In this document: one piece after another, positions 1 to 64,000 of the stretch
Numbering within the stretch: the first letter of the stretch is position 1
How the letters are laid out: each line of letters opens with the position of its first letter
From: Cystobasidiopsis lactophilus
Taxonomy: Eukaryota > Basidiomycota > Agaricostilbomycetes > Agaricostilbales > Chionosphaeraceae
Length of the DNA stretch: 64,000 nt
Direction of reading: 5' to 3'
Assembly (NCBI GenBank): GCA_001599975.1
Contig: BCIO01000003.1
Location: 1,240,001 to 1,304,000, forward strand
Made by a program: the position numbers and the translations under genes
The notes under the pieces: model-generated
Told to the model about the DNA's origin: nothing
Databases searched by the model: none
The model's input: the letters and a program-made list of their open reading frames with translations, nothing else

Positions 1-1002
1 GATACACCTATGCAACTCAAATCATTCATAGCGAAACTATGGTGGAGAGCTACAGGCATTGGCGCCGCCAGTGGGACAAGAACGGCGAGAAGATGGTTGG
101 CGGAATTCTGACTTGGCGTGCGTCTTGTTTTCCTCTCTGCGATCAAGGTCGCCTCTCATATGCTTCACCATCAGAGCTCAACGACTGCTGGCAAACTGCG
201 AGCTGGGCCATTGTTGACTACTTTTATCGCCCCAAGATGCCTTACTTCGCCGTCAAGCGGTGAGTGACGATGCTTAGCAGGTCGAAGAATCTGTCTTACT
301 CGAGACTTACAGGGAGTGCCAACCTATCACTCTCGGCATTGAACGCACCGAGACTGCAGTCCCGGCGGCTGCCAAGCACTCGGCTCTCACCAGCTTCGAC
401 ACCGAGGTTGCAATCTGGGCCAGCAACCTCACTTTTGAGACCGTCAAGGTCAAGGCCTCTGTGAAGGTGAGCTTCATTACGCCCTTCGCACCTATCCCGA
501 TCGCTGAAAGCTGGCTTTGCAGGGCTTCGACACCATCACCCAAAAGGCGGTCGAGCTCACCCTCGAGAAGCCAGACGAAGTTTACACGCTGAAGGCCAAC
601 GGAACGACCGAGCTCACCACCCTGCGTCTCGCCACTCAGAAGAAATTCTCGGCTTACCAGCCGAAGGTCGTCGTTTGGGTCGAGCTTGTCGACGCCACGT
701 CCGGCGCGCAGGTCGCTCGCTTGGTCGACTGGCCGAACCCGCTCAAGTTCAACTATTTTATCGACCCCAAGCTCGAGATCACGGTTAAGGGCGACGAGGT
801 CACCGTCAAGGCAACCGCGGCTCCCGCCAAGGCTGTCTGGCTCGACTTGCCGGTGGACGACCTTGATCTGCCGCAGTGGAGCGACAATGGATTCGACTTG
901 TTCAAGGGCGAGTCTTTGACCGTCCAGGCGAAGGGTCTCAAGGGCCGCAAGATCACCATTGCCAAATGGCTCGGCGACCACTTGACTGATGAGTGGTATT
1001 AA
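1..1002 (+). CDS. beta-mannosidase, glycoside hydrolase family 2, C-terminal part (5' truncated by window)
   Basis: This is the last third of a GH2 beta-mannosidase, which removes beta-1,4-linked mannose from oligosaccharides. The gene enters from the left edge, so no start is visible. Exons can be joined at 118-174, 260-312 and 467-522 (all GT-AG). The joined protein then reads GGILTWQLNDCWQTASWA followed by YFAVKR, the conserved end of the GH2 barrel in this family. After that come the Ig-like C-terminal domains, with QPITLGIERTE and the terminal segment that includes KAVWLDLP and FDLFKGESL. The stop is TAA at 1000-1002. The catalytic glutamates lie upstream of the window or in unseen exons. 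The family call is secure. Whether the enzyme is intracellular or secreted cannot be judged without the N-terminus. Confidence 0.85.
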
Positions 1003-1107
1003 GCAAGGCTTTCCTCTTGTATTCGGTCTTATAGAAGCGGTCTAGTTGAATTGGTAGCACATGAGCATTCTCAGTATCACAATTACAAGGTCGCCCCATA
1101 GACAACC

Positions 1108-3828
1108 TCAAGTGCCAGGCATTTGGCCAAACTGAGTGTAGCCCAACTCCCGCTCGAGCTTGTCCAAGCAAGCCAAGTAGTTGGTGATGAGACCCGTGCT
1201 TGTCGATGCGTCCATGAGAGTCGGCAAGACATCGATGCAGTATTGAACCTTTCTCGACTGTAAAAACGCTCATTACAACATGATCAAAGTTGGTACAGAA
1301 AATGAAGAACGCACCAAGGACTTGCCATTGGTGGCGAGCGCTTGCGTTGGGATCTTGAGCAGGGTGTCGAGCATGGCGTTTGCAACCGAAAGCAGAATCT
1401 CGTGGTCATTCGAAGTTTCCGGAGAGGGGCGAGGGATCAATGAACGGCGATATTTGATGATTTCCTACAAGGCATTTAGATCTCTCAGGGGACAAAGCCG
1501 GCCATGCACTCACGAGTCGAACAACAAGCTGGAGGTTCTTCAGCAACTGACCCCAACATGCACATGAGGTGGATGGCACGTACGAACGTTATTTGCACAT
1601 TTGCACCCATCTGGAAGCGGACTCAGCTTGGGTTCAGCTTTGAAGGACTGCGACTCACGATGTGCATCGCGTTCTTGCGGATGATAACGGGGTCTGGCGG
1701 AAAGAGCTGGGCGGGTTGCATTTCGAACAGACTGGAGTGTACACAGAGATTGCATGAGATTGTGGTGGGACTGCGGAGCAGAGCGCTGACCTGCTGAACA
1801 ACTCCTGAATGTCGACCTGACCAAAGTTGTCCTCCGACGGCAGAGGAAAACAAGAGACGAGGTCTGGAGAGATCATCAAGTTGTCCGACGACGTGTTGGC
1901 ACCAAACTGCAGGTCTGGAGGAGCTGCCTTCATGATAGCAATGAGGCGCAGCTCCAACTCTTTCAATTGTTCCAGGCGTTCTAACATGGTATTAGCGCCC
2001 GATATTTCGGTCAAGTGTGTGCTAAACCCACCAAAGAGAGCAGCACCACGAGGCTGTTATAAAATACGTCAAGGATGATTTGCTTGGATCTCAGAGCTCT
2101 AACATACTGGCGAGCCCATCATATCAGGTCTACTGATCTGGAGGAAGTCTCCCAATACACTGTAGATCCGACTGCACAGATTACTGGACACAAATACAGT
2201 AAGCCCATGCTCAACACATACGAGTGGATCATCACACTTACAATCCACTAAGGAGACTGGCATTCTGATGAGTTGCGTGAGGAAAAATGCCCAGGTCGGT
2301 AATGGCAGCGTCATCAACCTCGTCAGGCTCCTGTATCATCATAAGCTTCATCATAAGAGGCCAATGAAGGGCGACGCAACGGGGATGATTCCAAAGTCTT
2401 GTCCGAAGCGAATCGAGAAATCGCAAAGAAGGGCCTCGTCTCGGTCACTGCGAATGTGAGTGAGCAGGAGAAGATAGGAAACAGAAGACTGGCCTGCCTA
2501 TTGCGCAAGATCCAATAAAGGCGCCGTCGCATTTGCGTCTCGATCGGTCTGCGAGAGCATTTCAGAGGAGCGGCGCGCACCACTAAGCGTCGAGGCAGTC
2601 TCACCCTAAGCCATTGTAGGTCGATGGTTTGTCAAGTCCAACAACAGTGGCCATGGCGACTGCCTCGGCAAAGCAACATTTGCCAGTGGCTGTGCCGCTC
2701 GTCAGAGGGAGCCCAATGTGAAGCAAAAGAGGGATCCACCTTTGTGTCCTTGGAAAAAGTGGTACAGAGCGCTGAAATAGCGCGAGACGACCCAATCTAG
2801 CGACATGTCGTCGTAACCTTCTCTTGAAATCTGGTCACGAGCCATAGAGTTGGCGTGGGCCGCCATGACGGAGACGGTGTGACTTTCTATGCCCAGATGG
2901 ATGCGAGGGACTTGTAAAAGGGTGGCGCCGACTGCCAATCAAGAAAATCAGCGTCATGTTTTGCATCTAGCTGAGCAGCGCCGCACTCAACGCAGTGAGC
3001 GCCGCGAAAAAAGACGGGCTCCAGGTGTACTTTTGATTTTCAAATGCCGCCATGAACGTCGGCTGATGCACAATGGGAGTGAGGGGGTAGACAAAGCGGA
3101 AGAACAGCCCCAAAATGTGTCGGATTTGGGCGATCGACGTGAGGTCGGTCAGAGGGCGGATTCTGATTTCAGGCAGCTGCATTCGACCTTGAGATGGCAA
3201 TACAGTGCTCGGTGGAGGTGGCATGGAAAGAAAGCCCTGGTTGCTCGAGCTGGCTTCGGGGCGCATTTGAGAGAGTTGTGACGTCTGAGACTGCGGCGAG
3301 TTGACGGGCAAGCTGTTCTCGAACCAAGGTGAGGATAGAGATGGAGTGGCGCCACTACTGGCAAACGTGGGTGCTAGGGCCAGCAGCGGGTCGGCGAGTT
3401 GAGGGCCAGATGAAGGGAGTGTTTGTGGCTGCTGTTGTGGCTGCTGTGGCTGTGTGCGCACTTTCTTCTTTTTGTTCTGCGCTAGCTCATAGGTACACTC
3501 CGTTTCCATGCTGCAGGATGTGATCAGCGCCTTGCTTGAATCGTTCTCGGTGGGTGCCTTACTGCTGGCACGCTTGGCATACTGGCCAGCCTCCGGAGGT
3601 CAGTCCGGGAGTTGGTTCGCATTTGACTTTCCTCTTCCGACAGACATCGCATCTATCAAGATGAGATGAGCCAGATCTTGGGCACCGAAAAAAAAGTGCC
3701 GACGAATTTGGACGGCGTCTCTTCTTGGGTTTGACGCCATTGACGCTTGAAGTGCCTCCGGCGTCAGTGCCATCGGGAGAAGCGCCTTCATACTCGTCAA
3801 CAAGTGGACTATCCACCTCACTGAGCAT
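1108..3828 (-). CDS. Zn(II)2Cys6 fungal transcription factor
   Basis: Nuclear regulator with a binuclear zinc cluster followed by a fungal-specific middle-homology domain. The start chosen is the ATG at 3828 (MLSEVDSPLVDEYEG); a longer open frame upstream is possible. A basic stretch KPKKRRRPN precedes the cluster. After splicing at two introns the cysteines are spaced C-x2-C-x6-C-x13-C-x2-C-x6-C, running from CDVCRKRKVKC to CQACQHMETEC. Gln/Pro- and Ser-rich sequence follows, then a segment with FFRFVYPLTPIVHQPTF, typical of the fungal_trans domain (about residues 200-260). Many short introns split the remainder. The last exon ends in ERELGYTQFGQMPGT with the stop at 1108-1110. The target pathway is unknown. 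Exon joins between 1300 and 2900 are only partly resolved. Confidence 0.8.
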
Positions 3829-4051
3829 TTCAGTAGTCTTTATAGTGTGGGGTTTCGGGAAAAAGAGCCTGAGAGCGTCGGCTGCCCGGTTGCTCAAACA
3901 GGGTGGAAAAGTTGTGGGTGCAGAAGAGCGGTAGAATGCAAGGCTATATGGACGCAAGAGCAGCTACACAAGAGGCGGGCAGAACGCTCAAACCGATCTG
4001 GCCGGCGTGCTAATGAAGAATAGAATGAGCGGGCAGCTACTGGCAGCTAAG

Positions 4052-4838
4052 CTAAGCAAGCTGAGAACCCACTGCAGTGAAGTCGAGAGAGTTGCTGTCA
4101 GAGCCTTGAACTGCCATCACGACCTTGGGGTTCTCCCGAGTCGTCGCCGCGACAAAGAAGGCGAGCTTTTGGGCTTGCTGCTGAACCCACTCCCTGCAGG
4201 CTTGCTCGACAGCGGCTTGCTCTTGATCTTCGTACGACAAGAGTGTGATCGAGTAGGTCGAAGCGGAAGGCGAAACGCTGGGGCCTTCCGGAATGATAAT
4301 GTGAAAACTGTGGCCACCAAGAGCTCAGTTGGTATTGATGCTCGCCCCTTGCCAGCGCATGCCCTTACCAAGAGAATTCGGGGTTTCCCATGTCTATGAG
4401 AGTACCAAAAGCAGGCTTGATGCCCTGGTAGATTGGTCCTAACAGTAAGGTATGAGGCAGCGTTTCGAATGCGCACACTAGAGCAAGACGCGCACCTGGT
4501 TCGAAGATGTCCTTCTCTTCCGCGCTGGTCCAGTCGCATAGAAGTACAGTGTGGCTAGGGTTGCCAGATACGCTGCCGTGCCTTTGGGCGGTGTAAATGG
4601 GGAATTGTTTGATTTCGCGTCCTACGGCGGCGAACGTATTGTCGTACTTTCGGCCCCCAAGTCAAGGGCCATCGAAGAACCGGATCGAATGTCCTACCTG
4701 ATCCTGAGGAATTGAGCTCTTCTTGAACCGAGCAAACTCGGTCAGCCGACCTGGGCCGTCAGCTTTCGGGTGTGACACGACTGCGGGGGTCTAAGGCTCC
4801 TTCTTCGCTCTGGCGGGACGGGACTTACAGAAGGACAT
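4052..4838 (-). CDS. small protein of unknown function (about 200 aa)
   Basis: I do not recognise the family. A consistent five-exon model starts at the ATG at 4838 (MSFFVSHPKADGPG). It uses introns near 4783-4834, 4645-4695, 4440-4498 and 4321-4382, and ends at the TAG at 4052. The protein reads through LTEFARFKKSSIPQDQ, YDNTFAAVGREIKQFP, SHTVLLCDWTSAEEKD, YQGIKPAFGTLIDMG and FHIIIPEGPSVSPS, then an Ala/Gln-rich helix and a short tail. No signal peptide or membrane segment is visible, so a soluble intracellular protein is likely. All splice sites are GT-AG and the reading frame stays open across every join, which is why I treat it as real. Confidence 0.55.
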
Positions 4839-5718
4839 GTTGGAGTATCAAGTGCTGCTGTGAGTCGTGTGAGGAGGCTGGGAAAAGTCAAGCAGAGTGA
4901 AGCCGGCGCCCGCATTTTCCTCATCGCCCATGCAACCGAGCTTATCCGAAATCGAAGTAATTGTGGTGCACAGTGCAATCCTGGTCGCGCCGGAGCAGTA
5001 TAAAGGCGTTTGAAATAGAGTGGAAAGCCTGAGGGAGAGGATGCAAGCGGCGGCAACATGACTTGGAAAACGGTGGCGACAGAGCTCAAGTCCTGCAGAC
5101 ACCTTCAAGTCCTGCAGACACCTTCACGGAATCCGGGAATACCGCACGTCGACGCATTGTACTTGGACAAAAGGACACTGGCATTGAGCCAGACGCTTGC
5201 AAATCGTGGCGTTCATCACAATGGCTTCAGAGCAATTAGAGCAATTAAATGCTGAGCGAGTCGGCAGTGGGCGGCACTCAGAACGTGCGTCTGCGCAATC
5301 CTGACTCCAGTACGAGCTCCAGAGTGTGAGCCATGAGTAGGACGCTGGACGTCCCGGGTCAACGCTCGACTTCGCGATGCGGGCCGCGGTTTCTTGCTCA
5401 GGTACGACGACTGGTAGCATCTGTCTAGCTCTGCTGCTGCTGCTCAAATGTACACTGTCATGTGCTGTTTTGACTTGTGCTGCAAGTGCAAGACAGGTCT
5501 CGCGTTTCGGAGACGGCTCCTCCAGAATGGCCAGGATGGACTCCGAGGCTGGAACTGACGCTTCGAATCGCCCTTTGTGTTTAGTCCGGCTCGACAGTCT
5601 GTGTGCCGTTATCACTGCCAATGTCTGTGAGTCTGTACAACCTCGACTGCGCACCGTGCGTTCGTATCTCGGATGGAGCTCGTCTCTCACCCTGGCGACG
5701 ATTTGATGCCGCTGCGAT
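4839..5718. promoter_or_regulatory. divergent intergenic region between the 4838 and 5719 genes
   Basis: About 880 bases separate two divergent starts and presumably hold both promoters. Open frames exist on both strands (for example a long minus-strand frame at 5124-5996), but none has a splice-consistent or family-like protein. The only distinct structure is a 19-bp perfect tandem duplication at 5086-5123. Confidence 0.4.
5086..5123. repeat. 19-bp perfect direct tandem duplication
   Basis: The 19-base unit TCAAGTCCTGCAGACACCT occurs twice back to back, at 5086-5104 and 5105-5123, with no mismatch. It lies just upstream of the small unknown minus-strand gene, in non-coding sequence. A third, diverged copy is not evident. 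Confidence 0.9.
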
Positions 5719-7113
5719 ATGCGTATCACTCTAGTCACTTTGATCATTGCACTTTGCCCCGTGATGTCCTCGCAGCAGCTTGACCCCAGGGCGGAACGTG
5801 GTCTTGGAGAGCCGCTGCAGGAAAGAACTGTAAAGTCTTTTCCTTCCCCTGTCTTTGTTCCGTTCTCAGACGTAGATGCAGTTTGGAGATGTCGCTGGAG
5901 CCTCCGAAGAAGATTGCGATATAGGCGGTGGCCTCGGTGGTTTCGGGGGATCCTCAAAGGGCGGCTCAGGGTCGTCAAGCCCCGGATCGGGTTCAAGTTC
6001 AGGCGGCAAGAGCCCGGGAGGGTCTTCCGGAGGCCACCAGAGTGGTTCTAGTGGAAGCAATACTGGTTGGGGGTCGACAGGCGGCCAACAAAGCGGCGGT
6101 TCTTCCTCGAATTCTGGTGGCAAAGACACTGGCGGCCAGAGCGGAGGATCGTCAAACCAGGGAGGCCAGTCCAGCGGTGAATCGAACTCAGGAGGGGGAG
6201 AGTCAGGGTGGGGATCCACTGGAGGTCAAAACGGCGGCAGCTCTAGCCAAAGTGGAGGCAGCAACGGGGAGAGCTCAACTGGTCAAAGCAGCCACCAAGG
6301 ATCTGGTTCCTCAAACGAGAACAGCTCCTCATCCAGCAACAGCAATTCGTCTTCGAATTCGTCTTCGAACTCCTCTTCGGATTCCTCTTCGTCGAGTGAA
6401 AGCAACAGCAACTCGGGCTCAAGCTCAAATTCCTCGAGCAACTCTTCCTCCAATGGGGAATCCTCGACAGGGAGCTCGCAGACGTGCTCAGGTGGGATGG
6501 AGATGGGATCAAAGGGCGAGTGCGTCTGCGCGGAGGGCATGCAGATGGGCGAGGGCAACGTTTGCCAGCCGATTCCTTCGACCACCTGCGGGGAGGGCAT
6601 GCAGATGGGCGAAGGCAACGTGTGTCAACCAATTCCTTCAACGACGGTTACTGCCACTACAACCGCGACCTCTATCGAAGTGGACCACTCCCTGGAGGTC
6701 GACACAAGCGTCGTTTTTGTCACCAGCTACGACCAGAATGCCGCTCCCCCACCAACAGACACTACTGTCCCTGTTGAGGGCACCACGACTCCCCTCGCCA
6801 GCTTCTCCGGCTTTGCCACCATTACGGCAACCGGGCCTGCAGCTACATCTCCGCCCGACGAAGGATCGGGCAACGTCAATACCGATTCGGTTGACTTTGG
6901 CGAATCTTCGACGCCAGATGCTACATCTACGGACGACTCAAGCTCTTCTGAGCCAGGGGAGGACACTCCAGATACCAATACTGCCGTTGGATTGGTGAGC
7001 AGGCTTGCTTGGAGGCGATTTGACTCGAGCTGAGCTTGATTCTAACAATACAGTCCGCGCGACGCTGTCTCTGGCTTGCCTGTGCATCGGTTGCCCTGGT
7101 GATTCTTGTGTAG
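5719..7113 (+). CDS. Gly/Ser-rich secreted surface protein with Cys repeats and hydrophobic C-terminus
   Basis: Predicted cell-surface protein. The ATG at 5719 gives a signal peptide (MRITLVTLIIALCPVMSSQQ). Intron 5830-5875 joins it to a long exon coding for a Gly/Ser-rich region (about residues 55-245), with runs such as SSKGGSGSSSPGSGSS that shade into Ser/Asn/Glu-rich sequence. A cysteine-containing segment follows (CSGGMEMG, then two copies of EGMQMGEGNVCQPIPSTT), then a Thr/Ser-rich stalk. Intron 6995-7053 then leads to a last exon ending ARRCLWLACASVALVILV at the TAG at 7111-7113. A hydrophobic extreme C-terminus fits a GPI signal or a tail membrane anchor. Without this last exon the protein would end at an unrelated stop near 7033. 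The Ser/Thr richness suggests heavy O-mannosylation. The function is unknown; a wall or adhesion role is an inference. Confidence 0.75.
6527..6646 (+). repeat. in-frame 60-bp tandem duplication (20-residue Cys repeat)
   Basis: Two adjacent 60-base units, 6527-6586 and 6587-6646, encode nearly identical 20-residue repeats. Each has a leading cysteine, then the EGMQMGEGNVCQPIPSTT core. Almost all base differences between the units are synonymous, so the duplication is fairly recent but the protein sequence has been held constant. The repeats sit between the Gly/Ser region and the Thr-rich stalk of the surface protein. Confidence 0.9.
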
Positions 7114-7508
7114 GAAGGGTATCGCGGCTGACCAAAGGACAATGGACTTTGCTGTTTAGAATGATGGACAGACCAAGGACACTCTTCGTTGCTCACTAGG
7201 CAGTTGCTTTAATCTCATTCCTTCGGCAGTGCTCGGACACTCATACCATATTATCATTCGTTGTACAGTCCTAGAAAAAAACGGATGATATTGTTGCATT
7301 TCAGAAGGCAGCGAAGCTTCGTCGGTCTCGCCAGTTGCTACAAAAAACGGTTCTTTGGCCACGTCGTGCAAAGTCTCCCCGAGACATACTGGAGGCTGGG
7401 ATATAGAGTTTGCGATTGGGATGCTGCCTTCCCTGTGCGAGGACGGCGAGGGAAGAGAGGACAGTGCTTGAATTAGAGAGGGAGAGGGAAATCTGCAATC
7501 TGCCGAAA
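7114..7508. other. convergent 3' intergenic region
   Basis: Roughly 395 bases lie between the stops of two convergent genes (7113 plus strand, 7509 minus strand). I see only 3'-UTR-like sequence here, with no further coding signal. Confidence 0.4.
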
Positions 7509-9561
7509 TCAAACATGAACCTGTAGGGTAGTCTTAGTTCCAGCCTGTTTTGTAAGATTAAGGAAGTTTGAGCGCGACCTACCTCGACAGAATGGCCGTG
7601 GTGGACCTCCTCGGCGGCGGCCTCCTCCTGCATCTGGTCGACCTCCATCTTGAACGCCTTGGTGTCCGAGTCCATCGCCTTGAAGTTGTTGGCCGCCTTG
7701 ACCTTGGTGAAGGCTGACTTCCACGTCGTCTTTGCGTTGAAGCCCCTCCGGACTTGGGGCAGCAAGTTCTTGAAGCTGCCATCGGCGGCGTGCGGGTCGA
7801 CCACACCGGGCGTCTCGTCGGACCGCAGCCACTCGTGCTCCATGATCTGCTGAGCGGTCGGTCGCTTGTGTTGGTCGATGGTCAGGCAATACCGAATGAA
7901 ATCGCGGGCGGGCTCCGAAACGTGTTCCCAGTACCTGCACGGCTGGTGTCAGCTCAAATTTCGTATAGACAGCAGAGGCACGTACTCGACGGGCTCGAAG
8001 CGGTAGTCAGCCGCACAGATAGCCTGGATCTCTTCCTGCTGAGAATCGCGGTCGAACGGCGTGTAGCCTGCGGACAGTGTCAAAGCTATGCTCTTGGAAA
8101 CATTGCGAACAGAGAAACACACCACAAAGCAAGAAATAGGTGATGACACCTGCATTGAGTCCAATAAGCGTTCGTAATCGCACTAAGAATTGAATCATAC
8201 CGATAGCCCAGATGTCAACGCTGTGACTTCGGTTAGCACGGCAAGTCTCTAAAGACAAGGCAGCACTCACGGCTTGCTGTGCCCTGATTTTCTGAAGATT
8301 TCGGGTGACATGTAGCCGACAGTACCTGCGAGTCGGCCACGAAGATCACCTTAGATCAACTGGCGGCCAGTGGCGGAGGTCGACTCACCACAGGTCGTGG
8401 TCAACACAGTCATCTTTTGCTCATCCACCATCTTGGACAACCCAAAATCTGCAATCTAGAGTGTTCAAAGGTTATCGTTGAGCGCCCTGGAAGATCTCAA
8501 GCAAAGGGCAGCGTCTCTCACCAACAAGTCGGCGTTCTCATCTTTACCTACAAGCTCCTCGCGATGAGAGGCAGCCATGTAGCACCAAGAGAGTGTGCTT
8601 ACTTCTAAAAAGCAGGTTTTCAGGCTTGAGGTCTGTTTCCTCAAGTCAGTGCCGATCGAAGGTGATCTAGCGCACGAGACGAGCGGACCTCTATGGACAA
8701 TGCCCTGGTCGTGGAGGTAGGCCACAGCCGAGCTGATGACATGGACAAGGTGCCGGGCGTCCTTTTCAAAGTAGGCTATTGGCTCGGATATATCAGCCGT
8801 GCGGAAGAGGAAGCGGAGGCTGGCGGAGGCCAAACGCACAGCCTTTAGCGCATATCCGGTCGAAGAGCTCGCCGCCGGTGCACAGGTCAGTGACGAGGTA
8901 GACTGGATCAGGTACGGGTTAGGACCGAGGGGACAATGGAGGAGACAGTCACGGTGGACGCACGGTTGTTCAAGGTCTCAAAGTAGTCGACTAGCGTCAA
9001 GCAATTGCGATGGCCGGCCGACACCTTCTTCAGAATCGCAATCTCATTCCTGTTGGGCCGCCGTCGTGAGCACATCAGGGAGCGGAACGGAGCCGGCCTG
9101 GCTCGACGACGCACCGGACCATGGCCTCTCGACCCTGCATGAGCTTCTTGTTGATGACCTGGACAGATAGCGACAGATGTAAGCCTTGACCAGACCTAGG
9201 CGGCCCACCGAACTTGCCTGGGGGATAGGTCAGCCGGCCGCATCAACGCAAGAGGGAGGAGGGGCCGCTCGCCTTGCACGCAAAGTATTCGCCCGTCTCT
9301 ATCCTGACGGCCTCCTTGACGACGGCATCTGTCGCGCGAAGATTAGCCGGCAGTCCATGGCCAGCGAGCAGAGCGCGAGGGCGGGATTTACAAGTTCCTT
9401 GGCCAAGCACCTGCGAGAAGCGCTCGCATGAGGAGATTGCTTGAGCCGCTCGAGGGCTGCGACTGACCTTTCCGACCTTGTACTGGCATGGCACCGTCTG
9501 CAAGAAGATAAGCTGGGCGAAACGAGCACCGGAAGTCGCAGAGACCTGCCTGAGGCGCCAT
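7509..9561 (-). CDS. Ca2+/calmodulin-dependent protein kinase (CaMK I/Cmk type)
   Basis: Cytosolic Ser/Thr kinase of the fungal CMK group. Once the exons are joined, the protein contains PCQYKVGKVLGQGTYAVVKE (Gly-rich loop), GEYFACK (catalytic Lys), RNEIAILKKVSAGHRNCLT, GIVHR then DLKPENLL (catalytic loop), IADFGLSKM (DFG) and GYMSPEIF. Near the end comes a regulatory tail with FNAKTTWKSAFTKVKAANNF, the probable autoinhibitory/calmodulin-binding region. The last exon ends AGTKTTLQVHV with the stop at 7509-7511. The activation segment reads CGTVGYMSPE where CGTPGYMAPE is usual. The start is uncertain. The ATG at 9561 (MAPQ) joins in frame only if the first intron is GC-AG; otherwise the true first exon lies further upstream. 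Confidence 0.85.
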
Positions 9562-10792
9562 CGAGAGGGCAGGAGGATCGTCGTTGAGCGGCAGCCAGCC
9601 AGGTTGGGACGAAGGTGGCTTCGGCTCCGACCAACTTCTTTCGGGCTTTGTTACTTTGTTGCTGAACAAGACTGAAGGACGGCTGTCGAATCTGCCCGCC
9701 TCCTTGCCAGAATGCGAAGCCGTCTCATTCTTAACAGTCTCTGAGCATTGTCCGGTCTCGCTCGGCTCTCTGAATGCTCAAGTGCCTTTTTGCTTCTACT
9801 TGAATTGTTCTTTGGACGATTTTTGAAGCCCTTGATGGTCGATTGTCCTTGCCGCGGGAACTTTGGGCATGCTGGAGGCCAGCCGAACGTTGGAGCTGCA
9901 AGTCAATCTGTCATTGGGTGCGCTGTTTGAGTGTTCGGACTACTTACAAGCATGCTTGTGATTCATTGATCTGGCTGCTTCATCGAGGGAAGTCTTGGTG
10001 ACGGACTTTGCCACCAGAAATTAAGACGACTTGTCTTCCGCTGTTCTTACCTCTAGCTTTGGACCCACCCCGCCACCCGCTTCACCAAATCAAGTTGCCA
10101 TTGCATGCGAATCCAGAGAGGAGGGGTTTGAGGGCAGCTTGCTTGTGAGCTAAAGCATTTTTCGATGCGCTCAGCCTTCGCTGCTTTGCCTAGTCCGTAG
10201 CGTTCGTTCGTGCATAGGTTCGCGTTGCTATCCTCCTCTTACAAGGCTAGCGAGACCACCTAGCATAAAATGAATGACCCACATTGAAACCCAAGAAGCT
10301 TTCTTCGATCGGCTCCAGAACCTTTGGACGTGACGAGCGGGACAACAAGCTTGTCCTGAACCACGACCAACTGCTTTTGCTCGCTCGCGCTCGCTGTGCT
10401 CTCTTGCTGCTCTGCTCCTGGGGCCCCTGATGGCCTGAGAAGAGATGACTCGATGCGGCCTTCCTTCGCGTCGAAAGTGATCGCCGCCAGCCCGCGTTTG
10501 TGGATTTCTGCCAGCTTGCCTCGCGGTGTCGTGTTGCTACGCTATGTACAATAATCACTGCAAACGACTGCTACCATGGCTTCCAACACGTTTTGTATGG
10601 CCGAACGCGTCCAATGATTAGCGAAGAAAAGCGCAGGCAGTCGGGCGCTTCGCCGAGCAGACGAAAACAAACCGAAGATCATGTCCCAACACGGAGGATG
10701 CCGCTCATCTTTGTCCTGCTTTGGCCATCTTTCTCTGCTCTCAAACAGGAGCGATAAACGGTGATAGCCCGACGAGAGAAGACGAAGAAAGA
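9562..10792. promoter_or_regulatory. long divergent intergenic region
   Basis: About 1.2 kb lie between the kinase start and the GT2 start, transcribed away from each other. Several short frames occur but none is supported by homology or by a splice-consistent model. The region probably carries two promoters, 5' UTRs and possibly the first exon of the kinase gene. Confidence 0.35.
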
Positions 10793-13672
10793 ATGGCGTC
10801 CCAGGGGCTTGGGATCCCAGTGGTGCAAGGCCTAGGCGTCGAGATGCCTCAATTTGGTCGGCGGCGTTCCTCAGTCCTCTTCTCTCCAGAATCGGACGAG
10901 GGCTTCGACTTGCCTTTCATCCAGCTCAGACGACCGTCCGCCCATCCAGGCCAGCAGATCCGCTCCTCGCCCGTCTTTCGAGTCGGCTTCGACGCCCCTC
11001 CAGTACCTCCGTTACCGAGTACAATAGTCGAATCGGAAGACAAAGAAGTCGACGAGAGCGGGCTGCTGTCCCCGGAACAAGCGCAGGCGGGCACAGCCAT
11101 GGAGCGAGTGGACAGCCGGACGTCCTCACTGGGCCCTCAAACGCCCAGGTTGGACCTACCCAAGGGCGTCTCCATGAAACGGTCGGCCTCAAATGAAGAC
11201 TTAAAGAGCTTGTTGGGAAAGGAGGCGACAGAGGAGCCGGCGGTTCTGATGATCGCGAAGAGGGACGACATGGACCGCTGGAGTGGCTACAAGCGGGTCA
11301 TCTTCTACCTCATGCCTGTCACGGCCTGGCTCTCTCAAGGCATTTCGCTGTTCTATCTGGTGCGTCGGGCCCCTTGGGATGTGATCGCCACTGAAATTGC
11401 TCTTTCGCCAACTTAAGGTCAAGCGCATCCAGTACACTATCATTGCGCAGAACGAACTCGACACTATCTACTGGGCAGCTTGGGTCTTTCTGGCAACTGA
11501 AATTGTCTTGACGACATCGGCCTACGTCTCGGCCTTCTGGCAGACCTTCCTCTTCAAGCCGCGCAAAAGACAAGCGCTCCGTCTGGTACGCCCCGTGTCT
11601 TCCATCTACCAAATGTACTCGATTATTGACTCATGCCGCAGGTGGGAGACCAAGACCTGCCCTTCGTCGATGTGCTCGTCTGCTGCGCTGGCGAGCCGAC
11701 CGACGAGATCATGGACACGGTTCGAGCGGCGGCCGACATGGACTACCCACGGCACTCATTCCGCGTTCTCGTTTGCGATGATGGCGGTTCAGATGAGCTA
11801 AAGTCCAGCGTTGAGCTATGGGCAAAGACCAAGGCGTCCAATGTCGTCTACCAGCGGCGGGTCAAGATCAAGGGCGTGCCGCATCATGCCAAAGCCGGCA
11901 ACATTAACGCAGCACTTGAACGACTCACATTGCTCGGGAAAGGCGAGTTCGTGGCGTCACTGGACAGCGACGTGAGTTTGAATGCCTTGCCGTCAAAGCA
12001 TCCAGCGGCTGAACCAACAAGCTAGATGATCCCGGAACGGCACATGCTGCGTGCATTGCTGCCGCATCTTATACTGGATGAAAGGATGGCAATGGCTGGC
12101 GCGCCGCAGAGTTTCTATAATGTGCCCAAAGGCGATCCAGCAAGTCTTTTCCCTGACACTTTGGGTTGTCGAATGCAGCTAACAGCCTCGCTTGTTCAAC
12201 AGCTCAATCAAGACTTAGCAAACTTTTTTGCCAGCACGGAGACCCTGAAAGATTCATGTGCTCTGGCCTGGTGTACTGGCTCGGGGTTTATAATGAAGCG
12301 CGAGGCCTTGGACGACATCGGCGGCTTTCCTTACGGAACACTGGCTGAGGACGTTTGCTGTTCTAGTCTTATGTTGGGTAAAGGTACGCGATCTTGGCCC
12401 AGGTTGCGCTTGTCCCAGGTCATACTGACCTGTTTCTCAACAGGCTGGAAGACCAGCTTCGTCAACGAGAGGCTGCAGTATGGCCAGGTCCCGGATTCTC
12501 TTGCTGGCCACTTGAAGCAACGCACTCGGTGGACTGTCGGCACTGTGCAGAGTTGTAACAAGCTCAACTGGTTCATGTTCGGCGACTCCATCAGGCAAAT
12601 GAGCCTTCTTCCCCGCCTTTCTGGTCTGACCTACGGGTTGACATCGATCTATGTCGTAAGGGCACCTTCTTTCTTGGCTGCCCTGAGGAGACTTGCTCAC
12701 TTTCGCACAGGTGCCTTACTGTCTGACTTTCATTGTCTTTCCTTTCGTTTTCTTCAGTCTTGGTGAGGACCGATATCCGTCTGTATCCCATACATACCTA
12801 ACCTAACCCCTCACGCAGGCACGCTGGTTCCCGTCATCGACACTTACCAGCTAAAGTTCTTAATCTGGGTCGTCTTTGCCCAAATGGTTGCCACTCGAGC
12901 CCACGAAATTCTGTCGGCGCTGCCTGGTAGCTGGATTGCTGGCCGACGCGATGCCCAGTCTTGGACATGGATGGCGCCTTTCTACGCGTTCGCCCTCGTC
13001 CGCATGGCACTGCCCTCTTGGCTTGGCGGCAAAGTGGCCGGCTTCACTGCTTCTGGATCTATTATTGCCGGCTTGGAAGAGAGGGATGCGAAGAACCGGG
13101 CATCGCTCTGGAAGAGAAGCCGAGTCATGTTCATCGAGTGCAAGCTCTACGTGTGAGTGCCACCTTTCAGCGCTCTAAACTTTGCTGACTGACTTTGCGA
13201 ACACCAGGCCTGCCATCCTGATCGGAGTGTTCCTGGCCAGCATCATCTACTCGATGCAGAACACCTTGCAAGCTTACCACTGGGATTATTTCAGCCGCAA
13301 GGACGCCTTAATCAAGCTCTTGGTCACCGTTGGGTGGCCACCAATGCACCACGTTAACCAACTCATTGCCTTCTTCATCCCACTGGCCTACATGATCAAC
13401 CCGCCGACGGTGCCACCGCGCGAGGAACTCCTTGAGCGCGACGCTGACGGCATCGCTCACCCCAAGGCAGAGTACTGTCAAATGCGACCATGGTCCGAGA
13501 GCTGGGGCACAGGTAAGAGCGCTCCTTGATTGCCCCTCTTTGCGTCTCATTGAAGACCTCCGCACACTCAGATGCTGTCACATTGCTGATCTCGATTTAC
13601 ACTCTTTTCCTCTTCGTAGCCACCTTCACTTTAGACATGGACGTTTCGCGGGCCCTTCTGAAGGCGATGTGA
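10793..13672 (+). CDS. glycosyltransferase family 2, cellulose-synthase-like membrane enzyme
   Basis: Polytopic membrane beta-glycosyltransferase that polymerises a polysaccharide from a nucleotide sugar. The start is the ATG at 10793 (MASQGLGIPVVQG), after which comes a Ser/Pro-rich cytosolic N-terminus. Two membrane helices precede the GT2 domain, starting at VIFYLMPVTAWLSQGISLFY and VFLATEIVLTTSAYVSAFW. The catalytic set is present: VCDDGGSD, ASLDSD, WCTGSGFIMKREALD, LAEDVC and QRTRW (the Q-x-x-R-W motif). Further helices follow, with GLTSIYVV, LVPVIDTYQLKFLIWVVFAQ and PAILIGVFLASIIYSMQ. The last exon adds a final helix (LLISIYTLFLFVATFTLDM) and the TGA at 13670-13672. At least nine short introns interrupt it. 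The polymer made is not deducible. Fungal relatives are poorly characterised. Confidence 0.85.
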
Positions 13673-13757
13673 TTTGGGCTACAATCCACTCGTTTGCGCG
13701 TCTCTAGATCGTTTCTTAATTTCATGGGGTCGCTCCCTCAAAAAGCACGGACACTCT

Positions 13758-16113
13758 TTATCCCTGAGGGCCTTGCCCGGATGTCATTGACCGCCCAGCC
13801 TTCAAGATCTGTTGAAAGACAGACATCGTTAGCCTTGGTTGCTGCCTATACGAGCCTGAGCCCTTACCTCATCCGTCGCTAGCAAGTTCATCGCGATGAC
13901 TCCGCTGCACGAGCGCCCTTTCAGTGAGGCTCTTGATCAACAGTGAGGAGAAAGAGAAGCGTACCAAGAGTGTAAAAGCTGGCGCTTGACTCGGTAGTTG
14001 TCCCAGATGCCTTCGACCACTGGATCCAGCGGCTCGCCCGAGCGCAAGTCGACGCCCACGATAGCACCTTCTGCTGCCTCGTCCTGTGCTCAACAGGCCG
14101 ACTCAGCTTAGAAGTGACAAAAGGCAGAAGCGGTCGATGCGCACCATCAAAGCGACCAGGGTCTCTTGCACGTCGTACCCGCCGTTCTGCGCGAGGGTCT
14201 TGGGGATGATGAGGAGCGCATCGGCAAAGGCCTGGATACCCATCTTGACCCGGCCCTTGGACTCCTTCATGACCTTGTCCTTGAGGTGGACGGCGCAAGC
14301 GATCTCGAACGCGCCGGCGCCGGGGACGATCGACTTATCCTCGATGGCGTTCTTGACGGACCTCAAGCCGTCGCGGATGGCGTCGTTGATCTGCGCGATG
14401 GTGTAGGCGTTCGGCCCCTTGATGAGCAGCGTAACCGACTTGGGGTCCTGGACCTCCTCCACAAACGTGAACTTCTCCTCGCCCAGCGTGTGCTCGTAGA
14501 CCAGGCCGGCAAAGCCCAGCACGTCCGGCGAGAGGTCGTCCACCGAGTTTTGGGCCACGCCACCGCACACGAGTTGCAGTCTGTAGTGAACGACATCCGG
14601 TGTCATGAGAATTGTGAAACTCATGTGGGCAAGGGCAGCGCTCCTACCTCTCCATATTCCGCCTCTTCGCTCTCCTCAACGCCATGATGCCATTCTTAGC
14701 GAGCACGTCGAGCGACAAGGGGTCGATGCCTTTTTGGTTGATGATGACGAAGCTCTTGGGCTTCTCCTTGGAGTCGACGGCTTGGTCGCAGACGTGCTGC
14801 TTGAGCTCGACAATCTTCTTGAGCCGGGCGTCGATAAACTTGCGCTCGGACTCGACCAGCTTCTCGCGCTGCTCGGCCGACGAGTAGAAGAAGCCCGAGT
14901 TGATCTCGCTGTGTTCTCAAAGCCGCCATTCACTCAGAACTGATGGTGAATGAAGGGAAGAAGGCGAGAACCCACGTCTTTTCGTACTCGAGCGAGACGT
15001 TGAGGGTGAGGATGAAGGCGTTTTCGAGGCGCTTGGGCATGTCCGGGTGGCGGGTGCCATGGTCGAGGACCAGTCCTTTAACGAGCCTGGTATCGGTGTC
15101 CGTCTTGTGCTGCATCTTCATGACCTCGATCATGTGCAGGTCGATGGGCTCGAACTCGTCCGGCTTGGGGGCGTCCGGGGCTGGCTTGGAGGAGGAAGAG
15201 GCGAAGCGGATGGCCGGGCGGCGGATGGCGAGCACGGCGTCAACCACGGCCGTACTTAAAGAGGAAGCGAGCCGGGAGTGGATCTTGGTCGCCAGCGAGG
15301 TGTGGGCCACCGAGACCAAGGTGGCATGGTCGGGCGTCGCCTTTTGCACCTTTTTAAAGTTGTCCAAGAACTGTGCGCGGTTGATTCAATTTTAGATACT
15401 TTCCTTGTGAGGATCAAAAGGGAGAAAGCAACGCACCTCCAAAGCGGCCTTTTGCGCAACCTCAAAGCCCTCGGAAAGCACTCGCGGGTGCACGCCTTCT
15501 GCGGTGAAGCGCTCTGCCTGCTTGAGCAGCTCGCCGACCAGGAGCACGGTCGAGGTGGTGCCGTCGCCCGTTTGCTCGTCCTGCGCCACCGCTGTCCGTG
15601 CAATCATGGCCGCCGTCGGGTTCTGTGCATATGGCCAATGTGATAAGTTGAGCGTCACAACTGGACAGGTTGTGGCTTTCACGCACCTGGATCTGCATTT
15701 CTGACAGCAGCACCTTGCCGTCCTGTACGTTTGCTCCTCTGCTAAGCCATTTGCAGGCTTATGAGCGAGCAAAGGACCAAAACGCACCTTTGTGAGCTTG
15801 AGCTGGCCCGAGCCGTCTACGAGCATTTTGATGGTCCCTCTTGGCCCTGCGGGGACCAGCATATATGAGCTGAGAGGTTCAACAGCTACAGAGCAAGGCT
15901 GGGTCCTCACCCAAATTGCTCTTGACAACATTCGCGAGGCCCATCGCCTGTTCGAGCATGCGTCAAAAAGTGCAAACCGCCTGCCCAGTGCGAGCCAGAC
16001 TCACGCCCGCTGTGTTGACTGCCAAGGCCTGTGAGCGCCTGACGGACTCGGCATTCGGGTTGATTAGCTGTCAAAGGTGAGTGGTGAGCGTTTGCCAAAT
16101 TTGAGACGTGCAT
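13758..16113 (-). CDS. CCT6: T-complex protein 1 subunit zeta (CCT6)
   Basis: Subunit of the cytosolic TRiC/CCT chaperonin that folds actin, tubulin and other clients. Joined exons give [60 protein letters not shown] (ATP-site GDGTT), [41 protein letters not shown] and [20 protein letters not shown]. The C-terminus is [18 protein letters not shown], then [13 protein letters not shown], then [13 protein letters not shown]. The order and the zeta-type sequence ([10 protein letters not shown] region and the LRAG-like tail) identify CCT6. The stop is TAA at 13758-13760. The first coding exon is not resolved: the exon starting at LINPNAE begins after an acceptor near 16064, and the ATG at 16113 is only a candidate start. 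Confidence 0.9.
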
Positions 16114-16267
16114 TGGGACTCGCCTGGACTGCAGACCTGAGGGACAGCACGACCACTTAGCAATGAACCACAGCTAGCAATGAGTGCAAGCCAAACCCAC
16201 ATCTGAGCAAAGAGTGTCCGCGGAGTCGTGGCGCCTGCTCAAGCTTCTGCCAGCGCACGGCGAACAA
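16114..16267. promoter_or_regulatory. short shared promoter of CCT6 and the sterol acyltransferase
   Basis: Only about 150 bases separate the candidate CCT6 start from the acyltransferase ATG, and the two genes are transcribed divergently. The first CCT6 exon may also lie in here. No clear TATA box was seen. Confidence 0.4.
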
Positions 16268-18817
16268 ATGATGAACCGAGCGCATCTGGTCTCGGCCGCC
16301 TCGAGCTCCTCCTCGCTCTCCCTAATGGACGAGAGCGATGACAGCGCCCAGGAAACGCGGACAACAGTGACCACCGTGCGCCAGCCGGTGTCCGAGCCCT
16401 TGCATGAGCAGGACCCGACAGCGCCGTTGAAGCCGGTGCAAACGACGTCCACGACCTACACCCTGCTCAACGCCGGCCACATCAAGCACGAGATTGACGA
16501 CCACGGCAACCTCAAGCTCCGGCCCTCCAGGACCAAGGACGCCCGAGTCGCCAACCTCAACAAGACCGTCACTTTCCAGCCCCGGCTCTCCCCCTTTGAC
16601 CGCCTCAACCCGACCTCAGCGACGGACACGTTCAGAGGCTTCCACACCCTGTTCTGGATCTTGATGGCCATCTTCACCGTCCGGACTTTTGCCAAGACGT
16701 ACAAGGAGCAAGGCTACCTCGTCGGCACCTCGTTTGGCTCGCTGATCGGCAGCGACGGCCTGGTGTTGGCCATCAGCGACGGCGTGCTCGTCGGTTTCAC
16801 GTTCTGCTGCGTGCCTTTCATGCAGGTTCGCCCACTTCCCCTTCGCCACTCCCACTTTTTTAGGCTCACAATCATTTGCGCGTAGCTGGTCGAGAACCGC
16901 TGGATCCGCTACAAGTGGACCGGCATCATCATCCAGCACCTCGCCCAGGCGGTCTACTTGGGCCTCGCCATTCGCTGGACCTTCTTCCGAGAGTGGTATT
17001 GGGTCCAGTCTGGATGTGCGTCATTCCGGTCCCTTCCTCTACCTCGGACATTCCGTTCTTACGTCCCTTCTGCTGGTCTTAGTCTTAACACTGCACTCAC
17101 TAACGATGCTCATGAAGATGCACTCCTACTGCTCGTTGAACGGCGCGAATGCCGAGCGGAGGATCGAGCTGGAAAAGCTTGAGGCCAAGCTGGCGAAAGC
17201 GTTGGCGGGCGCACCGGGGGGACCTGAGCAAGCGTTGGAAAAGGCGAAGGAGTTCGCCTACGAGGACGCCCCGCTCGCCGGCGAAAACCACGGCGACTCG
17301 GATTCGCCACTCACCAAGGTCTCGAACGGCCCGCTCGTCTCGGAGCCCGTCCCCATGCCTGCCGAAGCTCCTGGGTCGCCCACCAGCATCGACTCGTCCG
17401 CCACGCTCACCGGCACGACCACCCGCTTGCGGAAGCGGTCCAACCAAAAGTCCCGCTCGCTGGTGCCGGTCAAGAACCCGTCGTCCCACATCCTCGCCTT
17501 CCACCCGGATTCCGACATCTCTAACATCGCCAACTCGATCTGCGACTTGAGGGAAGCGCTGACCGGCAAGTCGGGCAAGAGCATCTACCCCTCCAACCTC
17601 ACCTTCGCCAACTTTGCCGACTACCTCTTGATCCCCACCTTGGTCTACCAATTAGAATACCCTAGAACTAAGTCGTGCGTCGTTCACCACCCTTGTTATG
17701 GCGCTGACTTTGCTCGGCTGACCATTTCGCCATTGACCCGCACAGGATCCGGCCGCTGTACGTGTTGGAAAAGACGCTAGCGACGTTCGGCACCTTCAGC
17801 TTAATCTACATCATCACCGAGCACTACATCATACCCGTCACCGAGGTCCGCAACTCGTCCTTCCTCGGCATGACCTTGGACCTGGCCGCGCCCTTCATGA
17901 TCAACTACATCTTGATCTTCTATATCAGTGCGTCCCCGTTGTCTCTCTTTTTGAATTGTGGCTGAGTGCTTACTCGTCATTTTTCGATCAGTCTTCGAAT
18001 GCATCGTAGGGCCTTCTCAATTCATGCGCTTCTTTTTCTACAGCTTGACGTGTCTCTTGCAGTGCAACGGCTTTGCAGAACTATCTATGTTTGCAGACAG
18101 GCAGTTTTACGAGGACTGGTGCGTTTCCGAGCCATGCAGGTCGATTTGCCACCCGCTGACTTTTTTCCGCTGCAGGTGGAATTCAATCTCGGTTCGTCTT
18201 CTGGCCTCAGTTTTGCGAATTTCCGCTCACAGAGATGTTGGAATACTTGCAGTTTGATGAGTTCGCCCGGAAATGGAACAAGCCGGTCCACACGTTTGTG
18301 AGTCGCGTTATCTCCCGAGCTCTTTTGGGCAGAACTGAGGATCTGGGCGCCGCTGGCAGCTCCTCCAACACGTTTACTCCTCCACCATATCGGCCTACAA
18401 GCTGTCCAAGTTCCAGGCCGCGTTTGTGACCTTTTTCCTCTCCGCTTGCGTGCACGAGCTCGTCATGGCCGTGGTCACCAAGGTTCGTTTGCCTGTTCCT
18501 TCGCTTTCCGACTAGGTCCTGATGCGACTGTTGTCGAGCAGAAGCTGCGGATGTATTTGTTTGGCATGCAGATGGCCCAGCTGCCTCTGATCATCATCGG
18601 CCGAGCCGAGTTCTTCAAGAAGAACCCGGGCTTGGGCAATGTGCGTTCCACTACTCGCCTGCTCAACCGTTCTGATCGCTGTCTACATACACAGATCTTC
18701 TTCTGGCTGGGCCTCTTGTCCGGCTTCCCTTTGCTGGCCGTGGGGTAAGCCTGCGTCTTCTTCCTCGGTGCCGATGTAATGCTCAATGCTGCGACGGACA
18801 GCTATTTGCGCTTCTGA
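16268..18817 (+). CDS. sterol O-acyltransferase (ARE1/ARE2 type, MBOAT)
   Basis: ER multi-pass enzyme that esterifies ergosterol with acyl-CoA for storage in lipid droplets. The start is the ATG at 16268 (MMNRAHLVSAAS); an upstream GTG-initiated frame is not needed. A long Ser/Thr-rich cytosolic N-terminus precedes helices such as GFHTLFWILMAIFTVRTFAK. Diagnostic motifs appear after splicing: LVYQLEYPRTKSIRPLYVLE, FYEDWWNS (the FYxDWWN signature), FARKWNKPVHTF and FLSACVHELVMAV (catalytic His). The last exon ends GYLRF with the TGA at 18815-18817. An acidic/Ser-rich loop of about 150 residues (roughly 17150-17560) is inserted between two membrane segments. At least eight introns are present. 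DGAT1 is the alternative in this superfamily, but FYxDWWN with YQxxYPR favours the sterol enzyme. Confidence 0.88.
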
Positions 18818-19288
18818 AAGGGCGCTTATTGACGTTGTACATGGTCGTTCTAATTTCTCCCTTTGGATGAGCGATGGCTTTGTTAGAATACCATCCGCTC
18901 TTGTTCTGTCTCTCTTTATACCCTCCACTTCTAATATCCTCTCCCCTCATCTCTCTCGCTTGCAATTAACACGAGCAGGGCAAGCACTTGTCGAATGTTT
19001 GAACGGAGGGTCTCGGCAAAAGTGGGTCTCCGGCTTCCTCAGCTGGCAGCAACGTGCCACCTGCACACCGCAACTATGAAAAGAGACAAGCAAGTATTGA
19101 ATTCATCGGAGATGAGCAACAAGAAGAAGGTGGGCCGTCATGACAAGAGATCAACAAGAGGAGGGGGGTCGCCGCTCGAGCTTCTTTTCCTCTACGAGGA
19201 GGCTACTTTCGTCGCGAGCTGCTATGTCAAACAGGTGGCGCAACCTCTTGAAATCATCGCCGTCTTTAACAACCAACGAGCTGAACGC
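18818..19288. other. convergent intergenic region
   Basis: About 470 bases between two convergent stops. A plus-strand frame at 18995-19312 exists but has no family resemblance and overlaps the last exon of the neighbouring minus-strand gene. I regard the stretch as 3' UTRs and spacer. Confidence 0.35.
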
Positions 19289-20844
19289 TTAGAGCGTAGA
19301 AAATGCCAATAGATGCACTCTGCGGAGGAGCGGAATTGCGCCGCACATGCGCAATGCATCGGCCAAGATGTCAGCCCAGAATTTTGATTCCGAGCCCCCG
19401 GTCTGTACAAACGAGAATCATCAGGGCAGACTCCAGCAAAAGTGGGTAGACCTGACCTCCAACGACTTTTGTCCTGCTTCGAGCTTGGAGAAGCGGGGCA
19501 AGAATACGTAGAGCTCGTCGTATGCCGAATCGGTACCCCCGTGGCTGATTAGATCAATGTGCCAGTCACAGACGCTCAAGCAAAAGTCTGACAAAGCTCT
19601 TAGATCGTTTTCGCACCGTTCCGGTATCCCGTGAACCTCTCCGATGTGCTTGGACATGACAATGGCGCTTTGAGCCCCTTTACACAAATCCAGCATGGTC
19701 ACTGAGCCATTTGACGACTTGTTTTTCTTCTCTGTGTAGATCCAGCGTTCCATTTCGTTGTGAAAGTTCTGGTGAAATTGCTATCAAGGCAGTTAGCTAG
19801 ATCCTGTCAGAAGATGGCGCACAGATGAAGCACGAACACGACCCGAGCTTAACTCCGTGAGATGGTGTGAGGCCGGGGTAAAGAGGTAGTCGCATGTCAA
19901 AAGGTCGGCGACAATTGAAACGTAAGATCGAGCGCAATCCGCGCTTTCCATTGAATAAATGTCGTGAAGCTCGGCGGCACGGCGAAAGGCGACGCAGATG
20001 GCATATAAAAAAGCGAAACGAGCGGGCCCTGTCTCTGCTTGCCAGCCTTTGGCGTGCAAGTCGTAGGCCAAGCTGCGGCAGATTCTTACCGCCGTAGCAG
20101 TAGATGCAAAAACAGTTTCCTTCGTTGCGCTTGCTAGATGCGGTGGTCGCAGCGCCCAGTCGTTCAGACAGTAGATCCAGACTAAAGCCGACGCCAGGTT
20201 CTCCGCGAAACCATCCAATGTCTGGAAATGCGCCTCGAACTGTTTGCACCAAGACTGCCGAACGGAGGGCCTGTCCAGGAATCCGCAGAGGTCCCAATTC
20301 AGAGATGGTTTGAGGCCTCGGTTTGATGCGAGGATGCACCGCCCCACCGACGGGTGCATCCCTCTGGTGCTGGTGCTCGTCGTTAACATCCCCGTAATGG
20401 TGCAGGCAGTGAGGGCAAGGCGAGTGATATATAGGATGAGGCAAGTGCTCGTCGCGTCGTGGTCTCAGCTGGCCGTAAATTTCGCCACCAATATGGCGAC
20501 CAACTTGCGCCGCCATGGCTCCTACCAGACCCTGAGCCGCAGCAGCGACTAGAAAGCCAACCATGGCCAGGATTTGGACCTAAATTGCGCCAGACGTCGT
20601 AGTTCGGGAGGAAGAGAGGCCCGCCAGGACCCAAGCGGGTAGGGCAGAGGGCGGTGCATCGAGGAGGAGGGAGCTGGCACCGCGGCCCCGAGATTGAGAG
20701 GACAGGTAGAAGACTAGAGAGCAGCACGAGCAAGGGCGTTTTAGCCATCGAGTCAGACAGGTCGTCTCTGGACGCAATGCCATCGCTGGGCGGCCTGCCC
20801 AGTCTAAGAAGGCGCAAGATGGCGATGCTCAAGGGTTCTCGCAT
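19289..20844 (-). CDS. tandem triplet family, copy 1 (unknown function)
   Basis: I do not recognise this family. It is one of three tandem minus-strand paralogues. The candidate start is the ATG at 20844 (MREPLSIAILRLLRLG), followed by a hydrophobic stretch TPLLVLLSSLLPVL. The middle contains LASALVWIYCLNDWALRPP and VRICRSLAYDLHAKGW, which align with LASLLLWLYFLKKPSL in copy 2 and LANTLLWQFSVQH in copy 3. Splicing at an acceptor near 19403 brings in the last exon with LRMCGAIPLLRRVHLL, then the TAA at 19289-19291; the other copies have LRMAGICTLLRVHIL and LRIAGIGLLLRIHLL. The N-terminal third is ambiguous because two frames stay open between 20380 and 20600. Confidence 0.5.
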
Positions 20845-21050
20845 GTAAGTCTGCCTGGCCAAGCCTCAGAGCTAGAGATGAGCCTTGAAAACCGTCTTCA
20901 GCGGCAGGCCCGCCCAACGAAGCGAAGGTGTGAACCAGCGCAAGTTCAGTGGCGACCTGGAAAATTCCAATTTGCCACCGGGCTGCAGTTGTGGGCCTCC
21001 AGGGTCCTTGCAAATGTGGCAAACGTGTCGAGACAAGTCAAGACTGAAGG

Positions 21051-22583
21051 CTAATTCCTGCCCATCAATTCCTCCTCCATCAACTCCAGGCGCCCTGAAG
21101 CGAATGTGATGGTTTCCTTCAGCTTTCTCAGTTGCCCGTTGAGACTAACAAGATGAGCCTCGTCTGTGTGCACTGGCAGTTTTGCGCTATGAAGACGGCA
21201 AGAGAGGATGTGGACGCGCAGGAGGGTGCAAATGCCAGCCATGCGAAGACAGCAAAACCACATTTTCGACCAAGAAGCATGCGACCTAGTGTTCATCTGG
21301 ATTGGCTGCTTTTTGTTTGAGACCAAGTCAGGAACAGAAAGGCCTTCAAACAAACCGTGAATTTGTGCCAGCTGTCGGCGAGGTGAATGATGCCCTCGAA
21401 AGCAGCGGCCAGGTTGAGTCGAGACCGTTCAAGGTCGACGGTGGCTGACGCCGTCCCTCCGACTACCAGAGGAGTGGAGGTGCAAAGTTGATTGCCCAGC
21501 TTGTGAAAGCATTCCAACAAAGCCAACGGGATCTTCTTCCCGAACCGAGCGATGCAAGCGGTAACTGTGTCGTGGGCAGTTGTCGCCAAGGGCTCCACGG
21601 CCTGATCATCTAGGACTTGAGATGCAGGATTTCCCTATTTGTGCACATCTCAGCCATTGGTCTACAGGCAGCACTTGCACACCCGCACCTGACTAAAGGA
21701 CATATGGTGAGGCCAATCTGCCAGCAAATACATGCAGGTGGCCAGGTGAGAAGTAAACTGAACCCATTCAATCACATGCGCTCTCTCCTTGACTTGAGGC
21801 ATGAGGCGGAACGCCACCGCCACAGGCCATTGGAACTGTCGGAACTCTGCCGAGACAACAGTAGCCTTGCTTTCGTCGTTGAGACCAGTCGTAGCAGCAA
21901 TCCCACAGTACACTTACTTTGGCAAGCTCCCCGTAATGGTGATGGGCCATCGACTGGCAAATCCAACTCGAATTCAAAATTGCCGCGGCGTAGGCCTGCC
22001 GCCGTCGGTGCGCATCGTCATTGGCAGATGTGACCGGGTTGAGGCTAGGCTTTTTTAGAAAATAGAGCCACAGCAGGAGACTGGCCAGATGCTGAGCAAA
22101 GATCTGGACGTCGGTCAGGCCGCTGTTCAGGTGGCGACCGAAGCGCTGAGCGTAAGTCACGAAGAAGCCATTGAGCCCTAGGCGCTCTTCGACCTCCTGC
22201 AAGCCTTTTGACCACTCCGGCTTGAGATAGGAGTCGATCGGGTAGACAGCAGGCAGAGGCGTGCCGCCCGTTCCTCCATCTGCTCGTGGAGTGGTCACCC
22301 TTTCTTCAGCCGGAGCTTCACGACGAGGCGGGTGGCCTCCTCCGTCAAGTCCCGGAAATGGAAGGAGAGCGCCGCGCATAGAGGTAGGCAGAACAGTTCG
22401 GTCTGAGGAGAAGGGGCGTGGTACCGGCCTCGAACGGCAACGAAGGAGGCGGTGTATTGCCTCCAGGCCTAGGCAGGTTTCCAGTCGGCATAAGACTCAA
22501 GGATCCAGAGACTGAAGTCCCGAAACCTGACCCAAAGCGAGAGAGTGCAAGCTTGAAGAGGAAGAACGACTCAGAGAGGGCAT
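21051..22583 (-). CDS. tandem triplet family, copy 2 (unknown function)
   Basis: Second copy of the unrecognised family. The start at ATG 22583 (MPSLSRSSSSSLHSLALG) is tentative; an internal ATG at 22379 is an alternative. A Pro/Gly-rich linker leads to the core with LKPEWSKGLQEVEERLGLNG, FGRHLNSGLTDVQIFAQHLA, SLLLWLYFLKKPSLNP and ILNSSWICQSMAHHHYG. A later exon carries FGKKIPLALLECFHKLGNQL and CTSTPLVVGGTASATVDLER. The final exon has LRMAGICTLLRVHIL and a Leu-rich helix ending LELMEEELMGRN at 21051. The shared CTS(T/N)P block and LLR(V/I)H motif tie it to copy 3. No catalytic motif, signal peptide or zinc cluster was recognised. Confidence 0.5.
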
Positions 22584-22717
22584 GATATTGGATTTGCGGT
22601 GGCGGGAGCAGATGCTCTTGCGCTGTTGGTCCCAGACGTGATGCAGGGAAACATTCAAGTATTGGATTTCAAAGTCCTTCAGGACAGAGTAGACGATCAA
22701 GGGCAAGGCCTTGCTTT

Positions 22718-24395
22718 TCAAAGATCAATCAGCGCCGAGTTGTCCACCACTTGCTCCAGCTTTTGGTCGTCCGAGAGCACAGCTTTAACCAAGCTCATGA
22801 GGTGTTCGTGGAACTCCCTCTTGTGTACAGGGTCCAGACCTTCATTTGAGTCAAACCTTTCCACTAAGAGCCGGAGATCGATCACGAGCAAATGGATGCG
22901 CAGCAGTAGCCCAATGCCAGCAATGCGGAGGCAGCACGCAAAGAGTCGACACCACAACCTGTGTGTTTCAGTTGCTCTGAAGCTCTATAGATCCAAAGAT
23001 CAATTTCGAAAGAGGAAAGGTGCCAGCTGACCACGCACCCGAGCTTGTTGCCAGCCCTTCTCTAAGCACCACTGTAAGCGAAAGAACTTCTCGAAGAGGC
23101 CTTTCAGCTTGGTGTAGGTGTTCTGCTGGTCCAGCCGTCGCTCGCCGGTTTCCGCGTTGGTGTGCCACGCGATGATTGGGTTGGAGGTGCACAGATCTCG
23201 CACGGAGCCGAACAAGTTGTACTTGATGTAGTCGGGTGGCATGCTCTTTGCTGCCTTAATCAAAAGGCATGCATCGACGGCATGGCGTCCGGCGTCCGCC
23301 AGGTACTCGCTGTGGGCATGCGTCAAATACAGGACACCGTGGCTCCGCAACTCTCGGATCCTGCTGGACGCCCCACCCTAGAGAAGTTTGTAAGTCGCCC
23401 TCGTCATAGTACGAATAGTGTGCTTCGGAGGGACTCACTGTTTTGAAGACATCGGCGACGACATGGTCGGCCGACCAAGGTGAGAGGCGATAAGCGCAAG
23501 CCGAGAGGTCCGCCAAAGAGTGAACCAAATCAGGAATCGCATCGAATATCAGCGAAGTGGGACCATGATGTCCGTAAAGAAATTCTGGAGATATCATGGT
23601 TCCAGCGAGGCCGACCATCTGCTGAAAAGCAACCCGAACCGGTAGGACGAGGTACTTTGATAACTGGAACAATGGTACGAACAGTGCAAGCATCAGGTAT
23701 GCAGAAGAGCTCAGCATTAGGACAACACTGCAGCGCACCTCGCCGCCAGCGGCACAATGATGATGCACTTCCTTCAAACAGGCTCTGAGCGCACATCGAA
23801 TGTGCTGGAGAAACATGGATGTTAGCTCGTTTGGACGAGGCCAAAAGTCCGGGTGTTGCACGGAAAATTGCCAGAGAAGAGTGTTGGCTAGCTCTTGCGC
23901 AACAACCCGCAGTTGCGCAAATGTCTTGCTTGAGTTTTCGATGAATGTACCCAGAACTAACTTGCTGTCGAGGAACTCCAACGCTTTGACTCTCCCGGTG
24001 GTAATGAAATCTTCAACGGTGGCGAGGTGGGCGCGCAGAGGGGCGAGAAGATTATGGCCATTTCCACCGCCGCTCGGTACCGGTCGGTTCCCAGTTGCCA
24101 CAGGCGTGAGAAGGGGAGTTCCGGGAGCCGAAGTAGTCGGGGTCGAAATAGCAACACTCGTGCCAGAAGAGCTTGTCGAAAGCGATTGGCCGAAATATTG
24201 CTCCAACAAAAGCCCATTTTCACCCATGGGCGGTCGATGCGGCGTAACGGGAGGGAGAGGACGGCCATGAGAATCTGCATCTGTTGGGGAACTGAAGTCC
24301 ACGAGCCGGCGCTGCTGCTTCCCAGGTTGATAGCCTTTGTTGCGTTTGATAAAGTTCTTCAGGCCGCGCCATTGGGGCAATAGAAGCGGCGGCAT
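22718..24395 (-). CDS. tandem triplet family, copy 3 (unknown function)
   Basis: Third and best-preserved copy of the unrecognised family. The start is the ATG at 24395 (MPPLLLPQWRGLKNFIKRNK), then a Ser/Thr/Pro-rich linker. The core has FITTGRVKALEFLDSKLV, VAQELANTLLWQFSVQH, PDFWPRPNELTSMFLQHIRC, VAFQQMVGLAGTMISPEFLY and LVHSLADLSACAYRLSPW. Later exons carry SMPPDYIKYNLFGSVRDLCT and NPIIAWHTNAETGERRLDQQ, then LRIAGIGLLLRIHLL and a charged C-terminal helix ending at 22718. Helix-rich, Leu-rich composition recalls the middle-homology region of fungal regulators, but no DNA-binding domain is visible, so a regulatory role would be speculation. Confidence 0.55.
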
Positions 24396-25288
24396 GATTC
24401 AGGAATTTGGGCTGTTCGATGGAGGGAGAGATGCTCGCCTCAGGGTCGAGAAGCTTGGTAGTTAACGAGGCGCGGGAACTCGAGCGAAAGAGAGAAATGA
24501 AGGCAGGGCGGACAATGAACGGCACGCAACAAGGGCTTGGATACGAAGGGACGAGCGCTAAGCAATCAAATAGCGGTCAAAATAGCGGTCGAGGATGAGG
24601 TAGAGGAGAGGGATTCGGATTCGAAGGAACCATGGGGAGAGGCGGTGCGGCCAGTCTTCCATCGAGCCATGGCATGGACATCAGAGCAACAGCAGTGAGC
24701 AAGGCCAGGCCAGGCAGAACAGCAGCATTAAGGCCTATCAAGGGCCTTGATTGACCTCACGTTTCCGCGTTTGGAGGTGAAAAATGAGGACGCCGCGGAT
24801 TGGCCTGTACGGCGGGCGAGCCTCCTCCTCCAGTGCCATTCATCTGGGCAGACAAAAACAGGTCCCTCGACGTCGAAGAAGGAGCTGTCCTGGGCCAGAC
24901 TTCGTGTTGAGGGTGATGACATAAGCAAGTCTGCGTCGAGGCGGCGGCGGCAGCGAGGCGTTTTCTTCAACGGCCAGCTCGACTTGCTTGGGTCGTCGCA
25001 TCGGCAAGACTGTCAGCGCGACACCACGGCCACGCCACTCAGCTTGACCAGGCGGGCGCAGAAGCCAACTTTAACGGCATAAACCATCCCGCCCAGTGAC
25101 TTGGAGCGCATGTCTTCTACCTCGCCGGCTCGTGTCCGTCACCAGCGCACAGCAGCGTAAAGACCATCTTCAGCCTGGCCACAGCAACAGCAGCTGGGAA
25201 CTTCGGGGCTTGACGAGGCAAAGCGGACGAGGGTCTATTGTTCCTTTGGCAAACGGCTCTCCGCCTCGACGCCTCCAAAGTGGCCAGC
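24396..25288. promoter_or_regulatory. divergent intergenic region upstream of the RhoGAP
   Basis: About 890 bases between divergent starts. Frames on both strands (for example minus 24728-24970) lack family resemblance and real ATG/splice support. The stretch probably contains both promoters; no repeat or specific site was recognised. Confidence 0.35.
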
Positions 25289-28200
25289 ATGACGCTCGAA
25301 AGCCACTCGCGCCCCGCTTCCCTGCACCTCTCCAGGCCCACCTCGCCCAACGCGGCCGCCTACAGCGCACTTCGATCGCCCACTCGAGGATCGCCTAGTT
25401 TGGGTGCGCCGGCGCCAACAGCGTCCACCTCCTCGATGCCGCCCTACTCCAGCACGACCTCCCTTGGCAGCTCTGGCAGCAGCGAGTACCACCAGCGCGA
25501 CCGGCGACCGGGCGGCTCCAAGGGCTCCTCCCCTATCTTCCCAGACCCTTCCTCCAGCAGCAGCAGCAGCAGCCGGCAGAAGTCCGCCTCCTCCCCCTCG
25601 TCTTCCGCCCACGGCCAAGCCTGCTCCAAATGCAGCCTGCCCATCACTGGCCAGTTCGTGCGGGCCTTGGGCAATATTTACCACCTCGACTGCTTCAAGT
25701 GCCAGGTGCGTTCTTCCTCTGCGCTCTCTGGCCCCAGCTGGCCGGCTTGCTTCGGGTGGCGCCATTGACCAAGATCTACCAACAGGACTGCAGCAAGGTG
25801 GTCGCCTCCAAGTTCTTTCCCGTGGACGGCCCAGCCGGCCAGTACCCGTTATGCGAGACGGACTACTTTCGGCGCCTCAACCTGCTGTGCGCCAAATGCA
25901 AAGGCGCCCTCCGCGGCTCCTACATCACTGCTCTGGGTGCGTTTGATCTCTGGGCTCAGGCCGCTTCGACGTCGAGGGCTAATGCACCGGATCGGGCTCG
26001 AGCACAGACATGAAGTTTCACGTCGAACACTTCACATGCTCGATCTGCCCGACCGTCTTTGGCCCGCAGGACTCGTACTACGAGCACGCCGGCAACGTCT
26101 ATTGCCATTTCCACTACTCGACGCGCTTCGCCGTCAAATGCACCGGTTGCCAGACCGCCATCCTCAAGCAGTTCGTTGAGATTAACCGGTACGACAAGGA
26201 CGAGCACTGGCACCCAGAATGCTACATGATCCACAAGTTCTGGAACACCAAGCTGGCCAACCCGCCGGCGCAGACGCTGGCCAAGCGCAAGTCCTCCACC
26301 GACTTCAAAGGGAGTGGTGGCCAGGACGACCAGCAGCAAGCGGACGAGCCGTCCACTTCCACCTCTGTTCCGACCGCCTCCTCCTCCTCAATACCTTCGT
26401 CTTCCGCCCCCGCAGCCCTACCAGACGACGACCCCTCCCGGCCGTCAAACCCGACCTACCTGGAGCAAGAGGCCACTTCGACGCCAGACACGCTCCGGAA
26501 CTCCCAGCAGGCGATGGAGGATAAGGTGTACCGCATCTGGACCGTGCTCTCCACCTTTGAAGAGTCGAGTGCGGCCTGCATCTCGGAGATGCTCCGCTTC
26601 GTGGCCAATGGCCAGTACTTTGAAGGCGTGCGGATGGCCGAGAAGTTTGTCTTGCACGTCGAGACGCTCTTTGCCGCTATCGACGATCTAGGAGCCCACT
26701 TTCGCATGGTCAAGGCCAAAGGTGTGTCCCCTTGCGCCCTATATCGCCATTGCTCAAGGAGCTCACCGACAGAAGACGCGGGCGCAGAGATCTCGCACGT
26801 CCGCGAGGCGCGCATGCTTTGCAAGAAGATCGTCAACTTCTTCTCCCTCCTCTCCCACACCCACGAGGTCGGCGCCCGCAAGATGGGCATCTCCCAAGAG
26901 CTGCTCTCATTGGTCACCGGCCTCGCGCACTACCTCAAGATCCTCATTCGCATCGCCCTCACCGCCTCCCTCAAGCTCGAGCGCGAGTTCCAGAACACCA
27001 TTGCGATGCGCCAGTTCCTCAACCGCTTAGACCGGCTGGCGAGGGACCCAGAAGCCGCTTCCACAACAGCACCTCCGCCCAACGCCAATTCGGCAGCCGA
27101 TGCGAACGGAAAGCCGCCCAAGACCTATGGATACAAGAGCCTGGTTCGAGCTGTAGGCTCGCCGTTGGACCAGGGCGAAGCGTCCTCGGACCTGTGCGAA
27201 GTGTGCCGGACGACAGTGGAGGAGGAGTGCGCCCGGCAAGGCACCTCCAAGCGGTGGCATCTGCTCTGTTTGAGGTGCCACTCGTGTCGGCGGACAGCAG
27301 GGAGAGAGAAGGACCCGGCCATGATCTCAGCCGAGGTGCCGTTGCCCGTCAAGGAGTTCGGCAGCGAGCCGGACATGTCGGAGCGCAAGCGGGGGCGGGT
27401 GTGGTGTTTTTCGTGCGCCAACCAAGCCGGCCTGGACACGCCACTGGAACCCTTCGACTATGCGACTCGGCTAGAACAATACGCCTTCTTGCTGTGTGTC
27501 GCCCTGAACAAGCTGTTTGAGATGCTCAAGCAGCGCGGCGTTGTGTCGTCGCCTGGGAATGGTAGGCGCCCTTGTCTCCCTTGTTTGCTCCATTTGCATG
27601 CTTATCGAGTTTCCAGGCCAAATAGAAAGCGGCGCGGACGACGACAGCCGTTCTCTGTACGAAGCCTATCGGGATTCAACCGATATCAAGCGGATGAAGT
27701 CCGTCAACCTCGACCGCAAGCTATCTACGACCGCCCGGATACCGAAGCGCTCGACCGTTGTCGAAAGCCCGATGGGGCGGAGTGGCCAATTCGCCAACGG
27801 ACAGCAACAGCCACCGGTGCCCAAATTGGACGCCCCTCCTAAATCTTCCACTTTCCCCTCTGTCTCCAGCTCGCCTCCGCGGGAGCGTGGCTCTGGCCTT
27901 CCTCGGCCACCGCACTTGTCAAGTCCAATCGGCGAGAAACCGCCGCGGCCTCCGCCGCTGGATCCAGATCGCTATGCGTCAACCTTGTCTCGCCCGAAGG
28001 CCGACCGAAGCCTGACAGCCGTCAAGGTCGTCGACGACAACCCTTATGAATCTCCGATACCGCAACTCAACCCGGAGGAGTACCAGTCGCAGTCAAATCA
28101 TGAAGACGGCCTAACTCTGGCCGACATTTCTAACGTTATGGTCGCGGAAAAGGCCCGCTCAGAGCAACGGGCATCACCGCTACGCTCCCCTCGAGGGCCC

Positions 28201-29287
28201 TTGCTGTCGGAACTGTCGGCCCTCGAGCTAATCGTCGTTAAGCACGCCGCCGCTTTGGCGCTCACCAGCGACAACTCGCCATTCCGAGACTTGGTCAGCT
28301 TGGACGAGTTGCTGGACATGATCGAAATTCGCAAGAACAACTTTTGGAACAAGCTGTTTAAGCCCAACCAGGACAAGAAGCCGGTCAAGAAGAAAGGTAG
28401 GCCGTTTCTCCTGCGGCGCAGTCTCATACGGCATTCTCATTGCTTTCGTCCAGGCGTCTTCGGCATGCCACTCGATTATCTGGTGGAGCGTGGCGGGGTC
28501 GATTCAATGCTAGGAGCCGGCGCCGCATCGGTTCGAGTGCCAACGTTCATCGACGATGTTGTCTCCGCCATGAGGCAGATGGGTGCGCTCTTTCCGACCA
28601 CTGTAGGTATGGCTTAAGACTGACACGCTATCTACAGACATGTCTGTCGAAGGTGTTTTCAGGAAGAACGGCAACATTCGCCGGCTCAAGGAGTTGTCGG
28701 ATGCGCTCGACAAGGACCCGTCCAGCGTCAACTTAGTGGAGGACAACCCTGTTCAGCTTGCAGCCCTACTCAAGAAGTTCTTACGGGAGCTTCCCGACCC
28801 GCTTCTGACGTTCAAAATGCATAACTTGTTTTTGGCTACGCAGAGTGAGCTCTTCTGGCTGGTGATGTAGTGACTCCGTGCCGAAGCTGAAAGTTTTGCA
28901 GACATCGACAACCTCGACCAGCGCATACGCACCCTCCACCTGGTCAGTTGCTTGTTGCCGAAGCCACACCGCGACACCGTCGAAGTCCTCTTCATTTTCC
29001 TCAAATGGGTCGCGTCCTTTTCACACATTGACGAAGAGACGGGAAGCAAGATGGACTTGGGCAACCTGGCAACCGTCATCGCGCCCAACGTCCTCTATGC
29101 CAAAGGCAAAGACCCGAACAAGGACGAGAGCTTCAAGGCGATCCGTGCCGTTTCCGAGATGCTGGACTACCAAGATCAGTTCTGGCAAGTGCCACCAGAA
29201 TTGGTGCCCATCCTGGATCGCCTCGACGCACTCAACACGCCAGAGCTCAGCAGCAAGGACATCCTAAAGCATTGTGAGCAGATTTGA
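25289..29287 (+). CDS. LIM-domain Rho/Cdc42 GTPase-activating protein (Rga type)
   Basis: Negative regulator of Rho-family GTPases in polarity and septation. The ATG is at 25289 (MTLESHSRPASLHLS), followed by a Ser-rich region. LIM zinc-binding domains follow: CSKCSLPITGQFVRALG to LCETDYFRRLNLLC, then CAKCKGALRGSYITAL joined across an intron to HVEHFTCSICPTVFG and YCHFHYSTRF, then a partial unit CTGCQTAILKQFVEINRYDK. After a helical region comes another zinc motif (CEVCRTTVEEECARQG and LLCLRCHSC). The C-terminal RhoGAP domain reads VFGMPLDYLVERGG, DMSVEGVFRKNGNIRRLKEL (arginine finger in GVFRKNG), LLKKFLRELPDPLLTF and GNLATVIAPNVLYAKGKDP. The stop is TGA at 29285-29287. Introns fall near 25707, 25937, 26721, 27561, 28396, 28582 and 28843. 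Domain order matches Rga1/Rga2. Confidence 0.9.
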
Positions 29288-29610
29288 ATGATCGAGTGAT
29301 GGCTGCTTGAGTCTCACGCGGCGATGCCACAGGCCGAGATCATATCGGCCGCGGCCATCTTAACAATCACGTCCATGCCCAACAGCCTGACTACCGGCTC
29401 GAGCTGCAAGCGCCGATACAGATAGAGACTCGGTTTCCTGTACGAAGCGAGAACCGAGATAGCTGGCAGCATGTTGGCGTTCCTTCACCGCACTAAGCGA
29501 TTGCTGCCAAGCGTTCATGTAATTCAACCCTGTTTCTTGATAGCTAAGGAGCCCTGCCTCGAGAAGGACCTTCAGCACTTGAAAACCCCTTTCGCCCCCG
29601 AGACCAGCTC
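29288..29610. other. convergent intergenic region
   Basis: About 320 bases between the RhoGAP and URA3 stops. A minus-strand open frame (29360-29638) overlaps the URA3 end but has no family resemblance. I see only 3'-UTR-like sequence. Confidence 0.35.
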
Positions 29611-30510
29611 TTAAATGCGCTGCAGGTATGCCTCCCATCCGGCCGCCTGGTATCGCTTCGCCTCTTTGGCAACAGAGTCGGGGTCACTTTCGAACTTGCC
29701 GTAGATGCCCCGTCCCACAATGATAACGTCGCAGCCGCTCTCCGTCACCACCGTTGCTGGCGTCCGGTAAACCTGACCTAGCGCGTCGCCCGTCACATCC
29801 AGACCCACTCCTGGAGTCAAGCTGATGAAGTCGTCTTCCGGGCCTCCCAGCTTTCGCATCGAGATGAAGCCGAACACAAAATCCTTGTGCCTTTGGGCCA
29901 TCTCGATGGATTTCTGTGTGTAGTCGCCCGTGGCCAAGTTGCCCGCACTTGACATCTCTGCGAGGAGGACGAGGCCTCGGCTGAGGGGTTTCCCAACGGA
30001 TCCTAGCCCTTCAATGATGCCTTCGCCCGAGACTGTATGGGCATTGGTGATGTGAGCCCAAGACGCGATGTGGTAAACGCCGCCTGAGTACTGCAGCTTG
30101 ACGGTGTTGCCTGTTCGTTTGAGACGCATTAGAACCCCATAAGAGCGCTGAGATGGTCAGGCATACCAATGTCCGCAAATTTTCGGTCCTCAAAGATCAG
30201 AAAGTTGTGCTTTGCGCTGAGCTTCTGCAGCTGGACAACGAGGTCTTCGTCAAAATCCGTGATGATGTCGATGTGCGTCTGTGAAGCCATGTCAACGGTG
30301 CATGCCAAGGGTCGACTCGAAATAGCCACTTGCCTTGATCATGCATGCGAAGGGGCCGACCAAGTCCACGACTCGCAAGAACGCTGCCTTGGTGGAGACG
30401 TCGACCGAGACACACAAGTTGGAGCGTTTGGTAGAGATCAGCTCCAGCAACGTCCTGGCAATTTCACATGGATGGCTCTTCGCTCGCGCTTCATATGTTG
30501 CAGTCTTCAT
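29611..30510 (-). CDS. URA3: orotidine 5'-phosphate decarboxylase
   Basis: Cytosolic enzyme that converts OMP to UMP in the last step of de novo pyrimidine synthesis. The start is the ATG at 30510 ([16 protein letters not shown]); an upstream TTG frame is not used. Conserved blocks are [54 protein letters not shown] (catalytic Lys/Asp in DRKFAD), [61 protein letters not shown] and VIIVGRGIY. The stop is TAA at 29611-29613. The first intron (30279-30333) begins with GC (AAG|GCAAGT) and ends CAG, a GC-AG intron; no GT donor keeps the frame. The second intron, between FADIG and NTVKL, is GT-AG. Confidence 0.96.
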
Positions 30511-30871
30511 CGGTGGCGCGTCGCTGTTCTGATTTCTTGATGTCGTCAATGAATTGTCTGCTTATGATGCTGTTGCTCGATTATTGGCCAAAGAGAAGTA
30601 AGGCTAGCTTGGCTACTGCGTCGAGACCTTTCTCCTCGCGTCCTGAAGCGTCTTTGAGGCCTGTGGTGGCAAAAGCCTGCGCGCAGGCAGAAACCGGAAG
30701 TAAACCGATTTCTCCCACCACTGGCCGCGGCTGTTCATTTCCTGCCAAGCTCGAACGGGTCAAGCGCAGTCAGGCCGAGGAGATCGTCGACCAATCATTT
30801 CGCGCGCCGCCATCTGATTGCTGTAAAAATCTGATTCCGCCTCCCTTCCTCTTTCATCCATCAACACCAGC
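30511..30871. promoter_or_regulatory. divergent promoter of URA3 and siderophore transporter
   Basis: About 360 bases between the URA3 ATG and the transporter ATG, transcribed away from each other. I did not find a convincing GATA-type iron-regulator site (WGATAR) on the transporter side. No other element was recognised. Confidence 0.45.
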
Positions 30872-33595
30872 ATGTCGACCGACGAGAAGAGGTCTGAGAA
30901 GGATTCCTTTGAGGCGCAGAAGCACTACGTTGTGGAAGAGCAGCTGGGGTAAGCTCCCCATTGTGCTCAGCAACTTTCGACGTTTGCAAAACATTGCTGA
31001 TTCCATCCCGCCTTGCCTTCACAGTGTGCGCGAGGTTGAGGCAGCCCAACAAGTTTGGGGCAAGTGGTCCAAGATCGCCCTCTTGGTAGGCCTGGCATTG
31101 GCTTCCTGTGCGTTTGCGCTTGCACCGAGTTTTCGTCATATGGCACTTCTCATCGCGCTTTCCGGACAGATGTCTACTCCTTGGAGTGAGTTTGCTTGCA
31201 GTTCTCCAAACCGAAGAAGCCTTATTGATGTTCCTGCGCGCCTAACAGTGCCTGTGAGTTTTCATTGGCTGCTCTTGGCACAGCTCTCCCGAGACCGAGG
31301 CTTATTTTATTTTCGTCGCGCAGACACTTCTGCTGTCTGGAACTACAGAGTGACATCGTAAGCCTACCAGCTTGCCTGATCCATGCGCGGGGTGTTGATT
31401 TACATTGGAAAACAGCGCCTTTGGACAGGTAAAGCGCCGCTTTGCTTGCACTGTCTGCTCGACGCCCATCTGACTTCGACCTTCAGCACTCGTTGCTCTC
31501 TGCAATCGGCACTGCTCAAGCTATTATTATTGTGCGTCGCTTCTGGTACAGGTACTATCGCTTGGGTCTAAGAAGCTCTCGTTGCCAAAGGCCATTGGCA
31601 AAGTCGTTCACGGCAAATTCGCCGATGTGTTTGGGCGTGCCGTGCGGACATTTCCTCACTCTATGTGGTTATGTGTAACTCAATGCTCGGTTTGCAGTGG
31701 GGCTTTACGCTGTGCTTGTGCCTCTACGTCCTAGGCTTCATCATCATCGCCTCCGCCCACTCCATCAATGCCTACGCCGGAGGCATTATCATCTATGCTC
31801 TGGGATACACCGGCCTTCAAATTCTCTTCCAGATCATCCTCGCCGACGTCACCACGCTCCGGTGGCGTGGGCTGGCAACTGGTCTCTGGTCTTGGGGCTT
31901 CTTCATCAATTTTTATTGCGGCTCTGTTATTGCAGCTCATTTCGCCCCGACGATTACCGACTACACTGCGCCAGTGACTTACACAACTCTGCTCCGATGG
32001 GGCTAGTAGGTGCCCCCTCATCTTGAAGTAGCGCTCACGCTCAGACGTGTCAATCGCAGCGGCATGTTCGCCATCATCTTCCCCGCTGCTCTGGCGCCTA
32101 GTGAGTCGCGACGCTGATGTCAAGGAGGCTCAAGTTCTCACGCATTCTGCAGTCATCGGCGTCCTCTTTTGGGGCCAGAGCAAGGCTAAGAAGCAAGGCA
32201 TCCTTACGACCCGCCGCATTGCTGGCGACACCTTCTTTCAAAAGGCATACAATATCTGCTCGGAGATGGATGTCATTGGTGTTCTCCTCCTCACGGCCGG
32301 TCTTGGTCTGATTCTCGAGCCCACGGCGTTGGCTGGTGTCACCTACGGCCAACCAACCATTCTCTGGAGCGATGCATCTGTGCTGGCACCTTGCTACGTG
32401 ATTGGTGCTCTGTGCTGGCCTGTCCTTGTCTACGTGCGCATGCCTTCCACATTGTCGGGACATTTATGTTCATAAGGCTCATTACCTCGCCGCCACAGTG
32501 GGAACTATACCAGGCCAAGCACCCTTACATCCCCCTCCGCGTGCTCAAGAACCGCAGCGTCGTGGGCGCCTGCTTGTTTGGCTTCTTCGACTTCGTTTCC
32601 TTCTACCTCGTGAGTTTCGAGCACTCTCTCTATTAGCCTTCGTCTGACCAATGCGTGCCTAGCAATATCCTTACTTGGCTTCTTATATTGCTGTCACGAC
32701 CGAGTGGACCGCAACCAATCAAAAGTGCGTGAAGCTGCCGTGGTACGCCGCAGCCGGCTGACAAGCTGCGACGCAGCTACTTCCTGTACACGCAATCGCT
32801 GTCCCTCACCTTTTTCAGCATCATGTTTGGGCTGGCCGTCGTTTTCACTCGCCGCTACAAGTGGCTTACGGTTGCGGGTGCCGCCATTCGGCTGATTGGT
32901 GTCGGTAAGTGCGCCGCTCGTAAGACCTCGAGCATCTCGCTGACCCTCCCAACAGGATGCATGATTGCCGCCCGTTCCCACCCTGGTAACACAGCTGGTC
33001 TGGTCCTGACACAGATCATCCAAGGCTTGGGCGGAGGCATTCTCGGTGTCGCCGGCCAGCTTGCGGCCCAAGCATCCGTGCCCCATCAAGACACTGCTGT
33101 TGTTACAGCTTTGAACTTGCTCTTTGTCGAGGTGGGTAATGCAGTAGGAAATTCTATCGCTGGTGCCATCTGGAGGGTGAGTACTTTTCTCACGTTGCCC
33201 GGGCCGGAGTCCTCAAGGGCCACCTTCAGGCCAAAATGCCAGTTTACCTCGAAAGAGAGCTTAACGGCCTGCTCAACTCCACTGAGATCGAGACCGTCTA
33301 TAGCTCTGCCGTGGCAGCCGCCACTTACCCGATGGGCAGCCCCGAACGAGTCGCCATCATTGCAGCCTACACCCGCATCATGCATCAATTGTTGATCGCC
33401 GCCACCGTCCTTGCAGTTCCGGCGCTCCTCGCTACCCTGCTGCTCCACAACTACAAGGCGGGCTCGACCCAGAACGCTATCGAGGCGAGGAATGTTGATG
33501 GCACCATTGGCGAGATCCCAGTTGAGAACTTGGAAGTCAAGAACTCCAGCCTCTTCAGCCGGTTCTCCAAAAAGACGACTCAGCCCGAGGCCTAG
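30872..33595 (+). CDS. siderophore iron transporter, MFS (SIT/ARN family)
   Basis: Plasma-membrane or endosomal proton symporter that takes up ferric siderophores. The start is the ATG at 30872 (MSTDEKRSEKDSFEAQ), with a short charged N-terminus before about 14 predicted helices. Joined exons include KWSKIALLVGLALASY, LLSAIGTAQAIIIAVAKPIV, AKVVHGKFADVFGRA (MFS loop 2-3 motif), GFIIIASAHSINAYAGG, YTGLQILFQIILADVTTLRW, RGLATGLWSWGFFINFYCG, LVLTQIIQGLGGGILGVAG and ALNLLFVEVGNAVGNSIAGA. The RGL(A/C) and PxLxF-type landmarks and the absence of a drug-efflux motif C favour the siderophore subgroup over drug:H+ antiporters. The C-terminus is cytosolic (SSLFSRFSKKTTQPEA) with the TAG at 33593-33595. 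About ten introns interrupt the gene. Confidence 0.88.
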
Positions 33596-33820
33596 CTTTG
33601 CTTTGGGCAGTTGTTTCGCATGATTTAGATATAGTTTGGGGTCTATCGTGGCTTAATGTGGCGTACGCGCTGGTGTAATCTCAGCCCGTGGAAAGTCTAC
33701 AATGCATCTCGCGCCTTATTTGAGCTCCCCTACAGCTGCCACTTGACAAACGACGATACCCCTATTCACCAAAAACGACTACGATGCAATGCCAAATGAG
33801 ACCAAGATAATGATGTTCCT

Positions 33821-35181
33821 TCAAGCTGGTGCCGTCCGGAACTTTTTGAGTTTCTTCGAGTTATTCGGTGTCACCCAGCCGACCGCAGAAGGTATGAGTT
33901 TAAGATTGGCCAGACCTGCTGCTGGATCAAGTAACGATGTTCGTCTGTTGTTATTCTTAGCTGGAGTCGGCGTAGACGTGCCGGACGAGTCGGATGGACC
34001 AAAGTCGCTGTTAGCATGCAGCAGCGGCGGTTTGCTAAATAGCTCGCAATAAGTGCAGCTCCGTAGGCGCCAATCGAGAAGACTCACACGACCATGTTGG
34101 AGTAGCTCGATCTCGACTTGCGTTGCTCGATAGACTTGCGCACTTTGCGCTCGGGTCGCACCACGATGACTGGCACCGGCGAGCTCAACAGGCAGTACCT
34201 GGGTCGAGCGCCCTTAGAAGTAGATGGGGGTAAAGATATGAATCTAGCCCACCTGGACACGGAGCCCATGAAAGCGGTCCGCCAAACGTGATCCGTTCGC
34301 CCTCGAGTGCCAACCACGAGCGAGTCCGGCTTGTAGATCGAGATCATCCGTTGAATGGTATCCTGGATCTTGCCCACGCAAAGCTCGACGATGATCGATA
34401 TCGACACCTGCTCGCCAATCTTTTGCATGATGGAGTCCATCACCAGCGCGGCCTCCTCCTTCGCCTCCTCCTCTTTTGTCCCGACGATCGCTGTCGACGA
34501 AGATGCTGGCTCTAAAACTCTAAGAACGACCACCTCGTCCCCGTCTTCTAAAAGGTTCGCCAAAAGCCAGTCCAAGGCGTTGACGCTGTACTCGTTCAAA
34601 TCTGTGGCCACCAAGAACTCGCGGGTGTGCCGGTTGCGCTCGTAGCCTTCCGACTTGGCTTGCAGAGTAAAACTGAAGTCGATGCCAGTTCCACCTGAGG
34701 AGAGGTTTCAGCGACGCCTCGGTCAAAGATGCGAAAGCGCCAGTTTGCGAGGCCCACCTCCCGTCCTTGATTCCTCAGCAGCGTTCCAGGTGTCGAAAGC
34801 CACCTGCGCCGACATGAGAAGCGACTTCAGAGTCTACAGCACAGCAGGAAAACTTACACCGCGTCGGTACCCAGGCTGGACAAGCGAAGCGCCCGTCGCT
34901 GTCCTCGAGAGCGCCAACCCCGTCCGCTGGCCGCTGATGGACCGCCGCCGCCCCTCTGTCCGTACGAGTTGATCATCATCAGCCGTCTGAAACCGCTTCA
35001 ACAGGTGGTCGCCACTGAAACTAGGCGAATGCCCTTTAAGCGCCGACCTGAGCTGGGGCTGGGGTGAGAGCGAGCGGGTCGCGGGCATGGCCATTGGCTG
35101 CGGCAGGGACTCGCTAGAGTCTGAAGCTGCTGGGGCCGACACAGAGACCAAGACTGGCTGGTCATCCTCGATCCTGTTCAT
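33821..35181 (-). CDS. universal stress protein (USP/UspA) domain protein
   Basis: Cytosolic nucleotide-binding stress protein of the fungal type with a long N-terminal extension. The ATG is at 35181 (MNRIEDDQPVLVSVSAPA). A Ser/Pro-rich region contains basic phospho-site-like motifs (RRRSISGQRTG, GYRRGV). Small exons then add VAFDTWNAAEES and GTGIDFSFTLQAKSEGYERN. The USP domain itself follows: REFLVATDLNEYSVNALDWL, VVVLRVLEPASS, SIYKPDSLVVGTRGRT (ATP-binding GxxGR-type loop) and PVPVIVVRPERKVRKSI. A splice near 34088 joins MVV to KPPLLHANSDFGPSDSSG and a Ser/Asn-rich tail, with the stop at 33821-33823. If that splice is wrong the protein ends about 12 bases later at an in-frame TGA near 34085. 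Confidence 0.82.
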
Positions 35182-35718
35182 GTGGAGGGATTGGTCGCAC
35201 GAAGCAGAGAGGGTTGAAGGGGCCTCGTGGACGCTCGGCAGGCTTTCGGGCGCGAAAGTTTGGCGCAAAGAGCAGTATTACGAGTATCATTAGCTATACA
35301 GGGTGCGTGTACAAGATCTAGACGGTCGCCTGCCCATCAGCCGGCCAGCGGCACAAGTCCACCTCTCTACCTCTTCTACCAGGTGCACTTTTGGGTTTCG
35401 AATTCATCTTCACTCGACGCTTGAGAATATGACAAGTGGCCTGGGCGGCAACGGCTCTCGAGGAGGGCAGAGTGCTGGCACCGGTTCGAGATGGAAAGGG
35501 CTTTGAGACGACGGGAGCCAGCCGACTTCGTTGAGCTGACCCAACGCGAAACGGCGAGATGTCGGGGAAGGCATCGGTGGCACTTGAGTGGAGAAGAGGA
35601 CTGCCGAGTCGCCAACGCCTGCCGGGAGGGCTCCCAAGGAGGACGCCCGATTTCCTCTTGAGTCGCAGTCTCCCTACTCTTCCCTGCTTCCACCGGCCCC
35701 AACAGACACGAAAACTCT
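35182..35718. promoter_or_regulatory. intergenic region between BET1 stop and USP start
   Basis: About 540 bases between two minus-strand genes, so it should hold the 3' UTR of BET1 and the promoter of the USP gene. Overlapping frames on both strands have no family resemblance. Confidence 0.4.
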
Positions 35719-36196
35719 TCAGAAGAAAAAGTGCCACACGATGAACAGGCCGATGATGCCGCCCATGATGTATAGCGTCGTCTTGGTGCCAGACGAGCTG
35801 TTCTGCATTGTCCTGGTGAAGCGCCCAACCGAGTTGGACAAAGATGTTTTGAATGTGTCAAACTGATGCTCCTGCAGTGCCCACACGAGTATAAGCTCAC
35901 CGCAGAGCGATGGGCATAGGAGGGACGTGGACTCGCCGTGTTTTGGAGCATCGTGTTCTGGCCTCTTGCGTCGTTGTAGATGTCCGTCGTGACCTGCGCA
36001 CCGGTTGAGTTTACCTAGCAGTAGTTGGGCGGAGGAAAGGGCCGGACGCACGCCTCGGATGGCCTTGATCTTGGAATGCAAGTCGTCAAGCACGCTGTCT
36101 GTTGACGGCAAGCAATGACCCAATCAGTTCGTGGCCCACGAACGCGGCCCTGATGTGGTACCTACCATTTTGGGCTTCTAGGTCTGCTCGAGACAT
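35719..36196 (-). CDS. BET1: ER-Golgi SNARE, Bet1 type
   Basis: Tail-anchored Qc-SNARE for ER-to-Golgi vesicle fusion. The ATG at 36196 starts MSRADLEAQN, joined by an intron to DSVLDDLHSKIKAIRGV, then to a short exon with DARGQNTMLQNT. The next intron leads to EHQFDTFKTSLSNSVGRF, TRTMQNSSSGTKTTLYI and the tail anchor MGGIIGLFIVWHFFF, with the TGA at 35719-35721. The heptad pattern and the very short lumenal end fit Bet1. SFT1 is the nearest alternative. The full protein is only about 115 residues, normal for this family, and three introns divide it. Confidence 0.85.
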
Positions 36197-36325
36197 GCTG
36201 GAGTTCGAGGGAGGGTATTGGTCTGAGCGCAACCTTGTCGAAGCGGGAGCGGCGCAAGCCTGAGCTTGTCCTCGGCTCGAAGCTCATGGTCGGACTTTGG
36301 GGTTCATATTACATTTCACGAAGCT

Positions 36326-39300
36326 TTACTGCCGTACCTTTCGTACTGCAGCAATGATGTAGTCGTGCTTTAAAAATGGGATGCGCATCTCCACCAGCCG
36401 CCGAGCCTGCCTCCACCGCCGCTGCGGCTCCAATGCCTTCAGCAATGCCAGGTCCACCTGGCCAGACTCTTTGGGGTAGAGGATGAAGTCGGCAGGGGTG
36501 AGAAGAGAGCGCAAAAGGGAGCCGAGTAGGAAAGAGATGATCGCCACCAAGATGATGAAACGCAAGGTGTAGACGCGGCCAGTCGTTGGGCCACTGGTGG
36601 CTGGCGACGCAAAGGCCTGGGTAGCGGCAGTCAAGCCTCCGAGCACGTTGGAGAGCGTTGTGCTGGACCCTTCTCGATCGTGGCCTGCCTTGTCCGCCTG
36701 TTGACCCGAACCGATCTGAGCTGTATCCAGGCTTCCCATCGATTGAAAACGCACCTGATCGACTGACAGTCGCCTGACGAGCGCTTCTGGGAAGATGCCG
36801 TTCTCTTTCGGCTTGGCCCTTGTTTCTGCCGCCACGGCCGCCTTCTCCGACACAGGCACTTCCAATGTCGTCGACTTGTCTAGCGTGTTGGCGGTGTCGG
36901 TGATCAAGCGGCCAGCAATTGCGATGGGCTGCCTGAGGTTTAAAGGCAAGCCGTCCACCAAGGTCGATGCTGCGGGCGGCAGGCGTCGAGGAATCCTGTG
37001 CCGATAACACTATCAGACTCGATCAGCCACGGTTTGGAAGTCGCTTACCGGCTTAGCTGAGCAGCATGGACAGACCACTCCTCGTCCGAGTGCTGCTCAA
37101 AGATGATCCGGCTCTCGCGCTCCGAGACGAGCGGCAGGTCGTTTTCTTTGTATACAACATGCAGGCGCGGTGAAGCCTTCCTGTCGAGCGGCGGCGAAGC
37201 CAGAGGGTCGTGGATGGCAGCCAAGTCCACAAACACCAAGGTGGCCTTGGCCGAGACTTGCTTGAACCAATCTGGTGATGGCCGGCGCTGCTCCCGCAAG
37301 GGATCATTGACGGGCGACAGATATTGGGCTGTGGGTAGGCTGAACCGCAGGAGGTATTGCTTTTGCTGGCTCGGCGACATGGTGGTGGACACACTGCTCT
37401 GAGGCATCTCGTGGAGGCTGATCCGAACGGGAAGGTCCAACTTTTTGCCCTCGACCACGCCCGTGTCAAACTTGGCCACGCCACCCTCCGACTCCACCAG
37501 GGTTACTGTGAGCTCGTAGTTGTCGAAAGACGGTCGGGAGTCTAAGATAAGTTCGGCAATAACATAATCTGATGATTTGGTTTTGGATTTTGAAGGCGAA
37601 GTTGGAAGAGAAGTGGTTGATGGCGGTGAAGTGCCTAGTGTAGAGCCCGGGAACGGGATTCCGCCTGGATGTCGAGTGACAGGCGCCTCTTCCTCCACTT
37701 GGTCGAGCTTGGGCGACTTGGGAATGGCGGCCAGTGAGGCCGGGGAGCGCAGCAGCGGCATCCGGCCTGGCTTGATTGTGCCGTGGACTGGTGTCGACGG
37801 GCTGCGCCCATGTGCTTTTGAAGGGGACGCTCCGCTAGAGGCATTCTCGGGGCCAAAAGCGGGGATCAAGACGGCAAAACGGAATTGGGAGGCGTCTGGC
37901 GCGAAGGAGGTGCAGATGAAGTTGGGCTCCTTCCGCTTGTAGGCTGAGTTGAGGACCCATTCGCAGTCGTCGGCGATGTCGGAGTTGAGGGGACCTTCCA
38001 CTTGGACGGTGAAGGCTGGAATCTGCAAGCGGGGCACTGGGATATTTTGTCGAGCTTGCTGTGCCACCAAGTCGATGACTTTGAGCGGGCTGGGATTGAG
38101 CATAGAGCCGAGCGCCTGAGGAACCGAGCCTCCCCAATTGACGCAGGAGAAGTAGGAAACGCGGGTTGAAGGGATGGCGAACGTCTCGGAGGTGTAGGGG
38201 TCGATCGTCTCAAGCAGCCAGCCTTCGAACAAGACTTGGCCGAGCGGGTAGACGGTGGGGTTGAGGCGCGATTGAGGGAAGTTGGCGGAAAGTGGACAGG
38301 AGGCCGACGCGATGAGATAGATTTGAGAAGTACTGGAGGTGGCTGAGGCTGACGGAATGCGAATGTGCGAGTTGATGGTAGCGAGGTGGAAAAGGCGGCT
38401 GCGAAAGGTGAGGAAGGTCGGCTTGGTGACCTGCATAGATGTGAAGCAGCCGTTGCCAAACGATTCAAGCAGCTGCGAAGCCTCGAGCCGCGAATCCCAC
38501 TTGAGACGGGCAGCTGGGTTGACGACCTGTGCCAAAAGCTGCTCCGCTGCCAAGCCCTCGACCACCTTGTCGCCTCGCATGATGGGGAAAAGCGTTGACA
38601 GCGACGACACAAAGCGTTTTCGGACGAAGCCTCCCTTGTCCGAGATGGTGGTCCATCCGGGCACTGGCGAGCTGAGCTCCGGGCCTTGGACGGCGTGGAA
38701 TGCCTGCAGCAAGGACAGCGCATCTAGCGCATAGCTCAGCGATGGCCGGTCCACTTCGTCTCTGGGCTCTCGCAAAGCAGGCGGAGTAGCTTGAGTCGGG
38801 CTGCTGGGTGCTGAGTCTGGCGGCTTTGGGCTGGAGCTCCGTGAAGCAACGCTCGGTACTTTGGCGGTGTGCCACTGGTCCAAAGGGACCGGGCTGGCTT
38901 TGATGCGCTTCTGGCTGGACAGTATCTTGAGCTTATCGTTGGGCAAAGCCTCGTTGTCCACCGCGATCTTGGCGCCGTTCACGTAAACCGTGCCTTTCGC
39001 CCTTGAACTGGGTCCTTTGCGAACCAAAACCATCATCTTGTCCGATCCAGTCGCCCCAGGATCGTGCTCGATTGTGACCCAGCACCCGCCGCTGGTGGCC
39101 AGGCGGTGGCGAGAAAGCGCTGATACCCGCGTTGGCGGTGGGTCCGTGACAATGTCCAAGCTGGACGCCCAGATGTCCACGTCACAACGGAGCTCGCACT
39201 CTATTGTTTGCTGATCAGCCTTTTTCGCCACGATCGGCTCGCTGTCTGCGAGGGCCACGCCGCCAGCGCTCGGCGAGATCGGCATGACGGTCTGGATCGT

Positions 39301-41403
39301 CAAGGGCTTGTATTCGAGCTTGAAAGAGCCTTTGTCATGATTGTAGTGGGCCATGGAAGCTTTGGCGCCGAGCAAGCGGGTGGCAACCGGCGGGGAGCCA
39401 AACTTGATGGTGAAGTCGCCGACCCCGGCGACGGACGACACCATTTGCGAGTAGGTCCACGACTTATTGGACCAGCCTCTGGGGTCCGTTTGCTCTATGA
39501 GCGTCACTTGAGTGGTGGTCGGCGACAGCGCCTCGATGCACCACCCTTGGATGACGGTGCTAGACCGAATAGTGTTTGGCGGAAGGGATGGCATGCTGGT
39601 GAAAAGGTGGGTGTCGTCTACTGAAAAAGCGAAGATGTGCACCGAAGTGGGTGATTTATATGCCGTCCGCAAGAGAACAGAATCTCGAGCCCTTTGGTAA
39701 ACACATCAGCACGTGAAGTCGCCGGAAAGGCGCGTTGCCTTACCATGCCGGCCAAACTGCCTTCATTCGAGTGTACCAAAGTGAGCTTAGCTCGTCCAAA
39801 TCGTCCAGCAGGATGGCTTCCTCCAGGTTCTTGTCCCAGTGCATCCGCGCGCCTGGGCTGGCCACCGTCCCAAAGAGATCCCATACGCCAGCGCCGACGA
39901 AAGTGGCAACCGCCCTGAAGATGGTGACAGTGGGATCAATGGAGTTGAGCTGGCTGACAGAGACGCCACGGCTCTCAGTGATGTGGCGCCATTTTGCTTC
40001 GGGCTCCTGCAGCAAGGAAGCAAAGTAGGTATACGAGCGCTTGATCAAAGTGGCTGTCTCTTGAGAGGCTGCCGTAATCTGCTTGATTGCGGCGTCTGGC
40101 AGGACGGAAGACGAGCTGCTGGCCTCCACGGAGCTGGCTCGACTGGGCGCGCCCACTGCCGCTGCTGCTTCTTCAAGAACCCGGCGCGTGTGCAGAACTG
40201 GGTCTCTCGTGTGAATGGCGTCCACTGTGAGGGTGTTGTTGTTGACGCGAATGATCTTGCCCCCAGCCAGGCGGCGAACCGTCACTTGAACGCGAGCGAC
40301 TTGGTCCGGTCCAAGCGGATCATGCGAGATCTTCCAGACCAATCGAGTGGCACCTTCTGCCTGGCCGGCCTGTGATGTCCAGCTGTTGTCTGTCTTGATG
40401 CCATGCCCCGACACTTTGACCTGGATCTGCCAGCCGTGCGCCTTCGGCAGTGCAATCTCCACCGCACGCTCCAATCTGCGCTTCTCTTTCAGCATTTGCA
40501 GGTCATCCAGACCCTTGATCGCTCTCTCCTCTGCTGCGTCCAAATCGTCCTCCGCTATGACAGCGTAGTCCAGAGTCAACAGCTCGTCGGCTCGTGAATA
40601 AGCGCAGTTCGACATCTGTACGCCTTTGCCGAACCCGGACGTGAATGGTAAAGCGTCGCTTGAGGTCCGAATGTAGTCGACAAGGCCGGAGAGGAGGGCC
40701 GCCAGCTCAGAAGGCGAGTGGGCAAGCACCGCGCCTTTCAAGGACCACTTTGAAAAGATTTGGATCCGGCCCTTCTCCGTGCCAGGTTGCGTGCCATTGG
40801 AGGAGGTCGCGGCTGGGAGCTGGATGCACACCGCGAAGAGGTGCACCACAGACCGAACGTAGGGTGGACTTGGCCGCAGGTATGCTGGCTCGTCGGCGGC
40901 TCTGGGCAGAGAGGTCGCGACGTGCATCAACGTTTGAGAGTCTCCGAAGGTCTTGGAGATGGTGACGGCGTCCCTCGGGCTCGCGGGCCAGCCAAGGCGG
41001 TAGTTTGTTTTGGCAATAAAAGTTTGAGAGTCGGTGACCTCTTCAATGTGCGCGCTTTCGACCAGCCGGTCCCAGGCGGGCCTAACCTGAGGCAAGCTGA
41101 GGACAGCCTTGAAGTCGTCGATGTGTGCAGAGGCGTCGACGGCGAATTCGGCTGTGGCTCGAATGATGTCTGCCCCGCGCCCAGCTTTCTTGTGCACAGA
41201 GACGTCGCTGAGCAGGCCGACGCCGTTGCCGGCCTCCTTAGTCTTGCCTTTGCTGTTGAGAGACACGGCAACGTCGGCTGTCGAGACGGGCTTCCACGAC
41301 TTGGACACCGAGGACGCCAGCAGCGCCCGAAGCTCCTGAAAGGCGCCGTCCAGAGCGTCCTGGTAGCGCTGCTTGACTCTGTCCAGAACATTTGAGAGTA
41401 GTT
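36326..41403 (-). CDS. giant START-like lipid-binding domain protein with C-terminal membrane segment
   Basis: A protein of roughly 1,600 residues with repeated START-like modules. The first visible exon begins after an acceptor at 41403 (LLSNVLDRVKQRYQDALDG); the initiating exon is upstream and unresolved. A two-base-overhang splice near 39700 joins TRMKAVWPAW to ARDSVLLRTAYKSPTSVHIF, so the 39740-41308 and 37045-39672 open frames form one protein. A second splice near 37020 joins HAAQLSR to IPRRLPPAASTLVDG. START-like sequence appears several times (KWRHITESRGVSVSQLNSID, VIQGWCIEALSPTTTQVTLI, RGWSNKSWTYSQMVSSVAGV, VLFEGWLLETIDPYTSETF). Near the C-terminus is a hydrophobic helix, YTLRFIILVAIISFLLGSLL. 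The stop is TAA at 36326-36328. A lipid-transfer role at a membrane contact is an inference. Confidence 0.7.
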
Positions 41404-41918
41404 CTACACGTATGAGGGTCAGTCGTACTCAGCAGACTGCATTGCTACGTGTTCAGTCACTGCATCATCTTTCGCGGCGGTCGTCGATTGCGGAAGGGAT
41501 GTGGTGTCTCCAGGAGGCTCGCGTCGCCATCATTTCTCAAATCAGGTCTGCGCGTCTGCGCTATCCACTCAGGTCTAATCCGTTACCCATCTCTGGTCAG
41601 AAGCAAGCGAGCTCTTGGCGCTCCTCTATACAAGTTGAAGTCTTTTGCCTGGTCGCTCTTTGGCGCCACATTTGCTACACGCAGGAATCCCACCATAAGC
41701 CCTATAGAACAGAAGAATGCATATCGAAGAAGAAGAGTGGTGAGGTAAGTGGACATGGTGATTTGGCGTGCTGCATTGTGGCCTTCGCATGAATCGCGGC
41801 GGTGGCCGTCTCCTTGGGTCTTGTTGTTCAAGCCGGTAATGTGTCAGTACATGTACGCCATTGCTGCAGCCCAGCTGTTGTAAGTCGACATGGTCAGCGT
41901 GCCCAAGGAAGAAATGGA
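41404..41918. other. intergenic region; should contain the first exon of the START-like gene
   Basis: About 515 bases between two minus-strand genes. The first exon of the START-like gene must lie here or further upstream, because its visible 5' exon begins directly after an AG acceptor. I tried the ATGs near 41435 and 41510, but none gives an in-frame GT-AG join. A hydrophobic frame around 41660-41760 is open but unsupported. Confidence 0.4.
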
Positions 41919-42760
41919 TCAGCTGGACATACAAATCCGGCCTGCATTGCGAAGTCAGCGAGTTGGAAGGGAAAGAAGATAAGAAAGATTGCTCACCGTC
42001 CGTCCTCGTCAACGTAGACTTGGTACATGGCAGAGTCGACCTCTGGCAATGTGAAAGCGCTCTTGACCCCGGATTTGAACTTTGCCAGCCTCGACGGCCT
42101 GTGAGCCAGCGGTGGCCCGGCCTCGTTCTCGTCTCCCGAAGACAGCAGCAGCTCCTCTTCCTCGTCGTCCTCGCCAGACAGAGTCACATAGTGCAAAGCC
42201 CTGCCTTTGGCCGGTGACCCTCCTGCACCCCGCGCCGAGTTCTCTGTGAGATCCTCCTCCATTTGGGAAGGCCGGCGCCCCAATCGCAGCGTGAAGCTGG
42301 TGCTCCGTGTGCGAGCTTGGTTGTGAGAAGTGTGCTGGAATGGTTGGCGGCCCAGATGCTCTTGGGGCAAGGCAGGAACCGGAGGAGCCGTCTTGCTGTG
42401 GGAGTGCAAGTTCTTCCTGCCAATCGAAGGCAACGACTTTCGCTGCTTAACCATCTTGCGAGGAGGTCCTTCAGTTCTGATAGCGATGTCGGCGGGAAAT
42501 TCGACTGGGGATGTTGAGGCCGCAAGATCCGCGGGAGCAATTAGTGGCGGCACTGGCGGCGCGTTCTTGTGCAGTTGCTGGCGATGGAAGAGTTGGTTGA
42601 GACTCTTAGAGGAGCGCAATTTGCGCAAGAAAGGCCTGGCGAGTTTGATTAGCGGGGGATTGCAGCAAAGGGCCCAGCCCTCTGGCATTGGCTCATCGAT
42701 GTCTTACTTCTTGTCATCCCTTGGAGCTTGAGCTTCCATCGCAGCGAGTGGTGGTGGCAT
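41919..42760 (-). CDS. Pro/Ser-rich protein of unknown function
   Basis: Unrecognised protein of about 250 residues. The ATG at 42760 (MPPPLAAMEAQAPRDDKK) is joined across intron 42636-42707 to PFLRKLRSSKSLNQLFHRQQ. A Pro-rich region follows (KNAPPVPPLIAPADLA, KTAPPVPALPQEH), possible SH3 ligands, along with basic stretches (RKMVKQRKSLPSIGRKN). An acidic run (GEDDEEEELLLSSGDE) comes next, and a C-terminal block ending SAMYQVYVDEDG. A splice at 41996 to a short last exon gives GRICMSS and the stop at 41919-41921. An alternative acceptor frame would extend the C-terminus. It looks like a cytosolic, largely disordered adaptor; that is an inference. Confidence 0.5.
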
Positions 42761-42927
42761 GGGAGCAAGCATCAAGGAGGGCCCCCAAAGGGCAGCTCCT
42801 CGGAGGAGACACTAGTGGCGGTGGCCAGTCAAAAAGTTCTGAAAGCCGGGAAACCCGTCGAGGGGATGACGAGATGCGCCTTCTTACACATGCACCAGAT
42901 GTGTCAAGCTAACAGAGTTCTATAGGT

Positions 42928-44578
42928 CTAAACGAGGAGGGGCGAGTCAATGACAGAAAAGCCAACCGCGACCCCACCCTCGTCGTCATCGCTGCCCTTT
43001 GTTCGCAAGAGGTGGCCGGCCTGCTCGTTGAGCTCGAGTGCCGCGGTGCCGTTGCCTTTGGCCTTGAAGAGCGCGGTGCCGTAGATGCCCAGCTCGCTGA
43101 CGATCTCGCCTTGCTGCCCTTGCCCCGTTCCGGCGCGCACCAGCACATTCTCCAACCCTTTAGGCGGCTGGATCAGTTCCATGAGGATGTACCCCTCCCG
43201 CTCCCGCGGCTCGCCCTTTGCTTTAGACTGGTCCCGATCTGACATGGCCGCCAGGGCCGTGGGGATGTTGGCCTTGTAAATGTTGTTGCCACCGCCCTCT
43301 CGCTGCGGCTTGAGCACGAACCGCTGGGGTTGGGTCTGAGCCAGCTCCTGCCCTTGCTTCCCAGCTTTGGTATCGTCCATGGGCCACATGCCCATGAAAG
43401 TGGCTTTGAGCTCGTCGATCGAGGCGTGGTGCTCGGGCGACAGGTAGTCCTTGAGCAAGTCGGCCTCTGTTGCCAAGACCTGCTGCACCTTCTTGGCGCC
43501 AGCCAGCTGTAAAGCAACAGACGGGCACTTGATAGCCGTGGAACGCTCCAGCAGCAACCGGGTGGCCCACTCTTGGTCTGTCGGGTAGTCCTTGGGCGTG
43601 TAGCCGGCCCGAAAGTAGACCACCGACACCTTGGTCGGGGTTTTAGCGGCCGCGTGTTCTTGAAGTAGCAACGATTTTTCGGAGGCAGTGTCGAGCGAGA
43701 CACAGCTCGCCAATTCCGAGAACGACTTGCGGACCATGCGGATTTGATATCTGTGCGCATCTCTTCCCTCACCCAGAGCTCTATATCTCAGTGCAAGGGA
43801 CAAACACACCTTTCTATCAGCTCCCATTCCAGAGCTCTTTGGTCAAAAGCGTTTCTCTCTGGGTCTTGCACGACCATCAAGATCACCGCGCTGGGAGCAT
43901 CGATCAATACGATGCCACTAGGCAAGCGGCAACGCCACAGACTCACCTCTTGTCATCAAGCATCTGATGGGCCTTTGCTAAGCCTTGAGCCAAAGACCGG
44001 AGGGCCGAGTTGTCCGGCAAGTTGTCGAGCGCGGCAAACGCAGGCGGCAAGTCCGGGTACTGGCCGGACTGGAGCAAGAAGCGGTGGAGGTCCGAGACCT
44101 TATTGGCCAAGGGACCGAACGAGCTGGAGATGGTGTTGAACTCGACCTGCTTGACGTCCAAGATGCCGTCCGCCGACGAGCCGGAGTGCAACAGGTAGTC
44201 CGACCGAAACAAGCCCAGCGACCACTTCTGCCCTGGCCCACCCTCGCTTTGAACCTGCTGCCAGATCTTCCACAGGCCGCCTTGAAAGTCGTCCACCTTG
44301 GCGACCGTGCCGCCGACGACCCGCTCCAAAAACGCTTCGTTCGAGGCCAGGTTGGCGTAGAGGTCGTTGTAGGCCTTTTGCAGGCGCACCACCTTTTCGA
44401 ACAAGTCTCTAGGAAAGGGCGTGGGGTAGAGCGAGAAGGGGCCATGGATGGCTTCGGTCAAGGTGGGAGGGTTGGGCCGGAGGATGAGCGAGTGGGAGAG
44501 CGCCCAGTCCAGCGCGGCGGAGAGCGTGGAGGCCTGCTGCTCTGCCGAGGTCTTGGGAGGCCAGACTGGGAGCTGCAT
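42928..44578 (-). CDS. GSH2: glutathione synthetase
   Basis: ATP-grasp enzyme that joins gamma-glutamylcysteine and glycine to make glutathione in the cytosol. The start chosen is the ATG at 44578 (MQLPVWPPKTSAEQQ); an in-frame ATG at 44650 would add 24 residues. The eukaryotic GSS landmarks are present: LFRSDYLLHSG, KQVEFNTISSSFGPLANKV, SVVYFRAGYTPKDYP (substrate-binding), RFVLKPQREGGGNNIYK (Gly-rich ATP loop), YILMELIQPPKG, VSELGIYGTALF and the C-terminal DEGGVAVGFSVIDSPLLV. Two introns fall near 43750-43810 and 43917-43947, between AKAHQMLDDKR and the YQIRMVRKSF block. The stop is TAG at 42928-42930. Length (about 510 residues) is normal. Confidence 0.96.
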
Positions 44579-44845
44579 CCTGTGCTCCTGTCCTCGAAGT
44601 CGGCTGTTCAGCGGCAAAACGTCAAAAATGGCGCCAATTGAGCGCGGCATTGGTCATCGCCCTTTCATGGCGTCCTGGAGGCTTCAGGGCTCACTTTCGT
44701 TGCTGTCATACTCTTCCTATGAGTGGAAATCACGACCAAAGACGCGATTCATTAAAGTCGAACCAGCACCGTGGCTTCAGGCTCAACATCTCCCCCTCAG
44801 AAAGTGAACTCCCTGCACTGGCTCCTCCACCTCGCACCTCCCAAA
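44579..44845. promoter_or_regulatory. divergent promoter of GSH2 and POLD4
   Basis: About 267 bases between two divergent ATGs (44578 minus, 44846 plus). Both promoters must share this space. An oxidative-stress (Yap1-type TTACTAA) site was not seen. Confidence 0.45.
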
Positions 44846-45517
44846 ATGGCTGGATCTGACAAGCAAAAGACGTGCGTGCATCTCGCCTGAGTGTGCGGCC
44901 AGGCCTGACAGCATTCCAATTGCAGGACGATCAAGCGCAACACGATCAAGGCTCAGCAATCGGCTCTGACCAAGTCCGCCTCGTCCTCCAAGACTGGCGC
45001 TGCAGGAGCTGGTGCGGGCAGCAGCAAGAAGGGATCCTTGTCTGCCCCAGCAGCCGTCACCGCCGGGGGCTCCAAGAAGGCCAGCAAGGGCGGGCCGGAC
45101 CTCGACGTTGACGCCACTGAGCTCGATGGCATCTGGAGGCGGACGCGCTCGATCATGGGCAAGAAGCCGATCCACGCCGACGACAAGAACAGGGTCGACC
45201 ACATACTCAGGGTGTGAGTCTGGCTTGCCTTGGCCTTCAGACATCGAGTGCGAGGTCTGACAGGTGGTCTTGAATCACAGCTTTGACCTGAACCCGGACT
45301 TCGGACCTTGCGTGGGAATGTTCGTTGGACTGCTACTTATAGCTCGATCTATTGCTCACTCCTCGTCCAAATGAACAGGTCGAGGCTGGAGCGCTGGGAG
45401 CGAGCGGAGAAGCTCGACTTGGACCCACCCGCCGAGGTCAAGGACATCCTGCTCACCCGCCAGGGCCAAGACGAGGACCGCTACGTCCAAAACATCTTCC
45501 ACGAGTACGGTGTTTGA
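44846..45517 (+). CDS. DNA polymerase delta subunit 4 (Cdm1/p12 type)
   Basis: Small accessory subunit of replicative DNA polymerase delta, nuclear. The ATG at 44846 (MAGSDKQKT) is joined to TIKRNTIKAQQSALTKSASS, a basic/Ser-rich segment whose QxxxL-like start may contact PCNA. Then come LDGIWRRTRSIMGKKPIHAD, VDHILRVFDLNPDFGPCVGM and SRLERWERAEKLDLDPPAEV. The FDLNxxFGPCxGxSRLERWERAxKLxLxPPxEV block is the signature of the family. The protein ends VQNIFHEYGV at the TGA at 45515-45517. The last intron has a weak donor (GT followed by TCGT) but is required to give GMSRLERWERA. Length is about 145 residues. Confidence 0.88.
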
Positions 45518-45959
45518 GGCGCTGGTCCCACCGGTGCGTTTCTGCCTTCACATTTCAAGCTGGTTCGGCAGCTTAAATGGTGGGCAAGCACAGACGACTC
45601 GTCAAGGCACATCTTGTCGCCTTTTCTCCTGGTTCCAATACGAATCTCAAGTGCTGGACTAGAAGTTGCGCGAGGCATACACTTGAGGCCATCCGGTCAC
45701 CATCTTCCCGCTGTATAATCATCATCGTTCACGACCTTCGAGCCACGACCTTCACACAAACTGAATCTCCTTTGCATTTTCATCGCCCTTTCTGCCTCGA
45801 CCAGTCGAGAGCGAAAGCTTGTATACCTGGTGCTTTCCTTGTCTCTCCCTTGCAATTTGCACAGCCAACTTGATACCGGGGACACTGACGGAAAAACGAC
45901 TTGGCCCAGAGTGTTCTATGTGCAATGCAAAAGTGGAGCTCGGAGAGGGATTAAGGGCT
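45518..45959. other. convergent intergenic region
   Basis: About 440 bases between the POLD4 and HIS1 stops. No coding signal is supported on either strand; it probably holds two 3' UTRs. Confidence 0.4.
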
Positions 45960-47005
45960 CTAAACGCGCATGTTCTCGATATTGGTGAGGTAAATGTCAA
46001 TGGCCCCGACCTCCTGCAGCTTGTCGAGCACGGTGGCGTACTCCTTGCGCTCGACCATGACGTTCACCGCCACCCAGCCGTCCTCGTCCAAAGCGGTGAT
46101 GGACGGCGCTCTCCGACCCGGGGTGATCTTAGCCGCTTCCTCCAGCTTGGAGCGCGGAATGTTGTAGGTGCACTGGACGTACTTCTTGGCGGCCAATACA
46201 CCGGCAAGACGCTGGTGGACTAGCTTGACTAGCGGGAGATGGGAGAGGTCTTTGGGAGTGACGGATTGGATGAGCACGGCTTCAGAAGTGAGGATGGTTG
46301 CTATTGGGTGCAAGCCAGCCGCCCGCATTGTTTCCCCAGACTCTGTGCGAATTTGAATCAGCTTCTTGCACCAGAAAGAAAGCGTGCAACGGGGGCAAGA
46401 CGTAAACGCACCGACCAAATCCACAATGCCATCCGCCAGACCCAAAGCGCAGGCCGCCTCGACCGACCCTCCCACGTACTCAATCTTGGTCGGCGCTGCC
46501 CCTGCGGCCTGCTGCTTGTCCAGCTTGCCAAAGTACGAGCCGGCCACGTTCTCAAAGCTGGTCACCACTTTTTTGCCGACCAGCTGCTCCAGCTCCTTCA
46601 CCGGCCCGGCCAGCGGCACCTGCACCTGCAGCTTGCACTTGCCAAACCCCAACGGCAAGACCTCCTCCACCAAGCCTTGCAAGCCGGCCTCAGCGACCAT
46701 GTCCTGCCCGGTGATGCCCAGGTCGACGTTGCCTTCGCCCACGAACCGGGGGATGTCCGCTGCGGGCAGGAAGACCAGGGCGATGGCGTGGTTGCGCACT
46801 AGGGCCACGTCTAGGCGGTTCGACCGGGTGAACTGGATGTCGGCGCCTTGCAAGAGCTCCAGACATTTTTCATACAGCCGCCCTTTTTTGTTCAGAGTCT
46901 CAGCTTTCTGTCTCGATGCTTGGTAGCTGTGTGGATTAGGAGCAAACCTTTCTTGGGAATGGCGAATAGCAAACGGCCTTTGAGTGCCGGCAAGATGGAA
47001 TCCAT
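45960..47005 (-). CDS. HIS1: ATP phosphoribosyltransferase
   Basis: First enzyme of histidine biosynthesis, condensing ATP with PRPP; long form with the C-terminal regulatory (HisG_C) domain. The ATG at 47005 (MDSILPALKGRLLFAIPKKG) is joined by an intron to GRLYEKCLELLQGADIQF. Further blocks are RSNRLDVALVRNHAIALVFL, DIPRFVGEGNVDLGITGQD, GFGKCKLQVQVPL, KKVVTSFENVAGSYF, KIEYVGGSVEAACALGLADG, ESGETMRAAGLHPIATIL (PRPP-binding) and the C-terminal APSITALDEDGWVAVNVMVE with DIYLTNIENMRV. The stop is TAG at 45960-45962. Two introns. His-mediated feedback is expected from the family's C-terminal domain. Confidence 0.96.
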
Positions 47006-47290
47006 GGTGGTGCTCCTGGCAGAACAAAATCAACAAGCGCCCGAGTCAAACGTGCCTCGGCTGGTGGCGACAACTCTTATGGTCGACAGCGTCGTTCAAG
47101 GGCTGGAGGTTTTGAGTGCGTTAGATTCCAAGGGATGCGCACAGACAGCCGTAGAGACAGAGCAAGCCCGAGGAAGTGTCCACACGGAATGAGACAGAAG
47201 CAGTCCCAACCTGCCCTTGCCTCGCAGTCTCGACCGCTTGGTACTCGACCACCTCTTCTTTTGCAGTATCAACTCTTGAGCCCCGGGAAC
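47006..47290. promoter_or_regulatory. divergent promoter of HIS1 and the 47291 gene
   Basis: About 285 bases between divergent ATGs. A Gcn4-type TGACTC element was not noticed on either strand in a visual pass, so this is only a positional call. Confidence 0.4.
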
Positions 47291-48138
47291 ATGTCGCTTG
47301 AAGCCGCCCTCCGCCGCAATGACGAGCCCAACTTCCTGCCAGGCTCAGAAACCGTCTTGTACACCAAGAAGACAGACGGTCCGCTGTTGATCAAGTCCAC
47401 CGCCAAGATCGAGATCAACCATGACGCCCAGTTGAAGCACTTGGACCTGGTCGTCTACTACGATGGCGATTGGTCCAAGGAGGAAGACGACAAGGCGACC
47501 ATGTCCGTTCTTCTCTTGATCGGTCTTCCTCTTTGTTGAGGCCGGCTAACGTAGCGACGCGGTTTCGACAGAACGTATGGGTTGAAGGAGGTCGAGGACG
47601 ACTTCTTGGCATTGGAGAATATCAAGAAGGTCGAGCTGAAGCCGGTGGAGAACGCCACCAGCGGCTGCAAAGAATGGGTCATCCGGCTCTACAGTGCGTC
47701 TTCTTGTCGTTTTGAAGGCTCGCGATATCGTCCGATGACTGATGGCGGGCCGAGCAGGCTACATTGGTGTGGATGGGTCGCACCTCTTTGACAACGAGCA
47801 CGCCTTGCGAAAGCTGGACGGCAAACACCACTGGCTTTGGGTCAAAGTCGAAGCGGTCGGCGAAAAGGCTGACTTCCTGTTTTCGATCAGTACGCCGCTT
47901 CCTCTGAGGCTTTGGTCAGAAGGCTTACTTAGGAAATCCAACAGTGCACTCCTCCAAAGATGGACCCAAAGCTCATCATGGCCACGTTCATCCGCACCAC
48001 AAAAAGGTGGAGAAGGCCAAGGCCGACAAGAACAAGCCCTCCGATCAGGTGGAGGACGCAGCCACCCAAACTCCAGAAAACGGGGCGACGGACAAGGCGG
48101 CCAAGGAGGACGAGGGAATCCCAGATGCTGGATGTTAA
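47291..48138 (+). CDS. protein of unknown function with His-rich C-terminus
   Basis: Unrecognised protein of about 230 residues. The ATG is at 47291 (MSLEAALRRNDEPNFLPG). Three introns join SKEEDDKATI to TYGLKEVEDDFLALENIKKV, then LKPVENATSGCKEWVIRLYS to YIGVDGSHLFDNEHALRKLD, then GEKADFLFSI to a tail. The middle part looks like a compact beta-rich domain with alternating hydrophobics. The tail is low-complexity: HHGHVHPHHKK followed by Lys/Ala/Glu-rich sequence ending at the TAA at 48136-48138. The His cluster could bind metal, which is an inference. No signal peptide or membrane helix. All introns are GT-AG and in frame, so the gene is likely real. Confidence 0.6.
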
Positions 48139-48163
48139 AGCCAATAGCTCGAACAACGACCAA

Positions 48164-49079
48164 TCAAGTCTTGCTGAAGCCAACGGGCTTGTGCCGTCTC
48201 GTGCCAAACTGAGCTTGAGAAGGCTTGAGGGACAGCTTGGCGTCTAGGTCGGCTCCTAGTGGGTCTGAACTAGACACATTGGCAGGTTCGAGATCATCAG
48301 AGGCGGAGACCATAGAATCGCGCTCCTGCTCCTCGTCGGAATCTGTGTCCATGGCGGTGGTTGTAGGACGCGCTTTCCAATCTTTGCGCAGTAGCGACAC
48401 TCCGTCTCCGTACTTTGCGTAGAGTTGGTTGAGACCGTGCAGCGGGAGGGCAAAGAAGAACTGTGAGGGCGCCACTAAGGTCAAAATGGGTCTTCGCGTT
48501 CACGATGAAAAGAAGGAAACCAGCCTGCTTCGGGTACTGATGCGCATCAATCAAGTGAAGGCGGCGCTTTTTAGGGTTCAGGAACAGGCGGTCGCAGGCG
48601 GTTTCAAAGCATCCAAACTGTGAGTGGGCCATGTCAGCCCGCATGATTTTGAGGCTGAGGCCCCGTCTGAGCGAAGACCCACGGTCTTTTCACCCTTTTC
48701 GACTCGGATCGCCACCAGAGGGTTGTGGCATTCATTCAAGTGCAAGTCCAGGAATCGGTCAGAGGGGAAGACCTTGAGGCAGCCAGCGTGCGAGCAAGTG
48801 AACGAGTGGTGGCTCTGATTGTGCGCCTCCCATTCAGACGGCGTGGCAAACTGGGCAGGCTGGGTAGAGCAGGTCGGGGGCAATGAGCAGGTGTAGAGTC
48901 TGAGGCAATAATTGCCACGCATGTCAGCTTTTCTCGGCCTCTTGTGCAAACAGAAATCATGCGCACCCGTTGCCAAGCGCAGCAGGGTGCTGCTCGTCCG
49001 AAGTCGCCGTGCGGTATGCTTTGCTGCTGGATTCGGCTTCCTCTTCGGTGTCTGAGGAGTCAGCCTTGGCCCGCTTCAT
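48164..49079 (-). CDS. C2H2 zinc-finger protein, ZNF511-like
   Basis: Probable nuclear zinc-finger protein. The ATG at 49079 (MKRAKADSSDTEEEAESSSK) gives an acidic N-terminus. An intron then leads to LYTCSLPPTCSTQPAQFATP, SEWEAHNQSHHSFTCSHAGC and FPSDRFLDLHLNECHNPLVA. Another exon has FGCFETACDRLFLNPKKRRL and HLIDAHQYPKQ. The pattern C..C...F....W..H...H, then FxCxxxxCxxxFPSDRFLDLHLxExH, and a third CFxxxCDRxFxNPKKRRLHLIDxHxYP finger is the ZNF511 family order. The C-terminus is acidic/Ser-rich (DTDSDEEQERDSMVSASDD) and ends GTRRHKPVGFSKT at 48164-48166. The stop lies only 25 bases from that of the convergent neighbour. Confidence 0.82.
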
Positions 49080-49684
49080 GGCTGCTCGTCAACAGGGAGA
49101 GAAGTGGCCATGCGTGGTGACATTTCACGTGCAAATTTCCTCTTTCCTCTCTCTTCTTTTTGTCTTTGGAGACAGACGATGATGTCGGGATCCTTTCAAT
49201 TAACTTTTGCGCTCTGATGCACTGGCCTTCGAGGATCGCCCACCGCGCTGGTTCCGTGACAATCGCAAACCAACGCACGCCCCCGTTTTGTGCGCTCCGA
49301 CTTGAGGATCTGCCTTGCCGCGACCAGGCAGCCTCAAGCTCAAGGCCAATAATCACGCCAAAGCGGTGACATGCCTTAATGCTCAAGGGACCCTGAAACG
49401 ACATCTTTAACGGCCGAGGAATGCAGGGATCGGGAGCAGACCATGCTCCCGCCCAACGGTCTCCGAAAAATAATGCTTGCCCTGCGGATTATGCGCGTCC
49501 AATACTCTTGTTCTGCTTCCTCCATCACCTCTCATTCGCATCAAAAGGTCTAAAAGCCCCAGTCTCTGACTACTCCCACTCTCCTTCACTCAGCCAAGCT
49601 TGGTTCACCACACTCTTTACTTCAGATTCTCTCTTTTAGATCTTTCATCAGCCTCTTCTACGCGTCCTTTCTTCCACGATAAAG
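49080..49684. promoter_or_regulatory. divergent intergenic region upstream of the CPL1-like gene
   Basis: About 600 bases between divergent ATGs. The 200 bases before the secreted-protein start are pyrimidine-rich (CT tracts around 49530-49670), as is common just upstream of highly expressed fungal genes. No specific site was recognised. Confidence 0.4.
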
Positions 49685-50884
49685 ATGCCTTCCCTCACCA
49701 CACTCGCTTCCCTTGCCGCGATCCTGCTTGCTGTCAGGCCCACCTTCGCGTCTGATTTGGGTGAGTCTGCTTCCCTGCCTCCTTGGCTTTGGCACATGGC
49801 GAGCATCACAGCTGACGCGTTCCATGTGCCCGCAGACATCTCTCCCCGTGCCCTTGACCTGACCGACTCTGTCTTCGGCCGCGCCGAGTTGGCCAAGCGT
49901 CGTCCCAACCACGCCAACGCCTATGGCTACCCTCACAACCAGGGTCCTCACAAGGGCACCGGCAAGATGACCCCTGGTGGCTACAAGGATCCCAACCCGC
50001 CCAACCACGGCTCCAAGTGCACTCGCGGTTGGTTCCACTTCCTCTCGCGTCGGGCCGAGCTACCCACTCATTTGACGCGTCTTCCAGACTCGCAATGCCA
50101 CACCAAGATCTCTTTGGCTGCGGCTCAGTGCCAGAGCGGCTCTTGCGGTTTCCGTGCGTCCTTCCAATCTGTTCACACCGCAATCGTGCCGGTTGCTCAC
50201 GCGTTGGAATCGCAGGCTGCCTCGGTGACACCAAGAAGCACGGCGCGTCGTGCGTTGGCAACTACAAGGAGCCTACTTGCAAGAACGGTGAGCCTCGCAG
50301 TGCCCTTTTGATTATCGGAGCCCTTGCTCAATCCCACGCACCTCAGACTGGAACTGCCCCCGCACCAAGATTGCGAACGCGTACTCCGTCTGCTCTGACA
50401 AGCTCTGCACCTTCGCCTGCAAGAAGGGCTACACCGCGTCCGGCAACAGCTGCGTCAAGTCCGCCACCCAGTGCAACGCTCACAACAAGTGCAAGCCGGT
50501 CGAGCACGGCTCCAACACCTGCGTCCACAACAAGTGCACTCCTCAATGCGAGACCTACCTCGGCTACGAGCTCTACACCAACGCTGACGAGTCCATCTAC
50601 CGCTGCATCAACACCAACACTGACGTCGACAACTGCGGCACTGTACGTTGTCATTTCTTAGTCGCAAAGCCCTCTTGTCTGACGCGTTCAACAGGTTGGC
50701 AAAGTTTGCCCCGATGGCTACAACCACCACGGCCGCCCCACTTGCACCAAGGGCGTTTGCGGTTTGGGTGAGCCCGACTTTCCTTCTTCGTTGCCACCAG
50801 AGGCGCGTTCTGACTTTTTGCTCAGACTGCCGCGGCTGGAGGCACACTGGCCGTCGTCATGGCCTTCCTTACTGCCACAACTAA
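49685..50884 (+). CDS. secreted cysteine-rich protein, CPL1-like
   Basis: Extracellular or wall-associated protein. The ATG at 49685 starts a signal peptide (MPSLTTLASLAAILLAVR) followed by PTFASDLD. Downstream of a Lys-Arg site (AELAKRRPNHANAYGYPHN) come His/Gly/Pro-rich repeats and then a long Cys-rich region: KKHGASCVGNYKEPTCKN, AYSVCSDKLCTFACKKGYTA, QCNAHNKCKPVEHGSNTC, NKCTPQCETYLGYELYTN, DVDNCGTVGKVCPDGYNHHG and PTCTKGVCGL. The CxNCGxxGxxCP...G.PxCxxGxC...C pattern matches the CPL1-like domain of basidiomycetes. A final splice gives DCRGWRHTGRRHGLPYCHN and the TAA at 50882-50884. The KR site could be cut by a Kex2-type protease. The function in this fungus is unknown. Confidence 0.72.
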
Positions 50885-51157
50885 GGCATCGGTCGTTCAC
50901 ACTTCTCGGTGTCTCTCGCATCATCTTCCCCTCCGGTCCCCGAGGATGGGCACTTTGAGAGTGTCGACTCGGCATCAAAAGTGGCCTTTGGGTCTCGCTC
51001 TCCGTTCGTACTTCGCAGTAACCTGGGTCTTATCCTTATTTAGAATTCACATACAAATGTAACGCCTCTCGCACGCAAACCAAGGGTTGTCCCGTTTCTT
51101 GTTCCGCGCCCGCCAATACTGAGTTGCTCGACCTTGAGCCTTAGCCTCCCACTCTCT

Positions 51158-51169
51158 ATGAATGGCTGA
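51158..51169 (+). promoter_or_regulatory. minimal upstream ORF overlapping the DPAP start codon
   Basis: The bases ATGAATGGCTGA contain a three-codon frame (Met-Asn-Gly-stop) whose ATG at 51158 lies four bases before the dipeptidyl-aminopeptidase ATG at 51162. The two frames overlap, so ribosomes starting at the first ATG would terminate just inside the main gene. Whether the first ATG is transcribed and used depends on the mRNA 5' end. Confidence 0.5.
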
Positions 51170-54100
51170 ACTTGACGAAGAGAAGGGTCTCCTTCAAGAC
51201 CAGCCGCTGGCTGAGAAAGCGGCTGCCTTCGCGGACGATTCGGCCTCGGAAGCAGATGGCAGCATTAACGAGTCGCGTGCCCTCAGCTTCCGCCTACCTT
51301 ATCCTTCCTACAGCCGCTTTCAAGAGTACATCGAGAGCCTCAACGGAGAGGACGATGAAAGCAGCCGAGCCTCCTCGTTCGACGAAAAGGCATTGCCGCA
51401 ACAAGATGGCCCGGGCTTGCAAGTTGGTCGGCGGACGATGCACAGCTCCTTCTGGCTGCGCTTCCTCTCTCGACATGCATGGCTAGTGCCGATATTGATG
51501 CTTTTGGCTGTCGGAATCTTTCTTGGGGCCTTCTTTGTTGGGCACGGGCAACTGGCAGCGACGAGCGCCTTCTCAGGGCGGCTTTTGCAAAGCGTCCAGA
51601 TGGATCACGTCTTCAAGTAAGCTCTCTTGGTCTTTTGAGCTATTAAACAAAAGCTCAACCGGCGCCCAAAGTGGCACTTTCACCGTCGAATCGCAATCAC
51701 TCAGCTGGCTCGCGGAAGCTGGGGACGGCATCTACTCGACTCGCGCCGAGGACTTCTCGATCGACCTGCACGACATTGCGGCCAATACTACTAAGAGGCT
51801 GGCGACCGGGAAGGACATGTTCAGCGAGGCCGGCATCCAGCTTTTCTGGTCCAGCTTTGCCGTGTCATCAGACCTCAAATACGTTCTCTTGGCCACCGAG
51901 AAGACCAAGCAGTGGCGATGGTCTAGCCACTCCAACTTTTACGTGCACGAAGCGGGGACCGTGTTGACCATACCGCTGGTCCAAGGCAAGCATGAGCTGC
52001 CCGCCACCTCCATCGCCAAATGGGCACCTCAAGGACACGCCATCGCTTACGTCCATAACAACGACCTCTTCATCCTCGAAACACCGTCAGCGTCCACCGC
52101 GCCAATTCGCCTGACTGACACAGGCTCCGAGACAATCATGAATGGGGTGCCCGAGTGAGCTTTTTGTGGATTTGATCAGCTGAGGCGCAACTAAAGGCTA
52201 GCATTAGCTGGGTGTACGAAGAAGAAGTGTTTGGGACCGATTCGGCCATTTGGTGGGGCCCTGACTCGTCGAAGTTGGCGTACATCGTTTTCGATGAAAC
52301 TTCAGTCCCCGAATACACCATTCCAGTCTACAATCCCAACCTTTTCTTGGCTGGTGGCGAACTGCCCTACCCTGGGAACAAGACAATGCGTTACCCGAAG
52401 CCTGGCTTCCCCAACCCGACTTTTACGCTGCGCGTGTTCGACTTGGCCACATACCGCGACTTTCCTGTCCGCCCCAGTTCAGACCCTGACTCCGACGAGG
52501 AGATCATCCGCCGATCGTCTGCTACATTCGATCTTCATTTCCCCGCGCCCTACGAAGAGGCCATCATCACCGAGGTGGCGTGGATCAGCGCAACCGAGCT
52601 TGTGCGCCTTTCATTACACACTCTTTATCCGTTTCTCAAGGTCGCTTAATCGTGAGAACTTCTAGGTCGCAAAGCAATCTAACCGAGCATCCACCAAGAT
52701 CAAGACGGTCTATTTCGATTTGGGGCGCTTGTCAGCTACATCAAGCGCGGGCCTCACTGGAGTCACCACGTTTGAGAAAGACTACGAGTCCATCGATAGC
52801 GGCTGGATTAGACCGGTTTGTCAAGTTTGGCTGAAGGCATTGCCGGAGCTGACTTCTTTCCTTCGACGGCAGACTCAAAGAATCAAGGCCATCCGATTGT
52901 CTTCCCGTGACATTCTTCCGAGCACTCTTAGTCGACTACCAACCGGGTACTTGGACGTTGTGCCGGACCCTGCTGGGTTTCGCCATCTAGCCTTCTTCCC
53001 TCGCCCAGATTCGGCATCCCCTGTCTTTCTGACGTCCGGCGATTGGGAGGTCACCGGGGGGACCCAGTGCGTTGATATTGAGCGCCAGCGGATGTGAGAT
53101 ACCTTTGATCATTCTATCGGCCTCTGGGGCTGAGATTTATTAATGCAGATGGTTCCTCGCTGCCTCGCCGTCGACAGAGCGACATCTGTACTCTGTGCCA
53201 CTCCCTAACGAAGATGCGGTCACCCAGACGTTCACTTTGTCTCGGCACACCGTCAACGAGAGCACCTACGCATCTGTTTCCTTCAGCCCCGAGTGCCGCT
53301 TTTATCTCTATTCGTCCTTGGGACCTGGCGTCCCTTGGCAGACCTTGGTGGATGCTACGGGCGAGAGTATGTCAGCACTACGATTCACTTTTTCTTTGGC
53401 TGACCTTAAGTTTCAGGACCGGCGGAGCACCTCACCTCTAACCAACACCTTAAAGACAAGCTATCGCGTCTAAAACTTCCGACGCAGCGCGTCTACGAAC
53501 TGGATATAGGATCTTACAGTGCGTCTTCTTGAGTGCCTAGATAAGATATTAAGCACAAATAACGCGAGTTGTACAGAGGTGAATGTGATGGAGTTCAGGC
53601 CGCCATCGTTTGACGAATCGGGCCGAGTCAAATATCCTGTGCTATTTCGTCCTTATGGCGGCCCCGGTAGCCAAACAGCAGATACTCGGTGGCAGCAAGG
53701 CTGGAACAGCCATCTCACGGCCACACTCGGCTACATTGTGGTCTCAGTGGATGGGCGGTAAGTGATGCGAGTCGCTTCGCCTCATTTTGACTCACCGTTG
53801 CTTTCCAGGGGAACTGGGTACAAAGGACGCCACTTTCGCATGGGAGTCCGGAACAACCTCGGCGAACAGGAGCGCGAGGATCAAATTCTGGCCGCAACGT
53901 GAGCTGACTATCTCTGCACACGCTCCCCGAAGGCTGACCAAGGTGTTGCACAGACACTACGCTGGGCTTCCATACGTTGATGCTTCCAAGATTGGCATCT
54001 TTGGCTGGAGCTAGTGCGTTCCTTTCTGCCTTAGAAAGTTGTGATCGGAACTCAATGATGTGCAGCGGCGGATATCTGACCTCGAAAGTACTGGAGGCTA

Positions 54101-54616
54101 ACTCTGGTGTCTTCTCGTTGGGCATGGCAGTCGCACCCGTCACAAACTGGCAGTAAGGAATTCCGTCCTCGCACAGGGTCGCTGCTAGACTCAGAGGAAC
54201 TCTCAGATTCTACGACTCTATCTACACCGAGCGCTATATGGGCACCTATGACTCCAACAAGGCTGGCTATGCAAAATCGGCTGTGGTGAACATGACCGGG
54301 TTCCACAACACCAGCTTCTTTCTAGCTGCTGTAGGTCTCGCGCCAAAGCTCTCCTTCAAAACGTGGATTGATCTGTGATGCTGCACAGGGCTCGGCGGAT
54401 GACAATGTCCACCTCTTGAACACCATGGAGCTTCTGGACCGACTGACCTTCGCCCAAGTGCGCGGCTTCCGCTTCCGGCTCTTCACAGATTCGGACCACT
54501 CAGTGTCCACGCGCGGGGCCTACCGGGAACTCTTCGAGGAAATGACGGCCTTCCTCAAGGAGCACTGGAGCCATGAGACTGTCAAGAAGCAAGAGCGCGT
54601 CGACAAGATCTCGTAA
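51162..54616 (+). CDS. type II membrane dipeptidyl aminopeptidase (DPP4/DPAP family, S9B)
   Basis: Serine peptidase that removes X-Pro/X-Ala dipeptides from N-termini in the vacuole or Golgi. The ATG is at 51162 ([19 protein letters not shown]). A cytosolic tail of about 105 residues precedes the single membrane anchor [20 protein letters not shown]. The beta-propeller follows ([60 protein letters not shown], with the glutamates that bind the substrate N-terminus in VYEEE). The hydrolase domain has [26 protein letters not shown] (nucleophile Ser), [12 protein letters not shown] (Asp) and [10 protein letters not shown] (His). GWSYGG forms across an intron. The stop is TAA at 54614-54616. About a dozen introns. 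STE13-like and DAP2-like members cannot be told apart here. Confidence 0.9.
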
Positions 54617-54710
54617 AGGGGAGGCAGGCGAAGGAGTCAAAACGATGCATCATACATGACCGACGGACTCTAAAATTGTACACGGATAGCGAATGCGAAA
54701 AACATGAGCG

Positions 54711-56493
54711 CTAAGCTCGACCTTCAACCTTGGCCACGGCTGCGGCAAAGCGCTGCCGCCCGATGCTCAGCTTCTTGACGTCCTGTTGCTCCTTCTTATC
54801 CGAAACGGCGGGACGGGAGGTTGGCTGGTTGACCTTATTGCCCAGCACGGCCGGCTTGCGCGCTCGGACTTGGACGTTGGGTGGCAAAGCCACGTCGGTG
54901 AAGCGGCCCGTTTCAGCTGGCGAGTCCTGCAGCACTTGCGCTAGGGTGGATGCCATCCGGGAGGGTGCTGGGACTGGAGCGGCCGGTTTGGAAGCCGGCG
55001 CTGGCTTGGGTTTGGTAGTGGCGGTGGCGAGGGCTGGGCGCTCGACCGGCTTGGGTGCCTCTTTGGGCTGGGTGAACTCGATGGGCACCATCTTCTCGAA
55101 CGCGGCGGCTCGTTGAGATGGTGCGGGCGGCGTTGCAATGCTGTCGAGCTCCTGGGCCATCTGGAGGGCGTCCCACGAGGCCTTTTCTCTTGCCAACTTG
55201 AGCTTCTCAGCCTGAACCAAAAAAAGGATTCAGCCCTCTCTTACAGGGGGAGAAGAAAGAAGGCGCGCGCGAGATCTTTCATCGGCTGCCTTTGAGGAAA
55301 GCATCACACACCGCCAAGGCCTCCTCCTGCCGCCTGAAGGTCGCGTGCGAGTCTTCCAGCAGCTTGCGTTCTTTGGCGAGTTGCTTGAGCTCCTTTTTCC
55401 GCGCCTTGTCTTCTTCGCTTCTGCAAGTCATCACAAACATATAAGCTCGAGAATAAGGGAGCTAAAGGGAGAGGGCACTTGCTGCTTCTGGGTCAAGGCC
55501 GCTTGCAGCTTTGCAATCTCCTTCTCTTGCGTTGAATTGGCCGACTTGAGTTGGGCGATTTGCGACTCAAAGTTGGCCGAGACCTCCTTCCAGAACGCGC
55601 GCTCGGTATCGAGCTTGTCGGTGGCCTCGGTCAGCTGAGCCTCTGTAGCGTGGTGATCGTCACTGAGGGATGCGAGCCGCTGCTCTAGCTGGGTAGATAG
55701 ACTGCCTAAGAAGGATTCGAGCTCTTCTGCTTGTAGCGTCAAATGCGGTTCTGGGTGTAGGTCGGCCTGCGAGAGCGCCTTCCCGTCAGTGTTTACTTCG
55801 CGGAGAGGGAAGGGTTGAACGCACATCTTGGACGATCTGGGATAGCGAGATCGGTTCCACGCCGACCGCCTCGATGCAGTGCTGGCTCTGGCCTATCATC
55901 TTGCCCAACACCAGCCTGAAGCTCTCGTTCTCGTTGACCAAGTTCTGGCGGACCTCCTCCAGATCCCTGAGCGCCTCCTCCAGCAGTGCCCGCTGCCCGT
56001 CGTCCGCCGCCTGCTTCTTCCGGATGGCTTGGGCGATGAAGGCCCGGCCATTGGCCACGGGCGCCGTCGACGCTGAGGCCGAAGCGAACTTGGCGAGCAT
56101 GTCGGCCATCTCTCGCTCCTTGCGCTTCTTCTCCTGCTCCGACGTCGACTTGACGTACTGCAGCGCCAGTTTAGACTTGTGCAGGTCCTCCTTGGTCATG
56201 CCGTGCGCCCGCTTCTCGGCTTCCAAAGTGGAGATGGCTTGTGTTTTGGCGTTGAGGGCGAACTCGCGCTCTTTGGCCGAGCTGGCAGCCGCCGCCTTGG
56301 CTTTATCCGCCTCCTTCTGGGTGCGCTCCAGGTCGTACAGCAGCGACGAGTGGTGCGTGGACACGGCGGATTGATGGGCGAGCGCCATGGAGATGGCCTG
56401 GGTGAGCTTCTTCAAGGCAGCCGCTGGGTCTTTCGAGCTGATGGGCTCGTGCAGGAAGCCCTGGGCCATCAGCTGGGCGTTGATGGCGTCCAT
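54711..56493 (-). CDS. coiled-coil protein, ADIP/SSX2IP (Msd1-like)
   Basis: Probable microtubule-organising-centre anchor. The start is the ATG at 56493 (MDAINAQLMAQGFLHEPISS), the conserved N-terminus of the ADIP family. A long coiled coil follows, with ALKKLTQAISMALAHQSAVS, LLYDLERTQKEADKAKAAA, KEREFALNAKTQAISTLEAE, LLEEALRDLEEVRQNLVNEN and IEAVGVEPISLSQIVQD. Joined exons then give SLSTQLEQRLASLSDDHHA, ATDKLDTERAFWKEVSANFE and KLLEDSHATFRRQEEALA. The C-terminal part is Pro/Ala-rich and probably disordered. It ends SIGRQRFAAAVAKVEGRA at 54711-54713. In fission yeast the family member Msd1 anchors minus ends at spindle poles; the same role here is inferred from family only. Confidence 0.75.
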
Positions 56494-56657
56494 CCTGGGC
56501 ACTGTAGCGAGCAGCTGGCGGGTGGAAAGAAGGGCAGGCTCCCCTCAAAAAAAGAAAACAATGGCCCAAACGCTGCTTGTGGTGGCTTGTGTGTCAAGAT
56601 CCCTTCGAATTACAATGCAAATGATAATAGAAACGCGTGGTATCATGAGAGGTCAGT

Positions 56658-57528
56658 TTACGTGGGTTGCTGTTCGGCAAAAGTCAGCGTGAAGCGCTGC
56701 GGTGGTGGAAGGGGGCTCACGATGTGGACGGCGAGGGCGGAAGCTGAAGACGACAGTGTCAGTGCACTACTCACAAGAGCCAGTGCTTCATACCTTCAGC
56801 ATGCATGACGATCTGAGCCCTTGATGAGGACCGAACCAAGCAATGAGCGAGGGAAGCGAAAACGCACCTGATCAGCCGCCACCGATGTTTGCCGCATTTC
56901 GATCTTGACATTCAGCATCTGTGCTCTGACGCTCAGGATCGACCCAATGAATGGAATGAGGTGGACCGCCAAACGCACCGCAGTAGCTCCCATTCCTCTA
57001 GCCTTTTGCTGTAATCTGGAGACGACGTGCTCCCGCATTGAAGCGGCCGCTTCGGCACTGAGCGGCTGGTCGTTGGTGCGGGGTCTGGTGCAAAAAATCA
57101 GCGCGTAAGAAGAGGAGAGGGGTTGGCAGGACGAACGGGCTGTCGAAGCCGGCGAAGACTGGTGTGGCCCAAGGTAAGCGGCAATAAGGTCGGTTCGGCG
57201 GAAGAGGCTCACCAGGGCCAATAATGTCTGAGCGATCCAAGGATCAGAAAAGAGCCAAAGCAGAGGAGGAACGCCACTCACACCGGACGAAGAAGCCAAC
57301 AAACTCGTCAGTCTCACCTGTTCGTTTCCAATCAGCCCAAAAATGTCGAGGTGTGGCAGAAGTACAACGTACTGTAAGGCATCATGACCCCTTGAAAGCC
57401 ACTCTTGTACGGGTTCTCTGGGCAAAGTGGGCACCGGCGTGAACAAAGGTGGCGCTCGCAGGGCGGAAGCATCACTCACTGGGGAAAATCTGGAGGCGGC
57501 CACTCTTCAGCCAATTACTGATAGCCAT
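56658..57528 (-). CDS. tandem YbjQ-like family, copy A
   Basis: Small protein (about 155 residues) of the tandem quartet at 56.6-62.2 kb. The ATG at 57528 gives MAISNWLKSGRLQIFP, then a splice gives KNPYKSGFQGVMMPYS and ETDEFVGFFVRY. A 15-nt exon at 57213-57227 contributes IIGP, then come VFAGFDSPPRTNDQPLSAE and VVSRLQQKARGMGATA. Two more exons give MLNVKIEMRQTSVAADQ, then IVMHAEASALAVHIV and a tail ending FAEQQPT at the TAA at 56658-56660. The [LI]xxKAxxxGxxAxxxxxxE and [MI]xAxAxAVHI pattern resembles the YbjQ/UPF0145 fold, a pentameric family of unknown function. The resemblance is judged by eye. Seven or eight introns, unusually many for this length. Confidence 0.6.
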
Positions 57529-58477
57529 TTTTGAGTGTGTCTTACTCTGTCAGGAAACTCCGAGGGGCCTGCGCGGGCACATCAAAGACGTTCACACGGA
57601 ACGAAGGACGTATGCTACGCACTGATCAGCCGCAAGGCCGTCGCAGAGTGACGCCCGGTGCTCATAGTGCTCTTGATGCTAGTAGAGAGTGGCAGGAAGG
57701 GATACAGAGGAGAACGTGGGCCAAGGAGAAAAGGTTGCTGCAGTTGCTCTGGTCTTTGTCGGTTTCAGTGCGATAACGATAAGGAGAGCTTGGTGGAGGA
57801 AGAGAGGGCTTGGGACGGAACGACGAAGGTCAAGAATGCACAAAAGCAGCCTAGTCGACTTCATCGACACCGGAAAGCTGGATCTCCGTGAGGCGCTGAA
57901 TTGCTGAGCCGTGTTCACATCATAGGTCGAACGCCGGCAACCTCGCCTCTTTTTCCAATGACCCTTGACTGGGTGTACAAGAGGGCGTCAATCGAGCAGC
58001 GCGGGACAGAAGCACAGGTAGCAGCAGGCACAGCTGAAGGTGGGCAGGTGCAGAACTTGAAAGAGAGGGACATGGCATCGCCGCTTGGGCAGTCAGGCTA
58101 GAGGAACAAAGCATCCGACAGGTGTGTTTTGATTTCTGGATTCAGATAAGGGTGCATTGGTCTTGAAAGGGGTTCACGATGCGAGAAACGGGCAGCGGGC
58201 AGTCCAGACGACTGAGACGAGGCATAGACCGGGGCCGCTGGGAAAGCGCAGGTCGACGCCCCACAGGTCTACAGCATTCCGCCTCTAGTCTGATGGATGG
58301 TTCTCAACACGGAACCGACCAAAATAGGGCCACTCCATAGGACGAGTGGAGAAGAGAGTCGCACATCGCTTGGCAGGCTGTCAGCGCGAGTGGTCTCCTG
58401 GTACGTCTAGTGGTACCCTGCAGCTGTACATTCCACGCATTTTACATAATCTCTTCTAACAAGAATGCGAGGGCGCG
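57529..58477. other. spacer between copy A and the relic
   Basis: About 950 bases without a supported gene. Frames occur on both strands (for example minus 57679-57918) but do not match the quartet blocks or any family I know. It includes the promoter of copy A. Confidence 0.35.
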
Positions 58478-58655
58478 CTACGGGAAAGAAGACTTGAAGG
58501 GAACATTCGCCACAATATTCCTCTGCTTCCAAATCAGTCACAGCGCTCGAGAAAGCAGAAAGTCTGGGAACGTACAGCATTAACAGCATGCCCGCGAGCT
58601 TCTATGTGGTCGATGATCTGCCTGTTGCCACCGCGCCAGGCAAAGGGTTGCAGCG
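58478..58655 (-). pseudogene. truncated relic of the YbjQ-like family (last two exons only)
   Basis: The minus strand reads FAWRGGNRQIIDHIEARGHA followed by VNA, then a GT donor, then an acceptor leading to RNIVANVPFKSSFP and a stop at 58478-58480. This matches the end of copy B (HQLIDHIDARGNAVNA, then KNIVANVPFKASFP). The position and phase of the intron are the same. Nothing resembling the upstream exons (FPxNPY, DSP or AEV blocks) is found before it, so only the 3' end was duplicated or the rest has been lost. The exon itself carries no stop, so the relic appears young or partly constrained. The upstream boundary is approximate. Confidence 0.7.
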
Positions 58656-58774
58656 CTGAGTGGCGCAGGTTCGGGAGAAGAGGGATTAGTGGTAAATGCA
58701 AACTGCTCATTACATGCAGAGAAGCGTGAAAGAGAAGGCTAAAGCAGGGGCGGCAAGGACCTCAAGCCACGGCC

Positions 58775-59447
58775 CTACGGGAATGAGGCTTTGAAGGGAA
58801 CGTTTGCCACGATATTTTTCTGTGTTCTCTGATTGCCTCAGCGGGTACACATAGAAGGAAGTGGCCCAGAACGTACCGCGTTGACAGCGTTCCCGCGGGC
58901 GTCGATGTGGTCGATGAGCTGGTGGGCGCCACATCGACTTTGGCGGTACGAGAAGGTCATGTTGATCACGCCCGTTCCACCCATTTCGAGTGCCTTCTCC
59001 TGTAGCTTGGCCATCGCCATTTCCTTCAGGACAGCCGAGACCTCGGCGCTGGAGACGAGTGGGGTGAGTGGCGTCGGGGTGGTGGCGTGGGTGGCAAATT
59101 CTCGAAGAGAAAACTGACCTGCGCGGTTCGTCTTCATGTCGAGCGCTGTGATATAGCTATATTATAACCAAGACATAGAGTCAAGAGGGACTACTCACGG
59201 AGAATCTGCGCCCGCAAAGATGACACCAAGATTCTTCGAGTAGGTTTGCTGTTTTCTTCATGTCAAAGATGCCAGCCCAATGGTGGTAGGAGTATAAAGA
59301 ACGTACCCCTTGGAACTTGGAGGTGGTGGACACGGGTGCCATGTAGCCCTCGATAGCGCTGGTGTAGGGGTTGGTGGGAAAAAGGCGATCGCTTGGGAAA
59401 GGAGCTGGCTCCAGACAGAGGATGGACGGTCGGACAAGAGATGGCAT
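58775..59447 (-). CDS. tandem YbjQ-like family, copy B
   Basis: Second quartet member. The ATG is at 59447 (MPSLVRPSILCLEPAPFPSD), then RLFPTNPYTSAIEGYMAPVS and TTSKFQG. A splice gives QTYSKNLGVIFAGADSP, and a 27-nt exon at 59119-59145 supplies ARHEDEPR. Then come SAEVSAVLKEMAMAK, LQEKALEMGGTGVINMTF and SYRQSRCGAHQLIDHIDARG. The last exon reads KNIVANVPFKASFP and the stop is TAG at 58775-58777. Block order and intron positions match copy C. The protein has about 145 residues, with no signal peptide or membrane helix, so it is probably soluble. Identity is from alignment with the sister copies; function is unknown. Confidence 0.65.
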
Positions 59448-60313
59448 GTTGAAAAAGTAGAAGACGAGATCGGGCGATTGGAGGCTGATAGAGAAAAGGA
59501 GAGGATAGGCAAGGTCGCGAGGAACCGGTTCAAGGTAAGGGCGGCCGCCAGGTAACCGAGAGCGTACGAACCTTGAACGAGGACAACTGAACTGCTTCCA
59601 AAGTTGAAGAAATCAGTGGAAGGGAGAGAACGTGCGCTTTGCGAGACGGCGGTGTAGTTGCGCCTGCCCAGCCCGTAGCGCACTATCGCCTAGCTCTGAC
59701 GCCTCAACAGCAATGAAGAGGGTGTTTTCCGCAAGCCTGCTTTGCCTTCTGTACGAAGAGCAATGGCGCAGAGTATCGATAGAGCTAAAGTTGCCTGTGG
59801 CGTTGGGCGGCAAGTGGGCCGAGGCCAACATCGAAGCCAGCATCAAAGAGCAGCAGTCAGCGTTGGGGATAGAGATGGAACAGAGAGAGGAGAGCTGCAA
59901 AGGAGCGCATCTCTCCGATTCACGAACGTGTCGAGATGAACCAAGAAGGCGCCGCAGGGCAGTGCTCTGATGAGCGCTGTGGCAGGCCAAGAATAGTTCT
60001 AGCGCAAATCTTACGATCTTGTGAAAGTGATCGTTTTCCTTGATTAAGTCAAGTAGAGGAGGGCAAGGAAACAAGAAGCGAGAGTTGCCAGGCTGCCGAG
60101 CACCCTAAAGGAAGGGGGTGTGCTCAAGGGAGCAACGAGAATGGAATCAAACAACAGGCTTTGAGCAAATAGACTACGCCACAAAGAACGACAGAGCACA
60201 AATGAAGAGGAAAGGGGGGTGGCGGCGGGACAGGTTCGCTGACAAGAAGGCTTCAGAGCAGAAGCCCCTCCGAGAGGCCCACAGCCACATCGAACATCCC
60301 AGATAGCCAATGC
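59448..60313. other. spacer between copies B and C
   Basis: About 865 bases. A minus-strand open frame (59613-60074) and a plus-strand one (59632-59970) overlap each other and resemble nothing I know. The stretch presumably contains the promoter of copy B and the 3' end of copy C. Confidence 0.35.
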
Positions 60314-60949
60314 CTAGGGAAAATGAGGCATCATAGGCACATCTGCCACGATTCCTTTCTGCGCGCAAGGTCGTCAACCCAGGTCCCCGAGAGTGCAAGG
60401 ACAGGGTCACCCACCACCGTAACCGCATCTCCCGTAGCTTCAACGTGGTCGATGGTTTGTTGAGCTCCGCACCGGGAGCTTCGGAACTCGAAGACTAAGT
60501 TGACCACGCCGGAACCGCCTAGCTGGAAAGCCTTCTCTTGTAGGCTGGCGAGTGCCAGTTCTTTCATATGCGCGCGAACTTCGGCACTGGTTACAGAAAG
60601 TGAGAAATGGTTTCGGTAAACCAAGTCGGTAGACACAGACCTTATAGGTTCGAGAGCGCGGGCTGTTCAAAACTCAGAAGCCGCGACCTCGGTCTTTGGG
60701 CGCAATGACCCACGGCGAGTCGACCCCAACAAAGACTGGACCAATTTTGTAGTTGTAAGTGAGCTGAACGCGCACGATCAGGAGACAGGTCAAAATCTGG
60801 ACGCTTCAATAGCTCACCCCAAATAGCTGGCTCGTCTCCGAGATGGGAGCCGTGTAGCCATTCACTTGATAAGGGTTTCCCGGAAAGAGCCTTTCGCCCG
60901 GAAAGGGCGCGGGCTGCAGCACTTGGATGGAGTTCGTTTCCGAGAGCAT
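60314..60949 (-). CDS. tandem YbjQ-like family, copy C
   Basis: Third quartet member. The ATG is at 60949 (MLSETNSIQVLQPAPFPGER), then LFPGNPYQVNGYTAPIS and ETSQLFG. A splice gives LTYNYKIGPVFVGVDSP. A 22-nt exon at 60641-60662 supplies RALEPI with part of a Ser codon, then AEVRAHMKELALAS, LQEKAFQLGGSGVVNLVF and EFRSSRCGAQQTIDHVEATG follow. A last exon gives GIVADVPMMPHFP and the stop at 60314-60316. If the 22-nt exon is skipped or the flanking intron retained, the frame hits a stop. The match of the microexon to the same block in copies A, B and D is the main support for the model. Confidence 0.65.
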
Positions 60950-61522
60950 GATTCGAGGTGGCGGTTCAGAAAGCGGGCAAAGAGGCAAAGAGCAAGCAAC
61001 AGAGAGGACAGGGGAGCTCGTCGTTCTTTGGCAACAGTTCAGGGCTTGAAAATGTGTTGGGGGAAAGCAGCTAGTAGCTGTCAGCGCGGCGAGTATCGAG
61101 TACGACAATCACCGCCACAGGTCGGACCTTCATCGCGAGTCGGAGGTCCAATCTGCTGAGGTCTAACATCTGAGAGCCATGTGAGACCTCTGCAGCTGTT
61201 GAACTGGGCGAATTGCCAATGTGAAAACACTGCGAAGCCGCAGCTTGCAGATTAGAGCGAGGAGAGGGACGGATCCGAGGGAATCGCGCCGACACCCTTG
61301 GGGAGGCATCAAATGACAGGGGCACTTCTAGACCCTCAGAGCAAATTGAGTAGATCATCAAGTCAGCGGCCGTAACATCGAAGGCTGTTTGTGGCAAGGA
61401 GAAGAAGAATCGCCACTGTCAGGGAGTGCTCGAGAGCGCGGTCGAATTCTGGTGCGGTGGCAAAAACTAGCAAATGCAAGTATGGAGCAAAGTACAAGAA
61501 GAGCAAAGTGCCAGAAAGGTTG
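60950..61522. other. spacer between copies C and D
   Basis: About 570 bases without a supported gene; it holds the promoter of copy C and the 3' end of copy D. Open frames here do not match any quartet block. Confidence 0.35.
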
Positions 61523-62176
61523 TCAAGGACCCAGAGGATGGTTGACTTGGAAGGGGACAGGGCCGACGAGGGGCTTAGCAGTCACGGCGAGGCCGGTGCC
61601 TTCCAGGTGGACAAGCTGCGAACAGCGTCAGCCATTTGTCCAGGGAAGTAGGGCCAGGGCTCACCTTCTGATTCGATGCGCAGTTTGAGGTGCGCTCTAC
61701 GAATTTGATGCGGATGACCCCAGTTCCGCCTAGGTCTGGGTTAGCATAGGCCATCAAAGATTCGGCTGCGAGCCTCACCTAGCTGAAGGGCCTTCTCTTG
61801 GATGCGAGCTATGCAGGTCTCTTTCAAGGTTGCCATCATTTCTGCGCTCAAGGGCTGGTCGTTGATGCGAGGTGGGCTGTCCACGCCCGCCCAGACAGTG
61901 CCCAGAGTCTCAGCGACCACGAACTGTGAATGGTTGAGTCCTTGAAGGGTTCTAACGATCGATTGGACATACGCCAAACAACGTTTCCCCAAATCCATAG
62001 GGCATCATGAAGCCTTCCAACTGTTTCCAGGTCACCTAAGCCCTGAATAAGTGAAAGAGGTCACTTACAGCAGGGACATAGATGTTACGCGGAAAGACTC
62101 TGTCAGGGAAGTCTGCGGGCTGGAGCGTGGTCAAGGCAGACGGTTTCAGGCCCGGGACCTGCAAAGTTTGGAGCAT
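61523..62176 (-). CDS. tandem YbjQ-like family, copy D
   Basis: Fourth quartet member, first in transcriptional direction. The ATG is at 62176 (MLQTLQVPGLKPSALTTLQP), then ADFPDRVFPRNIYVPA. A splice gives LEGFMMPYGFGETLFG and another gives FVVAETLGTVWAGVDSP. Here PRINDQPLSAEMMATLKE continues in the same exon, so the intron present at this point in A, B and C is absent. Then come IQEKALQLGGTGVIRIKF, ERTSNCASNQK and, after an intron, LVHLEGTGLAVTAKPLVGP, ending at the TGA at 61523-61525. The end block with ExTGxAV is the closest of the four to the YbjQ C-terminal signature (SGTAV). Soluble, about 165 residues; unknown function. Confidence 0.65.
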
Positions 62177-62782
62177 TTTCGATACAAGTCTAGCCGGTAG
62201 GTGAGATGGCCCAGTTGGTAGCAAATCAAAACCCAAGTCAGGAAAAAAGTGGTAGAAGGGGGCGTCCATCACAGCGCAGGCAGACGGTGTGCACAGGTGG
62301 CGATGCGCGTCCGTTGTGCGAGTCCGAGAGCAAGGGCAGCCTCCTTCGATCGGGAACACCCAATCCTTGTTTAGAGTCACTCCAAGAGGCAAGGGGAGCA
62401 TCCATTAGGTGGTCGACTTGGGACAAGGGACGCGACTCGATTTAATTCAACTTTGCTTGCGCCGAGACGATGACTCCTTTGGCCTGTTGACTTTGCACTC
62501 TGAGTGGCTCTGCGTGCTTGGACTTAGTGGTATATCTTGATCAGGCTGGCTCAGCCATTCCTTCGCATCGCCACCCCACAGCTGCCCAAATTCTTTGCGG
62601 AAGAAGGAAAATGACCTTCATCAGCCCCCCTTGATTGCGCTCGGATTGAATTCAGCATTGAATGGGGTGTCCTGATTCATTTGAAGATGTCACCGACCCA
62701 GCGCAGGCATTCTAGCTCTCCAGTCTGATCCCAATCTCTGATCCCAATCCACCCTTGGCTTCTTGGACTTGGGAGGGTGCAG
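62177..62782. promoter_or_regulatory. divergent intergenic region between copy D and the BTB gene
   Basis: About 600 bases between divergent ATGs. Frames near 62206-62445 are unsupported. It probably holds two promoters. Confidence 0.35.
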
Positions 62783-64000
62783 ATGACGACCACTGGCACT
62801 CTTGAGCATATCAAGGTCTGTCTGTGCTACCAAAGTGCCGGAGAAGATCGGTTGACAGCCAGATCGACGCAAGGGAGGGCCAACCACTGTGCGCTGGAAC
62901 CTGCCGCTTGTCCTGACCGCTGAGCGCACAATCGCCTCATGTGAAATGTTATCGCCACACTTTGATGTCAACAACGCATCCTTCACGGTGCGCAGGTTTC
63001 AGTCCGCATCAGAACTCGTGTATCTGAGGTCGACACCTCGTAGCTTTACTTTTGCGCTGGTAATAAAGAGGACCCGGATCATGTTGGCGCATTCTTGATG
63101 CCTTCTCACTTCCAAGGAAGTGTGACAGTCGATTACACGGTGACAGTAAGCAGTGATCTTTGTTGCACACTGGCATCCATCGCGCTGATTTCGTACTTAA
63201 GCTCTTCATCAACGGTGACCGCGCCTTTACAAAAGGTCCCGTACAGGACGCATTTGCCACTCCGAGTGAAGGTTGGGGCTGGCCGAAGTTTGCGACAAAG
63301 GCTGCAGTGATCGCCAAGGTGCCATTCGATTCCAAGGTGAGCAACATATCGGCCGCGACGGGTCACACTTGAAGACTACTCTAGCCCCAATTTTCGCTGG
63401 AGATAACGGTAGAAGAGCTTGACACCGCGCCAGCTCCAGGCGCTCCGACATTTGAAGCTTTGGAGAACACAGATTTGCTCTACTCCTTGGTCAACAACCC
63501 GAAATTGAGCGATGTTGCGGTTCTCTTTCCATTCGACAAGACCAAACGCCTCTATGCCTCGAAAGCAATACTGTCGTCCGTCGCCTACTACCGCAGCATG
63601 TTCGAATCCGGACTGCAAGAGAGCGAACGTCAAGACCTCTCCAAGATACTTGCAGACGACTCGCTCGGCTCTAATGATGACACTTGGGCGGGAGACTCGG
63701 ATGCAGAATCAGATGCAGAATCGGATGCAGAATCAGCGGGAGGCAGTGCGCTATCTTTCATTTTGTTGCGAAATCTAGAAACTAAAGATCCCGCAGGTGA
63801 ATACGACCAAGATCTTGTGAGTCTTCGATCCTCTCGCTGGGTCACAAAACTTGACCATGGCTTTATATGAAGGATGCGGGAACATCCTACTCTGTCATTC
63901 GAGTAACCGATTTTCAGTGAGCGACATCATCCTGGGAGTTGGGCGGATCAAGACTGACTCATCTGCACTAGCTTCAAGACTATGCGTGCTGTCCTGTGTT
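62783..64000 (+). CDS. BTB/POZ-domain protein (3' truncated by window)
   Basis: Protein-interaction or ubiquitin-ligase adaptor type. The ATG is at 62783 (MTTTGTLEHIK). Joined exons give TVRWNLPLVLTAERTIASCE and MLSPHFDVNNASFTV, then VTVDYTVTLFINGDRAFTKG and PSEGWGWPKFATKAAV. This is a MATH/TRAF-like N-terminal half ending in the W-G-W-x-K-F pattern. After an intron comes PQFSLEITVEELDTAPAPG, then the BTB core: LLYSLVNNPKLSDVAVLFPF, KTKRLYASKAILSSVAYYRS and MFESGLQESE. An acidic repeat insert follows (DSDAESDAESDAES), then GTSYSVIRVTDFHFKTMRAV, the BTB C-terminal helix, at the window edge. Introns near 62816, 63152 and 63334 are GT-AG. The gene continues beyond 64000. Confidence 0.75.
63700..63735 (+). 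repeat. 12-bp x3 in-frame acidic repeat inside the BTB domain
   Basis: Three copies of GATGCAGAATC(A/G) encode Asp-Ala-Glu-Ser three times. They form a negatively charged loop between two BTB helices. Microsatellite-like; copy number could vary between strains. Confidence 0.85.

Follow-up and report, generated by a model that had tools for sequence, protein, structure and literature searches.

Array layout and gene models

The window, a stretch of 64,000 nucleotides of Cystobasidiopsis lactophilus DNA, carries at 62176-56658 four minus-strand genes, here g1 to g4, that extend from the ATG of g1 (62176) to the stop codon of g4 (56658). This arrangement had been proposed in a sequence-only reading of the locus and is borne out by hand splicing of the minus strand, by which all four genes were rebuilt, with products of 131-152 aa. 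The features are:

62176-61523, minus strand: g1, a YbjQ-like gene with 5 exons (62176-62069, 62020-61973, 61923-61779, 61729-61665 and 61615-61523, by hand splicing); 152 aa; PF01906 19.9 bits
60949-60314, minus strand: g2, a YbjQ-like gene with 4 exons (60949-60818, 60763-60714, 60586-60418 and 60358-60314); 131 aa; PF01906 19.1 bits
59447-58775, minus strand: g3, a YbjQ-like gene with 5 exons (59447-59307, 59248-59199, 59145-59119, 59048-58877 and 58819-58775); 144 aa; PF01906 23.3 bits
59145-59119, minus strand: the 27-nt micro-exon of g3, from enumeration of phase-keeping internal exons and alignment
about 58620-58478, minus strand: a 5'-truncated fifth copy between g3 and g4 (blastn to the 3' end of g3, 73% over 151 nt), with exon parts at 58620-58576 and 58522-58478
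57665-56658, minus strand: g4, a YbjQ-like gene with 12 exons; 134 aa, none of them cysteine; PF01906 21.0 bits

In these hand-spliced models all 22 introns have GT..AG borders, and 20 of them are 48-62 nt long, the exceptions being the second intron of g2 (127 nt) and the third of g3 (70 nt); the 11 introns of g4 measure 50-62 nt each. A by-eye check found no obvious secretion signal in g1-g4. The g3 micro-exon, with phase 2 maintained on either side, codes for ARHEDEPR followed by an S across the junction and in the alignment stands opposite PRINDQPL in g1 and PRTNDQPL in g4. It brings back the PxSAE block of the family in the form PRSAE, and a g3 model lacking it was dropped. The 127-nt second intron of g2 was searched for a counterpart and yielded two phase-keeping candidates, neither of which was accepted: one contains a stop and the other is only 6 nt long. 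An alternative g2 model with a 101-nt second intron was discarded on account of internal stops.

Shared blocks and age of the paralogues

The four products had been read as aligning block by block. This holds in all four for FP-x-N-x-Y, GxDSP and KA-x3-G-[GA]-[TS]-[GA], but not for the PxSAE block and the IDH end. The first of these motifs belongs to an added N-terminal block, FP-x(1-2)-R-x-FP-x-N-x-Y, present in g1-g4. The second reads G-[VAF]-DSP in every copy and continues as x-R-x-x-D-x-P-x-S-A-E in three of the four; PxSAE occurs in g1, g4 and, with its micro-exon, g3, while the g2 model lacks it and reads DSP-AEV. The IDH..A.G.AV end is strict in g2 and g3 and degenerate in g1 and g4. 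An S-x-C cysteine between the last two strands is common to g1, g2 and g3.

Pairwise identity among the products is 37-56%, with blastp E-values between the spliced proteins of 1.6e-25 to 4e-53, well beyond chance. Hand splicing might inflate such similarity, but even without any splicing, contiguous exon pieces of g2 and of g3 are 59% identical over 57 columns. The values of dN (0.41-0.67) and dS (1.33 to saturated) indicate that g1-g4 are old paralogues under purifying selection, in agreement with the earlier view of an old array that has been kept. Three intron positions are common among the paralogues (alignment columns 54, 70 and 137), a degree of sharing equalled by random intron placement in 0 of 20,000 trials, and the sharing left without g3 is equalled by 23 of 20,000 placements, with the caveat that hand-picked splice sites could inflate both comparisons. 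The fifth copy corresponds to the final two coding stretches of g3 and the intron that separates them. It had been described as a relic, which fits its being a 3' fragment related to g3 but sits poorly with its clear signature of purifying selection (dN 0.079, dS 1.51). A 61-nt match at 100% in the nucleotide comparison reflects an overlap between the ranges compared and is no repeat.

Relation to the PF01906 family and the exchanged loop

A Pfam search with E-values up to 10 listed PF01906 as the sole family, matched by all four proteins at E 1e-4 to 2.1e-3; the matches lie within positions 52-102 of a profile of 103, and so in its second half. The profile search suggested in the sequence-only reading returns the family for every copy, yet only g3 rises above its curated cut-off of 23 bits. 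In profile-profile comparison, hhalign aligned g1-g4 with nine YbjQ proteins over positions 1-103 of 105 (probability 95.3, E 2.1e-8) and with 101 prokaryotic domains at a score of 42.3 (probability 91.7), as against a best score of 19.8 among 200 column-shuffled controls for the latter set. An hmmsearch with the 101-domain profile gave 14.7-22.3 bits for g1-g4, the best of 4000 shuffled sequences in the same search reaching 10.1 bits. Both hmmsearch and the joint alignment match the helix and the next two strands, with A-L-AV in g4 in the place of G-x-AV. The hhalign match extends over the first two strands as well, which HMMER detects in g3 only, at 2.4 bits. The sequences themselves establish that g1-g4 are related to PF01906 in the helix and last two strands, and for the first two strands this appears in profile-profile comparison only.

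Three PDB sequences, tau, 1y2i and 7rxu ("Lipoprotein"), matched the fungal profile at an E-value of 10 or below. The YbjQ structure 1y2i appears at an E of 0.34 only, and the top match, an engineered tau chain (E 1.9e-4), was set aside as chance, its score being the sum over repeats of four 24-25-residue matches of 5.3-5.6 bits each. PHROGs offered one unnamed family for two of the four proteins (best E 0.0026). For the g3 exon piece (with g2), structure prediction gives helix-strand-strand (pLDDT 77), the order that the C-terminal portion of a YbjQ domain should have; with this short 57-aa model as the query, Foldseek gave no significant match (106 at E<=10, the best of them at E 1.7). In the model of g1 exon 3 (48 aa, pLDDT 71, with the first 20 residues at 53-62) the strand expected before the loop is not seen.

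One reading of these data would be convergence of a short helix-strand-strand piece in an otherwise unrelated fungal family, consistent with HMMER and Pfam matches lying mainly within about 50 residues and with the lack of any YbjQ chain among the best 50 of the 106 Foldseek matches. We consider this very unlikely, as hhalign spans nearly the whole domain, its score with the 101 prokaryotic domains lies above those of all 200 column shuffles, and Pfam lists no other family.

The fungal proteins depart from the family in its most conserved loop, the central one. GG-x(3-5)-Y is found in 100 of the 101 prokaryotic domains, a sample gathered by profile and pattern searches that leans to canonical members, and in none of the four fungal proteins; this criterion is our own, near-universal in the sample and distinct from the Pfam definition. 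In its place all four old paralogues have GxDSP, whereas DSP was sought in the 101 sampled domains and found in none. The YbjQ-like identification is supported as a relation (Pfam, hhalign and hmmsearch) but not as plain membership, with the GG..Y loop missing from all four and three of them falling below the Pfam cut-off. The copies might still be ordinary, fast-evolved members retaining the ancestral YbjQ function, with the loop lost by drift, and the good alignment of the helix and last two strands and the passing score of g3 agree with this. However, a motif invariant in four of four old paralogues and absent from the prokaryotic sample is unlike drift, making this a rather unlikely account. 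We accordingly place g1-g4, on the evidence of their sequences, in a known fold family, of which they represent a divergent eukaryotic version.

YbjQ_1 domains are widespread in bacteria and archaea: in one phylum 63 of the 81 sampled genomes carry them, and so do 10 of 14 control genomes. When the fungal profile was applied to genome contigs in search of a prokaryotic donor, none of 90 pattern matches was confirmed, nor were any of 64 in viral contigs, and no relatives of g3 were found in plasmids. A recent transfer is disfavored by this lack of a donor relative and by the introns common to the paralogues; an old transfer from a prokaryote is possible.

Proposed assembly and known systems compared

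We propose that a single divergent YbjQ-type domain, with the order strand, strand, long helix, strand, strand, makes up each protein, its central GG..Y loop exchanged for the G-x-D-S-P loop and a new N-terminal motif added. By analogy with the solved YbjQ proteins, the subunits may form a ring of five, and the exchanged loop together with the N-terminal block may offer a novel surface for binding a ligand or partner. Differences in that surface, or co-assembly of the copies, are probably what has kept them. Taken as a whole, this is the explanation that we hold to be probable. Two papers describe YbjQ as a pentamer and give its fold class (PMC4092069; PMC2954204), and the latter also describes a segment of the domain that switches between helix and sheet in 1vr4 versus 1y2i (PMC2954204). 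A more elaborate possibility, which we consider unlikely, is that the switching segment, with which the exchanged loop might be equated from its central position, was replaced by the short conserved DSP loop, and that four or perhaps five paralogues, differing in their loops, together build a mixed ring of five whose binding surface is peculiar to the fungus.

The literature passages drawn on here give YbjQ_1 solved pentameric structures and no established function, although thiamin phosphate synthase activity has been credited to YbjQ (PMC7084401). Four old eukaryotic paralogues with a constrained loop replacement offer a natural comparison for the role of the most conserved loop of YbjQ, and g1-g4 form a gene set amenable to removal tests. 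We take the thiamin phosphate synthase label to be a name mix-up with YjbQ.

The C-terminal domain of C2CD5 is a eukaryotic YbjQ-like domain and would be a fold relative; for g1-g4 Pfam listed PF01906 alone, and a literature search pairing "C2CD5" with "YbjQ-like" found nothing. YbjQ_1 is also listed in a coral domain table, so that its presence in eukaryotes is in itself no novelty.

In the archaeal selenium-binding protein a cysteine has a role in selenium binding; g1-g3 each have a cysteine that might serve in this way, and g4 has none. As set out in one paper, the fold class of YbjQ includes this protein from Methanococcus vannielii (2jz7), RcsF, DUF1471 and DUF74, with pentamers formed by the selenium-binding protein, YbjQ and DUF74 (PMC4092069). 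None of these four relatives is named among the three PDB matches of the fungal profile, and the likeness is by fold class only. A cysteine-dependent binding of metal or selenium could be envisaged from this common fold, from the S-x-C of three copies and from the Pfam description "Putative heavy-metal-binding". As a general property it is improbable because g4 lacks cysteine; 74 of the 101 prokaryotic domains lack it too, and the family owes its metal label to a prediction (PMC4092069).

Among the YbjQ proteins proper, whose solved structures are 1y2i, 1vr4 and 2gtc, that of E. coli (107 aa, as against 131-152 aa) is 22-26% identical to g1-g4 in the joint alignment, which shows a 14-column gap at E. 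coli TGEAILGANIFRDF. Unlike YbjQ, g1-g4 have the GxDSP loop, no GG..Y loop and the extra N-terminal block, and g1-g3 further end in a C-terminal K-x-[IL]-V-x2-VP tail. Common to them and YbjQ/UPF0145/PF01906 are a putative G-x-[VI] strand close to the N-terminus, the long helix that ends in A-x2-[LM]-G-[AG], the two strands after it and the AV end.

Organization and age of the array

Four YbjQ-like genes (g1 to g4) with GT..AG introns were rebuilt from the minus strand between 62176 and 56658, which is exactly the interval for which a sequence-only reading had claimed a tandem quartet.

Genes of the array and its neighborhood (positions in the window)
62176-61523, minus strand: g1; 4 introns, product of 152 aa
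60949-60314, minus strand: g2; 3 introns, product of 131 aa
59447-58775, minus strand: g3; 4 introns, product of 144 aa
59145-59119, minus strand: 27-nt exon of g3, after GADSP, with phase 2 kept on both sides
58620-58478, minus strand: 5'-truncated fifth copy
57665-56658, minus strand: g4; 11 introns, product of 134 aa
55789-56544, minus strand, as g4: ADIP-family protein (PF11559), immediately past g4; 37.4 bits, cut-off 34.3
45963-47045, minus strand: ATP phosphoribosyltransferase (HisG), about 10 kb from the array
42931-43842, minus strand: eukaryotic glutathione synthase (PF03917), about 13 kb from the array
37048-41428, minus strand: START-domain pair, two consecutive long open frames each matching PF01852

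The START frames are possibly one gene with two such domains or a tandem pair. A LIM protein also occurs among the neighbors. Together with short introns, such neighbors mark the DNA as eukaryotic and most likely fungal.

After the GADSP of g3 there are two phase-keeping exon candidates, and 59145-59119 was chosen as the one that aligns: it encodes ARHEDEPR, which lines up with PRINDQPL in g1 and PRTNDQPL in g4, and g3 thereby regains its PxSAE block. An acceptable counterpart of this exon was sought in g2 and none was found. Hence the (P/S)xSAE block described from the sequence alone stands in g3 with the added exon but not in the g2 model, which reads DSP-AEV.

The spliced products share 37-56% identity in pairwise blastp (E 1.6e-25 to 4e-53; g3 taken without the 27-nt exon), with the greatest similarity between g2 and g3, while g1 and g4 are mutual best matches. 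Because hand splicing could favor similarity, unspliced contiguous pieces were also compared, and g2 exon 3 is 59% identical to the matching g3 exon over 57 columns. Three intron positions are common to copies at equal column and phase in the g1-g4 alignment: column 54 in g1, g2 and g3, and columns 70 and 137 in g2, g3 and g4. This sharing was equalled by random placement in none of 20,000 trials and, when g3 was omitted as a close relative of g2, in 23 of 20,000, counts that are somewhat favorable as the splice sites were picked by hand with the other copies in view. Most likely the introns are older than the duplications. Across the six pairs NG86 dN is 0.41-0.67; dS is 1.33-2.33 in four and saturated, and not computable, in two. 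Judged by these divergences and the common introns, the array is old and kept, as the sequence-only reading had held.

The fifth copy, lying between g3 and g4, resembles the end of g3 (73% over 151 nt, intron included) and retains its open frame, splice sites and stop. Over 30 codons including the stop, 10 codons show a synonymous and 5 an amino-acid change; counted at codon positions 1, 2 and 3, the differences number 3, 1 and 14. With the stop excluded, dN is 0.079 and dS 1.51, so strong purifying selection acted on the fragment through most of the time since it was duplicated. It had been called a relic: a partial copy it is, but one with this signature, and it may be either a complete fifth copy recently truncated at the front or a piece still in use.

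Kinship with the YbjQ family

In a Pfam scan at E up to 10, each of the four proteins matched one family only, PF01906 (YbjQ_1) (E 1.2e-3, 2.1e-3, 1e-4 and 5.4e-4 for g1 to g4), over profile positions 52-102; one of the four, g3 in the form with the 27-nt exon, cleared the Pfam cut-off. Compared as profiles with nine YbjQ proteins of prokaryotes, drawn from plasmid records, the fungal proteins reached a probability of 95.3 and E 2.1e-8, over template positions 1-103 of 105. Against a set of 101 distinct prokaryotic YbjQ domains, profile search scored g3 at 22.3, g1 at 17.2, and g4 and g2 at 14.7 bits each, the highest of 4000 shuffled sequences reaching 10.1; hhalign gave 42.3, with a maximum of 19.8 over 200 column shuffles. 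The kinship with PF01906 proposed earlier is thus supported by the profile searches, and we hold with moderate to high confidence that g1-g4 and the YbjQ family share common descent. In a PDB sequence search with the fungal profile, the YbjQ structure 1y2i came up at E 0.34, ranked after tau (6cvn_D); the latter match, in which the stretch S-x-C-G-x4-I-x-H resembles a tau repeat, is taken as chance.

Structure prediction was run on pieces. A 57-aa piece (g3 with g2) is predicted to form a helix (2-21) and two strands (28-36, 43-52; mean pLDDT 76.9, pTM 0.47), which fits the expectation for the second half of a YbjQ domain. Foldseek of this model against the PDB gave nothing significant (106 matches at E<=10, best 1.7). 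No YbjQ entry is among the best 50 of the 106 matches. The model of the 48-aa g1 exon-3 piece is of low confidence and shows the helix but lacks the strand before it. These piece models neither prove nor exclude a YbjQ pentamer.

Separately, bacterial open frames of 329-333 aa (G065:C36, G051:C10, G047:C46) match the YbjQ_1 profile at positions 59-100 only, and are perhaps a separate family with a YbjQ_1 unit in common. No description of a fungal YbjQ family was found in the portions of the open-licence literature searched; YbjQ_1 appears in the domain-distribution table of a coral genome paper (PMC6214176).

Possible function and divergence from prokaryotic YbjQ

In the passages drawn on here, a thiamin phosphate synthase activity is ascribed to YbjQ (PMC7084401, section 7), and in E. 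coli persister recovery YbjQ is up in the rec1.5/amp column (log2 1.71, P 0.026), with log2 0.81 and P 0.059 under rec1/amp (PMC6414554). A UPF0145 protein is among those cross-linked to a cyclophilin in C. difficile (PMC6459899). YbjQ structures are pentamers whose fold is related to those of RcsF, DUF1471, DUF74 and an archaeal selenium-binding protein (PMC4092069). In the gene models g4 has no cysteine, so binding of metal or selenium through cysteine cannot be general to g1-g4. The thiamin phosphate synthase credit looks like a name mix-up, as the work behind it reportedly concerns YjbQ, a different family. Our best guess is that g1-g4 are binding proteins that form rings and carry a new surface particular to each paralogue, a reading in which we infer assembly and binding and in which sequence kinship is the demonstrated step.

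The fungal proteins are distinguished from their prokaryotic relatives by several features. GG-x(3-5)-Y occurs in 100 of the 101 prokaryotic domains (the single exception looks frameshifted) and in none of g1-g4, whereas DSP is present in all four fungal proteins and in 0 of the 101, a sample from profile and pattern searches that is biased to canonical members. Relative to YbjQ, g1-g4 have an extra block at the N-terminus in which F, P, R, F, P, N and Y do not vary, g1-g3 have in common a C-terminal tail K-x-[IL]-V-x2-VP, and 14 columns ahead of the loop are blank in the fungal rows of the joint alignment. According to a structural review (PMC2954204), the central part of one YbjQ-like subunit in the 1vr4 pentamer is folded as a sheet rather than as helices, and another subunit has the 1y2i conformation. 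Because it is central in the sequence, the loop replaced in the fungal proteins may correspond to this switching part of YbjQ.
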